From Caulobacteraceae bacterium (GTDB lineage: Bacteria; Pseudomonadota; Alphaproteobacteria; Caulobacterales; Caulobacteraceae): a stretch of 64,000 nucleotides of DNA. Each line of letters begins with the position of its first letter. Positions within the stretch are counted from its first letter, which is position 1. Below the pieces are notes generated by a model that made no database searches, had not been told where the DNA came from, and worked only from the letters and a program-made list of their open reading frames with translations. The stretch is taken from assembly GCA_947441065.1 (NCBI GenBank), contig CANESI010000001.1, forward strand, positions 62,001 to 126,000, written 5' to 3'. A program made the position numbers and the translations under genes. Shown here piece after piece: positions 1 to 64,000 of the stretch.

Positions 1-135
1 TCCTATGCCCGCAAGGCGCAGGATGGGATCCTTGATCCGGACCATATTGCCGACAACTACTGGCACCTCCACACCCAACCGCGCGATAGCTGGACCCATG
101 AGCTCGATCTTCGGCCCTGGTCAGAAAGCTGGTAA
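1..135 (+). CDS. SDR family oxidoreductase, C-terminal fragment (5' end outside window)
   Basis: An open frame runs in from the left edge and ends at TAA 133-135, leaving 44 residues. The tail contains the pattern DGILDPDHIADNYWHLHTQP followed by WTHELDLRPW. From memory this is the C-terminus of a group of short-chain dehydrogenases/reductases in which the YWHLH segment follows the substrate loop. The Rossmann fold and the Ser-Tyr-Lys site lie outside the window, so substrate and cofactor cannot be judged. It precedes the emrA operon by about 105 bases and is probably a separate transcription unit. Confidence 0.7.
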   Translation, partial: SYARKAQDGILDPDHIADNYWHLHTQPRDSWTHELDLRPWSESW

Positions 136-154
136 GGGCTTGCTCCTTGAATTT

Positions 155-170
155 TGGACGCTTCAGTCCA
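155..170. promoter_or_regulatory. Inverted repeat upstream of emrAB-tetR, possible repressor operator
   Basis: TGGAC (155-159) and GTCCA (166-170) form a perfect five-base inverted repeat with a six-base spacer. It lies about 70 bases before the emrA start. The operon encodes its own TetR-type regulator as the last gene, and such regulators commonly bind a palindrome in the promoter of their own operon. That this is the operator is inference; short palindromes also occur by chance. Confidence 0.3.
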
Positions 171-240
171 TTTGAACATTGAGTCTGGCGAGACGGCCCG
201 ATAGACAGGTTGTTCAAACTTAAAGTTCGGGGGTCGGCGC

Positions 241-1350
241 ATGCCGAGGGCAAAACTCATTCCGCTGTTGGTGGCCGCAGTCGTCGGTCTGGGCCTCATC
301 GCTGGCGTTAGCGTCTGGTGGACCAACAAGCAGCGCTACGAAACCACTGACAATGCCTATGTTCAGGCCGATACGGTCACGGTCAGCCCTCAGATCGACG
401 GCTATGTCGCCGAGGTCTTGGTTGCCGATAACCAGAAGGTCGAGGCCGGTCAGGTCCTTGTGCGGCTGGATGCTTCGCAATCAGAAGCGAAGCTGGCCCA
501 GGCCGTTGCCAAGGTCGCGGCCCTAGAGGCCGCCATCAAGGGGGTCGACGATAAGGTCTCGCTTGAGCAGGCCCTGATCGCTCAGCGCGCCGCGGTCGTG
601 ACCAGCGCCAAGGTCGATGCCCAGCGCGCGGCGCTTGATCTGCAACGATACCGGGCCCTGTCTGGCAATGGCTGGGTCTCCGACCAGCGGCTCCAGACGG
701 TCGGAGCCACTGCCGCCCAGACCAGCGCCAATGTCGCCCAGGCCGAAGCCAGTCTGCAGGCTGAGCGTCAGGTCGCCAATTCCCTCACCTCCGCCAAGGC
801 CCAGACCAGCGCAGAGGCCGCCGCTGCCCGCGCGGCGATGGAGCAGGCTAGGATTGAAGTGGAGCGCACCGTCATCCGCGCGCCGGTTGCCGGGATTGTC
901 GGTGCCCGCGCGGTGCGTCCTGGCCAGTATATTCGCCCCGGCTCGGCCCTGATGAGTGTCGTGCCCCTGACAGACACCTATGTCTTGGCCAATTTCAAAG
1001 AGACCCAAGTTAGCCGTATCCGTATTGGCCAGAGCGTCGAGATCAAGGCCGATGCTTTCAGCAAGACCCCGATCCGTGGGCGGGTGGACAGTTTCGCCCC
1101 CGCCACCGGTTCAGAATTTGCCCTGATCCCCGTCGAGAATGCCGTGGGCAACTTTACCAAGATTGTCCAGCGCGTGCCGGTCAAGATCGTGGTCGAAGCC
1201 AATGATCCGCTTAAGGGCGCCCTGCGTCCCGGCCTGTCGGTCGAGGTTCAGGTCGATGTGCGCGGCAAGACCGGTCCCTCCTTTGCCGAGGCCAGTTCTG
1301 CGGCGCGTCAGCCAGCCCCTGCGGCGGATCTTAAGAGCGCGGCTCAGTGA
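241..1350 (+). CDS. HlyD/EmrA family membrane fusion protein of a multidrug efflux system
   Basis: This 369-residue protein is the periplasmic adaptor of a tripartite efflux pump, linking the inner-membrane MFS transporter encoded next to it to an outer-membrane channel. One N-terminal transmembrane helix (about residues 8-27) is followed by a biotinyl-lipoyl-like strand region (TVSPQIDGYVAEVLV, then VEAGQVLVRLD). A long Ala/Gln-rich coiled-coil hairpin follows (about 75-205), and then the returning lipoyl half (VIRAPVAGIVGARAVRPGQY) and a beta-barrel domain. Size and order match EmrA. The start ATG at 241 follows a G-rich stretch but no strong Shine-Dalgarno. Its stop overlaps the GTG start of the next gene, so the two are translationally coupled. 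The drug specificity is unknown. Confidence 0.92.
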   Translation: MPRAKLIPLLVAAVVGLGLIAGVSVWWTNKQRYETTDNAYVQADTVTVSPQIDGYVAEVLVADNQKVEAGQVLVRLDASQSEAKLAQAVAKVAALEAAIKGVDDKVSLEQALIAQRAAVVTSAKVDAQRAALDLQRYRALSGNGWVSDQRLQTVGATAAQTSANVAQAEASLQAERQVANSLTSAKAQTSAEAAAARAAMEQARIEVERTVIRAPVAGIVGARAVRPGQYIRPGSALMSVVPLTDTYVLANFKETQVSRIRIGQSVEIKADAFSKTPIRGRVDSFAPATGSEFALIPVENAVGNFTKIVQRVPVKIVVEANDPLKGALRPGLSVEVQVDVRGKTGPSFAEASSAARQPAPAADLKSAAQ

Positions 1351-2936
1351 GCCAAACCGGCGCAGCCGCGCCTGACGTCGGCGCTCCGGCCACGGTCGAC
1401 TGGGTCAAACTCTTTCTGGGGTTTGGCGCGATGGTGGTTGGCCAGTTCATGGCCGTCCTCGACATTCAGATTGTCGCCTCGTCCTTGCCTCAGATCCAAG
1501 CGGGCATTGGTGCCAGCGCTGACGAGGTCAGTTGGATCCAGACCTCCTATCTGGTGGCCGAGGTCGTGATGATCCCGCTATCGACTTACCTGTCCAGAAT
1601 CTGGGGCACTCAGAAGGTCTATATGGCCTCTTGCTTTGGCTTTGTGGTGATGAGCGTGGCCACGGGCTTGGCGTCGAACATTGAGACCATGATTGTTATG
1701 CGGGCCCTGCAAGGCTTTGTCGGCGGGGCCATGATCCCGACGGTCTTTGCCGTCGCCTTCACGGCCTTCCCGCCGGAGAAGCGGATGTTGTCCAGTGTGA
1801 TCATGGGGATGATCATTACCTTGGCCCCAACGGTCGGCCCGGTTCTGGGTGGACATCTGACCGAGTGGCTGAACTGGCGCTGGCTGTTCTTCATCAATGT
1901 CCCCCCAGGTCTGTTGGTCCTGTTTCTGGTCAGCCGCTATGGCGATTTTGACAAGGGCGACCGGAGCCTGACCAAGGGCTTTGACTGGATTGGACTGGCC
2001 TTCATGGGCGTCTTCCTCATGGCCACGCAATTTGTCTTGGAAGAGGGCGCGCGGAAGAACTGGTTTGAGGATGATCTCATCCTGTTGCTCGCGGTAACCG
2101 GCGCGGTCTGCGGTGCCATCTTTGTTTGGCGGTCCTTGAGCTACAAGCAGCCCATTGTGGAACTGCGCGCCTTCAAAAATCTGAACTTTTCGGTTGGCAT
2201 CGTGATGACCTTTGTGACCGGTATCTGTCTGTTCGGCGGCACCTATATGCTGCCTCTGTTTTTGGGACGGATCCGAGGCTTTTCGTCGGGTGAGGTTGGC
2301 ACCACCATGGTGGTTGGCGGCTTGGCCATGTTCCTGACCGGTCCGATCCTTGGTCGCTGGGTTCGGTTGATGGATCCGCGCTATCCGCTAGCCTTTGGGT
2401 TTGTCTGTGCGGGCTATGGCTTTTGGCTCGGCCATGCTGTGACCCCGCAATGGGGCTATTGGGAACTGGCCAGTCTCCAAGCCTTCCGAGGATCTGGGAT
2501 CATGATCGCCATGATTGCCAGCCAGAATGTGACCATGGCGACCCTGCCGCCGGAACTGATCAAGACCGCTTCGGGTCTGGTCAACCTGTCACGCAATGTC
2601 GGCGGAGCCATGGGGCTGGCGGTCCTCACCACGGTCTTGAGCACCTCAACAAAACTGCACATGAACGAGTTGTCCTCGCGCATGACCGTGGCCAGTCAAA
2701 AGGGCCAAGAGATGCTGTCGGGTATGGCCATGAAAATGACCGAGATCGGGGTCTCTGACCCGGCTGCGGCCAGCCGCAAGGTCCTCCAGTCGCTGCTGAT
2801 GAGAGACGCTGCAACCTTGGCCTATGGTGATGCTTTTACGGCCCTGGCACTGTGCTGTTTCTTCGCCGCCTTTGGGGCCTTCTTCGTTCAGCCCGCGCCC
2901 AACCTCTATAGTGCTCAGCCGGTAGAGGATAACTGA
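1347..2936 (+). CDS. DHA2 family MFS multidrug efflux transporter, EmrB-like
   Basis: This is a 529-residue inner-membrane proton/drug antiporter of the 14-helix DHA2 family. The N-terminus shows the family signature MAVLDIQIVASSLPQIQ in helix 1, and WIQTSYLVAEVVMIPL in helix 2. The motif C region GPVLGGHLTEWLNWRWLFFINVPPG lies near residues 157-180. The start is GTG at 1347, whose TG is shared with the TGA stop of the EmrA-like gene. Its own stop overlaps the ATG of the TetR gene. With the adaptor it should form an EmrAB-type pump; no outer-membrane TolC partner is encoded in the visible operon. Function is well supported by family; substrates are not inferable. Confidence 0.92.
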   Translation: MSQTGAAAPDVGAPATVDWVKLFLGFGAMVVGQFMAVLDIQIVASSLPQIQAGIGASADEVSWIQTSYLVAEVVMIPLSTYLSRIWGTQKVYMASCFGFVVMSVATGLASNIETMIVMRALQGFVGGAMIPTVFAVAFTAFPPEKRMLSSVIMGMIITLAPTVGPVLGGHLTEWLNWRWLFFINVPPGLLVLFLVSRYGDFDKGDRSLTKGFDWIGLAFMGVFLMATQFVLEEGARKNWFEDDLILLLAVTGAVCGAIFVWRSLSYKQPIVELRAFKNLNFSVGIVMTFVTGICLFGGTYMLPLFLGRIRGFSSGEVGTTMVVGGLAMFLTGPILGRWVRLMDPRYPLAFGFVCAGYGFWLGHAVTPQWGYWELASLQAFRGSGIMIAMIASQNVTMATLPPELIKTASGLVNLSRNVGGAMGLAVLTTVLSTSTKLHMNELSSRMTVASQKGQEMLSGMAMKMTEIGVSDPAAASRKVLQSLLMRDAATLAYGDAFTALALCCFFAAFGAFFVQPAPNLYSAQPVEDN

Positions 2937-3544
2937 TGCCGCGTGTGGTGGGCCAGATCGATCAGGTCAAGAGCGAGGCCATTCTCGATGCCGCCTCCGA
3001 TGTTCTGGGCGAACGCGGGCTCGGCGCGTCGATTGAGGCCATTGCGCGCCGTGCCGCCGTGTCCAAACAGACCATCTATAATCACTTTGGCTGCAAGACG
3101 GCCCTGATTGAGGCGCTGGTGGCCAGGCGTGTCTCCCACATCACCGCCCCTTTACGTGTCCCCGGTGCTGCGGAGCAACCGATAGAGACCCTGACGGCGC
3201 TGGCCCAGACCCTGATCGAGATTGTTTCCAATGTTCGGGCCTATTCCCTCATTCGGGTCACGGTTCAAGGCGCTGGGGCCATGCCGGAACTGGCCAAGGC
3301 GGTGTTCGAAGCTGGACCGGCCACCACCCGCGCCCTGATCGCAGACTATTTGGCTGCAGAGACACAAGCGGGCCGGATGGCCGTCGATGATCCGATGGAA
3401 GCGGCGGAGTTCTTTGCCGGCATGTGCTCAGGCCACCGGCAATTTCGCGCCCTGATGGGCATGGAGGTCAATGCCGATCCAGACCAGATTGCCCATCTGG
3501 CTCAAACCGTCGCCAAGCGATTTTTCAGGGCCTATGCCCCCTAA
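2936..3544 (+). CDS. TetR/AcrR family transcriptional regulator of the emr operon
   Basis: This 202-residue protein has an N-terminal helix-turn-helix (AILDAASDVLGERGL, then SIEAIARRAAVSKQTIYNHF), the typical TetR DNA-binding half. The C-terminal half has the length and Ala-rich helical character of the AefR-like ligand-binding domain. The start ATG at 2936 overlaps the last base of the transporter stop (TGATG), so it is the third gene of the efflux operon. By context it is expected to repress emrAB until a pump substrate binds. An inverted repeat at 155-170 is a candidate binding site. The repressor role is inference. Confidence 0.88.
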   Translation: MPRVVGQIDQVKSEAILDAASDVLGERGLGASIEAIARRAAVSKQTIYNHFGCKTALIEALVARRVSHITAPLRVPGAAEQPIETLTALAQTLIEIVSNVRAYSLIRVTVQGAGAMPELAKAVFEAGPATTRALIADYLAAETQAGRMAVDDPMEAAEFFAGMCSGHRQFRALMGMEVNADPDQIAHLAQTVAKRFFRAYAP

Positions 3545-3620
3545 GGCGTGCGTGCCACCTAGGTTTTCTGCGCTGTTAGGTTTACAGCGATAAGATAATC
3601 ACATTGGGAAGGATCAGGAC

Positions 3621-4505
3621 ATGACGGGATCACTAAACGGCAAGGTTGCGGTCATTACGGGCGGTTGTTCCGGCATTGGCCTTGGCACGGTCGAACTCTT
3701 TATCGCTGAAGGCGCGAAAGTGGTTTGCGCCGACCTGCAGGATGAAAAGGGCGCCATGCTCGAGGCCCGTTTCGGGGACCTTCTGCGCTATGTCCACTGT
3801 GATGTGACCCAAGAGGCCGATATTGCCAAGGCGATCAACACGGCGGCGGAGGCCTTTGGCGGCCTTGATATCCTGTTCAACAATGCCGGGTCGGGCGGTG
3901 CCCCCAATGGTGTTGAAGACATGACCGCAGAGGCTTGGGACAGTGTCCAGAACCTCTTGGTTCGCTCGGTTATCTTGGGCATGAAACATGCCGTCCCCCT
4001 GATGCGCGCGCGCGGCGGCGGGGCCATTGTTAATACGGCCTCTATCGCTGGGCTTCAGGCCGGTTGGGGGCCGCTAGCCTATTCCACAGCCAAGTGCGCC
4101 GTGATCCACCTGACCAAGTGCGCGGCGGCTGAGCTTTCGCCGCAAAAGATCCGCGTCAATGCCATCTGCCCTGGCCTAATTGCCACCTCGATCTTTGGGG
4201 CGTCCTTCGGTCTGCCGCGTGAAGTGGCCGATCAGATGGCCGCGCAGATCGCCTCTGTTGCGCCAGACTTCCAGCCTGTGCCCAAGGGCGGCATGCCGGA
4301 CGATATTGCCAAGGCCTGCCTCTATCTGGCCTCTGACGCCTCGGCCTTTGTGTCGGGCACCCATCTGGTCGTCGATGGCGGTATCACCATTGGTGGCCGC
4401 AGTTCGTGGGACAAGAGCGCCCCATCGCCCCTGCTGGTCGCCCTTGGCATTACGCCTGAGCAGGCCGAACAGATGCGTCTGGCCATGACCGCTACGCAGG
4501 GATGA
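3621..4505 (+). CDS. SDR family NAD(P)-dependent oxidoreductase
   Basis: This 294-residue classical short-chain dehydrogenase has the Rossmann motif TGGCSGIGLGTVELF near residues 13-30, and an acidic residue after strand 2 (VVCADLQDE) that favours NAD over NADP. The NNAG motif is present. The catalytic set is Ser in NTASIAG plus Tyr and Lys in YSTAKCAV, so all catalytic residues are in place. A C-terminal extension of about 30 residues follows the usual VVDGG end. The start ATG lies downstream of AAGGA. The stop overlaps the ATG of the DMT transporter, so they are co-transcribed. The substrate is unknown; it resembles cyclohexanol or 3-hydroxy-type dehydrogenases in general form only. Confidence 0.88.
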   Translation: MTGSLNGKVAVITGGCSGIGLGTVELFIAEGAKVVCADLQDEKGAMLEARFGDLLRYVHCDVTQEADIAKAINTAAEAFGGLDILFNNAGSGGAPNGVEDMTAEAWDSVQNLLVRSVILGMKHAVPLMRARGGGAIVNTASIAGLQAGWGPLAYSTAKCAVIHLTKCAAAELSPQKIRVNAICPGLIATSIFGASFGLPREVADQMAAQIASVAPDFQPVPKGGMPDDIAKACLYLASDASAFVSGTHLVVDGGITIGGRSSWDKSAPSPLLVALGITPEQAEQMRLAMTATQG

Positions 4506-5446
4506 CAGGCCTGTCGCCAAGAATGAGAGCGGTCCGCTGGGCCGAGGGTCTCGCGCCGAATGTGCGTGGGGCCCTGTGGATGCTGGTTTCGGCCCTGACC
4601 TATACGGCCATGACCACCCTGATCAAATTTCTTGGCGACGACTATCCGGCCTCTCTCCAAACCTTCTATCGTCAGGCGGCGAGCATGATCGTGCTCGCCC
4701 CCATGATGATCAAGGATTGGCGCGGCACCTTTACGACCAGTCGCCCGGGCATAATGCTGTTTCGATCAGCCGCCGGTGTCGTGGCCATGATCTTGGGCTT
4801 CTATTCGGTGCAGAAGCTGCCGCTGGCCGAGGCCAATGCCCTGTCCTTTACCCGTACCCTTTGGTTGGTGCCGCTCGCCGCCTTTGTGCTGCGTGAGAAG
4901 CTGGGCCTGCTCCGCATCGGGGCTAGCCTCGTCGGCTTTGGCGGGGTCCTGGTGATGCTTCAGCCGGAGGCGGCGGCCCATAGTGGCTCTACCATGCCGC
5001 AGTTGGCCGCGCTGGCCTCGGCCTTTCTCTTTGCCCTGACCATCACCGGCATGAAGGTCATGACGCGAGATCACAAGACCATCACCCTCTTAGCTTGGGC
5101 GGCGGTGCTGGGGCTGGTCTTTGCCTTGCCACCGGCCTTGCTCGTCTGGCGCTGGCCCAGTCCGGTCGATCTGGCCCTGCTCGCTGCTATGGGGGTGCTG
5201 GGGGTGGTAACGCAGGCCTGCTACATCAAGGGCATGCAGATCGGTGATGCGGGTGCCATGGCCCCCATCGACTATACGCGGCTGGTCTTTGCGGTCCTGT
5301 TTGGCCTTGCCTTCTTCCACGATATTCCCAGTTTCGTGACCATGATCGGGGCGGCCATCGTGGTCGGCTCGACCCTGATCATCACCTGGCATGAACAGCG
5401 CGAAGCCAAGAAGGCCAAGGCTGAAGCCGCCGCGCTAGAGGTCTAG
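4502..5446 (+). CDS. EamA/DMT superfamily transporter
   Basis: This 314-residue inner-membrane protein has about ten hydrophobic helices arranged as two EamA repeats. The first repeat contains LWMLVSALTYTAMTTLIKF and the conserved end of helix 4 (NALSFTRTLWLVPLAAFVL with REKLG after it). The second ends with DYTRLVFAVLFGLAFF. The charged C-terminus (EQREAKKAKAEAAALEV) is expected in the cytoplasm. Members export or import small metabolites; specificity cannot be read. It overlaps the SDR stop by four bases (ATGA), and its own 3' end overlaps the convergent YhhN gene by 12 bases. Confidence 0.88.
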   Translation: MTGLSPRMRAVRWAEGLAPNVRGALWMLVSALTYTAMTTLIKFLGDDYPASLQTFYRQAASMIVLAPMMIKDWRGTFTTSRPGIMLFRSAAGVVAMILGFYSVQKLPLAEANALSFTRTLWLVPLAAFVLREKLGLLRIGASLVGFGGVLVMLQPEAAAHSGSTMPQLAALASAFLFALTITGMKVMTRDHKTITLLAWAAVLGLVFALPPALLVWRWPSPVDLALLAAMGVLGVVTQACYIKGMQIGDAGAMAPIDYTRLVFAVLFGLAFFHDIPSFVTMIGAAIVVGSTLIITWHEQREAKKAKAEAAALEV

Positions 5447-6094
5447 CCGCATCAGACCTAAGGCAATGGCGGCCTGGCCCCCATAGTAGAGTGCCCAGAT
5501 CGCGTAGGCGCTCAATCGCTCTGATCCCGCAATCCTTGCGCTGCGAAAGAGGTCGGCCGAGAGGATCGCGTCCGAGGCCATGAAGGCCAAGGCCCCGACC
5601 ATCACCGGCCAAGCGGTCCAAGGCAGCAGCAGGCCGGTCGCCAACATGGCCACGATAGCGGCGACATAGGCGCTGACCGCGCCCCTCATCGCCCCCAGAT
5701 GCGGCCACAGCCATGTGAGCATGCCAATGCCGCCCAGTGCTGACACGGCAATCAAGACAGGCCTGATCGGCTCCGACAGGGCGCTGGGCCCGCCCGCACT
5801 CCAGAACAGGGCGACATAGATCAGATGGGCGACCAGAAAGCTGGCCAGACCCAGAGGCAGCCACCTTTTGGGATCCCCCGCCAAGAACCCATCCCCCACC
5901 GCTGAGAGAACCAAGGCGGCGGGTAGCAAGAGAGCCACGCCATGCTGAGGGCCGGTCAGATAGGCGATCAGGGCCAGAGCGGCGACCGGCATGATCTTGA
6001 CCACGGTGCGTAGGGGCGAGATCGGAGCCAAGACCCAGAGCACCCCATAGGCCAGCGCGCTGATGGCAGATACCAGCCAAAGAGCGGTGATCAT
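5435..6094 (-). CDS. YhhN family membrane protein, putative lysoplasmalogenase
   Basis: An integral membrane protein of about 219 residues with roughly eight hydrophobic segments. It shows the YhhN/TMEM86 signature: early KIMPVAALALIAYL, then LVLSAVGDGFLAGDP with the conserved Asp, then FLVAHLIYVALF, and a late MASDAILSADLF with a second conserved Asp. Family members TMEM86A/B hydrolyse the vinyl-ether bond of lysoplasmalogens; the bacterial role is mostly untested, so the activity is by family only. ATG at 6094 is chosen; an in-frame TTG at 6100 is the alternative. The 3' end overlaps the convergent DMT gene. Confidence 0.8.
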   Translation of the reverse strand: MITALWLVSAISALAYGVLWVLAPISPLRTVVKIMPVAALALIAYLTGPQHGVALLLPAALVLSAVGDGFLAGDPKRWLPLGLASFLVAHLIYVALFWSAGGPSALSEPIRPVLIAVSALGGIGMLTWLWPHLGAMRGAVSAYVAAIVAMLATGLLLPWTAWPVMVGALAFMASDAILSADLFRSARIAGSERLSAYAIWALYYGGQAAIALGLMRLDL

Positions 6095-6277
6095 GGGCAA
6101 GATCCTAAGCTGAGGCGGGTGCTAAGGCCTTGGATGGGGCCCGTCGCGTAAGAAATGTCATCAACCGGCCAAGGTGCCCTTGCGTCAGTATTGGACTCTG
6201 CGTCCATGAGCGGTACATCCCTTGTCAGGTCGGTCCAACGACTTCATCATGAAAAGCAACAACAGGGAACTCGTCCA

Positions 6278-7060
6278 ATGGAGCTTAATTCTTCGGTTGC
6301 CGCCGTCGTGACTGGCGGGGCCTCTGGCCTCGGCGAAGCCACGGCACGTGCCTTGGCGGCTCGCGGCGTTCGCGTCGCCATTTTCGATATGAACGAACAG
6401 AAGGGCGAAGCTGTCGCCGCGGACATTGGCGGCGTGTTCTGCAAGGTCAATGTCACCAGCGATGACGATGTCGATGCTGGCTTTGCCAAGGCCCGTGCGG
6501 CCCACGGCCAGGAGCGCATCCTGATCAACTGCGCCGGTACCGGCAATGCCGCCAAGACCGCCAGCCGCGACAAGACGACCGGCGAGACCAAGCACTTCCC
6601 CCTCGACGCCTTCAACATGATCTTGCAGATCAATCTGGTTGGCACCTTCCGCTGCATCGCCAAGTCGGCGAAGGGCATGCTAGATCTGGAGCCTCTGGCC
6701 GATGGCGAGCGCGGTGCAATCGTCAATACGGCGTCGGTGGCAGCGGTTGATGGTCAGATGGGCCAAGCGGCCTATTCGGCCTCCAAGGGCGGCGTGGTCG
6801 GCATGACCCTGCCCATCGCGCGCGACCTGATGGGTGACGGTATCCGCGTCAACACCATCCTGCCCGGCATCTTCAACACCCCGCTGATGCAAGGCGCGCC
6901 AGAGCCTGTGAAGGCCGCACTCGCCGCTTCGGTGCCATTCCCCAAGCGTCTGGGCAATGCCACGGAATATGCCTCCTTGGCCGTGGAAATGTGCTCGAAC
7001 AGCTATTTCAATGGCGAGCATGTCCGCATCGACGGCGCCATCCGTATGGCCCCGCGCTAA
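6278..7060 (+). CDS. SDR family dehydrogenase, 3-hydroxyacyl-CoA dehydrogenase type II-like
   Basis: This 260-residue SDR carries TGGASGLGEATARALA at its N-terminus, an Asp after strand 2 (AIFDMNEQKG) indicating NAD, NCAGTG, and the catalytic set Ser in NTASVAA, Tyr and Lys in YSASKGG. The pattern resembles HSD17B10 and bacterial 3-hydroxyacyl-CoA dehydrogenases (PFPKRLGNATEYASL near the C-terminus). It probably oxidises a 3-hydroxyacyl-CoA or a related alcohol in fatty acid or branched-chain breakdown; the exact substrate is inferred. The ATG at 6278 with GGGA upstream is preferred over earlier in-frame codons whose translation has no SDR similarity. A terminator follows at 7086-7113. Confidence 0.87.
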   Translation: MELNSSVAAVVTGGASGLGEATARALAARGVRVAIFDMNEQKGEAVAADIGGVFCKVNVTSDDDVDAGFAKARAAHGQERILINCAGTGNAAKTASRDKTTGETKHFPLDAFNMILQINLVGTFRCIAKSAKGMLDLEPLADGERGAIVNTASVAAVDGQMGQAAYSASKGGVVGMTLPIARDLMGDGIRVNTILPGIFNTPLMQGAPEPVKAALAASVPFPKRLGNATEYASLAVEMCSNSYFNGEHVRIDGAIRMAPR

Positions 7061-7085
7061 ACCGAACGGACTTTTCTAGGAAGGG

Positions 7086-7113
7086 CGCAGGTCTTAGGGC
7101 CTGCGTCTTTTTT
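7086..7113 (+). terminator. Rho-independent terminator after the SDR gene
   Basis: CGCAGGTC pairs with GGCCTGCG around a TTAG loop, with one G-T pair, followed directly by TCTTTTTT. It lies 26 bases after the TAA of the dehydrogenase. It is a clear stem-loop plus T-run. Confidence 0.85.
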
Positions 7114-7214
7114 ATTGGATTATCCTCGTCACCTTGAGCAAAGCCGCGTTAGACTTTACCCGCCGGTTAGGGTTCTCGCACCAGAACGAGACGCCATCGG
7201 CCAAGGGGACCCTT

Positions 7215-8276
7215 ATGACCAGCGCCATGCCTAAGATCTTGCGCACGCCCGATGAGCGCTTTGCGGCCATCAACGACTATCCGTGGGCACCCCATTATCT
7301 AGAGGTCGAGCCGGGTCTGCGGATGGCCTATGTCGATGCTGGGCCTGCCGATGCCACCGAGACGGTGCTTTTGGTCCATGGCCAGCCCATGTGGGGCTAT
7401 CTCTATCGCAAGATGATCGGGCCCTTGGCGGCGGCGGGTTACCGGGTGATCGTGCCCGATCTGATCGGCTTTGGCCGTTCGGACAAGTTCACGGACCAAA
7501 GCCGCTATAGCTACAGCGCCCATGTCGGCTGGCTCAATCAGTTGATCCGGCAACTTGATCTCAAGCGCATGACCGTCTTTGGTCAGGACTGGGGTGGGCT
7601 GCTGGGCAGTCGGGTTCTGGCCGAGAATGAGGCCCGCTGCTCGCGCGGGGTCATGTCCAATACCGACCTGCCCGGTCACGGCCCCGGCTTTCCGGGCCTG
7701 AGCCCTCAAGGGCCCCTCTCGCCTGAGACCCTCAAGGCCCAGTTCGGTATCGATTGGCGCGAGACGGTCGATGAGGATGACCGTATCAATCCTGAAAAGA
7801 TTGCCGCCGTGATCGCGCGCAAATCCATGACCTATTTCCTCGATTGGCGGGTCTATAGCCAAGAGGTAGTAGAGCTTTTGCCGTCCAAGATCGTTCCGGG
7901 CTGGTGTGTCACGCCCCTGTCGGACGCGGCCAAGGCGGCCTATGACGCCCCCTTCCCAGATGAGCGCTATAGGGCCGGGCCGCGCCGGTTCCCGATGCTG
8001 GTGCCCATCACGACGGACGACCCAGAGCGCGAGATCAATGAGGCGGCTTGGAGGGTGTTAGAGGGCTGGCAAAAGCCGTTCTTGACCCTGTGGGGCACGC
8101 AATGTCCCTTTACCTTCATGAACCGGGGCAGGCCCTATCGCACTCGCATTCCCGGCGCGTCCCTGCCGGGGATCGAGCACAAGGTCTATGGGGCAGGGCA
8201 CTATATCCAAGAAGATTTCGGCCCAGAGATCGCCGCCGACATGATCGCCTTTATTGAGGCCTTCCCCGTTCCCTAG
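7215..8276 (+). CDS. Haloalkane dehalogenase-like alpha/beta hydrolase with altered triad
   Basis: This 353-residue alpha/beta hydrolase resembles haloalkane dehalogenases of subfamily I, including the N-terminal pattern ILRTPDERF and the APHY motif. Visible features are the oxyanion motif HGQPMWGYLYRK (about 55-66), the nucleophile motif GQDWGG (Asp125, with Trp126 as halide-binding residue) and the catalytic His in GAGHYIQED (His329). In the family the acid after strand 7 sits in a DxDP-like motif; here the aligned stretch reads GTQCP, putting Cys297 where Asp is expected. Dehalogenase activity is therefore uncertain. ATG 7215 follows AAGGGGA, which supports it over the upstream in-frame codon. 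Its 3' end overlaps the convergent lipoprotein gene by four bases. Confidence 0.82.
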   Translation: MTSAMPKILRTPDERFAAINDYPWAPHYLEVEPGLRMAYVDAGPADATETVLLVHGQPMWGYLYRKMIGPLAAAGYRVIVPDLIGFGRSDKFTDQSRYSYSAHVGWLNQLIRQLDLKRMTVFGQDWGGLLGSRVLAENEARCSRGVMSNTDLPGHGPGFPGLSPQGPLSPETLKAQFGIDWRETVDEDDRINPEKIAAVIARKSMTYFLDWRVYSQEVVELLPSKIVPGWCVTPLSDAAKAAYDAPFPDERYRAGPRRFPMLVPITTDDPEREINEAAWRVLEGWQKPFLTLWGTQCPFTFMNRGRPYRTRIPGASLPGIEHKVYGAGHYIQEDFGPEIAADMIAFIEAFPVP

Positions 8277-8845
8277 GGCTTAGGCTCGGGCCGAACCAGC
8301 TTGGGGCCGAGATTTTCGATCACCTGCTTGGCATCAAAGGCCTTGGGGTCGTTGACGGGCTTTGGGCCTGTGCCAAGGACAATCTCAGAATAGGCCTCGT
8401 ACTTTTCAAGGGTCTGCTCTTGGGCGCGCATACGCCATGCCATGTCGTCCATGAAGGGATAGGCATAGCCGACCACGACCCCGCGAGACACGATCACCGT
8501 CGGGTGCCACATACGGCTCTGAATCATGGGATCGGGCAGGATGATCTTTTCCACGCTTTTGGCCAGCCCGCGTTCGGCCATCATGAACCAGTCCTTGCCT
8601 TGGGCCAGGGTCAGTTCGGCGGCGCGGTGTAGCAGATAGTTTTCCACCACATCGCGCGATGTCAGGCTGTTGCCGGTAAAGGTGATGCGATAGCGATCCT
8701 GTTCGACCTTGGTCTCGCTATAGCCGCCGCTCTGAGCCGTGCCCGCTGCCATGGGCTGATAGGGCGTTGCCGTGACGCAGGCGCTTAAGGAGATCGCTGC
8801 GAATGCGGTCAGGGCGAGGGTCTTGAGGGTCGAGAGGCGGATCAC
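8273..8845 (-). CDS. CC0125/CC1285-like family lipoprotein, function unknown
   Basis: A 190-residue protein with a lipoprotein signal: hydrophobic helix then lipobox LSAC, giving acylated Cys at about residue 22. The mature part (SGGYSETKVEQDRYRITFTG, then RDVVENYLLHRAAELT) matches what I recall of Caulobacter lipoproteins grouped as CC0125/CC1285. These have no known activity. The start is GTG at 8845, supported by AGGAG six bases upstream. It probably sits in the outer membrane; no partner genes are evident. Confidence 0.8.
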   Translation of the reverse strand: MIRLSTLKTLALTAFAAISLSACVTATPYQPMAAGTAQSGGYSETKVEQDRYRITFTGNSLTSRDVVENYLLHRAAELTLAQGKDWFMMAERGLAKSVEKIILPDPMIQSRMWHPTVIVSRGVVVGYAYPFMDDMAWRMRAQEQTLEKYEAYSEIVLGTGPKPVNDPKAFDAKQVIENLGPKLVRPEPKP

Positions 8846-8865
8846 GGTGCGCTCCTAGAACGGGG

Positions 8866-9495
8866 TCAGTGCCGGAACAGAATGAGGCCTGAAGCCGAAA
8901 TCAACAAGAGCCCAACAATCATGGCGAAAACACGTTGAAACCGAGGTTCTGTCATTCTTTGAGCGATGGCGGCGCCGCCAAGGCCGTAGGAGGTCATGGT
9001 GATCATATCCATGCCGATGGTCGCCGCCGCAAAGAGGAACATTTGCGGGGCAATCGGGCGATCAACCTCCAGAAAGGGCGGGATGACGGCGCTAAACAGC
9101 ACCAAGGCCTTGGGGTTTGAAATCTGCACGACAAAGCCATCGCGAAGGGCTGAACGTCCTGCTGCGGCTACCGACTTGATCGGGCCGCCCGTGCCCTTAA
9201 TTCCCGACCAAAGCGACTTGCTGCCCAGCCAAATCAGATAGGCGGCGCCGACGAAGGTCAGCAGATGAAACAGTTTTGGAAAGGCTAGGATCAGGGCACC
9301 AAGGCCTGCCGCCGCCGCCGTGAACCAGACCAGCGTGGCGATGGACATGCCCAATATGCCGACCAAGGCCGCGCGCTTGCCTCGCTCCATGCCCGTGGCC
9401 ACGGCAAAGAGGTTGGCTGGCCCGGGCGTCGCGGCCATGACCATCATGACGCTGAAAAAGGCCCAGAATTTGGTGGGATCGACAGGCAGTTGCAC
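8866..9495 (-). CDS. LysE family translocator (amino acid exporter)
   Basis: An inner-membrane protein of about 209 residues with six hydrophobic helices. It shows the LysE/RhtB signature near the N-terminus (MVMAATPGPANLFAVATG) and AAYLIWLGSKSLW at the end of helix 3. RhtB-type members export homoserine, threonine or other amino acids; the substrate here is unknown. GTG 9495 is chosen because the longer frame back to 9522 begins inside the hairpin of the upstream gene's terminator and adds a non-conserved segment. It lies 20 bases upstream of the lipoprotein gene on the same strand, so the two may be co-transcribed. Confidence 0.85.
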   Translation of the reverse strand: MQLPVDPTKFWAFFSVMMVMAATPGPANLFAVATGMERGKRAALVGILGMSIATLVWFTAAAAGLGALILAFPKLFHLLTFVGAAYLIWLGSKSLWSGIKGTGGPIKSVAAAGRSALRDGFVVQISNPKALVLFSAVIPPFLEVDRPIAPQMFLFAAATIGMDMITMTSYGLGGAAIAQRMTEPRFQRVFAMIVGLLLISASGLILFRH

Positions 9496-9520
9496 GGGGA
9501 GCGGCCTTGATAGGGCTAAC

Positions 9521-9558
9521 AAAAAGGGCGGGCGCGAGGTCAGCCCTCACACCCGCCC
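9521..9558 (-). terminator. Rho-independent terminator after the MAPEG gene
   Basis: On the minus strand GGGCGGG and CCCGCCC form a seven-base perfect stem with a 19-base loop, followed by TTTTT. It lies about 55 bases beyond the stop of the MAPEG gene and just before the LysE gene. Confidence 0.7.
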
Positions 9559-9613
9559 AACTGTGCCTATAGCCACGCTTTAGGGCGGACGCTAGAGCGC
9601 CTCGCCCATCCGC

Positions 9614-10015
9614 TTAAATGCCGTTCTGGATCAGGCCCATAATGACAAAATAAAGCCCGCCGAGCTGCAAGGCGAGCATCGACAGGCCAGCGATCATAAA
9701 GCCGCGTCCACGGGTGGCAGGGTCCTTGACATAGGCCAGAGCATAGAGAATCCGGCCAACGATCCAGATCAAACCCAAGACGGCGCCGATCTGCTCGTTG
9801 CCGAACAGGGCGAAGATCCAGAGCGAGGGCAGGAACTGAATCAGCCCCTCCATCGTGTTCATCTGAACGCGGAAATAGCGGTCAAACTCTTCCGGCCCGC
9901 TGGTGGCGGGGGCCTTCACATCATATTTACCGCGCGCCGTGGCGACCCGCAGGGTGGTCCAGAAAAAGGTTAGGACGGCCAGCAAGGTGACGAGCGCGGT
10001 GAGATAGTGGGTCAT
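9614..10015 (-). CDS. MAPEG family membrane protein
   Basis: A 133-residue, four-helix membrane protein. The MAPEG motif is visible: FDRYFRVQMNTMEGLIQFLP with the conserved Arg, Gln, Asn and Glu, followed by IVGRILYALAYVKDP. Eukaryotic MAPEG proteins are glutathione S-transferases or leukotriene enzymes; bacterial members are mostly uncharacterised and may act on glutathione conjugates. A glutathione link is family inference. It ends before a terminator hairpin at 9521-9558, and starts 36 bases downstream of the alcohol dehydrogenase stop on the same strand. Confidence 0.85.
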   Translation of the reverse strand: MTHYLTALVTLLAVLTFFWTTLRVATARGKYDVKAPATSGPEEFDRYFRVQMNTMEGLIQFLPSLWIFALFGNEQIGAVLGLIWIVGRILYALAYVKDPATRGRGFMIAGLSMLALQLGGLYFVIMGLIQNGI

Positions 10016-10051
10016 TCTTTGGGTTCCTAAGGGAAGGTCTGGGCCAAGGCC

Positions 10052-11152
10052 CTATTGATCGAAAACAATGACCGAGCGGGCCAGTTCGCCGCGCCGAAGT
10101 TCATCAAAGGCATCATTGATCTGTTCCAGCTTGAGCCGGCGCGAGATCATCTGATCGAGCTTGAGCTTGCCTTGCAGGTAGAAGTCCACCAGGCGCGGCA
10201 TGTCGACGGGGAAGCGGTTGGAGCCCATCAGCGAGCCTTGAATGCGCTTTTCGCCCAAGAAGTCGGCCCCGTGCAGCTCGATATTCACGCCGACCGGGAT
10301 CATGCCGATGATGTTGGCCGTGCCGCCCCGGCGCAGCATCTTGAAAGACTGTTCGGCCGTGGCCTTCAGGCCGATGGCTTCGAAACTGTGATGAACACCG
10401 CCGCTGGTCAGTTCCATCACCTGAGCTACGGCATCACCGTCATTGGCATTGACCACATCGGTCGCGCCAAAGGCCTTGGCCAGTTCCAGCTTGGAGGCGA
10501 AACGGTCCACCGCGATGATCCGGCCCGCACCGGCAATGGCCGCGCCATTGATGGCCGCCAGACCAACCCCGCCGCAGCCGATCACGGCCACGGTCTCACC
10601 AGCGCGCACATTGGAGGTGTGGATCACCGCGCCAACGCCGGTCGTCACCGAACAGCCGATCAGGGCCGCCACATCCAGCGGCATGTCCTTGCGGATGGCG
10701 ACGCAGGCATGTTCGTGGATCAGCATCTGCTCGGCAAAGGAGGAGAGGTTGAGGAACTGGTTCATATTGCCGGGCCGCTGCGGGGTGACCTCTTCGCACA
10801 GGCGCGGCTCTTGGCCTGCGCTACGCTTGGTCTCAGGACTGACGCAGAGCGACATGCGCCCGGTCAGGCAGGATTCGCAGTGGCCGCAATAGGCTGACAG
10901 GCAGGTGATGACATGGTCGCCAACCTTGACGGTGCGAACCTCAGAGCCGATCTGCTCGACCACCCCGGCGCTCTCATGGCCGAGCACGGCGGGCAGGGGG
11001 AAGGGATAGGAACCCTCAATGAAGTGCAGGTCCGAATGGCAGACGCCCGCTGCGGCGGTGCGGATCAGCACCTCGTGCGGCCCCGGCTTGCCGATCTTGA
11101 CCTGCTCAATAAGGAGGGGGCTGCCCACCTGACGTAAAACAGCGGCCTTCAT
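10052..11152 (-). CDS. Zinc-dependent alcohol dehydrogenase (MDR family)
   Basis: This 366-residue medium-chain dehydrogenase has catalytic zinc ligands in GVCHSDLH (Cys) and GHESAGVV (His). The structural zinc lobe has four Cys in CGHCESC plus a Cys in GRMSLC. The nucleotide fold is VIGCGGVGLAAINGA, followed by IAVDRFASKLELAKAFGATD, with Asp after strand 2 pointing to NAD. The segment TTGVGAVIHTSNVRAGE is typical of class III-like enzymes. It probably oxidises a primary alcohol or an aldehyde adduct in the cytoplasm. The SD AGGAGA precedes the ATG at 11152. It resembles formaldehyde or mycothiol/glutathione-type ADHs in outline, but no specific substrate is claimed. Confidence 0.88.
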   Translation of the reverse strand: MKAAVLRQVGSPLLIEQVKIGKPGPHEVLIRTAAAGVCHSDLHFIEGSYPFPLPAVLGHESAGVVEQIGSEVRTVKVGDHVITCLSAYCGHCESCLTGRMSLCVSPETKRSAGQEPRLCEEVTPQRPGNMNQFLNLSSFAEQMLIHEHACVAIRKDMPLDVAALIGCSVTTGVGAVIHTSNVRAGETVAVIGCGGVGLAAINGAAIAGAGRIIAVDRFASKLELAKAFGATDVVNANDGDAVAQVMELTSGGVHHSFEAIGLKATAEQSFKMLRRGGTANIIGMIPVGVNIELHGADFLGEKRIQGSLMGSNRFPVDMPRLVDFYLQGKLKLDQMISRRLKLEQINDAFDELRRGELARSVIVFDQ

Positions 11153-11252
11153 GATGCTCTCCTACCCGTTTCCATATCGCCGTCTCATGCAGCGTGAAAA
11201 CAGAAGAGCATGGGCAGGGGGCTTGCTGTCAAGGCGAAGGGGGGCTTGAGCC

Positions 11253-12134
11253 CTAGGAAAAGACCACCGTCTTGCGGCCATTGACCACGATGCGGCGCTC
11301 GACATGCCACAGGACGGCGCGGGCCAGGACGTTACATTCCACGTCGCGGCCAATCTCGACCAGATCATCTGGCGTATCGCCATGGTCGACGCGCTGCACG
11401 CCCTGCTCGATGATCGGACCCTCATCAAGGTCGGTGGTCACATAGTGGGCCGTGGCCCCGATGATCTTGACCCCCCGCTCAAAGGCCTGATGGTAGGGCT
11501 TGGCCCCCTTGAAGCTGGGCAGGAACGAGTGGTGGATATTGATGCAGCGTCCAGACAGGGCGCGGCAGAGGTCCGGCGATAGGATCTGCATATAGCGGGC
11601 CAGAACCACCAGATCGACGTCGAGATCCTTGACCAGACCTAAGAAGGCGGCCTCTTGCTCGGCCTTGGTGTCCTTGGTCACGGGCAGATGGAAATAGGGG
11701 ATGCCGCTCCATTCGACGAAGGAGCGCATATCGTCATGGTTGGAGACCACGCCAACAATATCGACCGGCAAGATCCCACTGCGCCAGCGGTGCAGCAGGT
11801 CATAGAGACAGTGACCGAACTTCGAGACCGCGATCAGCACCTTGGGCTTAATGCTGGCGTCGAACAGTTCCCACTCCATGTTGAAACGGCGGGCGATCAG
11901 GTCGAAACCCTTGCGCAGCGCCTCTAGCGGCGGCATGCCCTCGCCGTCCTGGCGAAAGACCGTGCGCATGTAGAACTGATCGGTCATGCGCTCGTTGAAG
12001 TGATTGGACTCCAGGATCGAGGCGTCATTGTCGGCCAGAAAACCGGAAACAGCGGCGACAACACCCTTACGATCGGGGCATTTCAGGATCAGGATGAACT
12101 GGTCCTTGTCGGCAGTTGCGGGTGTCGTGGTCAT
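11253..12134 (-). CDS. purU: Formyltetrahydrofolate deformylase PurU
   Basis: A 293-residue enzyme that hydrolyses 10-formyl-THF to formate and THF. An N-terminal ACT domain (FILILKCPDRKGVVAAVSGF, residues about 10-85) precedes the formyltransferase-like catalytic domain, with HHSFLPSFKGAKPYHQAF and GATAHYVTTDLDEGPIIEQ carrying the catalytic His and Asp. ATG 12134 gives the usual PurU length; the upstream in-frame extension has no similarity. It diverges from soxBDAG. In many bacteria purU is linked to sarcosine oxidase because methylene-THF from sarcosine feeds the formyl-THF pool, so PurU helps recycle THF. The shared gap contains an 11-base direct repeat at 12230-12261. Confidence 0.93.
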   Translation of the reverse strand: MTTTPATADKDQFILILKCPDRKGVVAAVSGFLADNDASILESNHFNERMTDQFYMRTVFRQDGEGMPPLEALRKGFDLIARRFNMEWELFDASIKPKVLIAVSKFGHCLYDLLHRWRSGILPVDIVGVVSNHDDMRSFVEWSGIPYFHLPVTKDTKAEQEAAFLGLVKDLDVDLVVLARYMQILSPDLCRALSGRCINIHHSFLPSFKGAKPYHQAFERGVKIIGATAHYVTTDLDEGPIIEQGVQRVDHGDTPDDLVEIGRDVECNVLARAVLWHVERRIVVNGRKTVVFS

Positions 12135-12229
12135 CTTGTCCGGGCCTTTAGCAAAGCAAAAACAGTGTCTGGGGCGTCTATAGCCCAAAAATTGTTCCCC
12201 AGACGACGGCACAACAGCCTTTTTAGCGA

Positions 12230-12261
12230 ATATAATTTTTGTGGTTATTGATATAATTTTT
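12230..12261. repeat. Two 11-bp direct repeats with 21-bp period between purU and soxB
   Basis: ATATAATTTTT occurs at 12230-12240 and again at 12251-12261, separated by ten bases. The 21-base period is two helical turns, so both copies face the same side of DNA. The gap of 192 bases between the two divergent starts must hold both promoters. A paired site for a regulator, or AT-rich promoter elements, are possible readings; binding is not shown. Confidence 0.5.
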
Positions 12262-12326
12262 ATGCGATGCCGAGCCTCTCAACGGCTGTATGAGATGTAC
12301 CCCAGCCAAAAGGATGATCCTTCGCC

Positions 12327-13583
12327 ATGCAGCGCTACTCGGCCCTCAGCCTGTTACGCGGCGGGCTCAATGGTCAAAAATCTTGGCAGCGGGCTTGGCG
12401 CGATCCAGCCCCCAAGTCCCATTATGATGTCATCATCATTGGCGGCGGTGGCCACGGCCTAGCGACGGCCTACTATCTGTCCAAGGTTCACGGCATCCGT
12501 AATGTCGCGGTGCTGGAACGCAGTTGGATCGGCGGCGGCAATACGGGCCGCAACACTACCATCGTGCGCTCCAACTATCGCCAACCGGCCCTGCACAATC
12601 TGTTCGAGTTCTCGCTGAAGCTCTGGGAGGGGATGAGCGACGACCTCAACTACAATGTCATGTTCAGCCAGCGCGGGGCCATGTTCCTGGGCCATTCCGA
12701 CAGCGACATGATCCGCTTGGCCGAGCGCGGCGATGCCATGCGCGCGGCGGGCATTGATGCTGAGTTCATGACCATGGACCAGCTGCGCAAGAAGCTGCCC
12801 CTGCTCGATCTGTCCGACAAGGCCCGCTATCCCATCGTGGGGGCCTTGAACCAGCCGCGCGGCGGAACCGCGCGCCATGATGCCGTGGCCTGGGGCTATG
12901 CGCGGGCGGCCGATGCGCTGGGCGTTGATGTGATCCAGAACTGCGAAGTGCTGGGCATAGATCGGGTCGGCGGCCGGGTCACGGGCGTTCAGACCACGCG
13001 CGGTCCCATCGGCGCGGACCGGGTCGGCATCTGCGTGGCGGGTAATTCTGGTCAGGTCGCAGCCATGGCCGATCTGCGTCTTCCCATCGAATCGCACCTG
13101 TTGCAGGCCTTTGTCTCTGAGCCGGTCAAACCGATGGTCGACATGGTCATCATGTCCCAGTCGATCCATGCCTATGTCAGCCAGTCGGACAAGGGCGAGA
13201 TTGTGATGGGCGGCGATCCGGACCTCTATCCGACCTATTCTCAGCGCGGTCGCCCCGACCGGATCGAAGGTGTTGCCGGTCAGTGCATCGCCCTGTTCCC
13301 CGCTCTGTCGCGTCTTCGGATGCTGCGCTCTTGGGCGGGCACGACCGATATGAGTTTTGATGGGTCGCCGATCATCGGCACCACGCCGGTTGAGGGGCTC
13401 TATCTCAATGGCGGCTGGTGCTATGGCGGCTTTAAGGCCACCCCGGCCTCGGGTTGGACCTATGCCCATACGCTGGCCAAGGGTGAGCCGCACGCGCTCA
13501 ATGCACCCTTTAGCCTAGACCGGTTCGAGACCGGCGCGACCATTGATGAGACCGGTGCCGGTCCCATGCCGCATCACCGTTGA
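12327..13583 (+). CDS. soxB: Sarcosine oxidase subunit beta
   Basis: The 418-residue beta subunit of heterotetrameric sarcosine oxidase holds the site where sarcosine is demethylated. The FAD-binding motif DVIIIGGGGHGLATAYYL starts near residue 34, followed by VLERSWIGGGNTGRN. The motif ARHDAVAWGYARAA contains the His (about residue 184) that in characterised enzymes links FMN covalently. The C-terminus has FDGSPIIGTTP and LYLNGGWCYGGFKATPASG, typical of the family. An AAAGGATGATCC stretch precedes the ATG. It is the first gene of soxB-D-A-G, with soxD starting seven bases later. Confidence 0.95.
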   Translation: MQRYSALSLLRGGLNGQKSWQRAWRDPAPKSHYDVIIIGGGGHGLATAYYLSKVHGIRNVAVLERSWIGGGNTGRNTTIVRSNYRQPALHNLFEFSLKLWEGMSDDLNYNVMFSQRGAMFLGHSDSDMIRLAERGDAMRAAGIDAEFMTMDQLRKKLPLLDLSDKARYPIVGALNQPRGGTARHDAVAWGYARAADALGVDVIQNCEVLGIDRVGGRVTGVQTTRGPIGADRVGICVAGNSGQVAAMADLRLPIESHLLQAFVSEPVKPMVDMVIMSQSIHAYVSQSDKGEIVMGGDPDLYPTYSQRGRPDRIEGVAGQCIALFPALSRLRMLRSWAGTTDMSFDGSPIIGTTPVEGLYLNGGWCYGGFKATPASGWTYAHTLAKGEPHALNAPFSLDRFETGATIDETGAGPMPHHR

Positions 13584-13590
13584 GGCCCCC

Positions 13591-13854
13591 ATGCTGTTGA
13601 TCGCCTGCCCCAACTGCGGACCCCGCGCCCAGGCCGAATTTACCTTCGAGCGCCCCTTGGCCTCGATTGTGACGCCGACTGAGACCTTGCCCGACCTGAT
13701 CCACAAGCTGTTCACCCGTGAAAATCCACGCGGGCCGTCTTGGGAGCTTTGGCGTCATACCTATGGCTGCGCAGGCTGGCTCAAGGTGCACCGCGATACC
13801 CATAGTCACCAGATCAGTGCGGCCCTTCCCGTCGACATGGAAACCCCCTCATGA
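13591..13854 (+). CDS. soxD: Sarcosine oxidase subunit delta
   Basis: An 87-residue subunit. The conserved zinc-site residues are visible: CPNCGP at the N-terminus, then WELWRHTYGCAGWLKVHRDT with His and a third Cys. It starts MLLIACPNCG as the family does, which fixes ATG 13591 over the upstream in-frame codons. In the heterotetramer the delta subunit is structural and binds zinc. Its stop overlaps the soxA ATG (ATGA at 13851), indicating coupling. Confidence 0.93.
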   Translation: MLLIACPNCGPRAQAEFTFERPLASIVTPTETLPDLIHKLFTRENPRGPSWELWRHTYGCAGWLKVHRDTHSHQISAALPVDMETPS

Positions 13855-16787
13855 GCGGCCCCATACGTCTTGCCGATGGCGGCCTGATTGACCGCTCGCG
13901 CGCCGTCAGCTTCGTCTTTGATGGCCAGACCTATCAGGGCTATGGCGGAGACAGCCTCGCCTCGGCCTTGCTGGCCAATGGCGTGGTCCTCTTTGGCCGC
14001 AGCTTCAAATATCACCGCCCGCGCGGGGTGATGGCGGCGGGCATCGAAGAGCCTAGCGCTTTGGTTCAGGCTGGATCGGGCGGGCGTTATGAGCCCAATA
14101 GCCGTGCGACCGATGTCTTTATCTATGACGGCCTGCAAAGCCAGAGCCAGAACCGTTGGCCCAGCCTTGGTTTCGATCTGGGGGGGCTGAACAGCCTGAT
14201 CTCGCCCTTCATTCCGGCGGGTTTCTATTACAAGACCTTCTTTGGTGGGCCGAAGCTTTGGCTGCTCTATGAGCATCTGATCCGCCAGATGGCCGGTCTG
14301 GGCATGCCGCCGACCAAGGCCGATGCCGATATCTATGAGCACCGCGCCGCCTTCTGTGACGTATTGGTGGTTGGCTCTGGCCCGGCGGGCCTAGCCGCAG
14401 CCCTGTCGGCCAGCGCGGCAGGCTCGCGGGTGATCTTGGCCGAGCAGGATGAGCGCCTCGGTGGCTCGCTCCTGACCGACCCTGCGACCATCGACGGGCA
14501 GGCCTCGGACCTGTGGATTGCCAAGGCGCGCGAGACCCTGATGGCAGCGGGTGGGCGTATCCTCACCCGCACCACGGCGGCGGGCTATTATGATCATGAT
14601 CTGGTCAACCTCGTTGAGCGCCTGACCGAGCCGGGCCAAACGCCCGGCGCCGATGGTCTGGCCCAGCGGCTTTGGCGCGTGCGGGCAGGCAAGGTGATCC
14701 TTGCGACCGGCGCGTTTGAGCGGCCCCGTCTGTTTGAAGGCAACGATCTTCCCGGCGTCATGCTGTCCGGTGCCGTGCGCACCTATCTGCGCCGCTATGG
14801 CGTGCGGGCCGGGTCGCGAGCGGTGATTACGACCGACAATGACGATGCTTACCGCACCGCTTTGGCCTTGGCTGAGGCGGGTGCTTCAATTGCTGCCATC
14901 CTCGACAGCCGTCCCGCCGATGGGGTCCATAGTGCCTTGGTCCAAAAGGCCATGGCGCAGTTACCGGTCCATTTTGGAGCCAAGTTGATCGCGGCCAAGG
15001 GCTCGGCCAAGGGTCTCAAGGGGGCTAGCGCCCTGATTGAGGGTAAGGTCACGGCTCTGGACTGCGACCTGATCGCGGTCTCAGGCGGTTTCTCGCCGGT
15101 GGTCCATCTGCACATGCAGGCGGGCGGCACCTTGGCGTGGGACGAGATTTCAGGTTCTTTCAGCCCAGACCAGACCCGGCAAAATCAAACCACGGTCGGG
15201 GCCGCTGCCGGGGCTGATGGCCTGAGCGCCACCCTGCTCAGTGGCTGGAGCAAGGCTTCGGCCAAGGCCAAGGCTAAGGCCGCGCCCACCTGCGCGTCCG
15301 ACGACGATGTGGCCCTCAACATCATTGCCGACTGGGAGCCTGCGCCTCAGGCCAGCCTCAAGAAGGCCTTTGTCGACTATCAAAATGACGTCACCGCCGC
15401 CGATCTCGATCTGGCTTGGCGCGAAGGCTATCGCTCGGTTGAGCATCTCAAGCGCTATACGACCTTGGGCATGGCCACCGATCAGGGCAAGACCAGCAAT
15501 CTGGTCGGCCTCGCCCGTCTGGCCAAGTCTGAAGGGAGGCCTGTGCCTTCGGTAGGCCTCACCACCTTCCGCCCGCCCTATACCCCCGTGACCTTGGGCG
15601 TGCTGGCGGCAGAGGCGACAGGGGCCCATCTGGACCCGCGCCGTCGTCCGGTGCTTTATCAGACCCACGCCGCTGAACAGCCGATCTGGCAGCCGGTCGG
15701 CTATTGGCACCGCCCCCGCGCCTACCCGATGGGGAACGAAAACCTGCATCAGGCCGCCCATCGCGAGTCCTTGACCGTGCGCACCAAGGTTGGGGTCACC
15801 GATGTCTCGACGCTGGGCAAGTTCGATTTGTCCGGTCCCGATGCGGCGACCTTCTTAGAGCTGATCTGCGCGACCACGGTGGGCAAGCTGGCTGTGGGGC
15901 GTGGGCGCTATACGATCATGCTGCGCGAAGATGGCATGGTCATGGATGACGGAACGGTCTGGCGCACGGAGGAAAACCGCTTTTTGCTGACCAGCTCGAC
16001 CGGCGGCGCCGACCGCATGGCCGCGCATCTGTCCTATGTCCGCAAGGTCATCGCCCCGCACCTGAAGGTCGCGGTGGCCAATGTGCAGGAACATTGGGCC
16101 GCCGTCGCTGTGGCCGGGCCACTGGCTAAGGATGTCGTCGCCGCTGTGCTGCCGAAGATGGCCGTGCCGCGTCATATGTCTCTGGACGTTGGTGATCTGG
16201 CTGGGGTGCCCACCTTGACCCTCGCGGCCAGCTATAGCGGTGAGCGCGCGTTCGAAATCTATGCCCCATCGGATCAGATCGCACCGGTTTGGGCCGCGAT
16301 TGCCAAGGCGGCGCGCGAAATCGGCGGCTGCCTCTATGGCCTCGAAGCCCTCGAGATACTTCGGATCGAAAAGGGCCACATCGTCGTCGGCGGCGAAATT
16401 GATGGCCGCGCCTCGCCCCATGATCTGGGCCTGAGCAAGATGCTTCGGCCAGCAGGCGGCTATATCGGGGCCACGGCGCTGCAGCGGCCTGCCTTTGCTG
16501 AGCCGGGCCGTCTTCAGATGGTCGGGTTTGAGGCTGTTGATGGCTCTGCCATTCCCGAAGGTTCGATGGTGTTGACCGCGCCAAAGACCTTGCCGGTCGG
16601 GCACGTTACTGCGGCGGGTCTGAATGTGATCAAGGGCGGGTCCATTGCCTTGGGCTTCCTGCGCGATGGGTTTAGCCGGACGGGCGAGAGCCTGATCGCC
16701 TGGTCCCCGACCCGCAATCAGACGGCCGAGGTCAAGGTGACCGCGCCGGTATTTTATGACGTGGCCGGAGTGCAGTATCGTGACTAA
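13851..16787 (+). CDS. soxA: Sarcosine oxidase subunit alpha
   Basis: The 978-residue alpha subunit binds NAD and THF. Domains in order: an N-terminal ferredoxin-like fold without an iron-sulfur cluster (FVFDGQTYQGYGGDSLASALL, then FGRSFKYHRPRGVMAAG); a Rossmann region with DVLVVGSGPAGLAAALSA near residue 168; a second dinucleotide-fold half around residues 270-430; and a GcvT-like aminomethyltransferase domain from about 625 to the end (HRESLTVRTKVGVTDVSTLGKF). That last domain transfers the one-carbon unit to THF, making 5,10-methylene-THF. The Ala/Lys-rich linker near residues 465-485 (KASAKAKAKAAP) looks like a local low-complexity insertion. It overlaps soxD by four bases and soxG by eight. 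Confidence 0.95.
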   Translation: MSGPIRLADGGLIDRSRAVSFVFDGQTYQGYGGDSLASALLANGVVLFGRSFKYHRPRGVMAAGIEEPSALVQAGSGGRYEPNSRATDVFIYDGLQSQSQNRWPSLGFDLGGLNSLISPFIPAGFYYKTFFGGPKLWLLYEHLIRQMAGLGMPPTKADADIYEHRAAFCDVLVVGSGPAGLAAALSASAAGSRVILAEQDERLGGSLLTDPATIDGQASDLWIAKARETLMAAGGRILTRTTAAGYYDHDLVNLVERLTEPGQTPGADGLAQRLWRVRAGKVILATGAFERPRLFEGNDLPGVMLSGAVRTYLRRYGVRAGSRAVITTDNDDAYRTALALAEAGASIAAILDSRPADGVHSALVQKAMAQLPVHFGAKLIAAKGSAKGLKGASALIEGKVTALDCDLIAVSGGFSPVVHLHMQAGGTLAWDEISGSFSPDQTRQNQTTVGAAAGADGLSATLLSGWSKASAKAKAKAAPTCASDDDVALNIIADWEPAPQASLKKAFVDYQNDVTAADLDLAWREGYRSVEHLKRYTTLGMATDQGKTSNLVGLARLAKSEGRPVPSVGLTTFRPPYTPVTLGVLAAEATGAHLDPRRRPVLYQTHAAEQPIWQPVGYWHRPRAYPMGNENLHQAAHRESLTVRTKVGVTDVSTLGKFDLSGPDAATFLELICATTVGKLAVGRGRYTIMLREDGMVMDDGTVWRTEENRFLLTSSTGGADRMAAHLSYVRKVIAPHLKVAVANVQEHWAAVAVAGPLAKDVVAAVLPKMAVPRHMSLDVGDLAGVPTLTLAASYSGERAFEIYAPSDQIAPVWAAIAKAAREIGGCLYGLEALEILRIEKGHIVVGGEIDGRASPHDLGLSKMLRPAGGYIGATALQRPAFAEPGRLQMVGFEAVDGSAIPEGSMVLTAPKTLPVGHVTAAGLNVIKGGSIALGFLRDGFSRTGESLIAWSPTRNQTAEVKVTAPVFYDVAGVQYRD

Positions 16788-17316
16788 CGCCGCCCATCCT
16801 GATCTTGTCAGCCTTCAGACGCCTGAGCCGTCGCGCTTGCTGCGGTTTGAAATCTGGTCTGGCCACAAGGCCGCGCAGGCCCGTTTGGCCAAGGCTCTGG
16901 GCGGTCCTCTGCCCGGCATCTGCAAGAGCGCTGACCTCGGCGCGGCTCGGCTGATCTGGGTTGAGCAAAACACGTGGCTGGTGCGGACCAGCCCCGCTGA
17001 CGGGGACGAGACCTTGGCGACCTTGACCAAAGCCTTGGGCAAGGATGGATCAGCGACCGATATGTCGGGCGCGCTTCGCCGCCTGAGGATCAATGGCCCC
17101 GGCTGGCGGACCCTCTTGACCATCGGCGGCGTGTTTGACGCTGAAAGCCCGACCTTCGCGCCGGGCTGCATGGCCGGAACAATCGTCGCCCACTCACCGG
17201 TGCGATATGATGTGATCAGCGAAGATTGCGTCGATGCCTACACCCCGCCAAGCTACTCCCCAGACCTGTTCGGGTTCTGGTGCGAAGCGGCAGAGCGTTT
17301 GGCAAAGGCCCGCTAG
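16780..17316 (+). CDS. soxG: Sarcosine oxidase subunit gamma
   Basis: A 178-residue subunit with weak GcvT-like similarity, completing the tetramer. Diagnostic stretches are LIWVEQNTWLVRTSP, the acidic-to-hydrophobic DMSGALRRLRINGPGWRTLL, and the C-terminal YTPPSYSPDLFGFWCEAAERL. The GTG at 16780 lies inside the end of soxA with GGAG about nine bases upstream; longer frames have no family-like residues. It is last in the operon, and its stop is 13 bases from the convergent trxA gene. No glyA is adjacent, unlike many sox loci. Confidence 0.9.
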   Translation: MTNAAHPDLVSLQTPEPSRLLRFEIWSGHKAAQARLAKALGGPLPGICKSADLGAARLIWVEQNTWLVRTSPADGDETLATLTKALGKDGSATDMSGALRRLRINGPGWRTLLTIGGVFDAESPTFAPGCMAGTIVAHSPVRYDVISEDCVDAYTPPSYSPDLFGFWCEAAERLAKAR

Positions 17317-17329
17317 AGGCCCAAAGGGT

Positions 17330-17662
17330 TTAGGCAGGCTGAACGCCGGACTCGTGAAGCCATTCCAAGATCTTTTGCTTGGGCATGGCCCCGACCTTCA
17401 TGGACGCCATCTGACCGCCGCGGAACAGCATCATGGTCGGGATGCCGCGCACGCCATAGCGTGAGGGGGTCGTGGGGCTATCTTCGATATTGAGCTTGGC
17501 GATGGTCACGAGGCCGGACAGCTCTTCAGAGATCTGTTCCAAGGCAGGCGCGATCTGCTTGCAGGGGCCGCACCATTCAGCCCAAAAATCGACCAGAACG
17601 GGCAGTTCAGCCTGCAAAACCGCTTGTTCGAAGGTCTCGTCGGTAATCTTGACCGTGCTCAT
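17330..17662 (-). CDS. trxA: Thioredoxin
   Basis: A 110-residue thioredoxin with the active site WCGPCK (Cys31, Cys34), the buried Asp in LVDFWAEW, and the cis-proline motif GIPTMMLF. It reduces protein disulfides in the cytoplasm. ATG 17662 is preferred because GAGGAA lies just upstream and it gives the canonical length; a longer frame to 17731 adds 23 residues with no similarity. It follows addA on the same strand, a standard alphaproteobacterial order. Confidence 0.93.
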   Translation of the reverse strand: MSTVKITDETFEQAVLQAELPVLVDFWAEWCGPCKQIAPALEQISEELSGLVTIAKLNIEDSPTTPSRYGVRGIPTMMLFRGGQMASMKVGAMPKQKILEWLHESGVQPA

Positions 17663-17753
17663 AGGTTCGTTCCTCAACTGCGCGCCCGACTCAAGCGGTC
17701 TCGCGTCTCCATGTTGCGCTTCATTTTGCATGTAGGTCCATTGCTATCACGGT

Positions 17754-20700
17754 TCAATGGCTCTTCAGGCCCTCAAGGGTTTTGGCGACCAGATCGTTTG
17801 GCACGGGCATCAATTTCGGCCCGTCGGTCCAGACCAGCGCCGCCTCGATGGTTCGGCCGGGGAACACCTCGCGCAGAACCGCCACATAGACGGCCATCTG
17901 GACCAGATAGGCCCGGTCGGCCCTGTCGATGGTCGCGGGCGCGGGGCGATTGGTCTTAAAGTCCACCACTAGGACCCGCTCTGCAGAGACCACCAGCCGG
18001 TCGACCCGGCCCGATATGGCGAGATTTTCCGGCAATCCCTCGGCCCGGCCAGCAATGGCCACTTCGGGCCGAGAGCCAGGGCCAAAGACGGCGGCAAATT
18101 GAGGATCGGTCAGGACCGCTAGGGCAGCCTTGGTCATTTCCTGCCGTTGGGCGTCGGTCAGATCGCGCTCGCGGGAAAGGATGCGCTCAGCCCCGGCTTC
18201 GAACTGCTCAGGTGGCAGGTCGGGCAGGACCTGCAACAGCTTATGGATCAGATCGCCGCGCCGATAGCGCCCAAGCCCGCCCAAGGTCGCCAGCGGCGAT
18301 GGGGCTGGGCCCTTCTCCGATTCCGCCAAGGTCGAGGGCGAGGCATAGCGGGTCCCGATGGCCTCCTGTTTGGCAAGGGCTCGCGCCCAAGCGGGCAGCA
18401 CCGATGCGGTCTCCAAGACCGTTTCGCTGCGGGCGGCAAGCACCGGGTCGGCCCCGAACCGGCGCAAATCCGCCTCCAGAAAAGGCACGTCTCGCACCTG
18501 ATCGGCAATGGCCGGTTTGTTCAGAGCCCGTTCGACATAGTCATACCAACTGCCGACCTTGTAGTAAGGCTTGCCGGGCTCCACTCCGCAGACCACCAGA
18601 CGGTCCCTTGCCCTCGTCAAGGCGACATAGAGCAGGCGAAGGCTTTCATGGTCCGAGGCTTGAGCGCGAAGTTGCCGCGCCTCTGCGGTCGGTTCGATAT
18701 CGTTGATCTTTTTGGGGGCCCAATAGAAGGCGCCGCCTGCATCCTGCATCAGGTTGGTGCCTTGGGCCGAGGACTTGGTCGCCGTGTCGGGCAGATAGAC
18801 GATGGGGGCTTCCAAGCCCTTGGCGCCGTGGGCGGTCATGACCCGTACCTCGCCCTTGCCATCCTCCTGCTCGCGTTTCACGTCGATCTCTAGGGCCGCC
18901 ATTTCAGCGACGAACTGTTCCAGATCGTGCACGCCCCGCGCTTCGGCGGCTAGGGCTTGGGCGAGGAAGGCGTCGAGCGCCTCTTCGGCCTCCTTGCCAA
19001 GGCGGCTGAGCAGGCGCTCACGCATGGACCGGCCGTTGCCGTCCAATCGGCTCATCACCTTGGCGTAGAAATCAAAGGGTGAGGCGGCCCCGGCCGTTTG
19101 CCTTGCCCAGCCGAAGAACTGCCGCGCGGCTAGCCATTCAGCACGCTCATCGCCGCGCGCAGTGAGGGCTGCCCACAGTCCGCCCCGCCGGTCATGGGCC
19201 AGATCATAGAGCGAGGTCTCATCCACATCACAGAAGGGCGAGCGCAGCAGGGCCGCGAGCATTAGATGATCGTCCGTAAACAGACAAAATTGCGCCAGAC
19301 CCAAAAGGTCCTTGAACACCACATGCTCAGACAGTTTCAGTCGGTCAGCGCCGCCGACCGGGACGCCCTCGCGCTTGAGAGCGCGAATGATCTCTTGGAA
19401 CAGGACCCCGCGTCGGCGCACCAGAATGAGGAAGTCGCCATAGCTGACAGGGCGAAAGCCACCGGTCTTGGAGTCGCGATCCTGTACGGCGTCGCCGCGC
19501 TGGACCTGAGCCTTGATGTCATTTGCGATCTGTTGAGCCAGAATCTTATTGGCGCTCTTTTCCGGCTCGGCATCGACCGGTTTCCACGGGTCGATCTCTT
19601 GCTTGGGCGGGCTCTGGACCAGAGGCCACAGGTCCACGGCTCCAAAGCCTGCGGGGCGACGGGCCAGATGGGTGATGACATTGAGCGGCCCCTCGCCATC
19701 GGCCTGCGGCGGGCTCAGGCCAAGCCGCGCCTCTGGATCGAGGAACACGCTGTCAACAAAGCTGAGAACCTCCGGCGTCGAGCGCCAGCTTTCGGCCAGT
19801 GACACCGCCTTGAACTGGCGCTGAACCTCTTCGATGAGGGTTTGGAAATGCTGACTTTCCGCCAAAAGACGGGCGGGATCGGCCCCCTGGAACGAGAAGA
19901 TCGACTGTTTTTCGTCACCAACGGCAAAGACCGTCCGGTCGTCATGGCCTTCGCCGCGCAGCCTTCCAGCCCCGACAAAGAACTCTTCGGTCAGGGCGCG
20001 GATGATGTTCCATTGGTCCGGCGCCGTATCCTGCGCCTCATCGACCAGCACATGGTCAATGCCGCCATCGAGCTTATAGAGTACCCAGGCGGCATCTGAC
20101 CGTACGGTCAAAAGCTCCAGCGTCTTGACGATCAAATCCCCGAAATCCAGCGCGCCGTACAAGGCCTTATAGGCCTCATAGAAGGCTGAGTAGGCATGGG
20201 CCAAATGTAGAACGTGAAGGCTATCGATCGCCACCTGCGCCGTAGCAATCAGGATCCGCGCCTCGTCTAAACGCGCTTGCTCATCCTTCAGATAGGTCTT
20301 GGCCCAGTCGGCCACTGATGCCGTGCCGAGACGGGCTAGGGGCTTGCCTGCTTCGGTACTGAGGATGTCCCAAATCTCTGCCAAGGATGAGGCTGGCCCA
20401 ACCGACATCATCCCCTCGGCCAGCTTGGCATCGGTGGCACCCTTGCCGAGATAGACCGCCTCCGCTGTCCTTTTCCACTCCGACCAATCGATCAGATCGA
20501 GGGCTTCAGTTTCGACGGAGGCCGGATCGATCTCATGGTCAAGGCCGCAATTTTTCCAGACGACCTTGATCAGGCCGCCTTTGCTTTCGCAAGACGCGAC
20601 AAAGTCGCTGATCTCGCGGCGGCGGGCTTCAAAATCGGCGAACAGTTTGCCAAAGCGCTCATAGTCCAGATCAATCGATAGCCGTTCATAGGCCTGCCCG

Positions 20701-21212
20701 ATCCGGCTATCCGGTTCACGATAGGCATGTTCTGCCAAGCCATCGCGCGCCTCCCGCGATGTTTTTACCGCTGCAGAGTCTTCCAGCACGACAAAGCCCG
20801 GTGACACCCCTGCCTCGAGCGGGAACCGGCGCAATAGCTTTTCGCAAAAGGCATGGATGGTCTGGATCTTCAGGCCGCCGGGCGTTTCGAGAGCCTGGGC
20901 GAACAGGCGGCGGGCCTTTGACAGGTCTTCGGGGGCCTCGCCCAGTCCGGCTAGCGCCTCTGCCAAAGCGTCATCAGCCATGACGGCCCAACTGCCGAGG
21001 GTCTGGAACAGGCGGCGCTGCATTTCGGCGGCGGCGGCCTTGGTAAAGGTCAGGCAAAGGATGGTTTCAGGCCGTGCCCCGCGCAGCAAGAGGCGCGCCA
21101 CGCGTCCGACCAGCGTCGAGGTCTTGCCCGATCCAGCATTGGCTGTGACGAAGGCGGAGACGGAGGGGTCATTGGCCTGAAGTTGCGGGTTTAGGCTGGG
21201 GGCGGCGGTCAT
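17754..21212 (-). CDS. addA: Double-strand break repair helicase AddA
   Basis: This 1152-residue UvrD-type helicase-nuclease is the motor subunit of AddAB, which resects double-strand breaks for RecA. The Walker A motif is TANAGSGKTSTLVGRVARLL at residues about 24-43. Helicase motifs seen are DFGDLIVKTLELL, HVLVDEAQDTAPDQW (Walker B), GDEKQSIFSFQGADP, VMTAHGAKGLEAPIVYLPD and LLYVALTRARDRLVVCG. The C-terminal nuclease has VLVVDFKTNRPAPA, containing the catalytic Asp and Lys. No Fe-S cysteines are apparent at the C-terminus, as expected since AddB carries the cluster in firmicute enzymes. Its ATG overlaps the addB stop by four bases. Confidence 0.95.
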   Translation of the reverse strand: MTAAPSLNPQLQANDPSVSAFVTANAGSGKTSTLVGRVARLLLRGARPETILCLTFTKAAAAEMQRRLFQTLGSWAVMADDALAEALAGLGEAPEDLSKARRLFAQALETPGGLKIQTIHAFCEKLLRRFPLEAGVSPGFVVLEDSAAVKTSREARDGLAEHAYREPDSRIGQAYERLSIDLDYERFGKLFADFEARRREISDFVASCESKGGLIKVVWKNCGLDHEIDPASVETEALDLIDWSEWKRTAEAVYLGKGATDAKLAEGMMSVGPASSLAEIWDILSTEAGKPLARLGTASVADWAKTYLKDEQARLDEARILIATAQVAIDSLHVLHLAHAYSAFYEAYKALYGALDFGDLIVKTLELLTVRSDAAWVLYKLDGGIDHVLVDEAQDTAPDQWNIIRALTEEFFVGAGRLRGEGHDDRTVFAVGDEKQSIFSFQGADPARLLAESQHFQTLIEEVQRQFKAVSLAESWRSTPEVLSFVDSVFLDPEARLGLSPPQADGEGPLNVITHLARRPAGFGAVDLWPLVQSPPKQEIDPWKPVDAEPEKSANKILAQQIANDIKAQVQRGDAVQDRDSKTGGFRPVSYGDFLILVRRRGVLFQEIIRALKREGVPVGGADRLKLSEHVVFKDLLGLAQFCLFTDDHLMLAALLRSPFCDVDETSLYDLAHDRRGGLWAALTARGDERAEWLAARQFFGWARQTAGAASPFDFYAKVMSRLDGNGRSMRERLLSRLGKEAEEALDAFLAQALAAEARGVHDLEQFVAEMAALEIDVKREQEDGKGEVRVMTAHGAKGLEAPIVYLPDTATKSSAQGTNLMQDAGGAFYWAPKKINDIEPTAEARQLRAQASDHESLRLLYVALTRARDRLVVCGVEPGKPYYKVGSWYDYVERALNKPAIADQVRDVPFLEADLRRFGADPVLAARSETVLETASVLPAWARALAKQEAIGTRYASPSTLAESEKGPAPSPLATLGGLGRYRRGDLIHKLLQVLPDLPPEQFEAGAERILSRERDLTDAQRQEMTKAALAVLTDPQFAAVFGPGSRPEVAIAGRAEGLPENLAISGRVDRLVVSAERVLVVDFKTNRPAPATIDRADRAYLVQMAVYVAVLREVFPGRTIEAALVWTDGPKLMPVPNDLVAKTLEGLKSH

Positions 21213-24200
21213 TCTGAGGCTCCGCCCTCATCACCGCCGCCGATCACATGCCACTCCCAAAGGCGCGCCAGATGGTCGTAATCGCCGACGAACTTGCCGA
21301 TGAACTGTGGCGTAGCCCAAGAGGGATAGCCCGTATCAGGGTGGTCATATTGAGCCACCTTATCCTTGAGGCGCTCGAGCGCCCTTTCGGTTTCCTGTTC
21401 GGCATCCGTGTCGTCCACAACGATAAACTCTTTGCCCGGGGGGCGTCCGCCCGACACCTTCACATAGACCATTTGGCGCGGCAGGGCGGGCCCGACGTCG
21501 CTGAAACCGCCGCCCGCAATGATCGCCGCCGTCAGGGTCAATTGCGGCGATAGTCCGAAGGTGACCTGTTTTTTCGTGGGCGGCGTTCCGGTCTTGAAGT
21601 CGAGCACATCGGCGCGGTGGCCTCGCACCTCGATCCGGTCGGCCTTGGCCGTCACGGTGAAGTCACCCGCCTCGGCGGCGAAGGTGAGTTTTCCGGTCTG
21701 CTCAACCACCAACTTGGCCCCGTCACGGCGGCGGCGTTCAAAGGCGATGACCCAAGGCGCGACATTCTTGGCCAAGGCCCGTTCGCGGGTCATTCGCGCC
21801 AGCGGCATGCCCGCCTCGGTCAGGGCCTCGACCAGACAGTCGGCAAACTTGTCTTCGGCATCGTCCGGCAGTGTGGGGCCGTATCGCTCAAAGAAGGTCT
21901 CGAAGGCATCGTGGATGGCCGTGCCGCGCGCGCGGGCCTCGATCGGCTCGTTGGGACGCTCCAGCGGCTTGAGGTCGAGAATGCGGCGGGCATAGACGGC
22001 ATAGGGATCGCGCACCCATCGCTCGATCTGGGTCACAGCCATCTGACGAGGACGTAAGGCGACGGGGGGCTTGGGATTGGGGCGAGGAGCGGGACTATAG
22101 GCTTGGCGCGGGGCATCGAGCGCCCGGACCCAGTCCAACAGCTCTGGCCGGTCAGGGATGGTTTGGTCCGCCCCCTTGGCCAAGGTCTCTAGGCGCCACA
22201 GCCAACGAGACGCCACAGCCGGGGCCCCGCCGCGCCGCTCGCTATGGAGCAAGATCACCTCTCCGGCGCAGGCGGCTTGGGCAAAGTCGTGGGCCGACAG
22301 ACCAATGCGGCGCTCAGGCGGGGGCAGGCCCAGGGCCTTGCGCATGGGCCGCGAGAGGAACGGATCGGTCGGGGCAGCCTGAGGCCAGACCCCCTCTTCA
22401 AGACCCGCTAGGATCAGCCGGTCAGCGCGCACCAGTCGGGCCTCAATGGCGCCAAGGATGCGCAGGCGAGGATGGGTGGCACCGCCCGTGCGGACGGTCT
22501 CATCGGCCAGCAGGCGCTCGATCAGGGCTGCGGACTGTTTGGCCGTGACCGTTGGTAGCCCGTCGCTTTCGCGGATCAGATTGGCCAGCAAGGCTGCCGC
22601 CGCCTCGCCCGTAGCGCCGGCCCAAACCGTGCTCGGCGCCGTCGGATCGTCCGTGAGCTGATCAATGGCGTGAACAAGCCCTTCAATAGCCTGCGACAGG
22701 CTCGCCGCCTCGTCGCCCTCGAAAGGTGCCATCGCCTTTTCCAGAGCCAGATTCAACCGATGGAGCAGGTCTTGCGCGCGGTCCGCCCGCAGGCGTCGGC
22801 GTTCTTCGGCCTCTGGGTCTGGCTTGGTCTCTGGGCGCTTGTCAGGTTCAGCGGACTTGGCAATCTTAGCCTCTAGGGCCTGCCAGCTATGGGGATGGGC
22901 CCCGCGCAGGGCCAGATGTTCGAGGTCACGCCGCGCCCGCTCATAGGCCTCATTTTCCAGTCCGAGCCTGACAAAGGGCATCTTGAGGAGCGCCAAGAGC
23001 TTGACGGGATCGACCCTGGCGGAAGCCAACTGGGCGGTCAGGGCAATGACGATCCCGACCGGTGATCCGGACAGGGGCGAGCCTGCGGAACTGTCGGCCT
23101 CAATCCCCCAGCGCGATAGCTTGGCCGAGACCCGCCGCGCCAAACCCTGATCGGGGGTGACCAAAGCCGCCGTGCGCCCTTCGGTCTCCAGCGTTTCGCG
23201 CAGTAAGAGGGCCGCCGCCGTTGCCGTTTCCTCCTCGGTGCGCGCCTTGATCAGGCTGAGGCCCTTGAGCCCTTCAAGGATCGGGTCCAGACCCGCCTTG
23301 GCACCTTCTTCGCGCAGGGCCCCGATCTGATCGAGCCAGTCGGCTGTGGCCTCGGCGGGGCGAAGGGCCTCATTGATCAGGCGGCGGCGCCATTGGCCGC
23401 GAATCTCATCGTCATGGTTGGTCGGCACGGGCCAGACCTGAACCGATTGGCGCTCTTGGCCCGCCCGTTCCAATAGCCGCTTCATGGCCCCTTGCGGATG
23501 CTGTTCCCCAACCTGTCGCCAAGCCGCTTCGGCGAGGTCTAGGTCCAGACCGGGCAGGACAACCGCGCCCTTGGGCACCTGGGCAATCACGGCCAACAAC
23601 TCTGCTGTTGCGGGGGCGGTTCCGGTCGAGCCTGCCGCCACCAGAACCCCTTGCGGCGGATGGTCGAGCCAGCGTTGGCGAAGGGCCCGCAATAGGGCGA
23701 CCCTCCGCGTGGCGACATCCGATAGGCCCAGCCGCTCCAGGCGCTTGGGCCAGGCCTCTACGGCCAGTTTGAGGAACCGTGCTGAGGCTTGCCAGTGCTG
23801 GGCCAATTCACCCTCGACCAAGGCGTCAAGGCGCGAGGGGTCAGCGACCTCCTCGATCTGGACGCTGTCTAGGAACCCCGCCAAGGCGTCGGCAAGGTCC
23901 ATAGCCGATGAGGCGTCAAGCGTTCGCCCGATCATATCCGAATGGTCAAGGACCAGCCGCGCCAGCTCAAACCGGCGACGCAAGGGGCTGACCGAAGGGG
24001 GCAGGTCGAGGGCCAGATCGCCGGGCTCGAAGGGTGGCTCTCCGGCTTCGAGATCCCCAAGGGCCCGGATCTGCGGCAGGAGCACGGCCTTGCCACCGGC
24101 GGCCTCGACAAAGGCTTCGGACAGGGCCCGCGCGCCGCGACGGGTTGGGGTCAGGACGATAGCTTCGGACAGGGCTGCAGGATCATCCCCTTGTCCCAGC

Positions 24201-24295
24201 GCCAGATAGAGCCCGCCGGCCAGGTCGCGAACGAAGGACCGATGGGCTGGTATCGTGAACCATCGGGGTCCGCTCTGGTCCAGAAAGGACGTCAT
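21209..24295 (-). CDS. addB: Double-strand break repair protein AddB
   Basis: The 1028-residue partner of AddA. The alphaproteobacterial form has an inactive helicase-like N-terminal part (IPAHRSFVRDLAGGLYLALG, then LTPTRRGARALSEAF) and a C-terminal PD-(D/E)XK nuclease: SQIERWVRDP-like segment TQIERWVRDPYAVYARRIL, GTAIHDAFETFFERYG and ADVLDFKTGTPPTKKQVTFG with catalytic Asp and Lys, then SPQLTLTAAI. The ATP motif of AddA-type helicases is not evident. It overlaps addA by four bases and starts ten bases after the murU gene ends. Confidence 0.93.
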   Translation of the reverse strand: MTSFLDQSGPRWFTIPAHRSFVRDLAGGLYLALGQGDDPAALSEAIVLTPTRRGARALSEAFVEAAGGKAVLLPQIRALGDLEAGEPPFEPGDLALDLPPSVSPLRRRFELARLVLDHSDMIGRTLDASSAMDLADALAGFLDSVQIEEVADPSRLDALVEGELAQHWQASARFLKLAVEAWPKRLERLGLSDVATRRVALLRALRQRWLDHPPQGVLVAAGSTGTAPATAELLAVIAQVPKGAVVLPGLDLDLAEAAWRQVGEQHPQGAMKRLLERAGQERQSVQVWPVPTNHDDEIRGQWRRRLINEALRPAEATADWLDQIGALREEGAKAGLDPILEGLKGLSLIKARTEEETATAAALLLRETLETEGRTAALVTPDQGLARRVSAKLSRWGIEADSSAGSPLSGSPVGIVIALTAQLASARVDPVKLLALLKMPFVRLGLENEAYERARRDLEHLALRGAHPHSWQALEAKIAKSAEPDKRPETKPDPEAEERRRLRADRAQDLLHRLNLALEKAMAPFEGDEAASLSQAIEGLVHAIDQLTDDPTAPSTVWAGATGEAAAALLANLIRESDGLPTVTAKQSAALIERLLADETVRTGGATHPRLRILGAIEARLVRADRLILAGLEEGVWPQAAPTDPFLSRPMRKALGLPPPERRIGLSAHDFAQAACAGEVILLHSERRGGAPAVASRWLWRLETLAKGADQTIPDRPELLDWVRALDAPRQAYSPAPRPNPKPPVALRPRQMAVTQIERWVRDPYAVYARRILDLKPLERPNEPIEARARGTAIHDAFETFFERYGPTLPDDAEDKFADCLVEALTEAGMPLARMTRERALAKNVAPWVIAFERRRRDGAKLVVEQTGKLTFAAEAGDFTVTAKADRIEVRGHRADVLDFKTGTPPTKKQVTFGLSPQLTLTAAIIAGGGFSDVGPALPRQMVYVKVSGGRPPGKEFIVVDDTDAEQETERALERLKDKVAQYDHPDTGYPSWATPQFIGKFVGDYDHLARLWEWHVIGGGDEGGASE

Positions 24296-24305
24296 CGGGT
24301 CCGCC

Positions 24306-25031
24306 TCAAGAGGGGGTGAGGGTCAGGCGCGCCTCGGCCTGATCGCGGGAGAGGGGATCTCCCACATGCATCCAATCCCCATCGAGCACAACCCCAAATA
24401 AGCGTCTCTTGGCTGCAAGGGCACGCCAGAGCAGGGCCAGCGAAAAGGCCCCGTCTGGGCCTCCATCGACGATCTGCGGCTTGGTGATGTGCAGGCCCAT
24501 ATAGCCGAAGGGCGCGCTTGGAGCCTCTCCCCGGAAGGTGAGGGCACCGTCTTCGGCGATGAAAAAATCACCCAAGCCATCAAAGCCGATGGTTCGGTTG
24601 AGCGGAGCCAGAGCCAAGAGCACATCCATGCGCTCTGGGTCCCAAGCGGCCTTCAGGGCCTCAGCAATCGACGGTCCGGTCTCGCGCCAGACCGAATCAA
24701 TATTGGCGACAAAGATCGGCCCCTCCCCCAGTTGGGGACGGGCCAGACGCAGGCCGCCGCCGGTTTCCAATACCTGCGACCGTTCGTCCGAGATCTGGAT
24801 GGCAGGCGCGGCGGTGCGGGCCTTAAGGTGGCCCTCCAAGCGGTCAGCAAAGGCATGGACATTGACCACGGCGGTGGTCACGCCCGCCTCGGCCAACCGG
24901 TCGAGCATATGGTCGATCAGAGGCTGTCCCGCCACCTCGACCAGAGCCTTGGGCCGGTCATTGGTCAAGGGCTTCATGCGGGTGCCAAGGCCTGCGGCCA
25001 AGACCATCGCGGTCGAGAAGGGCGCGCTCAT
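24306..25031 (-). CDS. murU: Nucleotidyltransferase, MurNAc-1-phosphate uridylyltransferase-like
   Basis: A 241-residue sugar nucleotidyltransferase with the signature AMVLAAGLGTRMKPLTNDRPKALVEVAG at the N-terminus, including the GxGTRM...PK nucleotide-binding residues. FVANIDSVW holds the metal-binding Asp. By family and by its place after amgK it is assigned to MurU, which turns MurNAc-1-P into UDP-MurNAc in the cell-wall recycling route that bypasses MurA and so fosfomycin. It overlaps the amgK stop by four bases. Confidence 0.88.
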   Translation of the reverse strand: MSAPFSTAMVLAAGLGTRMKPLTNDRPKALVEVAGQPLIDHMLDRLAEAGVTTAVVNVHAFADRLEGHLKARTAAPAIQISDERSQVLETGGGLRLARPQLGEGPIFVANIDSVWRETGPSIAEALKAAWDPERMDVLLALAPLNRTIGFDGLGDFFIAEDGALTFRGEAPSAPFGYMGLHITKPQIVDGGPDGAFSLALLWRALAAKRRLFGVVLDGDWMHVGDPLSRDQAEARLTLTPS

Positions 25032-26122
25032 GCCCGCGCCTCGTTCGGGACGTGGCGATCAAACCAAGCCTTTAAGGGCGCCATGGCCGGGTCGGCGAGA
25101 TTGCGCTCCAGATAGCGCCAGGTCCGAGGCATGAAATCGATATAGCGCGGCTTGCCAAAGCCCGCGACCTGCCGTGCAAAGATAAACAGAATGCGGCTAG
25201 CATTGAGGGCCGCGAGCCCGCGATAGTCTCGCAAAAAGGCCTCGCGGTCCACGCCGGGCCGGGCCGCGAAATAGCGCTCCAGCATGGCCGCCTCGAGCGC
25301 CGGATCAATGTCGCGCCGCGCGTCCTGCAAGAGCGACAGGAGGTCCCAGGCCGGGTGGGCCCGAAGGGCGTCTTGGAAATCGATCATGCCGACGCGGGCT
25401 ACGCCTTGGCGCTGCGGCAACCAGAGCAGATTTTCGGCGTGATAGTCCCGGTGGGTAAAGACGCTGGCCCCCGCCTCGCCCCGGGCTCGGATCGGGCTCC
25501 AAAGGCTCTCCCACTCGGCGGCGGCATCTTCGGAATAGGCGGGTGTCTTGGCAAATTTCGGCCACCATTCGAGGAACAGGTTACAGCCGGTCTTTAGCGC
25601 CAGATCATCATAGGCCAGCAGCGGCCAACTCTGTCCGTCAGCCTGTAGAACCATAGGCGGCGCGGTCTCGTGCAGGCGCACCAGAGCGTCGATGGCCGGG
25701 CCATAGAGTTCGGCCTCGGCCATACCGCCAGCGACCTTATGGACAAAGAGATCATCGCCCAGGTCTTCGAGCACGGCGAGGCCTTGAACAGGATCGGCCG
25801 CATGGATCAGGGGCGCAGACAGGCCTTGGGCCCGAAGATGGCCCGCGCAAGCGACAAAGGCCTCAATCCGGCCCGCCGCCAAGCGAGCCATGGAATTATA
25901 GCCCAGATCGATCCGTTCGGTGGGGCTGGCATCAGGCGGACAGGGCTGGGTTTCAAGGGCTGGCGGCTGATCCATCAGGATCAGGCTAGAGCCCCCGCTT
26001 CCTGGATAGATCCGCTCATAGCGCCGGGTGGAGGCATCGCCGGGCAGGGGCACGCGCCGGGCGTCGCCAAGGCCATTGGCGCCAAGAAACTCAGCCGTCG
26101 CGGCCTCACGTTCAAAACTCAA
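25028..26122 (-). CDS. amgK: Aminoglycoside phosphotransferase-family anomeric sugar kinase, AmgK-like
   Basis: A kinase of about 364 residues. The opening REAATAEFLGANGLGDARRV and GDASTRRYERIYP match AmgK-type kinases. The catalytic loop is HRDYHAENLLWLPQ, and the metal-binding loop is VGMIDFQDALRAHPAWDLLSL. It phosphorylates the anomeric OH of MurNAc or GlcNAc, supplying MurU. The TTG at 26122 is chosen: GGAAGGA lies seven bases upstream, and the codon sits inside the 3' end of tsaE so the two genes overlap by 11 bases. Earlier ATG codons at 26194 and 26182 would add a segment without family similarity. The same gene order occurs widely in Alphaproteobacteria. Confidence 0.87.
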   Translation of the reverse strand: MSFEREAATAEFLGANGLGDARRVPLPGDASTRRYERIYPGSGGSSLILMDQPPALETQPCPPDASPTERIDLGYNSMARLAAGRIEAFVACAGHLRAQGLSAPLIHAADPVQGLAVLEDLGDDLFVHKVAGGMAEAELYGPAIDALVRLHETAPPMVLQADGQSWPLLAYDDLALKTGCNLFLEWWPKFAKTPAYSEDAAAEWESLWSPIRARGEAGASVFTHRDYHAENLLWLPQRQGVARVGMIDFQDALRAHPAWDLLSLLQDARRDIDPALEAAMLERYFAARPGVDREAFLRDYRGLAALNASRILFIFARQVAGFGKPRYIDFMPRTWRYLERNLADPAMAPLKAWFDRHVPNEARA

Positions 26123-26654
26123 GCCCGCGTCCTTCCCAACTGCCGTGAGGCACCAGACGCACCTGCCTGCCTCCGCTCTCATGATCTGTATCAAAGACTA
26201 TATCGAGTCGGTCGTGAGGCAGATCCTCCTCTAACCGTTCGGGCCATTCGATGAGGGCTGCGCCATCCTCGAGGGCCTCGTCTAACCCAATCTCATAGGC
26301 TTCAGACGCGCTGGTCAGCCGATAGAGGTCGAAATGCGCAAGGGGAAAGTCCGGTCCCTCATAGAACTGGACCAGGGTGAAGGTGGGGCTGGGCACGTCC
26401 TCGTCAGGTCGGGTCAAGGCCCGGATCAGGCCGCGCGCCAAGGTCGATTTTCCAGATCCGAGCGGCCCCCAAAGACAGATGGCCTCGCCGCGCATAACCT
26501 TTCCAGCCAAGGCCGCGCCCAAGGCTGTCGTGGCCTGTTCGTCGGGCAGATGGTGCCAAGGGGCGGTGGCGTTCAAACGCAAGGGTCCAAGCTGTAATCT
26601 ATCCGGCCAAAGAAAAGGGTTGATCCGGATGAAGCGGAAGGTGGCGTTCGACAT
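26112..26654 (-). CDS. tsaE: tRNA threonylcarbamoyladenosine biosynthesis ATPase TsaE
   Basis: The small ATPase needed with TsaB and TsaD to make t6A37 in ANN-decoding tRNAs. The Walker A is LWGPLGSGKSTLARGLIRAL, followed by the TsaE motifs SPTFTLVQFYE and AHFDLYRL, and ALIEWPERL. With ATG 26654 it has 180 residues, longer than the usual 150, and overlaps the upstream acyltransferase gene by 56 bases. A TTG at 26576 (LNATAPWHHLPDEQATTALG) would give a normal length and no overlap, so the start is unsettled. It begins the tsaE-amgK-murU-addB-addA-trxA run. Confidence 0.9.
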   Translation of the reverse strand: MSNATFRFIRINPFLWPDRLQLGPLRLNATAPWHHLPDEQATTALGAALAGKVMRGEAICLWGPLGSGKSTLARGLIRALTRPDEDVPSPTFTLVQFYEGPDFPLAHFDLYRLTSASEAYEIGLDEALEDGAALIEWPERLEEDLPHDRLDIVFDTDHESGGRQVRLVPHGSWEGRGLEF

Positions 26655-27465
26655 AGGCCTTGATGGCCACAGTCGCCAAGGCTGTATCGTTTCCGAGCTC
26701 ACCGGGTGGGATCAGCGGTCCGATCGTCATGCCAAATTGACCCCGGCGCTTATTGAGCAACTCATGGAACAGGGTGATGTCTCGAAGCTCACGTGAAAAT
26801 CGATTGAAGAACTGAAACAGGTGAGGATAGGGCCCCGTCAGATGGATCGGCAGGACCGGGGCGTCATATTTACGGGCCAGTGATATGGCGCTGGGCATCC
26901 AGCTTGGGTCTGAAAGTTGGCCATCAGGACCGCGCACGGCCAAGCGACCAGCGGGGAATATAACGACCGCCCGTTCGGCCTCAAAGGCCTCTTGCGCGCG
27001 TTTCAAGGTCATCCGGGCCTTTTCGCGGGTGCGTTTTTCCTCGACCCACTCGACCGGAATGAGCACATCGTCAAAGCCCGCACAGACCCTGTGAGCATCG
27101 GCATTGGCAAAGAAGCAGAGGTCTTGCCTTAAACGCCTTAGCCCATCGCGCAAGGCTACCCCGTCGGCAATGCCGGACGGATGGTTTGCGACAATCACAA
27201 CCCGGCCAGTGGTGGGCAGGCGTTCGGAATGGTTCAAGGTAACGCGGACCTGCAGCAGGTTGGCCACATGGTCCAAGGCTTCAACTCCGCCCATGCTGGC
27301 AATGGCGTCGGCCATCCGGCGCGCCTTGCGGTAGCCCAAGATTTCATAGAGGAGCGGGCGCAACATCGGCCACAGGGTGGACTGCACCAATTGCGGCGCG
27401 CGCTCATAGATGAGTTGGTCAACAATATGGCCGCGGGCCAAGGGTGCCGCCTCAAGATCGGTCAT
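26599..27465 (-). CDS. Lysophospholipid acyltransferase family protein (PlsC-like)
   Basis: A protein of about 288 residues with acyltransferase motifs: VANHPSGIADGVALRDGL supplies the His and Asp of the catalytic motif, although they are five residues apart rather than the usual four. VVIFPAGRLAVRG is the substrate-binding block and APVLPIHLTGPYP the fourth. It probably acylates a glycerolipid or an ornithine-type lipid at the inner membrane face; no specific acceptor is claimed. ATG 27465 has GAGG nine bases upstream; in-frame starts at 27492 and 27522 are less likely. The following tsaE may share its transcript. Confidence 0.78.
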   Translation of the reverse strand: MTDLEAAPLARGHIVDQLIYERAPQLVQSTLWPMLRPLLYEILGYRKARRMADAIASMGGVEALDHVANLLQVRVTLNHSERLPTTGRVVIVANHPSGIADGVALRDGLRRLRQDLCFFANADAHRVCAGFDDVLIPVEWVEEKRTREKARMTLKRAQEAFEAERAVVIFPAGRLAVRGPDGQLSDPSWMPSAISLARKYDAPVLPIHLTGPYPHLFQFFNRFSRELRDITLFHELLNKRRGQFGMTIGPLIPPGELGNDTALATVAIKAYVERHLPLHPDQPFSLAG

Positions 27466-27542
27466 GGTTTGCGCCCTCGCATCCTGAACCATAGGATGGA
27501 CTGACCCTATGTCGTTCGGCAAGGGTCAGGTTGCAAGGACTT

Positions 27543-28202
27543 TTAGCCCCGGTCGGAACCGGACATTGGCAAGGCTTCCAGCAGGGCGCGGCGAAGCAGT
27601 TCTGAGGCTTCCGCAATGATCACCTCTTGCGGCAGGCGATCTTCTTCAAACAGAAGTTCGTCGGCGCTAAAGGCAAACTCTAGGGCGATACGGACCCGTA
27701 GCCAAAGATCATCCCTAGGCGGATGACCGAGCGTCGCGCTGAAGACCGAGGTGACCATGTCGGTCATGTCCCGGTAGGTTTCAACCCGAACATGGGCCAG
27801 TTGCGGCACGGCGCGCAGGGCCTTGAGGATCCAGACCGCACCGGGTTCCTTGAGCGTTGCCGCCCAAGTGTCGCCCAGAACCGCGGGCAACCCATCGGCC
27901 AAGGCCTGCTGGCCCTTTGGCGCAGTTTCCGCCAGCCATAGGGTAAGGATGTCCGATCGCCGTGAGAGCAACCGACGGCCCAGCGCCTCGAGCACCGCAT
28001 ATTTGTCTTTGAAATAGCGATAGAGGGCCGGAGGGGTCATCCCGGCCCGTGCGCAGATTAGATTGGTGGAGATTCTCTCAATGCCAACCTCGGCCAGTAG
28101 ATCACCGGAAACGTCCAACAGGCGCTCGTAGGTCTGAACGGCACGGCCCTGTTTCGGCATTGCACGGGTACTATCCTGAAAAACTTCTGTTGAGTCGGGC
28201 AT
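27543..28202 (-). CDS. TetR family transcriptional regulator
   Basis: About 219 residues with an N-terminal TetR helix-turn-helix (YERLLDVSGDLLAEVGIERIS, split here as YERLLDVSGDLLAEVG then IERISTNLICARAGMTPPAL and YRYFKDKYAVLEALG). The C-terminal domain shows no recognised ligand signature. The ATG at 28202 has AGG six bases upstream; an in-frame GTG at 28208 is possible. It is followed after 77 bases by the acyltransferase gene on the same strand, which it might control, but that is only positional. Upstream lies a 300-base AT-richer gap. Confidence 0.85.
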   Translation of the reverse strand: MPDSTEVFQDSTRAMPKQGRAVQTYERLLDVSGDLLAEVGIERISTNLICARAGMTPPALYRYFKDKYAVLEALGRRLLSRRSDILTLWLAETAPKGQQALADGLPAVLGDTWAATLKEPGAVWILKALRAVPQLAHVRVETYRDMTDMVTSVFSATLGHPPRDDLWLRVRIALEFAFSADELLFEEDRLPQEVIIAEASELLRRALLEALPMSGSDRG

Positions 28203-28502
28203 GGACACCTCGATGCTAGCTTTTAATACCGATTTTAGAACCTATGCAAGTACAGCGATATTAACCTTTGGGGTGCGGCACTTTCGCTAATGGATAATAT
28301 ATGCAGCTTTTATGATCAATCGGAAAAGTAGCGAAAATGCCCGTTTTGGGAAAAATTCTTCAACCCCATCAATAAGTTAGTTTTCACTATCTAAATGGTC
28401 GACCTGACCGAACCTTTGCGATGATAGGGTTGGTATGAGCATTACACTGGCAAAGATCCGTTAATGGTCGCATGAAAAGAGGACGGTGGAAAAACAGTTG
28501 GC
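28203..28502. other. AT-rich intergenic gap between tetR and the CYTH-CHAD gene
   Basis: About 300 bases with no convincing gene. It is richer in A+T than the flanks and separates divergent genes, so it should hold both promoters. TTTCGCTA at 28282-28289 and TAGCGAAA at 28329-28336 form an eight-base inverted repeat 39 bases apart, which could mark two sites for one regulator. No clear -35/-10 pair was fixed. Confidence 0.5.
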
Positions 28503-29996
28503 ATGATGACGCTGAACCAACCCACGGAAATTGAACTGAAACTGGGCGTCGCTTGGTCAGATGTTGCGCAGCTTATGGCTTCGCCCATTTGGAAGGATCA
28601 GGAGCCGCGCGCCCTGACCTCAATCTATTTCGACACCGCAGATCAGCATTTGCGCCGTGCAGGTTTAACTATGCGGCTGCGTGCTGGAATCCAGACCCTC
28701 AAGGTTATCGCGCCCGAGGCTGCGGGCCTTTTTGAGCGGGCTGAGTGGGAACATCCGGTTCAGGGTGCCGCACCGGATCTGACTTTTCTGGCCCAAACCC
28801 CTTTGGCCGCGGTCGATCTGGGCGCGAATCAGTTGCGTCCCCTCTTTCTGATTCAGGTGGATCGGCGAACCGCCCTCATTAATCCCATGCCCGACTGTCA
28901 GATCGAAATGGCGCTCGATATTGGCCGGGTCCAGGCCGCTGGCCGGGTGCAGGACTTTGCCGAACTGGAATTGGAATTGATTGAGGGGCCCACGCGCGCC
29001 CTTATTGATCTGGCCTTGAGTATGGCGGCCGAGACCCGGCTTGTCGCTTCATCCCAGTCTAAGGCCGATCGGGGCTTTGCCTTGCTGGCCAATGACAACC
29101 TTTCGCCGCTTAAGGCGGAAAGTCGATTGGACCTGTCTGGCCTGAGCGTGGGTCAGGCGCTTAGCGCCATGGTCCGAGAAGGGCTTGGCCATATTTTGCA
29201 CAATGACGCCTTGGTCAGTCAGAACCGCGAGGTCGAGGCACTCCATCAGGTCCGCGTCGCCCTGCGCCGCCTCAGAGCGACCTTGGGCCTGTTTAAGGCG
29301 GTGGTAGCCGATCAGGCCTTTATCGACATGCGTGGCCGTCTTGGCGCGCTTAGCCAAACGATGGGCCGCGCGCGCGATCTGGATGTGCTGATTGCGCGGA
29401 TTGAGACCTCGGAACAGCCTTCCCCCCGTCTGCTTGAGGCCCTCATCCTTGATCGCGGTCAGGCCTATGACGAGGTCGGCCGGGTCTTGGCGTCACACGC
29501 CTATGGTCAAACCCTGTTGACGGTCATGGCTTGGGCTGAGGCCGGCGATTGGCGCCAGAGCCCTTGGTCACAAGCTGGCCTGCGTGATCAGCCCGTGTTG
29601 GATTTTGCTGACCAGGCGCTGGAACGTTTGCGCCGCAAGCTCAAGACCGATGGCAAGGACCTGACCAGCCTGCCTGCGGAGGCGCAGCATCGGGTCCGTA
29701 TTCGCGGAAAAAATTTCCGTTATGGGATGGAGCTCTTTGCCAGCCTCTATCCGGAGGGATCAGAGCGTCGTCGCCGTCTGATTGATGCGGTCAAACAGGT
29801 TCAAGATCGGTTGGGTCTGGTCAATGACCGCGCTGTGGGAGAGGCACTGCTGCGTGCCCATGGCAGCGGTCCCGCAGCCTTTGACGCCGGTCAGGCCCTT
29901 GCCAGCCTCTATGTCGGGCAGGCGGATGCAGCGCTGAAGGCGGAGCAGGCCTTGAGGCTCGCGCTGGAACTGCCTCGATTTTGGTCAAAGCCCTAG
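28503..29996 (+). CDS. CYTH and CHAD domain protein, putative inorganic triphosphatase
   Basis: A 497-residue two-domain protein. The N-terminal CYTH domain (about residues 6-200) opens with EIELKLGV, the ExExK metal/phosphate motif, and has TSIYFDTADQHLRRAGLTMRLR. The C-terminal CHAD domain (about 215-490) has ALHQVRVALRRLRATLGLFK and HRVRIRGKNFRYGMELFASLYP, with the basic His/Arg/Lys residues that bind polyphosphate. E. coli YgiF has the same arrangement and hydrolyses inorganic triphosphate. An ATG pair at 503/506 offers two starts one codon apart. Its stop overlaps the convergent ackA gene by four bases. Confidence 0.88.
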   Translation: MMTLNQPTEIELKLGVAWSDVAQLMASPIWKDQEPRALTSIYFDTADQHLRRAGLTMRLRAGIQTLKVIAPEAAGLFERAEWEHPVQGAAPDLTFLAQTPLAAVDLGANQLRPLFLIQVDRRTALINPMPDCQIEMALDIGRVQAAGRVQDFAELELELIEGPTRALIDLALSMAAETRLVASSQSKADRGFALLANDNLSPLKAESRLDLSGLSVGQALSAMVREGLGHILHNDALVSQNREVEALHQVRVALRRLRATLGLFKAVVADQAFIDMRGRLGALSQTMGRARDLDVLIARIETSEQPSPRLLEALILDRGQAYDEVGRVLASHAYGQTLLTVMAWAEAGDWRQSPWSQAGLRDQPVLDFADQALERLRRKLKTDGKDLTSLPAEAQHRVRIRGKNFRYGMELFASLYPEGSERRRRLIDAVKQVQDRLGLVNDRAVGEALLRAHGSGPAAFDAGQALASLYVGQADAALKAEQALRLALELPRFWSKP

Positions 29997-31168
29997 AGGC
30001 CGCAGAGCGCCGCCGTCTGGATGGCGATCTGGCTTTCCTCATCGGTGGGAATGATACAGAGGGCAAGGCCAGATCCTGCCGTGGACAGCACACGGTGCCC
30101 CTCTTGATTGGCCTCGGGGTCCAATGTCGCGCCCAGCCATCCGAGCCTGCGGCTAATGTCACGACGGATCGTCGGTGCATTTTCTCCGATCCCGGCGGTA
30201 AAGATCACCCCATCTAGCCCGCCCAGTTCCCCGGCCATGGCGGCGATGCCCACGGCGACGCGGCTACAAAAATAGTCCAGAGCCTGTTTGGCCAGCGGCT
30301 GATCTGAGGCCTCAAGATCGCGCACGTCCGCCGATAGGCCTGATAGGCCGAGCAGTCCTGAACGTCGATAGAGCAGGTCCTCAATCGCCTTGGCGTCCAT
30401 CCCGCGATCGGTCATCAGATAGAGCAAAACCCCCGGATCGATGGTGCCCGTGCGGGTGCCCATCGGCAGGCCATCAAGGGCCGAAAAGCCCATGGTCGTG
30501 GCGACGCTGCGCCCTTGATCGAGACCGCAGAGCGAACAGCCGGAGCCCAGATGTGCAATCACAATCTTGCCATCCGCCAGATCGGGCCGCTCTTGGCGTA
30601 GATGGGTCAAAACCGAGGCATAGGACAGGCCGTGAAAGCCATAGCGGCGAACACCCTCCTCATAGAAGTGGCGCGGCAGGGCAAAAGCTTCGGTCTCAAA
30701 GGCACGCCCCCGGTGAAAGGCCGTGTCAAAACAGGCGACATGCTGGGCCTTGGGCAGGTCCTGCTGCGCGGCCTCCAGCACCGCCAGATTTGTCGGTTGA
30801 TGCAGCGGCGCGAGGGGGGAAAGGCGCTCTATGCTGCGTAGGGCGGCGGCGTCGATCAGGCATGGACCGGCATGGTCGGCCCCGCCATGGACGATGCGAT
30901 GTCCGACCGCGACGATCTCGAGGTCGCTGTGGCGAGCCTTAAGGGCGGGCCAGAGGGCATGGAAGGCCGCTTGCGCATCGGATGGCCCTTCTCCCTTGGC
31001 CCAGTCCTGCAGGTGGTCGGCAAGGCCCGGCGCGCGAAGCCGCAAGCGCGGTCCCACGCCGAACCGCTCGATCACCCCGTCGCCCAGGCGGCGATGGGGC
31101 GCTGCCGCCTCAAACAGGGCGACCTTGAGCGTCGCCGAGCCGCCATTGAGGGTGAGGATGGCCTTCAA
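29993..31168 (-). CDS. ackA: Acetate kinase (acetate/propionate family)
   Basis: A protein of about 391 residues that interconverts acyl phosphate and acid with ADP/ATP. It shows LTLNGGSATLKVALFE at the N-terminus, VGHRIVHGG, the catalytic Asp in CFDTAFHR, HLGSGCSLCGLDQGRSVATT, and the ATP-site FTAGIGENAPTIRR. TTG 31168 is chosen since it places LKAILTLN at the start and lies five bases from the end of the upstream gene, with AAAGG about nine bases before it; longer frames run into that upstream gene. AckA normally works with a phosphate acetyl- or butyryltransferase, but the gene in that place is a chimera that lacks half of that enzyme. Confidence 0.9.
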   Translation of the reverse strand: MKAILTLNGGSATLKVALFEAAAPHRRLGDGVIERFGVGPRLRLRAPGLADHLQDWAKGEGPSDAQAAFHALWPALKARHSDLEIVAVGHRIVHGGADHAGPCLIDAAALRSIERLSPLAPLHQPTNLAVLEAAQQDLPKAQHVACFDTAFHRGRAFETEAFALPRHFYEEGVRRYGFHGLSYASVLTHLRQERPDLADGKIVIAHLGSGCSLCGLDQGRSVATTMGFSALDGLPMGTRTGTIDPGVLLYLMTDRGMDAKAIEDLLYRRSGLLGLSGLSADVRDLEASDQPLAKQALDYFCSRVAVGIAAMAGELGGLDGVIFTAGIGENAPTIRRDISRRLGWLGATLDPEANQEGHRVLSTAGSGLALCIIPTDEESQIAIQTAALCGL

Positions 31169-31172
31169 GGGC

Positions 31173-31997
31173 TTAAGCCTTTTGTGACGGCTGAGCTTCA
31201 GCCAGAGCCGCCCAATCCATGATCGGCCGGCCTGTTCGCCGCCAGACATCATAGGCCAGAGCCACCGCGCAGGAGGCGACCCGTACGGCGGCATCGTCAG
31301 AGCGACTGGTCAGGATGATCGGCACACTCGCGCCGACCACAAGTCCCGCAGAGGCCGCGCCACTGACAAAGATCAGGTCCTTGGCCAGCATGTTTCCGGC
31401 CTCGATATTGGGGACGATCAGCACGTCGGCATGGCCTGCAACCCGCAGGTCCAAGCCCTTCGCCATGGCCGCTTCGAGGTTCATGGCATTGTCCATCGCC
31501 AGCGGCCCATCAACGATGCCGCCCGCTAGCCGGGCCTTAGAGGTGCGCTGGACGACATAGAAGGAGGTGGCGATCAGGACGTTGCCGCCAAAGGCGAAGA
31601 TCACGCCAGAGGTATGCAATGGCCGCAAGCGGCCAAAGTTCAACCAGCCAAATTCGGGGAAATAGAACAGGTTGGGCCAGGACAACTGCGAGGCGATGAC
31701 CACCCCGACCAGCATGCCGACGACGCCCCAGAAGAGCGAGGCAATGACCCCGGCGCGGATGGCGCCATCTTCATATCTGTCCTCGCTCTGAACAAATCGG
31801 CCCGCCGAACTGCCAATCACCAGAACGGCTAAGGCCGCAGTAAAGGCGGCCATGAAGATATAGGCGTGAACCATGAACCTTGGGTCGTGGGTTCGGGAAG
31901 CCATGAAGATGGTGAGGAAGACACCAAGGCCGAGAAGGCCAGCGAGGAGACCCGCGCCAGAAGTAGCTGTGCCCTTGGGCCCGTCGATTGCCGCCAT
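31173..31997 (-). CDS. In-frame chimera: N-terminal CcoN fragment fused to C-terminal phosphate acetyl/butyryltransferase fragment
   Basis: The 274-residue frame joins two unrelated proteins. Residues 1 to about 158 look like the start of cytochrome cbb3 oxidase subunit I: HDPRFMVHAYIFMAA, SLFWGVVGMLVGVVIASQL, FGRLRPLHTSGVIFAFGGNV (with the conserved His128) and TSFYVVQRTSKARLAGG. Residues about 160-274 look like the end of a phosphate acetyl- or butyryltransferase: GGIVDGPLAMDNAMNLEAAM, ADVLIVPNIEAGNMLAKDL and VPIILTSRSDDAAVRVASCA. The join is within the GG at about 31518-31523. Most oxidase helices, including later heme and copper ligands, and the first half of the transferase are missing, so neither activity is expected. 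GGGGAG precedes the ATG. It may be a deletion fusion or an assembly error. Confidence 0.85.
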   Translation of the reverse strand: MAAIDGPKGTATSGAGLLAGLLGLGVFLTIFMASRTHDPRFMVHAYIFMAAFTAALAVLVIGSSAGRFVQSEDRYEDGAIRAGVIASLFWGVVGMLVGVVIASQLSWPNLFYFPEFGWLNFGRLRPLHTSGVIFAFGGNVLIATSFYVVQRTSKARLAGGIVDGPLAMDNAMNLEAAMAKGLDLRVAGHADVLIVPNIEAGNMLAKDLIFVSGAASAGLVVGASVPIILTSRSDDAAVRVASCAVALAYDVWRRTGRPIMDWAALAEAQPSQKA

Positions 31998-32240
31998 TGT
32001 GCTCCCCCGCCATGCGCAAGACTGACGTGAAGTGACAGCCTAAAATCCCTATTTCATTTATGGGTAATTGCCGCTATCCGACGAGTTGTCGCACATGCGG
32101 TTTTGCCCGCGTGGATTGCCCTGCCGAGCGGGTGCGTTGAGCGTCCATTTGACACGCAGCTTGGGCGCGGTGTTGGCGCTAGGCTGGCCTTTGAAACAGG
32201 GCCCCGGCAGTTGCTCGGGTGGGTTCGAATGAGGGTGTAG

Positions 32241-32516
32241 ATGGCCGTGAACAGACATAAAATGCCATATATCAAGGCCCATCGCGCGCGCACCCTATTG
32301 TCTATCAGCCTTCTGACGGGGGGTCTGATCAGTGCGTTAGCCGCAGTGATGGGTGCCAAAGCGGGCGCGATGCCGGTCGGTTGGTGTTTGGGCGCGACGC
32401 CGATGACCTGGCTATCAATGGTCGGGCACTGTCCCTGGTGCTACAGCGCATTGGCCCTGATCGGCGCGTCCGCAGCCCTTTGGCCCGAGCCCATGCGGGT
32501 GCCCATAAAGATTTAG
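32241..32516 (+). CDS. Small membrane protein with HCPWCY motif, function unknown
   Basis: A 91-residue frame with GAGGG five bases before the ATG. It has two hydrophobic segments (LLSISLLTGGLISALAAVMG and, later, ALALIGASAALWPEP) and between them MTWLSMVGHCPWCYSALALI, a CxxC pair preceded by His. Similar short proteins with an HCxWC motif exist in Caulobacterales as far as I recall, with no function assigned. The motif could bind a metal or heme or be redox-active; that is speculation. It diverges from the ccoN-like gene. Confidence 0.6.
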   Translation: MAVNRHKMPYIKAHRARTLLSISLLTGGLISALAAVMGAKAGAMPVGWCLGATPMTWLSMVGHCPWCYSALALIGASAALWPEPMRVPIKI

Positions 32517-32571
32517 GCCCCGAACGGTGAGGTTCAGGGCCAATCTATCTTCTTCTTCGAGAGGGTGAGGT

Positions 32572-34173
32572 CTAGAACTCTTCCCAGCCCTCGTCAGAGG
32601 CTGACGGCGCAGGTTTGCGGACCGGTGCAGGGGCTGCCGAGGGCCGACTGGCAAAGGTCGGTGCAGGCCGAGCCGCGGGTCTGCTGGGCGCGCGGCTGGT
32701 CGCAAGGGTGGCCACTTCACCATAGTTAAACCGGCCAATCAGGGCCTGAAGGTTGGTGGTCTCGTCGGCCAACTGGCGGCTGGCGGCGGTGGATTGTTCG
32801 ACCATGGCGGCGTTCTGCTGGGTCACCTGATCCATCTGGACGACGGTGGTATTGACCTCTTGCAGGCCGATGGACTGTTCTTCGGCGGAGGCGGCGATCT
32901 GGGAGACCAGATCATTGATCTCGGCGACCTCTTCAACGATCCGCTTCAAGGCCTGACCGGTCTGACCCACCAGATCGACGCCCGCAGCGACTTGACGCGA
33001 ACTTTCGCTAATCAGGCCCTTGATCTCCTTAGCGGCTTCGGCAGAGCGCTGAGCCAAGGCCCGCACTTCGGAGGCGACAACGGCAAAGCCTCGGCCCGCA
33101 TCACCGGCGCGGGCAGCCTCGACCCCGGCATTGAGGGCCAGAAGGTTGGTTTGGAAGGCGATCTCGTCAATGACGCCGATGATCTGAGTGATCTGACGCG
33201 AAGAGGATTCAATTTCGCTCATGGCCGAGACGGCTTGGCTGACGATGACGCCCGACTGTTCGGCGCCCGTCTTGGCCGAATTGACGGCCCGTTTGGCCTG
33301 GATCGCCCCTTCGGACGAGCGACGCACCGTCGAGGTGATCTCGCCCAGAGCGGCGGCGGCCTGTTCCAAACTGGCGGCTTGGTTTTCGGTGCGGCGCGAC
33401 AGGTCGTCTGACGCCATCGAGATTTCGTTGGTGCCAGACCGGATCCCGTCCGACGCTTGGCCAATCACCGACATGGTGGTCTGGAGTTGCTCCATGGCAC
33501 CGTTAAAGTCGTCTTGAAGCTTGGTATATTGTGGCGCGAATTTTTGGGTCAGGCGGGTGGTGAGGTCACCGTTCGATAGGTCTGCCAAAGCCTTGGCCAG
33601 GGCCTCGACCAGCGCCGACTGCTGTTGCTCAGCCTCTGCAAGTGCGACTTCCTTGGCCTTGCGCTCATCATCAAGCGCTTCGATATAGATCGAGATGCTG
33701 AAGTCCATGTCGAGCATGACAGCCTTGATCAGGGCAACGATCGGATCGGCCAGATCCGCATCCTTGAGCGGCTTGGTCAGCAGGCCGCCCTTGGGTAGGC
33801 GCTCCTTCAAGGTGGCGCGGATCAACTGTTCAGTGATGAGGGCATAGCCGCCGATGTACCAGCGGGGCTCTAGGCCGATGCGGGCATGAACATTTCCAAT
33901 GGTGCGCACGCTGCGCACATAGTCGTCATTGAAATCGGCGGAGGAAATATTGCCCCAGTGGCGCTGTTGGCGTGTACCGGCACTTTCGATGGCGCGGTCG
34001 TCGCTGAAGAAGCGTTTGACCTCTGGATATTGCCGAACCTGACCATAGAAGGTCTCGAGCGCGCCCGGTAATGACCGCTCAATGATGGGCTTGATTGATC
34101 GCAGGGCCCGGCCACTGGGTTCATCAAGGCGCATGAAGCTCATGCGCTGATTAAGGTCGTAATTGGTGGTCAT
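32572..34173 (-). CDS. Globin-coupled methyl-accepting chemotaxis protein
   Basis: A 533-residue soluble chemoreceptor without transmembrane helices. Residues 1 to about 165 form a protoglobin sensor (KRFFSDDRAIESAGTRQQRH, then NVHARIGLEPRWYIGGYA; His96 is the expected heme ligand), so it probably senses oxygen or another gas. A HAMP-like linker (LSNGDLTTRLTQKFAPQY) leads to the methyl-accepting signalling domain, whose hairpin tip reads IDEIAFQTNLLALNAGVEAA with GRGFAVVASEVRALAQRSAE after it. The C-terminus ends GWEEF, a pentapeptide of the xWxxF type that tethers CheR or CheB. It probably connects to the chemotaxis array in the cytoplasm and directs aerotaxis. Confidence 0.93.
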   Translation of the reverse strand: MTTNYDLNQRMSFMRLDEPSGRALRSIKPIIERSLPGALETFYGQVRQYPEVKRFFSDDRAIESAGTRQQRHWGNISSADFNDDYVRSVRTIGNVHARIGLEPRWYIGGYALITEQLIRATLKERLPKGGLLTKPLKDADLADPIVALIKAVMLDMDFSISIYIEALDDERKAKEVALAEAEQQQSALVEALAKALADLSNGDLTTRLTQKFAPQYTKLQDDFNGAMEQLQTTMSVIGQASDGIRSGTNEISMASDDLSRRTENQAASLEQAAAALGEITSTVRRSSEGAIQAKRAVNSAKTGAEQSGVIVSQAVSAMSEIESSSRQITQIIGVIDEIAFQTNLLALNAGVEAARAGDAGRGFAVVASEVRALAQRSAEAAKEIKGLISESSRQVAAGVDLVGQTGQALKRIVEEVAEINDLVSQIAASAEEQSIGLQEVNTTVVQMDQVTQQNAAMVEQSTAASRQLADETTNLQALIGRFNYGEVATLATSRAPSRPAARPAPTFASRPSAAPAPVRKPAPSASDEGWEEF

Positions 34174-34556
34174 GGCGAAGGCCCCTGGTTCCCAGCATGG
34201 CTGGCGACATCACGGTCGATGGTCCTGTAATATGTTTGATTTCATTAAAACTCAGTAAACTCAACGCATTAAGAAGTCTAAACGTCAGAAATTGGAATGC
34301 AATATTGGATGCAACGAGGATAATATAATAAATACTCAGCGAAACAATTTTGCATTTTTCGCGGTTTAATCGTTTATTTAAACCAAATCATGGCTATAAT
34401 TATGATTTTATGCCTATATCTAATGAGGTAAATATTTTAAAATGCACGGATAATCGATCAATTAATGGGTTTATGTTTTTCAATTCCGCATTTTAGCAAT
34501 ACATAATAAATGTTATTTCTCTCTCTCTCTCTCTGTTGTCTGGCTCCGGACAGCCA
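34174..34556. other. AT-rich gene-free stretch between the chemoreceptor and flagellin genes
   Basis: About 380 bases without a plausible gene, strongly AT-rich compared with the flanking coding DNA. It should contain the promoter of the chemoreceptor gene at its left end. A palindrome lies at 34364-34385 and a CT microsatellite (eight CT units) near 34519-34534. The right end holds the flagellin terminator. Confidence 0.6.
34364..34385. repeat. Palindrome GGTTTAA-N8-TTAAACC
   Basis: GGTTTAA at 34364-34370 and TTAAACC at 34379-34385 form a perfect seven-base inverted repeat with an eight-base spacer. The TTAA half-sites recall the CtrA box TTAA-N7-TTAA, but the spacing is one base too long. 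It lies about 190 bases upstream of the chemoreceptor start. Confidence 0.4.
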
Positions 34557-34589
34557 AAAGGGACGGCTGGCCTTCGCCATACCGTCCCT
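34557..34589 (-). terminator. Rho-independent terminator after the flagellin gene
   Basis: On the minus strand AGGGACGG and CCGTCCCT form an eight-base perfect stem around a 13-17 base loop, followed by TTTT. It lies about 43 bases past the flagellin stop codon. Confidence 0.75.
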
Positions 34590-34631
34590 CGAAGTGCAAA
34601 TCAGGGTTACCGATTCACCTGCCGGCTGCCC

Positions 34632-35471
34632 CTACTGAAAAAGACTTAACAGGGTTTGAGTTGATGAGTTCGCGATGGCTAGGGCTTGGACCCCGAGCTG
34701 TTGGCGGGTTTGTAGCGATTGTATCTTGGCACTTTCCTTCGCCAGATCGGCATCGACGAGGTTGCCGATACCACTGTCGATACTATCCTGCAGCTTGTTG
34801 ATGAAGGTGAGGTGCATATCCAAGGCCTTTGATCCAGTGCCCAACTTTGCCAAGGCCGTGCTGACCTTGCCGATGGCGGTATTGACGGTGGCGATCATGG
34901 CCAAGGCTGTAGAGGCCGTGTTGGACTGAAGGCTCGCCGTGCTGCCGATACCGGTCAGGTTCGCGCTGCCCAGACCCAGAGATTGGGCCGAAACGGTCAG
35001 GCGATTGGTTCCGGCGGCATTGGCTAGTGCAAAGATGCTGGAGCCGCCGGTCTTGATCATGTTGGAGCCGTTAAATTCGGCATTGGCGACCGTCTTGGCG
35101 ATCTGATCGCGGAGGGCCTTGAAGTCCACATTCAAGGATTCTCGGCTGGCTGTATCGAGCGTCGTATCAGACGCAGCGAGTGCCTTTTCTTTCATTTGTA
35201 GGAGAAGATCTGAAATCGACCCCGCCGCGGCCATCGCCACGTCGATGGTCGATTGCCCGCGCTGCAAAGAGTCCCGTACGGCGTTTAGTGATTGCGAATT
35301 TGCCCGCATGGATTGGGCAATGGCCCATGTCGAACCATTGTCTTTGGCACTATCAACCTTACGGCCGGTAGAGATGCGATTTTGGCTGAGAGCCAGATCT
35401 GAGGCGGTGGTGTTCAGATTTTGCAGCGCAATCAATGCCTGCGTGTTAGTGTTAACGCTGTTCAGCGCCAT
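34632..35471 (-). CDS. Flagellin
   Basis: A 279-residue short alphaproteobacterial flagellin. The N-terminal D0/D1 region is MALNSVNTNTQALIALQNLN with SQNRISTGRKVDSAKDNGST after it. The C-terminal D1/D0 region has ADLAKESAKIQSLQTRQQLG and ends ANSSTQTLLSLFQ. The central domain is small, as in Caulobacter FljK-type flagellins. It is exported by the flagellar type III apparatus and polymerises into the filament. AAGGAA precedes the ATG. No other flagellar operon is adjacent, so it belongs to a dispersed flagellin set. The leader contains a tandem repeat that might matter for translation control by FlbT-type regulators. Confidence 0.94.
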   Translation of the reverse strand: MALNSVNTNTQALIALQNLNTTASDLALSQNRISTGRKVDSAKDNGSTWAIAQSMRANSQSLNAVRDSLQRGQSTIDVAMAAAGSISDLLLQMKEKALAASDTTLDTASRESLNVDFKALRDQIAKTVANAEFNGSNMIKTGGSSIFALANAAGTNRLTVSAQSLGLGSANLTGIGSTASLQSNTASTALAMIATVNTAIGKVSTALAKLGTGSKALDMHLTFINKLQDSIDSGIGNLVDADLAKESAKIQSLQTRQQLGVQALAIANSSTQTLLSLFQ

Positions 35472-35493
35472 GACGATGTTCCTTCTTCGAGGT

Positions 35494-35527
35494 GTCCGGG
35501 CTCATTTTAAGTCCGGGGGCATTTTGC
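35494..35527 (-). repeat. Imperfect 17-bp tandem repeat in the flagellin leader
   Basis: Copy one, GTCCGGGCTCATTTTAA (35494-35510), is followed directly by copy two, GTCCGGGGGCATTTTGC (35511-35527); 13 of 17 bases agree. It lies 23-56 bases upstream of the flagellin ATG and so probably within the promoter or 5' untranslated region. No exact sigma-54 -24/-12 pair was found nearby. Confidence 0.5.
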
Positions 35528-35622
35528 CCTATGGCAGGACCAGAAGTTCAACTCGAGAGTTATCACTACCGTCCAGTACCTTGATGGCTATCACAAGCTA
35601 TCGAAACTTCGCAAGTGGTAAA

Positions 35623-36312
35623 TTACGATTTTTTGCAAAAAAGTTTGAGGTCGCTGACCTTGTGAATCTGGACCCAAGACAGCTCATCCTCGTCGGCATT
35701 GGTGTAGCTATAGACAACCAACACATCGGTTCGGCCGGGGTGTGAAACAAGGTATATCTGATTGAAACTAAACATATCTCCGACCCGGCACTGCAGGCGA
35801 GGCTTTAGGTCCGCGCTGGCAAACACCTGTTCGGCGGTAAAGAGGCAGCCCGAATAGAAGATGCCAAAACAGCCCTTTCCCGGCATGCCAGGAGAAATTT
35901 CGATCCAGCGGGGACCAAGCGACATGGGCTGGTCGGTGATCAGTTTCAGGGTCCACCCCGCTTCGCGCCGCCGACGCCTTAACGCCACAGGTGCTGTGCC
36001 TTGGGTGTGAATCCGGGCCAAGGCTTGGCGAATATAGTCGCCCTGCTGAGTCCTGCCGGGCTTGTCTGACAGCCAGATGAGCGAGGCCTCAAGCTCGGGC
36101 TCCCAATCAAAGCGGGTTCCCGACTTCGGCATGAGGTCGACAATGAGGTCAGACATCTCAACAGCGGGCTGATGGGTCAGGCGGGGTTTTTGAAGCCGGG
36201 CAATATGATCTTTTAGCCCGTGAGACGGCGCGGCCAAGGCAGGCACCGATGGCACACCCGCCATAAGGATCAACAGCGATCCAAGCAGAGATAGGCCAAG
36301 ACGACCTCTCAC
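35623..36312 (-). CDS. Secreted protein of unknown function
   Basis: A 229-residue frame with a classical signal peptide: Arg-rich start, LGLSLLGSLLILMAGV, then AlaX-Ala site APALAAP-like (VPALAAPSHG). The mature part has no domain that I recognise. It has four cysteines (GKGCFGIFYSGCLF, LQCRVGD and LKLFCKKS) that could form two disulfides in the periplasm, and an acidic segment YTNADEDELSW. The start is GTG at 36312 with no good SD, so it could start slightly later. Codon use is like its neighbours, supporting a real gene. It sits between flagellin and tRNA-Gly with no functional link seen. Confidence 0.65.
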   Translation of the reverse strand: MRGRLGLSLLGSLLILMAGVPSVPALAAPSHGLKDHIARLQKPRLTHQPAVEMSDLIVDLMPKSGTRFDWEPELEASLIWLSDKPGRTQQGDYIRQALARIHTQGTAPVALRRRRREAGWTLKLITDQPMSLGPRWIEISPGMPGKGCFGIFYSGCLFTAEQVFASADLKPRLQCRVGDMFSFNQIYLVSHPGRTDVLVVYSYTNADEDELSWVQIHKVSDLKLFCKKS

Positions 36313-36383
36313 GGCATTTGCTTCTGAAACGGCACTTTGAGACTGCGCAAATCGCCCTTCAGCTTGGCTAGGTCCGGTGGTGT

Positions 36384-36457
36384 TGGAGCGGGCAGAGGGA
36401 ATCGAACCCTCACGACAAGCTTGGGAAGCTCGCAGGCTACCACTACATCATGCCCGC
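36384..36457 (-). tRNA. tRNA-Gly (anticodon CCC)
   Basis: The reverse strand folds as a tRNA: acceptor stem GCGGGCA with TGCCCGC, anticodon arm CGAGC-TTCCCAA-GCTTG giving anticodon CCC, and T arm GAGGG-TTCGATT-CCCTC. The discriminator is T and the CCA end is encoded. It reads GGG codons. Length is 74 bases including CCA. Confidence 0.95.
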
Positions 36458-36566
36458 CTAAGATCTGTTCTAGACAATCCCATCTTGCTTGTCAGCAACC
36501 GGTTTTGTTGACGAGACGATCTGTCCGGCGCACGATTGAAAAAAATGCAAAGCAAGGAGACGCCCC

Positions 36567-37163
36567 ATGGCTGACGGCCATTCCCCCCAGACTGAATCCG
36601 CTAAGTTCCATGCCATGACCGAAGGCACCGCTGAAGACTGGGCCATCATCGGCAAATCTATGGCCCCCTTCGTCAAGGAGCTGCCCGATCGAGTGTTGTC
36701 CCATCTCAAGATGCTTGACGGCGATTGCGGCGGCTTCGCTGTCGACCGGCTGGAGCACAGCCTGCAAACCGCGACCCGCGCCTTCAAGGACGGCCGCGAC
36801 GAGGAATATGTCGTCTGCGCCCTGCTGCACGATATGGGCGACATTCTAGGTCCCCGGAATCATGCCGACATAGCCGCCGCCATTCTCAAGCCCTTTGTCA
36901 GCGAGCAGAACCACTGGATGGTCGAGCAGCACGGCATTTTCCAAGGCTATTATTTCTTCCACTATATCGGCCTAGACCGTGAGGCCCGCGAACAGCATCG
37001 CGGCCATCCGGCCTTTGAGCACACCGCTCAGTTCTGTCACCTCTATGATCAGGCCGCCTTCGATCCGGCCTATGAGAGCATGCCCCTCAGCGCCTTTGAG
37101 CCGATGGTTCACCGGGTGTTCTCGACCGTAAAGCGCTCGATCTACGTCAAGTCCGAGGCTTAA
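36567..37163 (+). CDS. HD domain protein, putative metal-dependent hydrolase or oxygenase
   Basis: A 198-residue protein with an HD-fold metal site: His in RLEHSLQTATRA, the His-Asp pair in CALLHDMGDILG, a His in GPRNHADIAAAIL and more His in NHWMVEQHGIFQGYYFFHY. The last stretch is conserved in a group of HD proteins spread over bacteria and fungi. Some relatives of this shape (PhnZ, TmpB) are di-iron oxygenases acting on organophosphonates rather than phosphohydrolases, so the chemistry is open. The ATG at 36567 has AAGGAG about 11 bases upstream. No pathway genes are adjacent. Confidence 0.75.
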   Translation: MADGHSPQTESAKFHAMTEGTAEDWAIIGKSMAPFVKELPDRVLSHLKMLDGDCGGFAVDRLEHSLQTATRAFKDGRDEEYVVCALLHDMGDILGPRNHADIAAAILKPFVSEQNHWMVEQHGIFQGYYFFHYIGLDREAREQHRGHPAFEHTAQFCHLYDQAAFDPAYESMPLSAFEPMVHRVFSTVKRSIYVKSEA

Positions 37164-37277
37164 AATTAGGCTCAGCCGCTAAAGCGGACGCCTAAGCCTT
37201 GCGAAGCGGGCCGGTTCGGGGCAATCCCGATCCGGCACCGCGCTGTGCTGACCGAACCCAAGCTTCGAGGACTGGAT

Positions 37278-38207
37278 ATGGCCCTGCAAACCTTCGTCAA
37301 TACCTTTGCCGGTAACCCACTCAATCGGGTCAGCGACCGACGTACCGACGAGGCTTGGCTGGCCGAAAAGCTGGCTGATCCCAGTTCCTTGGCGGTCGCC
37401 ATCTGGAACGGTAAGCCACTGGTCGAGAATGGGGCCGAACCCAAGAGCGTTCAGATCGCTTATCTGCGCGCCAGCTTGGCCGGAGAACTGGCCGGTGGCC
37501 AAGAGCGCCTCGCCTTTATGGGCCTCTGGAAAGAGACCGCTGTTTTCGCTGTAGACCTTGAGGGCGGCGCGGATCCGGCAGAAGGCCCATTGAACGGGCT
37601 GGGCCGTTTTGAAGATCTGCGGGCCATCGCCCCGCGTCTGCCTGCCACCGATGCGGCGATCCTATCGACGGCCAAGAGCCTGTTTGAATGGCGCCGTCGT
37701 CACAAGTTCTGCTCTGCCTGTGGCCAGCCCAGCGAAGTGCGCGAGGGTGGCTGGAAGCGGGCCTGTCCCTCCTGCAAGGGCGAGCATTTCCCGCGCACGG
37801 ACCCGGTGGTGATCATGTTGCCGGTCTTTGGCGAGCGCTGCCTCTTGGGTCGCCAAGCCATCTGGCCCAAGGGCATGTTCTCGGCTCTGGCGGGCTTTTT
37901 GGAGCCCGGCGAATCGATAGAGGAGGCCTGCGCCCGCGAGGTGATGGAAGAATCAGGCCTGACTGCCCTGTCGGTGCGCTATCACTCCACCCAGCCCTGG
38001 CCCTATCCCTCCAGCCTGATGATCGGCCTGATCGCCGAGGTCAGCGATGATGAGGCCACGCCCGATCAGACCGAGCTGGAAGAGGTCCGCTGGTTCAGCC
38101 GCGATGAGGCTGCGGCCCTGCTAAAGGGCGACCTGCCGGGCGTCTTCGCCCCGCCGCCCATGGCTATCGCCCATACTATTCTGAAGGCTTGGGTCGAAGG
38201 TTTCTAA
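37278..38207 (+). CDS. nudC: NAD+ diphosphatase (NUDIX), NudC-like
   Basis: A 309-residue NUDIX hydrolase. A zinc ribbon (CSACGQPSEVREGGWKRACP, with Cys also in SCKGEHFPRTDP) precedes the Nudix box GFLEPGESIEEACAREVMEE followed by SGL. The NADH-pyrophosphatase array TQPWPYPSSLMIG follows. It hydrolyses NAD(H) to NMN(H) and AMP, and in E. coli also removes NAD caps from RNA. ATG 37278 has GAGG upstream; an earlier TTG-type start at 37245 is less likely. The 3' end overlaps the convergent pheA gene by four bases. Confidence 0.92.
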   Translation: MALQTFVNTFAGNPLNRVSDRRTDEAWLAEKLADPSSLAVAIWNGKPLVENGAEPKSVQIAYLRASLAGELAGGQERLAFMGLWKETAVFAVDLEGGADPAEGPLNGLGRFEDLRAIAPRLPATDAAILSTAKSLFEWRRRHKFCSACGQPSEVREGGWKRACPSCKGEHFPRTDPVVIMLPVFGERCLLGRQAIWPKGMFSALAGFLEPGESIEEACAREVMEESGLTALSVRYHSTQPWPYPSSLMIGLIAEVSDDEATPDQTELEEVRWFSRDEAAALLKGDLPGVFAPPPMAIAHTILKAWVEGF

Positions 38208-39052
38208 GCTCTGTCGCGGAACGGATCGGCGGGATAGACGCCGAGGATTTCAAACCGGTCGGTGAAGAAGCCCAGCTCTTCAAAGGCTAGGCCCATGGCC
38301 GCATCTTCGGGGCGGCCATCGACCTCGGCATAGAACATGGTGGCGGTGAAGGCCCCGTCCTCCATATAGCTTTCCAGCTTGCTCATATTGACGCCATTGG
38401 TCGCAAAGCCGCCGAGCGCCTTATAGAGGGCGGCGGGAAGGTTGCGCACCCGGAAGACAAAGCTGGTCACACAGCGCGCCTCGCTGGGCGGCGGGGTCGG
38501 TGCCGGATCGGCCGTCATGACCAAGAAGCGCGTGGTATTGTGGGCGGCGTCCTCAATATCCTTTTGCAGAATATCGAGGCCATAGAGCTCCGCCGCCATG
38601 CGCGAGGCAATGGCCGCTTGGGTCGGGTCAGGATTGGCCGCCAAGAACCGGGCCGCGCCTGCCGTATCACCGACAATATGGGCCGTCAGTCCGTGGGCCT
38701 TGATCACCTTGCGACATTGGGCCAGCGCCATCACGTGGCTGGAGACCTCGCGCACCTGCGCCAAGCTCACGCCGCGATTGGCCAGCAGTTGGTGGTGAAT
38801 GGGCATGAACCGCTCACCGATGATCTTTAGCCCCGATGAGGGCAGGAGGTGATGGACATCGGCCACGCGCCCGGCCACCGAATTTTCAACTGGGATCATG
38901 GCCAAGGCGCAGGCTCCGCTGCGCACCGCCTCGAAGGCCTCGTCAAAGGTCGGGCAGGGCACGGCCTCATGCCCAGAAAAATGCAGCGAGCAGGCTTCGT
39001 GGCTATTGGCGCCGAGTTCACCCTGAAAGGCGATCTTTGGAAGGGACGTCAT
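38204..39052 (-). CDS. pheA: Prephenate dehydratase
   Basis: A 282-residue monofunctional prephenate dehydratase that makes phenylpyruvate in phenylalanine synthesis. It starts KIAFQGELGANSHEACSLHF and has ALAMIPVENSVAGRVADVHH and the catalytic Thr-Arg-Phe in AAHNTTRFLVM. A C-terminal ACT domain (about 185-275) has NGVNMSKLESYME, the phenylalanine-binding ESRP-like site, with Tyr-Met in place of Arg-Pro. There is no chorismate mutase domain. It follows kdsB on the same strand by 15 bases, a common alphaproteobacterial pairing next to a divergent cytochrome c gene. Confidence 0.93.
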   Translation of the reverse strand: MTSLPKIAFQGELGANSHEACSLHFSGHEAVPCPTFDEAFEAVRSGACALAMIPVENSVAGRVADVHHLLPSSGLKIIGERFMPIHHQLLANRGVSLAQVREVSSHVMALAQCRKVIKAHGLTAHIVGDTAGAARFLAANPDPTQAAIASRMAAELYGLDILQKDIEDAAHNTTRFLVMTADPAPTPPPSEARCVTSFVFRVRNLPAALYKALGGFATNGVNMSKLESYMEDGAFTATMFYAEVDGRPEDAAMGLAFEELGFFTDRFEILGVYPADPFRDRA

Positions 39053-39067
39053 GGGCGACTGATCCGG

Positions 39068-39802
39068 TTAGAGTTGGGCCGCAAAGGCGCAGGCGGCCTC
39101 AAGGTCCGAAGGGGTATCCACCGAGATGGGGAAACTGTCCACCACCGAGGCCCAGATCGACAGGCCCATTTCAAGCGCCCGAAGCTGTTCAAGCCGTTCT
39201 AACCGCTCCAAAGGCGAGGGGGCTGCCGCGTGAAACCGCAGCAGGGCCTCGCGGCGATAGGCATAGATGCCGATATGGAGCCAGACCGGCGCATCGCCAT
39301 AGAGGGTTGAGCGGGTGAAATAGAGCGCCCGGCCTCGCCGCCTTTGCCCATCCATCGCCATCACCGCCTTGGGCAGGTCTGGATCAGAGCGATCGGCGGC
39401 TTTTGTCTCTGGCGCGACCAAGGTGGCGATGTCGCAAGACGGCTCGGCTGCCAGAAGGTCAGTGCAGGACGCGATGGCGCTGGGGGCAATGAAGGGAATA
39501 TCGCCCTGAAGGTTGACCACCACATCATGCGCGCCCTTGGGGTCCAAGACCTCTAGGGCCGCGAGAATCCGGTCAGATCCAGACGGCAGGTTTGGATCGG
39601 TCAGAACCGCCCGCCCGCCCGCCGCCTCAACCGCATCGACAATAGCCTGATCGCCCGCTGCGACCGCAACCGGTCCAGCATGGGCCGCTTCGGCCTGCCG
39701 CAGGACCCGAACGATCATTGGCACCCCGCCAATCATGGCCAGAGGCTTGCCCGGAAGGCGTGTTGCGGCGAGCCGGGCGGGGATGATGATAATGGGGTTC
39801 AT
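39068..39802 (-). CDS. kdsB: 3-deoxy-manno-octulosonate cytidylyltransferase
   Basis: A 244-residue enzyme that activates Kdo with CTP for lipopolysaccharide core synthesis. It shows IIIPARLAATRLPGKPLAMI at the N-terminus, VVNLQGDIPFI and the late HIGIYAYRREALLRF with LERLEQLRALEMG after it, all KdsB signatures. ATG 39802 (MNPIIIIPAR) is used rather than the TTG two codons earlier. It precedes pheA and diverges from the cytochrome c gene. Confidence 0.94.
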   Translation of the reverse strand: MNPIIIIPARLAATRLPGKPLAMIGGVPMIVRVLRQAEAAHAGPVAVAAGDQAIVDAVEAAGGRAVLTDPNLPSGSDRILAALEVLDPKGAHDVVVNLQGDIPFIAPSAIASCTDLLAAEPSCDIATLVAPETKAADRSDPDLPKAVMAMDGQRRRGRALYFTRSTLYGDAPVWLHIGIYAYRREALLRFHAAAPSPLERLERLEQLRALEMGLSIWASVVDSFPISVDTPSDLEAACAFAAQL

Positions 39803-40025
39803 GGGCAAAATTCCGAAACCTTAGGGGCAGTGCATATCTTCTATTGAAATGGCCCCAAACACAGCGGTATTTGCGACCAATTGGCGCGGCTCATGGACCT
39901 GTCGCAGTGACGGGCCATTTGGAACGTTGCACGAGCGGCGGTAGCGTGTAAGAGACGCAAACGCAAGAACAGGGCGTGGATTCCCTTTGGGGACTGACGC
40001 CTGCTGAGAGGGCTTACGAAAGAAC

Positions 40026-40658
40026 ATGAGCGACCTGGGCTTTAACAAGATCGCTGGCGCCGTATTGGCGACTGGACTGGCCATTGTCGGCCTCAAAGAA
40101 TTGACGAGCGTCATCTATAAGGTCGAGCCGGTTGAAAAGCCTGGCTATGCCATCACCATTGCCGAAGAGGCCGGTGAAGGTGGCGCGGCTGCGGTCGAAG
40201 TGGCCATCGACTGGGGCACGGTTCTGCCGACCGCCGATATTGCTGCCGGTGAGGCCGTCGCTAAGAAATGCATCTCTTGCCATAGCTTCAATCAGGGCGG
40301 GGCCAACCTGGTCGGGCCAAACCTATATGGTGTCGTTGGCATTAAGCCCGGCAGTCACGCGGGCATGGCCTATTCTGACGGCTTGAAAGCCTATGGCGAA
40401 AAGACCCCGGCTTGGGGCTATGAGAATCTCAACGCGTTCCTGCTCGCGCCGCAAAAATATATTTCGGGCACCAAGATGTCGTTCGTCGGCCTGAAGAAGC
40501 CCGAAGATCGCATCAATATGATCGCCTATCTGCACAGCCTCGGCTCCACCCTGCCGATCCCGGCTCCAGCCCCCGCCTCAGCCCCCGCACCAGCGGCTGA
40601 GGCGGCACCTGCTGCAGATGCAGCGGCGGCTCCAGCAGCTGAAAAGCCAGCGGCCTAA
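40026..40658 (+). CDS. Membrane-anchored class I cytochrome c
   Basis: A 210-residue c-type cytochrome. An N-terminal hydrophobic helix (IAGAVLATGLAIVGLKEL) is probably an uncleaved anchor, followed by a periplasmic domain with the heme motif CISCH near residue 82, NLVGPNLYGVVG, and the axial Met in GTKMSFVGLK. The size and motifs fit CycM/cytochrome c2-type electron carriers between bc1 and oxidases. The last 30 residues are almost only Ala and Pro (from PIPAPAPASAPAPAAEAAP), a low-complexity tail of unknown use. It diverges from kdsB-pheA, an arrangement common in Alphaproteobacteria. Confidence 0.9.
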   Translation: MSDLGFNKIAGAVLATGLAIVGLKELTSVIYKVEPVEKPGYAITIAEEAGEGGAAAVEVAIDWGTVLPTADIAAGEAVAKKCISCHSFNQGGANLVGPNLYGVVGIKPGSHAGMAYSDGLKAYGEKTPAWGYENLNAFLLAPQKYISGTKMSFVGLKKPEDRINMIAYLHSLGSTLPIPAPAPASAPAPAAEAAPAADAAAAPAAEKPAA

Positions 40659-40671
40659 TTGATCTGATCAA

Positions 40672-40704
40672 GCCTTTCGTCAGACCCTAGGGTCGGCGAA
40701 AGGC
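40672..40704. terminator. Large palindrome between convergent cytochrome c and NlpC/P60 genes
   Basis: GCCTTTCG and CGAAAGGC form the ends of a 33-base near-perfect palindrome whose middle is GACCCTAGGGTC. It spans the 3' end of the NlpC/P60 gene and lies 14 bases after the cytochrome stop. It could terminate transcription from both sides, although neither strand has a strong T-run. Confidence 0.45.
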
Positions 40705-41529
40705 GGTCGGCTTTCCACTTCCTGCTGCCTCTATTCGCAAGATCGCGCCGTCCAGCGGCTCTCTTTTTACGGCCATATGGTGGGCATTGGCGTGCAGCAG
40801 GGTGGCCGCGTCCTGCATTAGTCCCACATGCCCCTTCCAGAACACCAGATCCCCGCGCCTGAGCTCTGAGCCGTCAATGGCGGTGCCAATCTGCGCTGCC
40901 TGCATGTCTGTATCACGAGGACAGGCCAGCCCGCAGGCATAGAAGGCCTGCTGCACCAGCCCTGAACAGTCGAGCCCAAGACTCTCTCGCCCCCCCCACT
41001 GATAGGGCGCGCCCAAGAACCGTTCGGCCACAGCCACCGGATCGGTTTCGAACTGGCCGATGGGGCAAAGTTGGCTTTCGACGAACCACCCCGCCCGCGC
41101 GGTGCGAACAAAGCGGCCCTCGCGCGCCTCCACCGTCACCAGAGCGTTGAGACTATAGAGGCCAATGGGGGCGGACTTGATGGAGGGCTCGCTAAAGCCA
41201 TAGGTACGAAGGGCGCTGACCCTGTGGGTCGGGGCCAGAACCGGGGCCGATAGGGCGTCTAGGGCGACATAGCCGACATAGCCGTCACGGCGGGCCTGCC
41301 CCCAGCCAAAGCCATCGACCTCGGCCAACAGGTCAAAGCCCTCGCCAAAGATCATCTGGTCCCACTGTTCGGCGTCGCCCAAGGGCGCGGCGCGGATGGG
41401 CACAACGGCGGCGCTGACCTGCATCAGCATAGCGGCCTGATAGGTCTTGGCCGGGACGATCCCTTGTAGGGCTATCGAGGCCAGATCACCGCCAATGGCG
41501 GTTACGCGAGGATCAAAAGGCCCGGTCAT
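40687..41529 (-). CDS. NlpC/P60 family (C40) peptidase
   Basis: A 280-residue cell-wall peptidase. The N-terminal half resembles SH3-like domains (QMIFGEGFDLLAEVDGFGWG, then GYVGYVALDAL). The C-terminal NlpC/P60 domain has GGRESLGLDCSGLVQQAFYA with the catalytic Cys, FWKGHVGLMQD with the catalytic His, and LLHANAHHMAV with the third polar residue. It probably cuts peptide bonds in peptidoglycan fragments. No signal peptide is visible, which suits a cytoplasmic recycling role or an unrecognised export route. It overlaps the aminopeptidase gene by four bases, so both are in one operon. Confidence 0.9.
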   Translation of the reverse strand: MTGPFDPRVTAIGGDLASIALQGIVPAKTYQAAMLMQVSAAVVPIRAAPLGDAEQWDQMIFGEGFDLLAEVDGFGWGQARRDGYVGYVALDALSAPVLAPTHRVSALRTYGFSEPSIKSAPIGLYSLNALVTVEAREGRFVRTARAGWFVESQLCPIGQFETDPVAVAERFLGAPYQWGGRESLGLDCSGLVQQAFYACGLACPRDTDMQAAQIGTAIDGSELRRGDLVFWKGHVGLMQDAATLLHANAHHMAVKREPLDGAILRIEAAGSGKPTAFRRP

Positions 41530-42929
41530 GAATAGCGGGCCTTAATCATGGCCAAGAGCGCGCGGATGGCCTGAGCCTCACCGCCGCTGGGAAAGCCAGG
41601 ACGGCTGCGCGGGTTCCAAGCATAGATGTCCAGATGGACCCAAGCCCCCTCGGGCGCGAACCTTTGCAGGAAGAGAGCCGCCGTGACCGATCCGGCCTGG
41701 GCCCAGCCGTCGGGATCATTCTTGATGTCGGCAATATCGCTATCCAAAGCGGGCCTATATCCATCCCATAGCGGCATACGCCACAGGGGATCGCCAGTTT
41801 GGTGCGCCGCATGGGCAATGTCTGCGGCAAGTTTATCATCGGGCGTATAGAAGGGGATCACCTGAGGCCCTAGCGCCACGCGGGCGGCACCGGTCAAGGT
41901 GGCCATGTCGATGGTCAGGGCAGGGCTCAGCTCGCAGGCGCGGGTCAAGGCATCGGCGAGGATCAGACGCCCCTCCGCATCCGTATTGCCGACCTCGATC
42001 GACAGGCCCTTGCGCGAGGCCAGCACATCGCCCGGTCTCATGGCATCGCCCGAGATCGCGTTTTCGACCACAGGCACCAGCACGCTCAAGCGCACTCTAA
42101 GCCCGAGGGCCATGATCATTTGGGCCAGCGCCAAGGCATGGGCTGCGCCGCCCATATCCTTCTTCATCAGCCTCATGCCCGCCGAGGGCTTCATATCGAG
42201 GCCGCCCGTATCAAACACCACACCCTTGCCGATGATGCAGATGTGGGGATGGTCCGCCACGCCCCACGCCATTTCGATCATGCGTGACGCGCGGGCAGGA
42301 TCGGCGGCGCGGCCAACAGCATGGACCGCCGGATAGTTTTGGCTCAGCAGCGCGTCGCCGGTAATGACGCTGATGGTGGCGCCAAAGCTCTTGGCCAGAT
42401 CGCGGGCGATGGCCTCGATCTCAACCGGGCCCATATTATTGGCGGGCGTATTGACCATGTCCTTGGCCAAGGTGCAGGCGTCGGCAATGACACGGGTCTC
42501 GGTCACATCGACACCCTCTGCCGCGATCAGCCGCGCCTTGGACCGCGCTTGGCCCGATTTGTAGCGCGTGAACCCATAGAGACCGAGCGACCAGGCCAAG
42601 GCAATGGCAGCAGGACTGTAGCCTGCGGGGGCCGAGGCGATCTGATATTGGCCCTCAGGAAGCTTCGCCGCTAAGCCGCGAAAGGCCATCGCGTCCAAAT
42701 GGCTGATGTCTTTTGGCGCTGTACCCAAGCCAAAGAGGACGCAGTCCATTTCACCGTTCGGCTGGGGCAGGATCAGGATCTCACCCGCTCGGCCCTTAAA
42801 TCCTGAAATATCTGCGAAACGGCGCGCCGCCGCTGGGCGCTGGTCCAAGAATCCAGCGAGGTCCGCCTCATACAGGGCATGGATGGGCAGAACGGCACCC
42901 TCTTGGGCCTTGGACAACAGGTCAGACAT
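41526..42929 (-). CDS. Leucyl aminopeptidase family (M17) protein
   Basis: A 467-residue M17 aminopeptidase. The metal and catalytic motifs are KGVVFDTGGLDMKPSAGMRL with MKKDMGGAAHAL after it, and NTDAEGRLILADALTRA, including the bicarbonate-site Arg. It releases N-terminal residues from peptides in the cytoplasm, probably as a hexamer. Pairing with the downstream NlpC/P60 peptidase (four-base overlap) is widespread in Alphaproteobacteria and suggests a shared role in peptide turnover. AAAGGT precedes the ATG. Confidence 0.93.
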   Translation of the reverse strand: MSDLLSKAQEGAVLPIHALYEADLAGFLDQRPAAARRFADISGFKGRAGEILILPQPNGEMDCVLFGLGTAPKDISHLDAMAFRGLAAKLPEGQYQIASAPAGYSPAAIALAWSLGLYGFTRYKSGQARSKARLIAAEGVDVTETRVIADACTLAKDMVNTPANNMGPVEIEAIARDLAKSFGATISVITGDALLSQNYPAVHAVGRAADPARASRMIEMAWGVADHPHICIIGKGVVFDTGGLDMKPSAGMRLMKKDMGGAAHALALAQMIMALGLRVRLSVLVPVVENAISGDAMRPGDVLASRKGLSIEVGNTDAEGRLILADALTRACELSPALTIDMATLTGAARVALGPQVIPFYTPDDKLAADIAHAAHQTGDPLWRMPLWDGYRPALDSDIADIKNDPDGWAQAGSVTAALFLQRFAPEGAWVHLDIYAWNPRSRPGFPSGGEAQAIRALLAMIKARYS

Positions 42930-43022
42930 GCAAGACCTTTACAGACAAAATCAACCGAAAAACCCGCTTGGGTTAACACTTAATTGAAAGCATCTAGAGA
43001 TAGTGATCGGAGCATTCGAAGG

Positions 43023-43871
43023 ATGTTACCTCTCATGTGTCCCACGCGCACCCCCCTCGCAAGCCCTAGGGCCCATCAGATCGCGGCAGCGGCCCTCTTT
43101 GCTGTGATCGTGGGGTCGGGTCTCAGCGTCCCGACCGTGGTTTGGGCCTCTGATCCGGCAGCTCCCGCCAAATCTATGCCGAAGGAGGCCTCGGCCAAGC
43201 CTAAGCCCAACAGCCGCGCGACGGCGAAAGATCGTCAACAGGCAGACCGGCTCGATCCCTTGGCCCGGGCGGGGTTCTGGGCGCAGCACTATAGTCTGGA
43301 TGAGACCGATCTTGAGGCAGGAACCCGTCTGGCGGCGGCTCTGCGCGGCCTTGGCCAATATGACGAGGCGGTAGAGACGGCCAAGCAGGTCTTGGTGTCT
43401 GATCCCAAGGCCTATGAGGCGCTGCTCGAATGTGCCCGGGCCTATGCGGCAGCAGGGCAGGGCTTCTATGCCATTGAACCGGCCCTCAAGGCCGTAAACC
43501 TCAAGCCCAGAGACTGGCGGCCCCTGTCCTTGCTTGGAGCGGCCTATGAGCAGGTTGGCCGCGATGCCGATGCCATTGGCGCCTATGTGCAGGCGCTCAA
43601 ACGGTCGAAAGACAATCCCGCCGTCCTGTCCAATCTGGCCCTCTATTATGCAGGCCGGGGCGACTATGGCCGCGCCGAGGGCCTGCTGCGCAAGGCGGTG
43701 AACCAGCCGGGAGCGACGGTGCAGATCCGCCAGAACCTCAGTCTGGTTCTGGGCTATCAAGGCAAGATCGGTGAGGCCGAAAAGATCCTGCGGGAAACCC
43801 TTCCCCCAGCCATGGCCGACAATAATCTGGCCTATCTGAAGGCGGCATCCAGCCTCACGCCTAGGACTTAA
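43023..43871 (+). CDS. TPR protein, TadD-like
   Basis: A protein of about 282 residues with an N-terminal export signal (AHQIAAAALFAVIVGSGL, likely cut at VWA-SD), then a Lys/Ala-rich linker, then tetratricopeptide repeats from about residue 95. Repeat starts are seen at LAAALRGLGQYDEAVETAKQ, ALLECARAYAAAGQGFYAIE, LSLLGAAYEQVGRDADAIGA and NLALYYAGRGDYGRAEGLLR. TadD proteins help pilus or secretin assembly. It faces tadC, with only seven bases between stops, so it belongs to the Tad locus but is on the other strand. Starts at 42984 (TTG), 43023 and 43035 are all possible. Confidence 0.82.
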   Translation: MLPLMCPTRTPLASPRAHQIAAAALFAVIVGSGLSVPTVVWASDPAAPAKSMPKEASAKPKPNSRATAKDRQQADRLDPLARAGFWAQHYSLDETDLEAGTRLAAALRGLGQYDEAVETAKQVLVSDPKAYEALLECARAYAAAGQGFYAIEPALKAVNLKPRDWRPLSLLGAAYEQVGRDADAIGAYVQALKRSKDNPAVLSNLALYYAGRGDYGRAEGLLRKAVNQPGATVQIRQNLSLVLGYQGKIGEAEKILRETLPPAMADNNLAYLKAASSLTPRT

Positions 43872-43878
43872 GGGGCCC

Positions 43879-44856
43879 CTATGGGTTACCCAACAGTTCC
43901 TGAACCTTGATGATCGCGGGTCCAAGGATCACCGTGAACAGGACCGGCAAGAAGAACAGGATCATCGGGACGGTCAGTTGTGCGGGCAGGGCGGCGGCCT
44001 TCTTCTCGGCAGCCGAAAGGCGCAGTTCGCGATTTTCCTTGGCCATGACCCGCAAGGCATTGCCCAGCGGCGTGCCATAGCGCTCGGCCTGGATCATGGC
44101 GGTTGCGACGGACTTGATGCCGGGATGGTTGACCCGCTTGGCCAGCCCCTCATAGGCCATGCGCCGTTCGGGCAGGAAGCTAAGTTCCGCCACCAGCAAG
44201 ATCAACTCTTCGGCCAGAGCAATGGAGGTGGGGCCGATCTCCTGACCGACCTTTTGCATGGCGACCTCGATGGACATTCCCGATTCCACACAGATCAGTA
44301 ACAGGTCTAAGGCGTCGGGCCAGGCCGCAACGATGGCGTCTCTGCGCTTGGTCGCGGCGTTGGTGATATAGAGGTTAGGCAGATAGAACCCGATGGTCAG
44401 CGATCCCAGACAGGCGCAGATCTTGGTCAGGGTCGGTAGGCCAAAGTCCTGAATGAAAAACAGATAGAAACTGACAAGGCCTGCCGAGATGAACGGCATG
44501 GAGAAGCGAAAGAAATAGAAGGTTGTCACCGGCCGAGGGCCGCGAAATCCCGCGCCCGCAAGATTTTCGATGACCTTCGGATCCTCCAGCAAGCGCCGCA
44601 ATTTGAGGGCGTCCACCACCCGTTTGAAGAATCCCTCGTCGGTGTGACGAAGCGCTGATCGGCTCGACTTGGCGAGGGCCTCGCGGCTCTGCCGGCGCAG
44701 ATCGTCGCGGTGGCGGGTGACCAGCTTCATGCGCTTTTCCAGCGTGCCGCGGCCAAAGAGCGGTGAGGCTAGGGTTAAGATCGTCGCGAAGGTCACGATG
44801 CCCACCAAAGCCGTGAGCAGGTTGTTGGGGTCCAGAACCGTCTCGGTAAAGCTCAT
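43879..44856 (-). CDS. tadC: Tad pilus inner-membrane protein TadC
   Basis: A 325-residue T2SSF-domain protein. N-terminal helix LTALVGIVTFATILTLASPL, a pair of helices around 120-160, the cytoplasmic T2SSF domain (LDLLLICVESGMSIEVAMQ, then TPLGNALRVMAKENRELRLS) and two C-terminal helices ending VILGPAIIKVQELLG. It forms the platform of the Flp pilus machine with TadB. It is the last gene of the minus-strand operon, eight bases after tadB. Confidence 0.92.
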   Translation of the reverse strand: MSFTETVLDPNNLLTALVGIVTFATILTLASPLFGRGTLEKRMKLVTRHRDDLRRQSREALAKSSRSALRHTDEGFFKRVVDALKLRRLLEDPKVIENLAGAGFRGPRPVTTFYFFRFSMPFISAGLVSFYLFFIQDFGLPTLTKICACLGSLTIGFYLPNLYITNAATKRRDAIVAAWPDALDLLLICVESGMSIEVAMQKVGQEIGPTSIALAEELILLVAELSFLPERRMAYEGLAKRVNHPGIKSVATAMIQAERYGTPLGNALRVMAKENRELRLSAAEKKAAALPAQLTVPMILFFLPVLFTVILGPAIIKVQELLGNP

Positions 44857-44864
44857 AACCGCCC

Positions 44865-45839
44865 CTAGATCTGGAAATTGATCATGCGGCGCATCACGAA
44901 AATACCCAGCGACATCCAGATGAGGCCGCCCAGCAACATCAGTTGGCCCTTGGGTACGGTGAACATCAAGGACATATAGGCCGGAGAGGTGACGCTGATC
45001 AGGATGATCACGGCGGGCGGCATGGACCCGATGATAAAGGCCGAAGCTGTCGCCTCCGATGACAGGGCCTTGATCTTTTCGCGCATCAGCTTGCGGGCGC
45101 GAAGAACGCTCGACAGGTTGCCCAGTGCCTCGCCCAGATTGCCCCCGGCCTTTTGCTGGATCGACAGGACGACGGTGAAGAAGCGAAGTTCCTGCGTGGG
45201 AATGCGCTCTGACATTTGCGCCAAGGCCATTTCGACCGTTCCGCCCAAGGTCATGGTCTCGACCAGCCGCCGAAATTCACCGGCCAAGGGCTCGGGACAT
45301 TCTTGACCGATGATCTTGAGGCAATCGTTCAAGGGCAGGCCTGAGCGAATGCCGCGCACAATGATATCGATGGCGTCGGGAAAGGCTTCGGTAAACTGTT
45401 TCAAACGCCGCTTGACGAGGTTGCCCAGCACCCATCTTGGCAACCCAAATCCTGCGGCAAAGCCAAGGCCGAGGGCTAAGACCAGCTTCACCTTGAGGCT
45501 TAAGGCCAACAGCAGGATGCCGAGCCCCACCGCTGCGCTTATGATGATGAAGGTATTCGGGGTGAGCTTGAGGCCAGCCTGCTGGATCTGCGCCTCGAGC
45601 GATTGGGCCGCCTTGACCTGTGCCTTGGTTTGTCCCCGAAGGGTCTTGAGCATCTGCCTGCGCCGTCCCTTGACCGGAGCGGTGCCCGCGCGGGCGCGCG
45701 CGGTGGCAGCGGCCATGGCGCTGGCCCGTTTGATTATCCGGCTGCTGGGCTTGCTGTTCCCCGCCAAGGCGAGCCCTAGGGCTCCAACCATCGTAAAGGC
45801 TAGGATCGATACCAAAAGGACGAGGGGCGTGCTGTCCAT
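44865..45839 (-). CDS. tadB: Tad pilus inner-membrane protein TadB
   Basis: A 324-residue T2SSF-domain platform protein. An N-terminal anchor (LVLLVSILAFTMVGALGLAL) and a basic linker (RARAGTAPVKGRRRQMLKTL) precede a helix pair and the T2SSF domain with PDAIDIIVRGIRSGLPLNDC and FFTVVLSIQQKAGGNLGEAL. Two closing helices follow (MPPAVIILISVTSPAYMSLM, and LMLLGGLIWMSLGIFVM). It should sit with TadC above the CpaF ATPase. It starts two bases after the cpaF stop. Confidence 0.93.
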   Translation of the reverse strand: MDSTPLVLLVSILAFTMVGALGLALAGNSKPSSRIIKRASAMAAATARARAGTAPVKGRRRQMLKTLRGQTKAQVKAAQSLEAQIQQAGLKLTPNTFIIISAAVGLGILLLALSLKVKLVLALGLGFAAGFGLPRWVLGNLVKRRLKQFTEAFPDAIDIIVRGIRSGLPLNDCLKIIGQECPEPLAGEFRRLVETMTLGGTVEMALAQMSERIPTQELRFFTVVLSIQQKAGGNLGEALGNLSSVLRARKLMREKIKALSSEATASAFIIGSMPPAVIILISVTSPAYMSLMFTVPKGQLMLLGGLIWMSLGIFVMRRMINFQI

Positions 45840-45841
45840 GG

Positions 45842-47392
45842 CTATTCCGAGGCGTCTAAGGCATCGGCGAGCTTACGCTCCAGCCCGTAATATTTGGCGC
45901 GGTCCCAAAAGCGCGGGCGGCCAATGCCGGTGGATCTGTGCCGACCGATCAGGCGCCCGTTCTCGTCCTCGCCGGTGATGTCGAAGACGAACAGGTCTTG
46001 GGTGATGATGACATCGCCCTCAAGGCCCACCACCTCGGTAATGTGGGTGATGCGGCGTGACCCATCGCGAAGGCGGGCGGCTTGAATGATAATGTCGACC
46101 GAGCCGACAATCATCTCGCGGATATTCTTTGACGGCAGGCCATAGCCGCCCATGGTGATCATCGATTCGAGGCGGCTGATGGCCTCGCGCGGCGAGTTGG
46201 CGTGCAAGGTCCCCATCGAGCCGTCATGGCCCGTATTCATGGCCTGCAGCAGGTCAAAGGCCTCAGGCCCCCGGACCTCGCCGACGATGATCCGCTCGGG
46301 CCTCATGCGCAGGCAGTTCTTGACCAGATCGCGCATGGTGATGGCCCCGCTGCCTTCCAGATTGGGCGGGCGGGTCTCTAGGCGCACCACATGGGGCTGC
46401 TGAAGCTGAAGTTCGGCTGCGTCCTCGCAGGTGACGATCCGCTCGGTCGGGTCGATGAAATAGGTCAGGCTGTTGAGCAAGGTCGTCTTGCCCGAGCCCG
46501 TTCCCCCCGAAATCAAGATATTGCATCGACAGGCGCTGATGACCTTGAGGACGCGCGCACCGTCCGGGCTGATCGATTTGAAATCGACCAGATTGCGCAT
46601 GGTCAGCTTGTCTTTCTTGAACTTTCGGATGGTGAGGGTGGGACCATCAATCGCCAGCGGCGGGGCAATGACATTGACGCGGCTGCCATCGGGGAGGCGG
46701 GCATCACAGATGGGCGAGCTCTCATCGACCCGGCGGCCAACCTGAGACACGATCCGCTGGCAAATATTCATCAGTTGGGCATTGTCGCGAAAGCGGATGG
46801 TGGTCAGTTGAACCTTCCCATTGACCTCGATGAAGACCCGGTTGGCCCCATTGACCATGATGTCGGCAATGTCGTCGCGCATCAGCAGGGGCTCGAGCGG
46901 GCCATAGCCCAGAACATCATTGATAATGTCCTGAACCAGCACGTCCTGCTCGGCAGAGGACAGGGTGACGTTCTTCAAGACCACCAGTTCCGCAACGATC
47001 TCGCGGATCTCGTCGGCGGCGACGGCTGCCGACATCTGGGCCAGTTCTGGCAGATCGATGGTGGTAATGAGGGTCGAAAAGATCAGCGACTTGGTGGCCT
47101 GATAATATTGCGACCGCTCAACGGCGGCAGGGTCCGCATGGGACAGGCTGTCGGTCGCCAAAGACGATTTGGCCGCCGATTGCGCCTTCAGCCTTTCGGT
47201 TGCGGCCCGCATCTTGGCGGCTGTCGCTTCAAGGGACGGAGGATTGATCAGTGCTGTTTTGGGCGAGGGGGACAGGGCCTGCCGAACCGAGCTGCTCGCC
47301 TGTTCCGAGGGCGGCGCTTCGCCGACCCGCGTGCCTGACCCGGCCGGGCTTGAGGGGCCGTCATCGGTGGAAAGGGGACGCTTACCAAACAT
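45842..47392 (-). CDS. cpaF: Tad pilus assembly ATPase CpaF/TadA
   Basis: A 516-residue secretion ATPase powering Flp pilus extension and possibly retraction. The N-terminal 90 residues are low-complexity. The core has [20 protein letters not shown], Walker [21 protein letters not shown], the Asp box [19 protein letters not shown], Walker [21 protein letters not shown] and the His box [20 protein letters not shown]. The family is hexameric and binds the inner-membrane platform. It follows cpaE with a nine-base gap. Confidence 0.95.
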
Positions 47393-47401
47393 TGACCGGA
47401 C

Positions 47402-48670
47402 CTATGACCGCTTGAACAGGCTGGAAAGAAGCGAGGGTTTTGCTGAATTCGGACCTTCCCGGCGACTGATCATCTGGGCGAGACGGTTCAGGCCCTCTGC
47501 GACCTTGGACTTGGGATTGATGGCATGGATCATCTGGCCATTATTGGCGGCCTGTCCAAATAGCTTGGGCTCCCACGGCAGGATCAAGGAAGGCGAAAGG
47601 CCAATGGCTTCACCAAACTCAGCCGGAGGTATCTCGGGCCGCCCGGTGACGCCCACCTGATTGAGCACGAGGCGCGGCGGTGGATCATTGGGCCTGGCCT
47701 GACGGATCAGGTCGATCAGAGCCTTGCTGTTGCGCAAGGCGGCCAGATCCGGCGTGGACACGATCACCACATCGTCGGCCGCGATGATCATTTGCCTGAC
47801 CCACGGCGACCACAGGTGCGGCAGGTCCCAGACCACGAAGGGCGCGCGGCGGCGGATCTTACCGGCCACTGCCAGATAGGCCTCCGGCGGATAGTCGAAG
47901 TCCCGCTCGAGGCTGGCTGGGGCTGAAAAGAGGCTGAGCCGTTCGGTGATCTGGACCAAGAACCGGTCGAGCAGGACGTCATCGACCCGGCCAGGCTGGC
48001 TCAAGGCATCGACAATGCCCTGGGTCGGGTCCTGATTGAAATCCAACCCCGATGTGCCAAAGGCCAGATCCAGATCGACCAGAACCGTGCTGGCCCTGAC
48101 CGATTCCGACAGGGCGTAGGCCACATTATGCGCGAGGATCGATGACCCAACCCCGCCCTTGGCCCCAACAAAGGCCACCATCCGGCCGATGAACGGGGCC
48201 TGTGGATCGGTGAACAGGTTAGCGATCGCCTCAATGACCTGGCCGATCTTGAGCGGCGCGACCAGATAGTCCGAAATGCCGCGCCGGATCAGTTCGCGAT
48301 AGAGGCCGATATCATTGGCGAGACCGATAACCATCACCTTGGTATTGGCGTCACAGACCTCCGCCAAGTGGTCGAGCTGGTCCAGCAGGGCCCGAGCCGC
48401 CTTGGTCCATTCGACGATGATCAACTGCGGCGTGGTTTCGCTGCGATAGAGATCGGTGGCCGCGCCAAGACCGCCGGGCAGGATACGCGACTGAACCTTG
48501 GCCATGCGGCGGTCGCTCAAGATGCGCTGGGCGAAGGCGGCCATGTCTGGTGTGTCGTGAAAAAGGTGGATGGCAATAGGGGGCACGTCCGCTCTCCCCC
48601 CAACATCGGTGGGGGGCTCGGCCCGGTCCAGATCAAACAGGGGGAGAGGGCTGTCGGTCACGGGCCCCAT
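47402..48670 (-). CDS. cpaE: Pilus assembly protein CpaE (TadZ-like ATPase)
   Basis: A 422-residue protein with an N-terminal receiver-like pseudo domain (about 30-150, with KVMVIGLANDIGLYRELIRR and GISDYLVAPLKIGQVIEAI) and a C-terminal MinD/ParA-like ATPase. The P-loop reads FVGAKGGVGSSILAHNVAYA; the usual Lys before Ser/Thr is replaced by Ser, as in other CpaE/TadZ proteins with deviant loops. It localises the pilus machine, in Caulobacter to a cell pole. It lies between cpaD and cpaF with short gaps. Confidence 0.92.
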   Translation of the reverse strand: MGPVTDSPLPLFDLDRAEPPTDVGGRADVPPIAIHLFHDTPDMAAFAQRILSDRRMAKVQSRILPGGLGAATDLYRSETTPQLIIVEWTKAARALLDQLDHLAEVCDANTKVMVIGLANDIGLYRELIRRGISDYLVAPLKIGQVIEAIANLFTDPQAPFIGRMVAFVGAKGGVGSSILAHNVAYALSESVRASTVLVDLDLAFGTSGLDFNQDPTQGIVDALSQPGRVDDVLLDRFLVQITERLSLFSAPASLERDFDYPPEAYLAVAGKIRRRAPFVVWDLPHLWSPWVRQMIIAADDVVIVSTPDLAALRNSKALIDLIRQARPNDPPPRLVLNQVGVTGRPEIPPAEFGEAIGLSPSLILPWEPKLFGQAANNGQMIHAINPKSKVAEGLNRLAQMISRREGPNSAKPSLLSSLFKRS

Positions 48671-48674
48671 GCGC

Positions 48675-49361
48675 CTACTGAACCGCCTTGGAAACGGCCC
48701 CAGAGGCCTGCGCGTCCTTGGCCGACGAGGTCACCGCCCCCTTGCGATAGAGGTCGATGACATAGAGTCGGCGGGCCGCATCGGCGGGGTCTTGCGCGCG
48801 CGGCGTGAGCAGGTCGTGGGGATTGACCACCTGCGCGGCCATATTGGCGTTCAGAGCACAGCCAAAATTGGAAGGCGGCTCATTGGAGGCGGAAATGGAA
48901 AGGTTGCCAGCCAGCGCTGCGCAGTCGACGCGCCGCACTGAAACATGGTCATAGCGCAGGCGAACCGGCGCTTCGACCGCTCCGCCTGCGTCATAGCCGA
49001 TCAGCTGCATCTGATGACGTCCCAGCCCGGCCATTTCTAGGGCCGATAGGGCCTGCGCACTGGTCTCATAGGCTCCCGGCACGCCGGTTGAGGCAGCCTC
49101 AACGGTGATGAGCCCGCCGCCATTGTCGCGCCACTGGGCAACGAAGGCGAAAATGGCCTGCTGCTGACGATCCGACAGTCCTGTCTCGTGTGGGGCGAGG
49201 AGCAGGGTCTGGGGACGGGTTTCGAGCTGGGGGGCAAATCGCTCGGACAGGGACGCCGATGCCGACGGCGTCTGGTCACCGGTCTGTGTCGCGCAGGCGC
49301 TCAGGCTCAGGCTGGCGATCAAGATTATGAAGCTGGAGAGGGCCTTAAGGGTCATGGTCAT
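48675..49361 (-). CDS. cpaD: CpaD family pilus biogenesis lipoprotein
   Basis: About 228 residues, with a lipobox LSACATQ after a hydrophobic signal (SSFIILIASLSLSAC). The mature part contains QQAIFAFVAQWRDNGGGLIT, YDHVSVRRVDCAALAGNLSI and NEPPSNFGCALNANMAAQV with DPADAARR near the end, which match CpaD. It is an outer-membrane lipoprotein thought to support the secretin. AGGAG precedes two in-frame ATGs at 49361 and 49355; either may be used. Confidence 0.9.
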   Translation of the reverse strand: MTMTLKALSSFIILIASLSLSACATQTGDQTPSASASLSERFAPQLETRPQTLLLAPHETGLSDRQQQAIFAFVAQWRDNGGGLITVEAASTGVPGAYETSAQALSALEMAGLGRHQMQLIGYDAGGAVEAPVRLRYDHVSVRRVDCAALAGNLSISASNEPPSNFGCALNANMAAQVVNPHDLLTPRAQDPADAARRLYVIDLYRKGAVTSSAKDAQASGAVSKAVQ

Positions 49362-49368
49362 CAGGCTC

Positions 49369-50856
49369 CTAATCCACCACATAGCCAAAGGGGCCGACAA
49401 AGGTTTGGCCCTCGGCTGGACCGCCCTTGGCCCCGGCTCCAGCCCGCGCGCGCTGAACCCGGTTCATCCGTCCTAAGAGATAGGCTTGAGCGTCGCTCGC
49501 GATCTGGATGCCGGCGTCGGGGGTTTGAAGCTGGTCGGGACGGGCGGCATCGACAATGTAGGGGGTGACGATCACCACCAGCTCGGTCTGGCCGCTGAGG
49601 AAATCGCGAGAGCGAAACAGGGGGCCGAGTACGGGCATGTTGCTCATGCCGGGGATCGAATCGATGGCTTGCCGGGTCTTTTCCTTGAGCAGGCCCGCAA
49701 TCATCAAGGACCCACCCGACGGAAGCTCAATGGAAGATTCAACACGATTGACCGTCAGGGCATTGATGGTGAGCCCCGTCGATCCTGCGCCAGAACTTAA
49801 AGTAAAGGCCCCGTCATTGCTCAGCTCCGACACTTCGGTCGAGAGTTTTAAGGCAATCCGGCCGCCGGACAGGACCATCGGCGTAAAGCCAAGGCCGACC
49901 CCATAGGGCTTAAACTCGACCGACACCTTGCCGGTGCTGTCCTGCCCGGTTGGAACCGGATATTCGCCCCCGGCCAGGAACTTGGCCGATTCTCCGGAGA
50001 CCGCGGTCAAGGTCGGCTCGGCCAGGGTGCGGATCAGACCGGCGCGCTCAAAGGCCTGAAGCTTGCTCTGCGCCTTGTTCCAGCCGGACTTTCCCGTGGG
50101 ATTGCTGCCGGTGACACTGTTAAAATCATAGCCGCCGGTCAGTCCCCCCTGCAGCGCGCCATTGACGCCCCAGCTGACAGCCTTGCCCAGCATATATTGC
50201 GGCTGGCCTGTCTGATTAATGACGGCGCTGAGATTGACGCCCAGTTGCTTGATGACGCTGCGCTGCATCTCGACGATGCGGACCTTCAGCATCACCTGAT
50301 CCTTACCCGCGATGGTCAGGAGGTTGACCACCTGCTCGGGCTTGCCGACAAACTTCTGCGCGATCTGCACGACCTGCCCGGCCTCAGCCAGGTTCGCGAC
50401 GGTGCCAGACAGAACGATATTGTCATTCAGGCCCTCGACCTTGACCTTGGCTCCGGGCAAGAGGCGCGCCAAGGTTTGGGTCAGGGCGGCGGTGTCGCGA
50501 TCCACCCGAATATCGAGGGTCAGGAGGCGTCGGCCCCCAGCGTCGGTGATCACCACATCGCTCTGACCGCTCTTGAGGCCCAAGACGTAGATGCGGCGCG
50601 GCGTGCGCAGGACGGCATCGACGGCGGCGGGATTGCTGATCAGCAGGTCCCGCGCCTCTTGGGAAAGCTCGATCAGCGCCGAGCGGCCTTGCGGCAGAGA
50701 CAGGCTCTTGGCGCGGGTCGTGGCCAGATCGACCTGCACCAGACCGGGCTGCGAGGCGGCGGTTTGGGTCAGCGTTGGCCCTGCCCACCCGGCTATGAGA
50801 AGGCCGAGGGATAGTGCTAAGGTGAGGGTGTTGAGCCTCTTAATCCTTGCCCTCAT
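49369..50856 (-). CDS. cpaC: Pilus secretin CpaC (RcpA)
   Basis: A 495-residue outer-membrane secretin through which the Flp pilus leaves. Signal peptide (LTLALSLGLLIAGWAGP), then a pilus N-domain (LSLPQGRSALIELSQEARDL, then NPAAVDAVLRTPRRIYVLG), a BON-like domain (KVKVEGLNDNIVLSGTVANL), and the secretin core with VEFKPYGVGLGFTPMVLSGG and SIELPSGGSLMIAGLLKEKT ending VPVLGPLFRSRDF-like as NMPVLGPLFRSRDFLSGQTE. Its ATG overlaps the cpaB stop by four bases. Confidence 0.94.
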   Translation of the reverse strand: MRARIKRLNTLTLALSLGLLIAGWAGPTLTQTAASQPGLVQVDLATTRAKSLSLPQGRSALIELSQEARDLLISNPAAVDAVLRTPRRIYVLGLKSGQSDVVITDAGGRRLLTLDIRVDRDTAALTQTLARLLPGAKVKVEGLNDNIVLSGTVANLAEAGQVVQIAQKFVGKPEQVVNLLTIAGKDQVMLKVRIVEMQRSVIKQLGVNLSAVINQTGQPQYMLGKAVSWGVNGALQGGLTGGYDFNSVTGSNPTGKSGWNKAQSKLQAFERAGLIRTLAEPTLTAVSGESAKFLAGGEYPVPTGQDSTGKVSVEFKPYGVGLGFTPMVLSGGRIALKLSTEVSELSNDGAFTLSSGAGSTGLTINALTVNRVESSIELPSGGSLMIAGLLKEKTRQAIDSIPGMSNMPVLGPLFRSRDFLSGQTELVVIVTPYIVDAARPDQLQTPDAGIQIASDAQAYLLGRMNRVQRARAGAGAKGGPAEGQTFVGPFGYVVD

Positions 50857-51743
50857 CTTATCACCGTCACGTCCGTGGCGACGCCGTTACGGATGATGTG
50901 GACCACCTGAACCGAGGCGCTTTTGACCGTAGGGTTTGGCGAGGGCGTCGGCTGCTCGCGATTGACCCGTGCCACGCGGCCGGATTCCTCGATGGCCTCA
51001 CCATAGGGCCGCAGTACGAGCACCAGATTGCCCTGCGCCTTGGCCTGGACCAGAAATTCCACATCGTCCTTGGCCACCTGCAAGGTGGCCGACGCCCCCA
51101 CCGCAGACCTGGCGTCCTTGGGCGCGCTGGTGTTCTGGTCGATGGCTAGAACCTTGAGGTTCTTGAACAGGGTGTCTGAGACCATGGCCGATTTCAGCCC
51201 ACCGGAGGCGGAAAGGACCTCAATCTGGCGATTGAGGACCAGATCGACATGGTCGCCCGGCAGTATGAAGCCGCCTGCACCGCTCTCGACCGTGACAGGT
51301 ATGGACACGGCCCGGGTGCCGGGATGAAGGACGATGGACATATAGCCGCCTTCGCCCTTTGACAGCAGCTTGGCGGCGGCGATGGGTTCCTTGGCAAGAA
51401 TGGGGTCCTTGACGACCTGGCCGTAGAAGCGGGTCATTTCGCCTGAGGAGGTCGCCGCCTTGGAGGCGGGTGCTGGACGCGAGATGAAGGCTGTATTGAC
51501 CCCATCGGCAGGCCAGTCCTGCCAGGCCAGATCGCCTGCGCCCAGGGTCTTGCCGGTCGCCAGATCCTGCGCCGCGACCAGGACCTGAACCAGAGGCTTG
51601 GGCGTAGGGCCTGAGCGGATTGATAGGGTGCTGCCGCCCGCGACCGCCGTCTTTGAGCCGACCATGGGGCGCAGGATGAGGGCCAGCAGGATCGCCGACA
51701 GGGCAGCGGCCCCAAGGATCACGAGATTTCGGACAGATCGCAT
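50853..51743 (-). CDS. cpaB: Flp pilus assembly protein CpaB (RcpC)
   Basis: A 296-residue protein with one N-terminal helix (LVILGAAALSAILLALILRP) and a SAF domain (VQVLVAAQDLATGKTLGAGD, then QDWPADGVNTAFISRP). RcpC/CpaB domain follows with TRAVSIPVTVESGAGGFILP and GDHVDLVLNR. CpaB is periplasmic and needed for pilus assembly, with possible peptidoglycan binding. It is the first gene after a 100-base gap from cpaA, in which a CtrA-like box is seen. Confidence 0.93.
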   Translation of the reverse strand: MRSVRNLVILGAAALSAILLALILRPMVGSKTAVAGGSTLSIRSGPTPKPLVQVLVAAQDLATGKTLGAGDLAWQDWPADGVNTAFISRPAPASKAATSSGEMTRFYGQVVKDPILAKEPIAAAKLLSKGEGGYMSIVLHPGTRAVSIPVTVESGAGGFILPGDHVDLVLNRQIEVLSASGGLKSAMVSDTLFKNLKVLAIDQNTSAPKDARSAVGASATLQVAKDDVEFLVQAKAQGNLVLVLRPYGEAIEESGRVARVNREQPTPSPNPTVKSASVQVVHIIRNGVATDVTVIR

Positions 51744-51798
51744 GGGTAGGTCCTAGCCCCCAAAAGACAGCATGGTTTTAGACCCTAGATTGTTTAGA

Positions 51799-51813
51799 TT
51801 AACACGCTGCTAA
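51799..51813 (-). promoter_or_regulatory. CtrA-like box upstream of cpaB
   Basis: TTAACACGCTGCTAA has the form TTAA-N7-CTAA; read on the minus strand it is TTAG-N7-TTAA, one base from the Caulobacter CtrA consensus TTAA-N7-TTAA. It lies about 55 bases before the cpaB start. Pilus genes are CtrA targets in Caulobacter, so the site is plausible but untested. Confidence 0.35.
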
Positions 51814-51843
51814 AGATAGATTACGGCCTAGGCGGCAAGGGGA

Positions 51844-52365
51844 TTAGCCGATCACTGGATTTTGAAGCTGTTGGATGAGGGGGCTTTGCTCGAATGTGAT
51901 GAGAGCGGCGGCGGCGATCGCCACGCCATAGGGCACATCTGCGCCCGGGGTCAGAAGTCGCTTGGTCCATGCGGGCAAGCGTTGAGCAAGCGGGACCAAG
52001 AGCGGATTGCGCATGGCCAGCAATCCGAGCGCAAGACCGCCTCCGATTAGGGCTGTGGTCGGTAAAAAGATCAGCAATACCGATGGTCCTAACCAAAGCG
52101 CACAGGCTGCCAAGAGCTTGGCATCGCCCCCGCCGATCCAGCGCAGGGCAAAGAGGAGGATGCCAACCAAGAGCACGGCGAAGGCGACAAGGAGCGCTAG
52201 GCCAATTTGGCTCAGGCTCAAGCCCAGAAGGATCGCAAGGGGTAAAAAGGCCAGAGCGAGTGTGGCTGAGATCCAGTTGGGGATGGTGTAGCTGGTGGCA
52301 TCCTTAATCCCCGCCCAGATGACGAGGGCCGGAAAGAGCATGAGGCTGAGCTTTAGAACGGTCAT
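51844..52365 (-). CDS. cpaA: Prepilin peptidase CpaA (A24 family)
   Basis: A 173-residue polytopic membrane aspartyl protease that cleaves the Flp prepilin and probably the TadE-like pseudopilins. The two catalytic Asp are in WAGIKDATSYTIPNW and RWIGGGDAKLLAA, the latter being the GxGD motif. About five or six helices are seen. There is no N-terminal methylase domain, as usual for the Tad type. It lies between pilA and cpaB. Confidence 0.92.
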   Translation of the reverse strand: MTVLKLSLMLFPALVIWAGIKDATSYTIPNWISATLALAFLPLAILLGLSLSQIGLALLVAFAVLLVGILLFALRWIGGGDAKLLAACALWLGPSVLLIFLPTTALIGGGLALGLLAMRNPLLVPLAQRLPAWTKRLLTPGADVPYGVAIAAAALITFEQSPLIQQLQNPVIG

Positions 52366-52411
52366 GGCAGGGAACTCGGATCGTCAAAGCCCGTCGATAA
52401 TCGACAAAGAC

Positions 52412-52441
52412 AAAGGCCGCCGATGGGGATCGACGGCCTTT
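52412..52441 (-). terminator. Hairpin after pilA
   Basis: AAAGGCCGCCGAT and ATCGACGGCCTTT form a 13-base stem with one mismatch and a GGGG loop, 37 bases past the pilA stop. On the minus strand it is followed by a mildly T-rich stretch. It may end most pilA transcripts while letting some pass into cpaA. Confidence 0.75.
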
Positions 52442-52478
52442 GCTCGAAGAAGAGGGGCGTTTCGCCAACTAAGGTGGC

Positions 52479-52643
52479 TTAGTTGACCTTGTCGCTGACC
52501 TCTTGGAACTTAGTCTTCATGCCGGTTCCAATGGTGGTCACGGCTCCAACGATGACAACAGCAATGAGCGCCACGATCAGGCCATATTCAATGGCAGTTG
52601 CGCCGGACTCATCTTTCAGAAATTGGGTTACGAACTTAGACAT
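52479..52643 (-). CDS. pilA: Flp family type IVb pilin
   Basis: A 54-residue prepilin, the major pilus subunit. A short leader MSKFVTQFLKDESG is cut by CpaA before ATAIEYGLIVALIAVVIVGA, with the conserved Glu at +5 and Tyr at +6 of the Flp motif. GGAGGA lies just upstream of the ATG at 52643, a strong ribosome site fitting a high-output gene. A hairpin follows the gene. It heads the pilA-cpa-tad series. Confidence 0.95.
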   Translation of the reverse strand: MSKFVTQFLKDESGATAIEYGLIVALIAVVIVGAVTTIGTGMKTKFQEVSDKVN

Positions 52644-53345
52644 CTTATCCTCCAGATTATGTTCGCCGCACGGGATGACCGCGGCATGACGATAAAGGGT
52701 CAACAGGGTTGATCCTGCCCGTATGGGATAGGTTATCCATGATTGCTAATATGTAAATACCCCTCAAGGTTAGCTTCTAGTATCATAAAGATCGGTTAGA
52801 GGGGGAGCAGAAGCGCTTTGGCAGGAGGTTGCAGCACCTGCATTCCATCTGGCGTGCTCTCGAGCGAAAGAATTTTCGGGATGGGACTTGGAGGGCGAAT
52901 GCAGATTTGTAGTGCCGATCTAGGTGTTTTCAATATATTTTTCCTCATATTCATCGTCACATTCAATAATTAATCATCAAAAATCTTAATGCACCAATAT
53001 AAAGAGAAGTTATAAACATCACATACTCAAATTTATTCGAATCAATAATATAAAAACATATTGAAAATTACAATTCAAATTTACATTGAATTTATCTAAT
53101 ATAAAAACCAATCATGTAAATTTAGCTATCTATAAACACGCTTCAGAGAAATTTGACAGATTTCAAATCGGAGTCATCATAATCGGATATCTGGATTTAT
53201 GAGTAACTTTGATTACCGTTATTTTTCGTTATTAAACTAAGTAATCAAATATTTGTGAGTTTGGTGCTCAACATTCATCACTATTAATTCAATCTTGGCG
53301 CCACCATTGGCTGAATAATAAGGTTGTAAACAGGGGAGGGTTAGC
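52644..53345. other. 700-base gap with an AT-rich core between pilA and the pseudopilin genes
   Basis: No plausible gene. The part from about 52915 to 53290 is strikingly AT-rich against the G+C-rich flanks, with many stops in all frames. The left end holds the pilA promoter; TAACC motifs in the pilA orientation near 52727, 52768 and 52796 recall CtrA half-sites. The right end holds the promoter of the plus-strand set. Such AT-rich islands may act as silencer or nucleoid-protein sites, or be a relic of an insertion. Confidence 0.6.
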
Positions 53346-53777
53346 ATGCGGTTGTTTATCGCGCTGTCGGTCTTGGCTGTCGGACTTGCCGGATCGGTTC
53401 ACGTGCGGCCGAGCGCGGCGGCAGACGCAGTGCCGATGCTGGCGGTAGGTGTAGACAGGGTGGTCAATATTCGCCTTTGGGGTCCGGCCTCAACCGTGGT
53501 GGTGGGCAATCCCGCCATAGCGGATGTCAATCTGGTCAATGGCCGAACCCTACTGATAACCGGCCATGCGGTCGGGCAAACCAGCATCATGGTTCTCGAT
53601 AGCAGCGGACGAGAAACCTTTCACCAGACCATCCTAGTGGGGCCCGCCGATGCCGGTCATGTTTCTGTCCAACGGGGCGCGCAGGCGACGGACTATAGCT
53701 GCTCGCCCCGCTGTGAGCGGCTTGTGGCGACCGGAGGGGCGGCTACGGCTTCGGCCCCCTCTGATCCCGCGCCTTAA
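53346..53777 (+). CDS. Pilus assembly protein N-terminal domain protein (stand-alone CpaC N-domain)
   Basis: A 143-residue exported protein. A signal peptide (LFIALSVLAVGLAGSVHV) precedes a domain with VDRVVNIRLWGPASTVVVGN and IADVNLVNGRTLLITGHAVG then QTSIMVLDSSG, which matches the first domain of the secretin CpaC. There is no secretin core. A Cys pair (CSPRCERL) lies in the tail, before an Ala/Pro-rich end. GGGAGG precedes the ATG. It probably interacts with or caps the Tad secretin; this is inference from the domain and its neighbours. Confidence 0.8.
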   Translation: MRLFIALSVLAVGLAGSVHVRPSAAADAVPMLAVGVDRVVNIRLWGPASTVVVGNPAIADVNLVNGRTLLITGHAVGQTSIMVLDSSGRETFHQTILVGPADAGHVSVQRGAQATDYSCSPRCERLVATGGAATASAPSDPAP

Positions 53778-53791
53778 GGCCTGAGCCCGCG

Positions 53792-54328
53792 ATGGTGATC
53801 CGGCCTCATCCTCAAGGATGGCGACTGAGCCGGTTTCACACGGCCACGGGCGGCGCTGCCGCAGTTGAGTTTGCGCTGGTGGTCTTGCCCCTCGTCATGC
53901 TGATCTTTGCCATATTGGAGCTGGCGCTGGTCTTTTGGCTTTCGGCCCTGATGGACGATGCGATCAACACCGCCGCCCGCAAGATCAAGACGGGACAGGT
54001 CACGGCCTCTACGGCGGGGGCCGCTGCGGCTTTCAAGAGCGCCATGTGCGATGAGGTCAAGCTGTTGGCCTCAGACTGCACCACCAATCTGGCCATAGAT
54101 GTTCGCACCTTCGCAACCCTCAACGCGATCGATAGCTCGCCGCCGATGATCAATGGCGTGGTTGACCCCGCAGCCATGAGCTTTGTGCCCGGAGGACCCA
54201 GCGATGTCGTGCTGGTGCGGGCCTATTACAAATGGCCGATCTTTACCCCCGGCCTGACCATGGCGATGGGCTCGACACGGCTGATTACCGCCACCACGAC
54301 CTTTCGCAATGAACCTTACGGGAGCTGA
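53792..54328 (+). CDS. TadE-like pseudopilin
   Basis: A 178-residue pseudopilin. The processing site lies before AAAVEFALVVLPLVMLIFAI (Gly just before, Glu at +5), giving a long N-terminal leader of about 26 residues and a single helix. The remainder is periplasmic with an AINTAARKIKTGQV start, two Cys (MCDEVKLLASDCTT) and no other known domain. It is likely cut by CpaA and may be a minor component starting pilus assembly. It starts 14 bases after the preceding gene. Confidence 0.88.
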   Translation: MVIRPHPQGWRLSRFHTATGGAAAVEFALVVLPLVMLIFAILELALVFWLSALMDDAINTAARKIKTGQVTASTAGAAAAFKSAMCDEVKLLASDCTTNLAIDVRTFATLNAIDSSPPMINGVVDPAAMSFVPGGPSDVVLVRAYYKWPIFTPGLTMAMGSTRLITATTTFRNEPYGS

Positions 54329-54333
54329 GGCGG

Positions 54334-54885
54334 ATGGTCTGGGACGTCAGGATCGGCCTTATGAGGCTAAAATCGGACCAGAGCGGTGTGTCGGCGGTTG
54401 AGTTCGCCCTGCTCCTGCCGCTGCTGATCATGATCTATTTCGGTCTGGCTGAGACGACCCAGATGCTCATGGCCGATCGCCGTATTAGCCAAGTGGCCTT
54501 CAGCGTCGGCGACCTGGTGAGCCGAACCGATCAGATTGATGATGCCCAGATGGCGGACATCTTCACCGTGGCCCGCGTCATCATGGAGCCCTTTCCAGTG
54601 TCGACGGTGATGGGCATTCGTGTGACCAGCATTGCGGTGGCCCCCGACGGCCGTGCATCAGTGGTCTGGAGCGATGCGAGCGGCACGCTTGGGGCCCATG
54701 CCACGGGTATCCCGATGACGATTGACGGTAACCGGGTCAATCCGGGTGAGACCGTCCTACTGTCAGAGGTCCAATATCTCTACAAGGGGGTGTCGAGCAT
54801 GATCATCGCCGATGGAATGACCCTCAGCGCGCAGTTCTACCTGAAGCCTCGCAAGACGGATGCCGTCTTAAGAGTCAGGCGATAG
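54334..54885 (+). CDS. Second TadE-like pseudopilin
   Basis: A 183-residue protein with the TadE site GVSAVEFALLLPLLIMIYFG, with Glu at +5 and one helix, followed by LAETTQMLMADRRISQVAFS. The periplasmic part has no Cys. It lies five bases after the previous gene and is preceded by GGAG and GAGG. Two adjacent TadE/TadG-type pseudopilins are usual in Tad loci. Its stop lies three bases from a convergent flagellar-type gene. Confidence 0.88.
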   Translation: MVWDVRIGLMRLKSDQSGVSAVEFALLLPLLIMIYFGLAETTQMLMADRRISQVAFSVGDLVSRTDQIDDAQMADIFTVARVIMEPFPVSTVMGIRVTSIAVAPDGRASVVWSDASGTLGAHATGIPMTIDGNRVNPGETVLLSEVQYLYKGVSSMIIADGMTLSAQFYLKPRKTDAVLRVRR

Positions 54886-54888
54886 GCC

Positions 54889-55311
54889 TCAGGCCTTAAT
54901 GTCTAGAACCATCTTCATCATGGCGTCGGCGGTCTTATAGACGCTCATATTGGACATGAATGCCTGCTCGGCCGTGATCATCTGTACAGTTTCGGTCACG
55001 GGATCGACATTGGGCGAGGCGACCATCCCCTGACCATTGGCAAAGGCGGCGTCGGGCTTGTAGCTGGCGAAAAAGTCGGGTTCCGACGTGATCTGAGCCT
55101 GGACCCCTGCAATCTTGCTGGCCGAGGGCGACAGGCTAACCTGATCAATCCGGCGCGGGGCATAGACGGACGGGGCCTGGGGATCCACCGCAGAGCCATC
55201 GGCTGGCGGCAGGGCCCCATCGGACTGGGCATTGGCCAGATTGGACGCAGCCGCATCCAGCCGTAGGGTCGCGGCGGCCATTCCAGATTGAGCGATCGAC
55301 TGTGCTTGCAT
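54889..55311 (-). CDS. FlgC-like flagellar basal-body rod family protein
   Basis: A 140-residue protein that begins with helices of the rod family (SIAQSGMAAATLRLDAAASN, then LANAQSDGALPPADG) and ends with the rod C-terminal motif NVDPVTETVQMITAEQAFMS followed by NMSVYKTADAMMKMVLDIKA. It resembles FlgC but stands alone, away from any flgB-flgC operon, and is next to pilus genes. Whether it is the only FlgC or a paralogue cannot be seen. No clear SD precedes the ATG. Confidence 0.8.
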   Translation of the reverse strand: MQAQSIAQSGMAAATLRLDAAASNLANAQSDGALPPADGSAVDPQAPSVYAPRRIDQVSLSPSASKIAGVQAQITSEPDFFASYKPDAAFANGQGMVASPNVDPVTETVQMITAEQAFMSNMSVYKTADAMMKMVLDIKA

Positions 55312-55670
55312 AGTTCAACAGTAACGCAATCTCGCTTGCGAGTCTCTCCTATATTCACAAACTTGATTATGGCACGGGTCACGGGCGTCAAAACAGGTCT
55401 TCTTAGCCCTTCACAGCAACGGCCACCTCAATGCCAAGGGCGCGACAGCCATGAATTGCAATTCTGCTGACCCTTCTCCCCCGACCCATGCGACAAAATG
55501 TCTTTAAATGATTACTATCAGATATTTAATCGAGCGTTCCCTATCGATTCTGCCTGTGACAACCTGCCGCTATATGACAATTATGTTGTGTCCCCTTCGA
55601 ACGTGGCGGACCTTCAATTCCGCGTATCCTTGAACAGTCAAAAATCGAGGAACGCATCAGGAGGGAAAAG
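55312..55670. other. Gene-free gap before the TonB-dependent receptor gene
   Basis: About 360 bases between divergent genes with no credible frame. It should hold both promoters. A perfect 12-base palindrome GAATTGCAATTC sits at 55453-55464. AGGAGGG at the right end is the ribosome site of the receptor gene. Confidence 0.5.
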
Positions 55671-58619
55671 ATGAATAAGCGCATACTTATGTGCAGTGGA
55701 GCTATGCTCGGCACTGCCCTTTCAATCGCAGCGACAGCGACGACTGCCGCCGCCCAAGGCACCCCCAATTCCGCCGGAGACAAGATCGAAGAGATCGTCG
55801 TCACAGGGTCATATATTCGAGGCACTCCAACCGACGCGGCCTTGCCCGTGGCCGTGCTCAGTGCCGAACAGCTACAACGTCAAGGCTCACCCACGGTCCT
55901 CGAACTGATCAAGGCCCTGCCGATCAGTAATGGTGTGCTGGGCGAATCCAACCAGTTTGACGCCCGCGCTCAGGGCTCGGAAGGCTCTGGCAGTGTGAAC
56001 CTTCGTGGTTTGGGTGCGCCCCGGACCCTCGTCTTGATGAACGGTCGGCGCATGCCGATCAACCCGCTCGGTCAGGGCGGCGCGGGTATTGTCGACACCA
56101 ACATCATTCCAGCCTCTGCCATTGGTCGCCTCGAAGTTCTGAAGGACGGCGCGGCCGCGACCTATGGTTCAGACGCCATTGCCGGCGTGGTCAACTTCAT
56201 CACCAAGAAGGATTTTTCAGGGTTTGAAGTTGGTGCCGCCTACAAGCATGTCAACGGTTCCGATGGCGACTATAATCTCAACTTCACCTATGGCTGGGTT
56301 GGCGATAGCGCCAATGTCCTGATTGCCGGTGGATGGGACCATCGTTCGGTTCTCCAAGCGAAAGATCGCGATTGGGCCTTCAAACCCTATCTGGCTAACC
56401 CAGACGGGGGTTGGTCCGGTGGTGGTAACCCTGGGATCTATGCCCCCCTGTCATCGGCGGCGGGTCTGCCCCTCGCGGGCGGTCTGACGCGAGATGCCGG
56501 TTGCGCAGGTGCCGGTGGCTTTGCGGGTTTCTCTGGAGCTTCGCCACGTTGCCTGTTCCACTTTGTGCCTTTCGACAATATCGTCGAAAAGGAAGATCGC
56601 TTCCAAATCTACGGCGAGATCAATGCCGACCTGTCGGACAAGACCAAGCTGCATGTCGAAGCGCTCTATGCTCACACTGATGTGCCAAACTGGGCCACTT
56701 CGCCATCCTATCTGACCCTGTCATCGCCAACATCTGAAGCGATGCCTGCAGGTTCGGGCACCGGACGCTATATTGCTCCGGCCAATAACCCCGGCGTTGC
56801 GGCCTACTTTGCCTCGATCGGCCAACCGGCCCCATCGGGCGGTGTGCAGCTGTTCGCGGGCACTTGGCGTCCGTTCGGCTGGGGCGGTAACCCAATGTTT
56901 GACTATGGCCCCTCGACCGGTACGCGCGGCTATGAGGCTTTCCGGGTCTCCGGCAGCCTGACGGGTGAGTTCTCGAATGGTATTGGCTGGGAAACGGCTA
57001 TGACCTACGGGTCGGAAACCGGTCGTCGCAGTGGCTCTGACGCTCTCGTCAACCGCCTCGAACTGGCCCTGCGCGGCCTAGGCGGCCCTAACTGTAACCT
57101 CGCCGCCAACACCCCCGGCGCCAATGGCTGTATGTGGTACAACCCGTTCTCGAACGCGATCAAGTCGAACGCGATTACGGGCGCGGCTAACCCCAACTAC
57201 AATGCCGCCGTGGCAAACTCGCCAGAACTGACCAAGTGGTTCTTCCAAAAGAGCTCCACCACCCAGACCGCCAGCACCTTCGTGTTGGACGGTGTCCTAA
57301 ATGGTAAGCTGAATATCAGCCTGCCCGGTGGTCAGATTGGATGGGCGGCCGGTGGTCAATATCGCCGCAACTTCTTCACCTCGGACTATGGCGCTCTGGG
57401 CAATGCGCAGGCCACGCCGTGCGTCAACACCCTGGACTTTGGGGTGACTAATTGTGTCGGCGCTGTGCGCAACGGTCCTTACGTGTTCCTTGGTGTTGCG
57501 ACGCCTCAGGACCTGACCAGCGATATCTTTGCTGGCTTCGGCGAACTGAGCCTTCCGATCACCGAAAAACTTCAGGCCCAGCTCGCGGCTCGCTATGAAG
57601 ACTATGGTGGGCAGGTCGGATCGACCTTCAACCCAAAAATGTCTCTGCGTTATCAGGCCACCGATTGGTTGGCTCTGCGGCTTTCGGCCGGCAGCACCTT
57701 CCGCGGCCCACCCGATACCCAGTTGGCCAACAACAATGTGACCTCCTTGCAGCAGATCACCGGTAGCTTCCGCGCCGTGGATATTGGCGGCAATCCCAAC
57801 CTCGCGCCTGAAAAGGCCAAGACCTACAATCTGGGTGCTATCTTCAAGATTGCGGGCTTGAGGGCGACCATCGACTATTGGCAGTTCGATTTTGAAAATC
57901 CAATCGTTGCCGAGCCTGTGTCTGGTCTCGTCAATGCCGTGTTCCCTACCGGTGCCGCGGCCAACTGCTCCAGCCCTCTGGCGGCGCGTTTCACCTTCAA
58001 CAACCTTGGTTGTGCGGGTGCTAACATTGTTCGCTTGCAGACCTACTACTCCAACGGCTCAGAGGTTAAGACCTCTGGTATCGACATTGTCGGCGACTAT
58101 AAGTGGGATGAAGTCCTCAAGGGCGGCGACATCACGGTCGGCGGTAGCGTCACCATCACCAACGAATATAAGGTTGGCGCGACCTATATTGGCGGAAATC
58201 TCGCCTCTGCCGCCTTTGATGGCGTCGGCTTCCTGAACTATCAGACCACGGCTGTGCCGATCCCGAAATGGAAGGCTGAAGGCCATATCGAATATACGGT
58301 CGGACCGCACAATCTGCGTTACGTGATCCGTTATATCGATGCCTACGAAGACCAGCGCGTTGCGCCCTTCACGGCGGGCTATGCTCGCGACACGGCCGGT
58401 AACCCCGTCACCGTGTCTGCCGGTAAGACCATCGATGCCCAGATGATTCAGGACATCAACTATCGGGTGTTCCTGCCTTGGGACACCACCTTTACCGCTT
58501 CAATTGCCAACATCTTCGATGCGGATCCATCGTTCGCACGACTGGAGCTGGGCTACGACCCGTTCACGGGTAACCCTCTCGGCCGTGTCTACAAGATCGG
58601 TATGACGAAGAAGTTCTAA
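55671..58619 (+). CDS. TonB-dependent receptor
   Basis: A 982-residue outer-membrane transporter. A signal peptide (about 1-28, ending TAAAQG) precedes a TonB box IEEIVVTGSYIRG and a plug domain (TVLELIKALPISNGVLGESN, then NLRGLGAPRTLVLMNGRRMP and LKDGAAATYGSDAIAGVVNF). The C-terminal barrel ends RVYKIGMTKKF with the terminal Phe needed for insertion. It is of the large receptor type common in Caulobacterales that import sugars, peptides or other nutrients; the ligand is unknown. AGGAGGG precedes the ATG, and a strong terminator follows, so it is a single-gene unit. Confidence 0.94.
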   Translation: MNKRILMCSGAMLGTALSIAATATTAAAQGTPNSAGDKIEEIVVTGSYIRGTPTDAALPVAVLSAEQLQRQGSPTVLELIKALPISNGVLGESNQFDARAQGSEGSGSVNLRGLGAPRTLVLMNGRRMPINPLGQGGAGIVDTNIIPASAIGRLEVLKDGAAATYGSDAIAGVVNFITKKDFSGFEVGAAYKHVNGSDGDYNLNFTYGWVGDSANVLIAGGWDHRSVLQAKDRDWAFKPYLANPDGGWSGGGNPGIYAPLSSAAGLPLAGGLTRDAGCAGAGGFAGFSGASPRCLFHFVPFDNIVEKEDRFQIYGEINADLSDKTKLHVEALYAHTDVPNWATSPSYLTLSSPTSEAMPAGSGTGRYIAPANNPGVAAYFASIGQPAPSGGVQLFAGTWRPFGWGGNPMFDYGPSTGTRGYEAFRVSGSLTGEFSNGIGWETAMTYGSETGRRSGSDALVNRLELALRGLGGPNCNLAANTPGANGCMWYNPFSNAIKSNAITGAANPNYNAAVANSPELTKWFFQKSSTTQTASTFVLDGVLNGKLNISLPGGQIGWAAGGQYRRNFFTSDYGALGNAQATPCVNTLDFGVTNCVGAVRNGPYVFLGVATPQDLTSDIFAGFGELSLPITEKLQAQLAARYEDYGGQVGSTFNPKMSLRYQATDWLALRLSAGSTFRGPPDTQLANNNVTSLQQITGSFRAVDIGGNPNLAPEKAKTYNLGAIFKIAGLRATIDYWQFDFENPIVAEPVSGLVNAVFPTGAAANCSSPLAARFTFNNLGCAGANIVRLQTYYSNGSEVKTSGIDIVGDYKWDEVLKGGDITVGGSVTITNEYKVGATYIGGNLASAAFDGVGFLNYQTTAVPIPKWKAEGHIEYTVGPHNLRYVIRYIDAYEDQRVAPFTAGYARDTAGNPVTVSAGKTIDAQMIQDINYRVFLPWDTTFTASIANIFDADPSFARLELGYDPFTGNPLGRVYKIGMTKKF

Positions 58620-58646
58620 AGGGACGCCCCCGGCGGGGCTGACTGG

Positions 58647-58690
58647 CGCCGCGTTTAGGCCTTCGGGCTTAGGCGCGGCGTCTTTTTTTT
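58647..58690 (+). terminator. Strong Rho-independent terminator after the TonB-dependent receptor
   Basis: CGCCGCGTTTAGGCC and GGCTTAGGCGCGGCG pair over 15 positions, with G-T pairs, around a TTCG loop and are followed by TCTTTTTTTT. It lies 27 bases past the stop codon. Confidence 0.92.
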
Positions 58691-58780
58691 GACTCGTGCC
58701 GTTCCAACCCTGAAGCTATGTTGTGGGATCATCCGCGCACGTCAGACGACCAGACAGAGATCTGTAAGGGGAGCCAATCC

Positions 58781-59719
58781 ATGGCCATCAGCAATCGTAT
58801 TACCCAGATGCTCGGGATCGACTATCCGATCGTCCAAGCCCCGATGGGCTGGATCGCCCGCTCTCAGTTGGCCTCGGCGGTATCCAATACGGGTGCCCTA
58901 GGCATTATCGAGACCTCATCGGGTCAACTCGACGCTATTCGCGAAGAGATCAAGAAGATGAAGGCGCTGACCGACCGGCCCTTCGGCGTCAATATCGCCC
59001 ACGCCTTTGTGCGGGACGAGGAAATCGTCAATTTCGTTATTCAACAGGGGGTCAAGTTCGTGACCACCTCTGCGGGGGACCCGGCCCGCTATTGTCAGCA
59101 GCTCAAGGCCGCAGGCCTGACGGTGTTCCACGTCGTTCCGACCCTGAAGGCCGCGATGAAGGCCGTCGAGGCCGGTGTTGACGGTCTGATCGTCGAGGGC
59201 GGCGAGGGCGGCGGTTTCAAGAACCCGCAGCCGGTCTCGACCATGGTCCTGTTGCCGCTGGTCCGGGCCAATACCAACCTGCCCATCGTTGCAGCAGGCG
59301 GCATTAGCTGTGGCCGGACCATGGCCGCTGCGTTCGCGCTGGGGGCCGAGGGGGTTCAGATGGGCACCCGGATGGTCGCTGCTGAGGAATCGCCGGTTCA
59401 CCCCAACTGGAAACAGGCCATCATTGATGCGGCCGAAACCGACACGGTGTTCCTGAACCAGTTCTCAAAACCCGCCCTGCGCGCCCTACGCACCAAAAAA
59501 ACCACGGCGCTGGAACAGGTTCATGGTCCCCAGATCATGGCCGAGTTTGGTCGATCGCAAGATCTCTATTTTGGCGGCGATATGGAGGCCAGCATCGCCC
59601 TGTCAGGACAGGTCTGCGGCCGGATCAATTCCGTCGAGCCGGTGGCCAAGATCGTCAAGGAGACGATGGCAGAGTTCGACCAGGTGATTGCCGATCTCAG
59701 CCGTCAATATGGCGGCTAG
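58781..59719 (+). CDS. Flavin oxidoreductase, nitronate monooxygenase/FabK family, without the usual His
   Basis: A 312-residue FMN-binding TIM-barrel protein with the family start MAISNRITQMLGIDYPIVQA-type sequence, PMGWI, FGVNIA, and IVAAGGISCGRTMAAAFALG then AEGVQMGTRMVA. Nitronate monooxygenases and FabK carry a catalytic His in an EAGGH motif; here the aligned stretch is EGGEGGGFKN, with Phe146 in that place. It is therefore probably not a true nitronate monooxygenase. AAGGGGAG precedes ATG 58781, supporting it over an upstream in-frame codon. It converges on a tetR gene six bases away. Confidence 0.85.
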   Translation: MAISNRITQMLGIDYPIVQAPMGWIARSQLASAVSNTGALGIIETSSGQLDAIREEIKKMKALTDRPFGVNIAHAFVRDEEIVNFVIQQGVKFVTTSAGDPARYCQQLKAAGLTVFHVVPTLKAAMKAVEAGVDGLIVEGGEGGGFKNPQPVSTMVLLPLVRANTNLPIVAAGGISCGRTMAAAFALGAEGVQMGTRMVAAEESPVHPNWKQAIIDAAETDTVFLNQFSKPALRALRTKKTTALEQVHGPQIMAEFGRSQDLYFGGDMEASIALSGQVCGRINSVEPVAKIVKETMAEFDQVIADLSRQYGG

Positions 59720-59725
59720 GCGGCT

Positions 59726-60334
59726 TTAAGCGGCCTCAAGGGCAAAGCGCAGAACCCGGGCGGCCTCTTTGATCACCCGCTCGCGCTGACCCTCTTGCGG
59801 CTCAGCGGCGGCGAGGGATTGGGCCGATAGGGCCATATCAACGGCGATCCGATAGCGCGCCCAAAGCCGATCACGCGATTGGCTGGGGTCCATGGCGCCT
59901 AGGACATGGACGAACTGGTCCGTGATTTGACTCCGCAGGGTCATGCGACGCTCAGCCAGATGGGGCATCGAAATCAGGGCCTGTTGCAAAGTCTCTGAGC
60001 CATTGACGCTGCGGCCGGCCAGATAGAGGGCTTGCAGCAGGTCTTCGACATGGTCCGACATCACCGCGCGACCCTTGGACGAATAGCGACCGAACCAGAT
60101 ATTGGCGGCCTCGGTCTGGCGATTGAGCAGGCGGTCAACGAGGGCGTCGACCAAAGCCGTTCGCGACTCGAAATTTTGATAGATCTGTTCGACAGGCACA
60201 CCGGCCCGGTCGGCCAGCATGGTCAGACTCAAGGCCTCAAGCCCGAAATCCGCCGCAACAGCCCCCGCTTGATCCAGCAGGTCATCACGGGTCTTGGTGG
60301 CCAAATCCGGCCTAGGGAAGGAATGTTGGGACAA
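59726..60334 (-). CDS. TetR family transcriptional regulator
   Basis: A 202-residue regulator with a TetR-type helix-turn-helix: DLLDQAGAVAADFGLEALSL, then TMLADRAGVPVEQIYQNFES. The C-terminal half is helical with no known ligand motif. The start is TTG at 60334 with AGGA seven bases upstream. It diverges from the amidohydrolase gene, and a perfect 9+9 palindrome lies in the gap, a likely operator for this protein. Confidence 0.85.
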   Translation of the reverse strand: MSQHSFPRPDLATKTRDDLLDQAGAVAADFGLEALSLTMLADRAGVPVEQIYQNFESRTALVDALVDRLLNRQTEAANIWFGRYSSKGRAVMSDHVEDLLQALYLAGRSVNGSETLQQALISMPHLAERRMTLRSQITDQFVHVLGAMDPSQSRDRLWARYRIAVDMALSAQSLAAAEPQEGQRERVIKEAARVLRFALEAA

Positions 60335-60407
60335 GGTCGAGTCCTATAAACCGAGCGTCAGCAAATCATTGTCTTACTTAACATGATTTACACCCCCTGA
60401 GTGTATT

Positions 60408-60430
60408 ATTTTTGCTTCCGTAGCAAAAAT
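60408..60430. promoter_or_regulatory. 23-bp palindrome in the tetR-amidohydrolase gap, candidate TetR operator
   Basis: ATTTTTGCT at 60408-60416 and AGCAAAAAT at 60422-60430 are perfect inverted copies around TCCGT. The site lies 74 bases before the tetR start and about 170 before the amidohydrolase start. Size and symmetry fit a TetR dimer site. No T-run follows on either strand that would make it a terminator. Confidence 0.5.
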
Positions 60431-60600
60431 TACAGTCTGGACGGGTTAGTTGAAAAAATTGTCACTTAAAATCATGGGCTTCCACCAACCCAACCCAGAG
60501 GATGGTCACAAAAATTCGATGCCTGAGCCCAAATTAGGCCTAAGATGGGGTCCAATGACCACCGCCCGCTAGGGTGGGACCCCAGGTGAGGAAAAGCCCA

Positions 60601-62355
60601 ATGACCGACTCAAGCCCTGTTCTGGATCTGGTGATCCGTGGCGGTACCCTCGTCGATGGTTCGGGTTGTCCGGCCTATCTTGGCGATGTTGGCATCAAGA
60701 ATGGCCGCATTGTTGAGGTTGGAACTGTGACCTCTACGGCCAAGCGCACGCTCGATGCCAAGGGGGCCTTGGTCACGCCGGGCTTTGTCGACATCCACAC
60801 CCATTATGATGGTCAGGCGACCTGGGACGGGGTTCTGGCCCCCTCGTCGATCAATGGCGTCACTTCGATTGCCATGGGCAATTGCGGGGTCGGCTTTGCC
60901 CCGGCGCGCAAGGACAAGCATGACTGGCTGATCGCCCTCTTAGAGGGCGTCGAGGACATTCCCGGCACGGCCCTGGCCGAGGGGCTGAGCTGGGACTGGG
61001 AAACCTTCCCTGACTATCTGGACGCTCTGGGGCGGCGCAAATTCGCGGTCGATGTCGGGGCCCATGTGCCGCACGCGGCCTTGCGCGCCTATGTCATGGG
61101 CGATCGGGGCGGCGATCATCTGGAGGTGCCAACCCCCGCTGAGATCGACGAGATGGAGCGCCTGATCCTAGAGGCCATGCAGGCCGGGGCCTTGGGCTTT
61201 TCCACCTCGCGCACCTATGTCCACCGCTCGCGCAGCGGCGATAGCATCGGCACCCTATCGGCGACAGAGGCCGAGCTGATGGGCGCGGCGCGCGCCTTGA
61301 AAGCGGCGGGGCGAGGGGTCATTCAACTGATCTCTGACGCCTATCTGACCCCCGATGATGAGTTTGCCGAGCGTGAGCTGGGCCTGATCCGCACGCTGGC
61401 CGGGGCCTGCGGGGGCAAGCTGTCCTTCACGGTCCAGCAGACCGATGATGCGCCGGACCGCTGGAAGTTTATCTCCGAGCGGGTCGAGGCGATGGTCAAG
61501 GACGGCCTGCCCGTGACCATGCAGGTCGCGCCCCGTCCGCTGGGCCTGATCCTGTCCTTTGCTGCGACGGTCAATCCGTTCTTCATCACCCCCACCTATC
61601 GCAGCCTCTTGAGCCTGCCGCTTGCGGCAAGGCTCTTGAAGCTGGCGAAGCCGCAGGTCCGCGCTCAGATCTTGAAGGAGCATGCGGTCGGTGATGCGCC
61701 CGGCATGACCGCCGTGGTCCTGCGCGGCTTTGGCAAGATGTTCCGCATGACCGATCCGGTCGATTATGAGCCACGCACCGAGAACTCGCTCGAGGCCGAA
61801 GCCAAGGCGCGCGGGATCGACGTGGCAGGCCATGTCTATGACACCTTGCTGGAGGAGGGCGGGCAGCGCCTGATCTATCAGCCCCTGATCAACTATGCCC
61901 GAGGCGACCTATCGGACGTCTATGGCATGATGACCGCTCCCAACAGCCTCTATGGCCTGTCCGACGGCGGCGCCCATTGCGGCACCATCTGTGACGGCAG
62001 TTTCCCCACCACCTCGCTTGGCCTCTGGAGCAAGGGCGATAGGGCTGGGCGCAAGATCGCGATTGAGACCCTGATCCATGGCTATACCCGCCGCAATGCC
62101 GAGCATGTCGGCTGGCACGACCGGGGGCTTCTGGCGCCGGGGATGCTGGCCGATATCAATGTCATCGATCAGGACGCCCTGTCGCTCAGCCCGCCAGAGA
62201 TTGTCCAGGATCTGCCTGCGGGTGGAACCCGGCTCTTGCAAAAGGCCCACGGCTATCGCTGGACCCTCAAGAGCGGGATCGTCACCTTCGAAAATGGCCA
62301 ATGGACCGGCGAACTGCCCGGGCGTCTGGTGCGAGGCGATCAGGTCGCCGCCTAG
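60601..62355 (+). CDS. N-acyl-D-amino-acid deacylase family amidohydrolase
   Basis: A 584-residue amidohydrolase. The N-terminal strand region (DLVIRGGTLVDGSGCPAYLG) leads to the metal-site HxH in VDIHTHYDGQATWDG and the family Cys in AMGNCGVGFAP, which bridges metals in D-aminoacylase. The late Asp is in GLSDGGAHCGTICDGSF, and the closing GLLAPGMLADINVIDQDAL is typical. Two His metal ligands of characterised D-aminoacylases are not evident: the places read VIQLISDAYLT and LSFTVQQTDDAP. It may act on D-amino-acid derivatives or another amide. GAGGAAA precedes ATG 60601. Confidence 0.85.
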   Translation: MTDSSPVLDLVIRGGTLVDGSGCPAYLGDVGIKNGRIVEVGTVTSTAKRTLDAKGALVTPGFVDIHTHYDGQATWDGVLAPSSINGVTSIAMGNCGVGFAPARKDKHDWLIALLEGVEDIPGTALAEGLSWDWETFPDYLDALGRRKFAVDVGAHVPHAALRAYVMGDRGGDHLEVPTPAEIDEMERLILEAMQAGALGFSTSRTYVHRSRSGDSIGTLSATEAELMGAARALKAAGRGVIQLISDAYLTPDDEFAERELGLIRTLAGACGGKLSFTVQQTDDAPDRWKFISERVEAMVKDGLPVTMQVAPRPLGLILSFAATVNPFFITPTYRSLLSLPLAARLLKLAKPQVRAQILKEHAVGDAPGMTAVVLRGFGKMFRMTDPVDYEPRTENSLEAEAKARGIDVAGHVYDTLLEEGGQRLIYQPLINYARGDLSDVYGMMTAPNSLYGLSDGGAHCGTICDGSFPTTSLGLWSKGDRAGRKIAIETLIHGYTRRNAEHVGWHDRGLLAPGMLADINVIDQDALSLSPPEIVQDLPAGGTRLLQKAHGYRWTLKSGIVTFENGQWTGELPGRLVRGDQVAA

Positions 62356-62378
62356 GCTGAACGGGGGGGGCAGGCTCT

Positions 62379-62942
62379 GTGGGATCAGATCATCGCCATA
62401 TTGTGTGGAGTTTTCTGATCGCTGCCCTTGGTAATGGGGCGGTCCTCTGGCTGCTGTCCCAGACCGCTGATGAGCCGCCGCCCGTGGCCGACCCCGCCAT
62501 GGTGGTCAGCCTCTATCAGCCGTTCAAGATTGCGCCGACCCCAACGGTAAAGACCAAGCCGCAAGGTCGGGCGAAAGGCCCTAGGCCATCGCTTGAGCGT
62601 CCAGCCCTGCCCACAACCGAGACAGCGGTGCCCATGGCCAATGAACCAGACGCAAAGCCCGCAGCCTATGTCTTGCCCTTTAAGGGGTTGGTTGGCTGCT
62701 CAGACGCCTTGCAGTCTCTAAGGTCTGACGCGGACAAGACCCGCTGCCTGCAACAGTGGGGCCGCACGGCTAGGGATCAGACCGCCCCAGAGCGGCTGGC
62801 CCCCATCGATCCGCGCAAGCGGGCAGAATATGACCAGATTGCGCGCCAGCAGGCCCGGTTTAAAGATCGGACCTTGCCCAACCCGATTGTGCCTTGCAAA
62901 GGTCCCGGGTCGAACTTCGGCTTGGGCTGTAACGCGCCCTAA
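62379..62942 (+). CDS. Membrane-anchored proline-rich protein, function unknown
   Basis: A 187-residue protein, GTG start at 62379 behind a G-rich stretch. One N-terminal helix (IVWSFLIAALGNGAVLWLLS) is followed by a Pro/Lys/Thr-rich region (PFKIAPTPTVKTKPQGRAKG) and a domain with four Cys (LVGCSDALQSL, KTRCLQQWG, IVPCKGPG, LGCNAP). The first part recalls TonB-type proteins, but no TonB C-terminal fold is seen. It probably lies in the periplasm with two disulfides. It lies 23 bases after the amidohydrolase and overlaps the convergent symporter gene by four bases. Confidence 0.6.
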   Translation: MGSDHRHIVWSFLIAALGNGAVLWLLSQTADEPPPVADPAMVVSLYQPFKIAPTPTVKTKPQGRAKGPRPSLERPALPTTETAVPMANEPDAKPAAYVLPFKGLVGCSDALQSLRSDADKTRCLQQWGRTARDQTAPERLAPIDPRKRAEYDQIARQQARFKDRTLPNPIVPCKGPGSNFGLGCNAP

Positions 62943-64000
62943 CTCTTGACGGCTTCTGGCTCTGGCGTCTCTAACTGATTTTCCCACTTGGCGACGACAA
63001 CGGAGGCCACCGAATTGCCGACCACATTGGTGGCGCTGCGGCCCATATCGAGCAGGTGATCGACCGCGAGGATTAGGAGCAGGCCCGCTTCGGGAATCTT
63101 GAAATAGCCCAGGGTCGCGGCGATGACGACGAGCGAGGCGCGCGGCACCCCGGCAATGCCCTTTGACGTGATCATCAAGAGCAGCAGCATCATGATCTGC
63201 TGACCGATGCTGAGCTCAATGCCATAGGCCTGCGCGATGAACAGGGTCGCGAAGGTGCAGTACATCATCGAGCCATCGAGATTGAACGAATAGCCGAGCG
63301 GCAGAACAAAGCTGGCAATCTTGCGCGACACGCCAAATTTCTGGAGCTGTTCGAGGGTGCGCGGATAGGCGGCCTCCGAACTGGCGGTCGAGAAGGCCAG
63401 AAGGACCGGCTCGCGGACCATAGCAAAGAGGCCCACACCCCTTGCGCCAACCACGGCCACGGCGGCCAGAAGCAACAGGCCCCAAAGGACGCCAAGCGAC
63501 AGATAGAAACCGCCGACAAACTTGGCATAGCTGAGCAGGACCATAAGACCCTGTGTGGCCACGGTCGAGGCGAGGGCAGCAAAGATCGCAAAGGGGGCGA
63601 ACAGCATCACATAGCCGGTGATCTTGAGCATGACCTGAGACACCTGCTCAGCCAGCTGCAGGACCGCCGGGGCCTTGTCGTCGATGGAGGCGATGGCGGT
63701 GCCGACAAAGATCGAGAAAACGACAATCTGCAAGATCTCGTTGTTGGCCATGGCCTCAACGATGGATTTGGGCACCAGATGGGTGATAAAATCCTTGAGG
63801 GACAGGGTCGTGGCATCGACTGAACTGGCCGCTGTCACATCCGGCAGGGGGATGTTCAGGCCAACGCCCGGCGAAATCAGTTGGACCATGATCAGGCCGA
63901 TGGACAGGGAAACGACCGAGGCGGTGATGAACCAGCCCATGGTCTTGGCGCCGACCCGCCCGATGGCGGCGGCATCCTCCATGTGGGCGATCCCGACCAC
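62939..64000 (-). CDS. Dicarboxylate/amino acid:cation symporter (DAACS), N-terminus outside window
   Basis: 353 residues are visible; the gene runs off the right edge on the minus strand, so its N-terminus is missing. DAACS features: the serine-rich hairpin region (REPVLLAFSTASSEAAYPRT), the helix 7 motif GYSFNLDGSMMYCTFATLFI and the late MGRSATNVVGNSVASVVVAK. Eight or so hydrophobic stretches including two re-entrant loops are present. It imports C4-dicarboxylates or acidic amino acids with H+ or Na+; DctA and GltP types cannot be separated here. Confidence 0.92.
   Translation of the reverse strand: MVGIAHMEDAAAIGRVGAKTMGWFITASVVSLSIGLIMVQLISPGVGLNIPLPDVTAASSVDATTLSLKDFITHLVPKSIVEAMANNEILQIVVFSIFVGTAIASIDDKAPAVLQLAEQVSQVMLKITGYVMLFAPFAIFAALASTVATQGLMVLLSYAKFVGGFYLSLGVLWGLLLLAAVAVVGARGVGLFAMVREPVLLAFSTASSEAAYPRTLEQLQKFGVSRKIASFVLPLGYSFNLDGSMMYCTFATLFIAQAYGIELSIGQQIMMLLLLMITSKGIAGVPRASLVVIAATLGYFKIPEAGLLLILAVDHLLDMGRSATNVVGNSVASVVVAKWENQLETPEPEAVKS

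Follow-up and report, generated by a model that had tools for sequence, protein, structure and literature searches.

The locus described here lies in a 64,000-nucleotide stretch of DNA (the window) from the draft genome of an uncultured Caulobacteraceae genus (2.92 Mb, 83 contigs, 97.48% complete), and the 262,887-bp contig that carries the window extends far beyond both sides of the site. On the minus strand, a single reading frame that is open from ATG to TAA joins the N-terminus of CcoN, subunit I of the cbb3-type cytochrome oxidase, to the C-terminus of a phosphate acetyl/butyryltransferase (Ptb), and it leads into the acetate kinase gene ackA. The features of the locus and the evidence for each are collected in Table 1.

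Table 1. Features at and around the join between ccoN and ptb, in window coordinates.
Feature	Position	Strand	Description and basis
CYTH-CHAD protein, beyond ackA	28503..29996	+	Synteny: same place in G001, G002 and G006
ackA, acetate kinase, intact	29993..31168	-	391 aa; PF00871, 335.9 bits; frame and length
Fused ORF, CcoN N-terminus and Ptb C-terminus	31173..31997	-	274 aa; reading frame, Pfam, NCBIfam
ptb 3' remnant (phosphate acetyl/butyryltransferase)	31173..31523	-	Last 116 codons and stop
Join core GGCGGCATCG, Gly-Gly-Ile codons	31514..31523	-	ccoN-like to the left, ptb-like to the right
ccoN 5' remnant (cbb3 oxidase subunit I)	31524..31997	-	158 codons
Protoglobin-type chemotaxis receptor, upstream of ccoN	32572..34173	-	PF11563, PF00015; synteny

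Profile searches placed the two halves in their families. Pfam COX1 matched residues 82-157 of the fused ORF with 52.7 bits (cut-off 34.8), and Pfam PTA_PTB (PF01515) matched residues 156-244 with 50.8 bits (cut-off 24), at profile positions 227-316 of 319. The NCBIfam ccoN model TIGR00780 matched residues 78-162 (99.3 bits, profile positions 6-91 of 474), far from its whole-protein cut-off of 583.15. NCBIfam phosphate acetyl/butyryltransferase models matched the C-terminal part, NF006045 doing so at residues 154-256 (positions 361-463 of 467), and the best of these models gave 146.8 bits against a cut-off of 282, below what is asked of a full-length protein. Residues 1-162 were 93% identical to CcoN of three congeners (G001, G002 and G006), and residues 152-274 were 88-91% identical to their Ptb. 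In sequence searches against solved structures, cbb3 subunit I (6xkw) matched residues 22-163, and phosphate butyryltransferase (7vg9) matched residues 151-246 with chain residues 219-314 of 321. Both halves are far beyond chance matches. For comparison, the intact genes of G002 have 559 codons (ccoN, which passes TIGR00780) and 340 codons (ptb). The first-pass annotation, which had read the first ~158 residues as CcoN and the last ~115 as a phosphate acyltransferase, agrees with the Pfam and NCBIfam matches and the congener identities; its further reading of an open frame that leads into ackA, with the rest of both genes absent, agrees with the ORF, the profiles and the ackA ORF downstream.

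The chemotaxis receptor gene was also found beside ccoN in G002 and G006, and its end was found there in G001. Its protoglobin domain is N-terminal, and the receptor, whose gene adjoins the proposed deletion scar, perhaps serves as an oxygen sensor. A small ORF at 32241-32516, divergent from ccoN, encodes 91 residues with the motif GHCPWCY and has no Pfam match; its counterpart in G002 lies at L038:17097-17471, and G001 is without this stretch, its alignments skipping 32124-32500. Upstream of ccoN (31998-32571), no FNR/FixK-type box was found at one mismatch or fewer, and two-mismatch matches only were seen. Across the window (1-64000), the pattern TTGAYNNNNRTCAA was found 15 times at one mismatch or fewer versus 3.56 expected, a count that none of 100 shuffles reached, and none of the 15 matches sits upstream of ccoN. 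Along 26599-29996, the nearest relative by synonymous distance shifts, the acyltransferase and TetR genes being nearer to G001 and the CHAD gene nearer to G006, a pattern suggestive of homologous recombination between the species concerned.

The genus set comprised seven genomes, including the one analyzed here. In G002, the gene order is ccoN, ccoO, ccoP, ccoG, ccoH, ccoI, ptb and ackA; ccoH was named by position, without an NCBIfam hit at the threshold used, and ccoI, which encodes a copper P-type ATPase, was likewise named by position. Searches with the G002 proteins recovered this arrangement in G001 and G004, each time on a single contig and with ccoN and ptb on the same strand, and also in G006, where it is divided between two contigs, both of which end inside ccoO or beside it. 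The distance from the Gly-Gly of ccoN to the Gly-Gly of ptb was 8102 bp in G001, 8099 bp in G002 and 7911 bp in G004. This spacing of 7.9-8.1 kb, with cbb3 genes between, fits the earlier suggestion that cbb3 and pta-ackA genes can be neighbours. On both sides of the join, the DNA of the window was ~82-91% identical to G001, G002 and G006, in the last case on two contigs. The two parent genes are syntenic neighbours that lie near each other on the same strand in G001, G002 and G004 (in G006 over two contigs), within matching flanks. The first-pass annotation had proposed that a misassembly would be revealed by relatives in which both genes are complete and the flanks match; such relatives were found, but they do not separate the two possibilities, because a deletion and a misassembly both predict them.

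The composition of this region varies elsewhere. In G005 (L043:5932-9752), six cbb3 genes are intact and ccoI is followed directly by the CHAD gene, ptb-ackA being absent from between them, and a search of this genome with the fused protein found no Ptb half. In four further genomes of the family, matches to the ccoN half and the ptb half lie ~2.6-11 kb apart on opposite strands (G134:C18, G100:C5, G168:C126 and G018:C23), and the neighbourhood of ccoN and ptb may accordingly recur in the family.

Around the join, the window reads, in the ccoN sense, ...CGGCTAGCG GGCGGCATCG TTGATGGG..., and the DNA alignment to G001, G002 and G006 breaks at 31514-31525. To the left of the core, 33-35 of 40 bases are those of ccoN of these three congeners, versus 9-12 of 40 for their ptb; from the core rightward, 35 of 40 bases are those of ptb, versus 19-20 of 40 for ccoN. 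Gly-Gly-Ile is encoded at this point in both parent genes of the relatives, as the first-pass annotation had anticipated in placing the join in a Gly-Gly that either family could supply. When ccoN and ptb of one genome were compared over 40 bp on each side of the join, the longest in-register identical run was 7 bases in G001, 5 in G002, 4 in G006, 4 in G004 and 5 in G018, and the longest word common to the two genes within ~400 bp of the two points was 9-10 bp in four genomes. The most that fits for the parents in our own genome, if both kept the residues beside Gly-Gly-Ile, is a shared word of ~12 bp, and the microhomology at the join, as judged from the relatives, would be ~4-12 bp. De Bruijn assemblers work with words of at least 21 bases. 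Because the word at the join is shorter than these, the join is no ordinary graph error; a microhomology of such a length would not normally mislead a k-mer assembler, which favours a real molecule, either genomic DNA or a library chimera.

The fused arrangement was found in one genome only. Among 159 genomes of the family, 94 had a match to the fused protein and 65 had none, and a single match that spanned both halves occurred only in our own genome; the same was true of a narrower set of 41 genomes, our own included, 30 of which had a match. The exact 26-base word across the join had no match in viral contigs. Literature searches turned up nothing on this case, which is weak evidence.

The missing genes were found nowhere else in the assembly. 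When the eight G002 proteins were searched against 20 kb of the contig, the only matches were ccoN residues 1-161, ptb residues 219-340 and ackA, and the operon partners ccoO and ccoP were absent from these 20 kb. The 8151-bp stretch of G002 had as its sole match in the whole of our genome a 38-bp piece at the join. For ccoO, no match was found in our genome, although five of the seven genus genomes were positive, the other negative being G003 (63% complete); CcoP of G002 also had no match in our genome, in a search that was run without a positive control. A second copy of the cbb3 oxidase or of Ptb elsewhere in the genome was looked for by protein and by DNA and was not found. In the search of the genome for intact ccoN and ptb, which the first-pass annotation had recommended, the sole other COX1 (haem-copper oxidase) match is CtaD, of the aa3 type, beside genes that read as CtaB and subunit II, and the sole other PF01515 match is the tail of a NADP malic enzyme. 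The search for alternative oxidases covered the COX1 and bd families, and cytochrome bd subunit I, a possible replacement, was absent from our genome and present in one of the seven genus genomes. Phosphoketolase, as a source or user of acetyl phosphate for AckA, and a PduL-type transacylase were each found in none of the seven. Provided that the assembly is correct, the genome has lost both cbb3 and Ptb, which leaves AckA without its usual partner.

We consider it probable, and the best explanation of these results, that a single recent deletion of ~8.1 kb at a short microhomology joined ccoN to ptb. By the gene lengths of G002, such a deletion would have taken out ccoO, ccoP, ccoG, ccoH and ccoI entirely, together with ~400 codons from the end of ccoN and ~224 codons from the start of ptb, joining the two genes where both encode Gly-Gly-Ile, and the frame would have been kept by chance, one time in three. 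The product would consist of about four membrane helices and one third of a phosphotransacylase. Among the missing parts would be the haem b3/CuB ligands of CcoN and some of the active site of the transacylase; neither activity is therefore expected of the remnant, which is predicted to be inactive. The start of ackA is probably the TTG at 31168, just past the stop of the fused ORF (31173-31175), and translation of ackA may thus be fed by the remnant; the open frame may still bring ribosomes into ackA, which would place this gene behind the former ccoN promoter. It is improbable, in our estimation, that the in-frame fusion is real and expressed and sustains translation of ackA from what was once the cbb3 promoter, with acetate kinase under low-oxygen control; if this were true, the loss of a high-affinity oxidase and a phosphotransacylase in one step would have put acetate kinase under such control. 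The cell would depend on its aa3 oxidase, and a phosphotransacylase for AckA was not found in the genome beyond the malic-enzyme domain.

The age of the event was approached through the codons of the remnants. Among our genome, G001, G006 and G002, a codon was scored as private to one genome where the other three agree. Private nonsynonymous and synonymous codons in our genome numbered 3:3 in the ccoN remnant and 2:5 in the ptb remnant, while the three relatives summed gave 6:29 and 3:21 in the same parts. The pooled contrast (5:8 versus 9:50) was not significant (Fisher p = 0.11), nor was the pooled contrast for ackA (10:15 versus 16:51, p = 0.19). The frame is open, and no significant signal was found of relaxed selection, which would have marked the deletion as real and older. 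Unconstrained drift yields mostly nonsynonymous changes, and five or fewer nonsynonymous changes of 13 fall short of what is expected if the remnants had drifted neutrally along the entire branch (p = 0.012; the test used a neutral nonsynonymous fraction of 0.72, the site fractions counted being 0.74 and 0.73). Private amino-acid changes numbered 4 in our genome versus 3, 3 and 3 in the CcoN half, and 2 versus 1, 4 and 1 in the Ptb half. For this count, 17 loci were excluded beforehand (our own copies and the repeat or short copies from G001, G002, G004, G005, G006 and G018), rows with less than 45% identity or at least a quarter gaps were removed and duplicates were collapsed into one, so that 26 and 61 distant rows remained. 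Constraint thus acted on the remnants through most of the branch, and therefore the deletion is young, or it is not real; an artefact would leave remnants that are equally undecayed.

The synteny fits the deletion that the first-pass annotation had guessed, and the artefact that it named as the alternative is unlikely, though it keeps appreciable weight. By this account, the join was produced by misassembly or by a chimera in the library, and the intervening 8.1 kb is part of the real genome although neither assembly nor binning captured it. The genome is an incomplete draft in many contigs, four congeners that carry both genes (G001, G002, G004 and G006) are intact at this point, the join recurs in no second genome of the family, and both remnants are about as constrained as intact genes, all of which would suit an artefact. 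However, the missing stretch was found on no contig of the genome, the shortness of the word at the join speaks against a k-mer misjoin, so that a chimeric molecule would have had to prevail in the assembly, and the join is in frame, as an artefact would give one time in three. The analysis shows that the genes are missing from the assembly, that the flanks are syntenic, and where and in which frame the join lies; the presence of the join in cells, its origin, the loss of function and the promoter effect are what we infer.

A deletion carried by part of the population, in which case the assembler would have taken the shortened variant as the consensus of a strain mixture, differs from the preferred reading in nothing but how frequent the deletion is. 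Such a mixture would fit a very young event and a genus in which the content of the module varies, as in G005, but the genome yielded no second contig that carries the missing genes, though such a contig might be unbinned, and we regard this account as having little probability. Still harder to credit is a functional new protein, in which a third of a phosphotransacylase, anchored in the membrane, is kept by selection. The frame is open and the codons look constrained, but a young event accounts for the open frame; about two thirds of Ptb are missing (7vg9 aligns only from its residue 219), the scores stay well below the whole-protein cut-offs of NCBIfam, and no other of the 159 family genomes has the fusion. 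Nothing found in this analysis suggests a working new protein, and a functional fusion is unlikely.

Either reading is an ordinary one, gene loss or a chimera, with no new protein architecture. If the deletion of ~8.1 kb is real, one event at a short homology deprived this lineage of both its high-affinity terminal oxidase and the Ptb-AckA route, and the loss of a low-oxygen module has been caught almost in the act. Caution is also warranted, as an annotation pipeline could label the ORF as CcoN or as a phosphotransacylase and so credit the genome with functions that are absent.

The proposed deletion resembles RecA-independent deletions between short direct repeats in bacteria, for example in E. 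coli K12 (PMC5426353). In such deletions, the DNA that separates two short matching words is lost and one copy of the word is kept at the join; the proposed deletion differs in that the match at this join, as estimated from relatives, would be very short. Compared with known CcoN proteins (TIGR00780), the fused ORF keeps the stretch FGRLRPLHTSGVIFAFGGN within residues 1 to ~160 but lacks the ~400 later residues and is a fragment. Likewise, it is without the first ~224 residues of a phosphate acetyl/butyryltransferase (PF01515; NF006045, NF008852), whereas its C-terminal remnant of that family sits upstream of ackA, just as the intact gene does in G001, G002 and G006.
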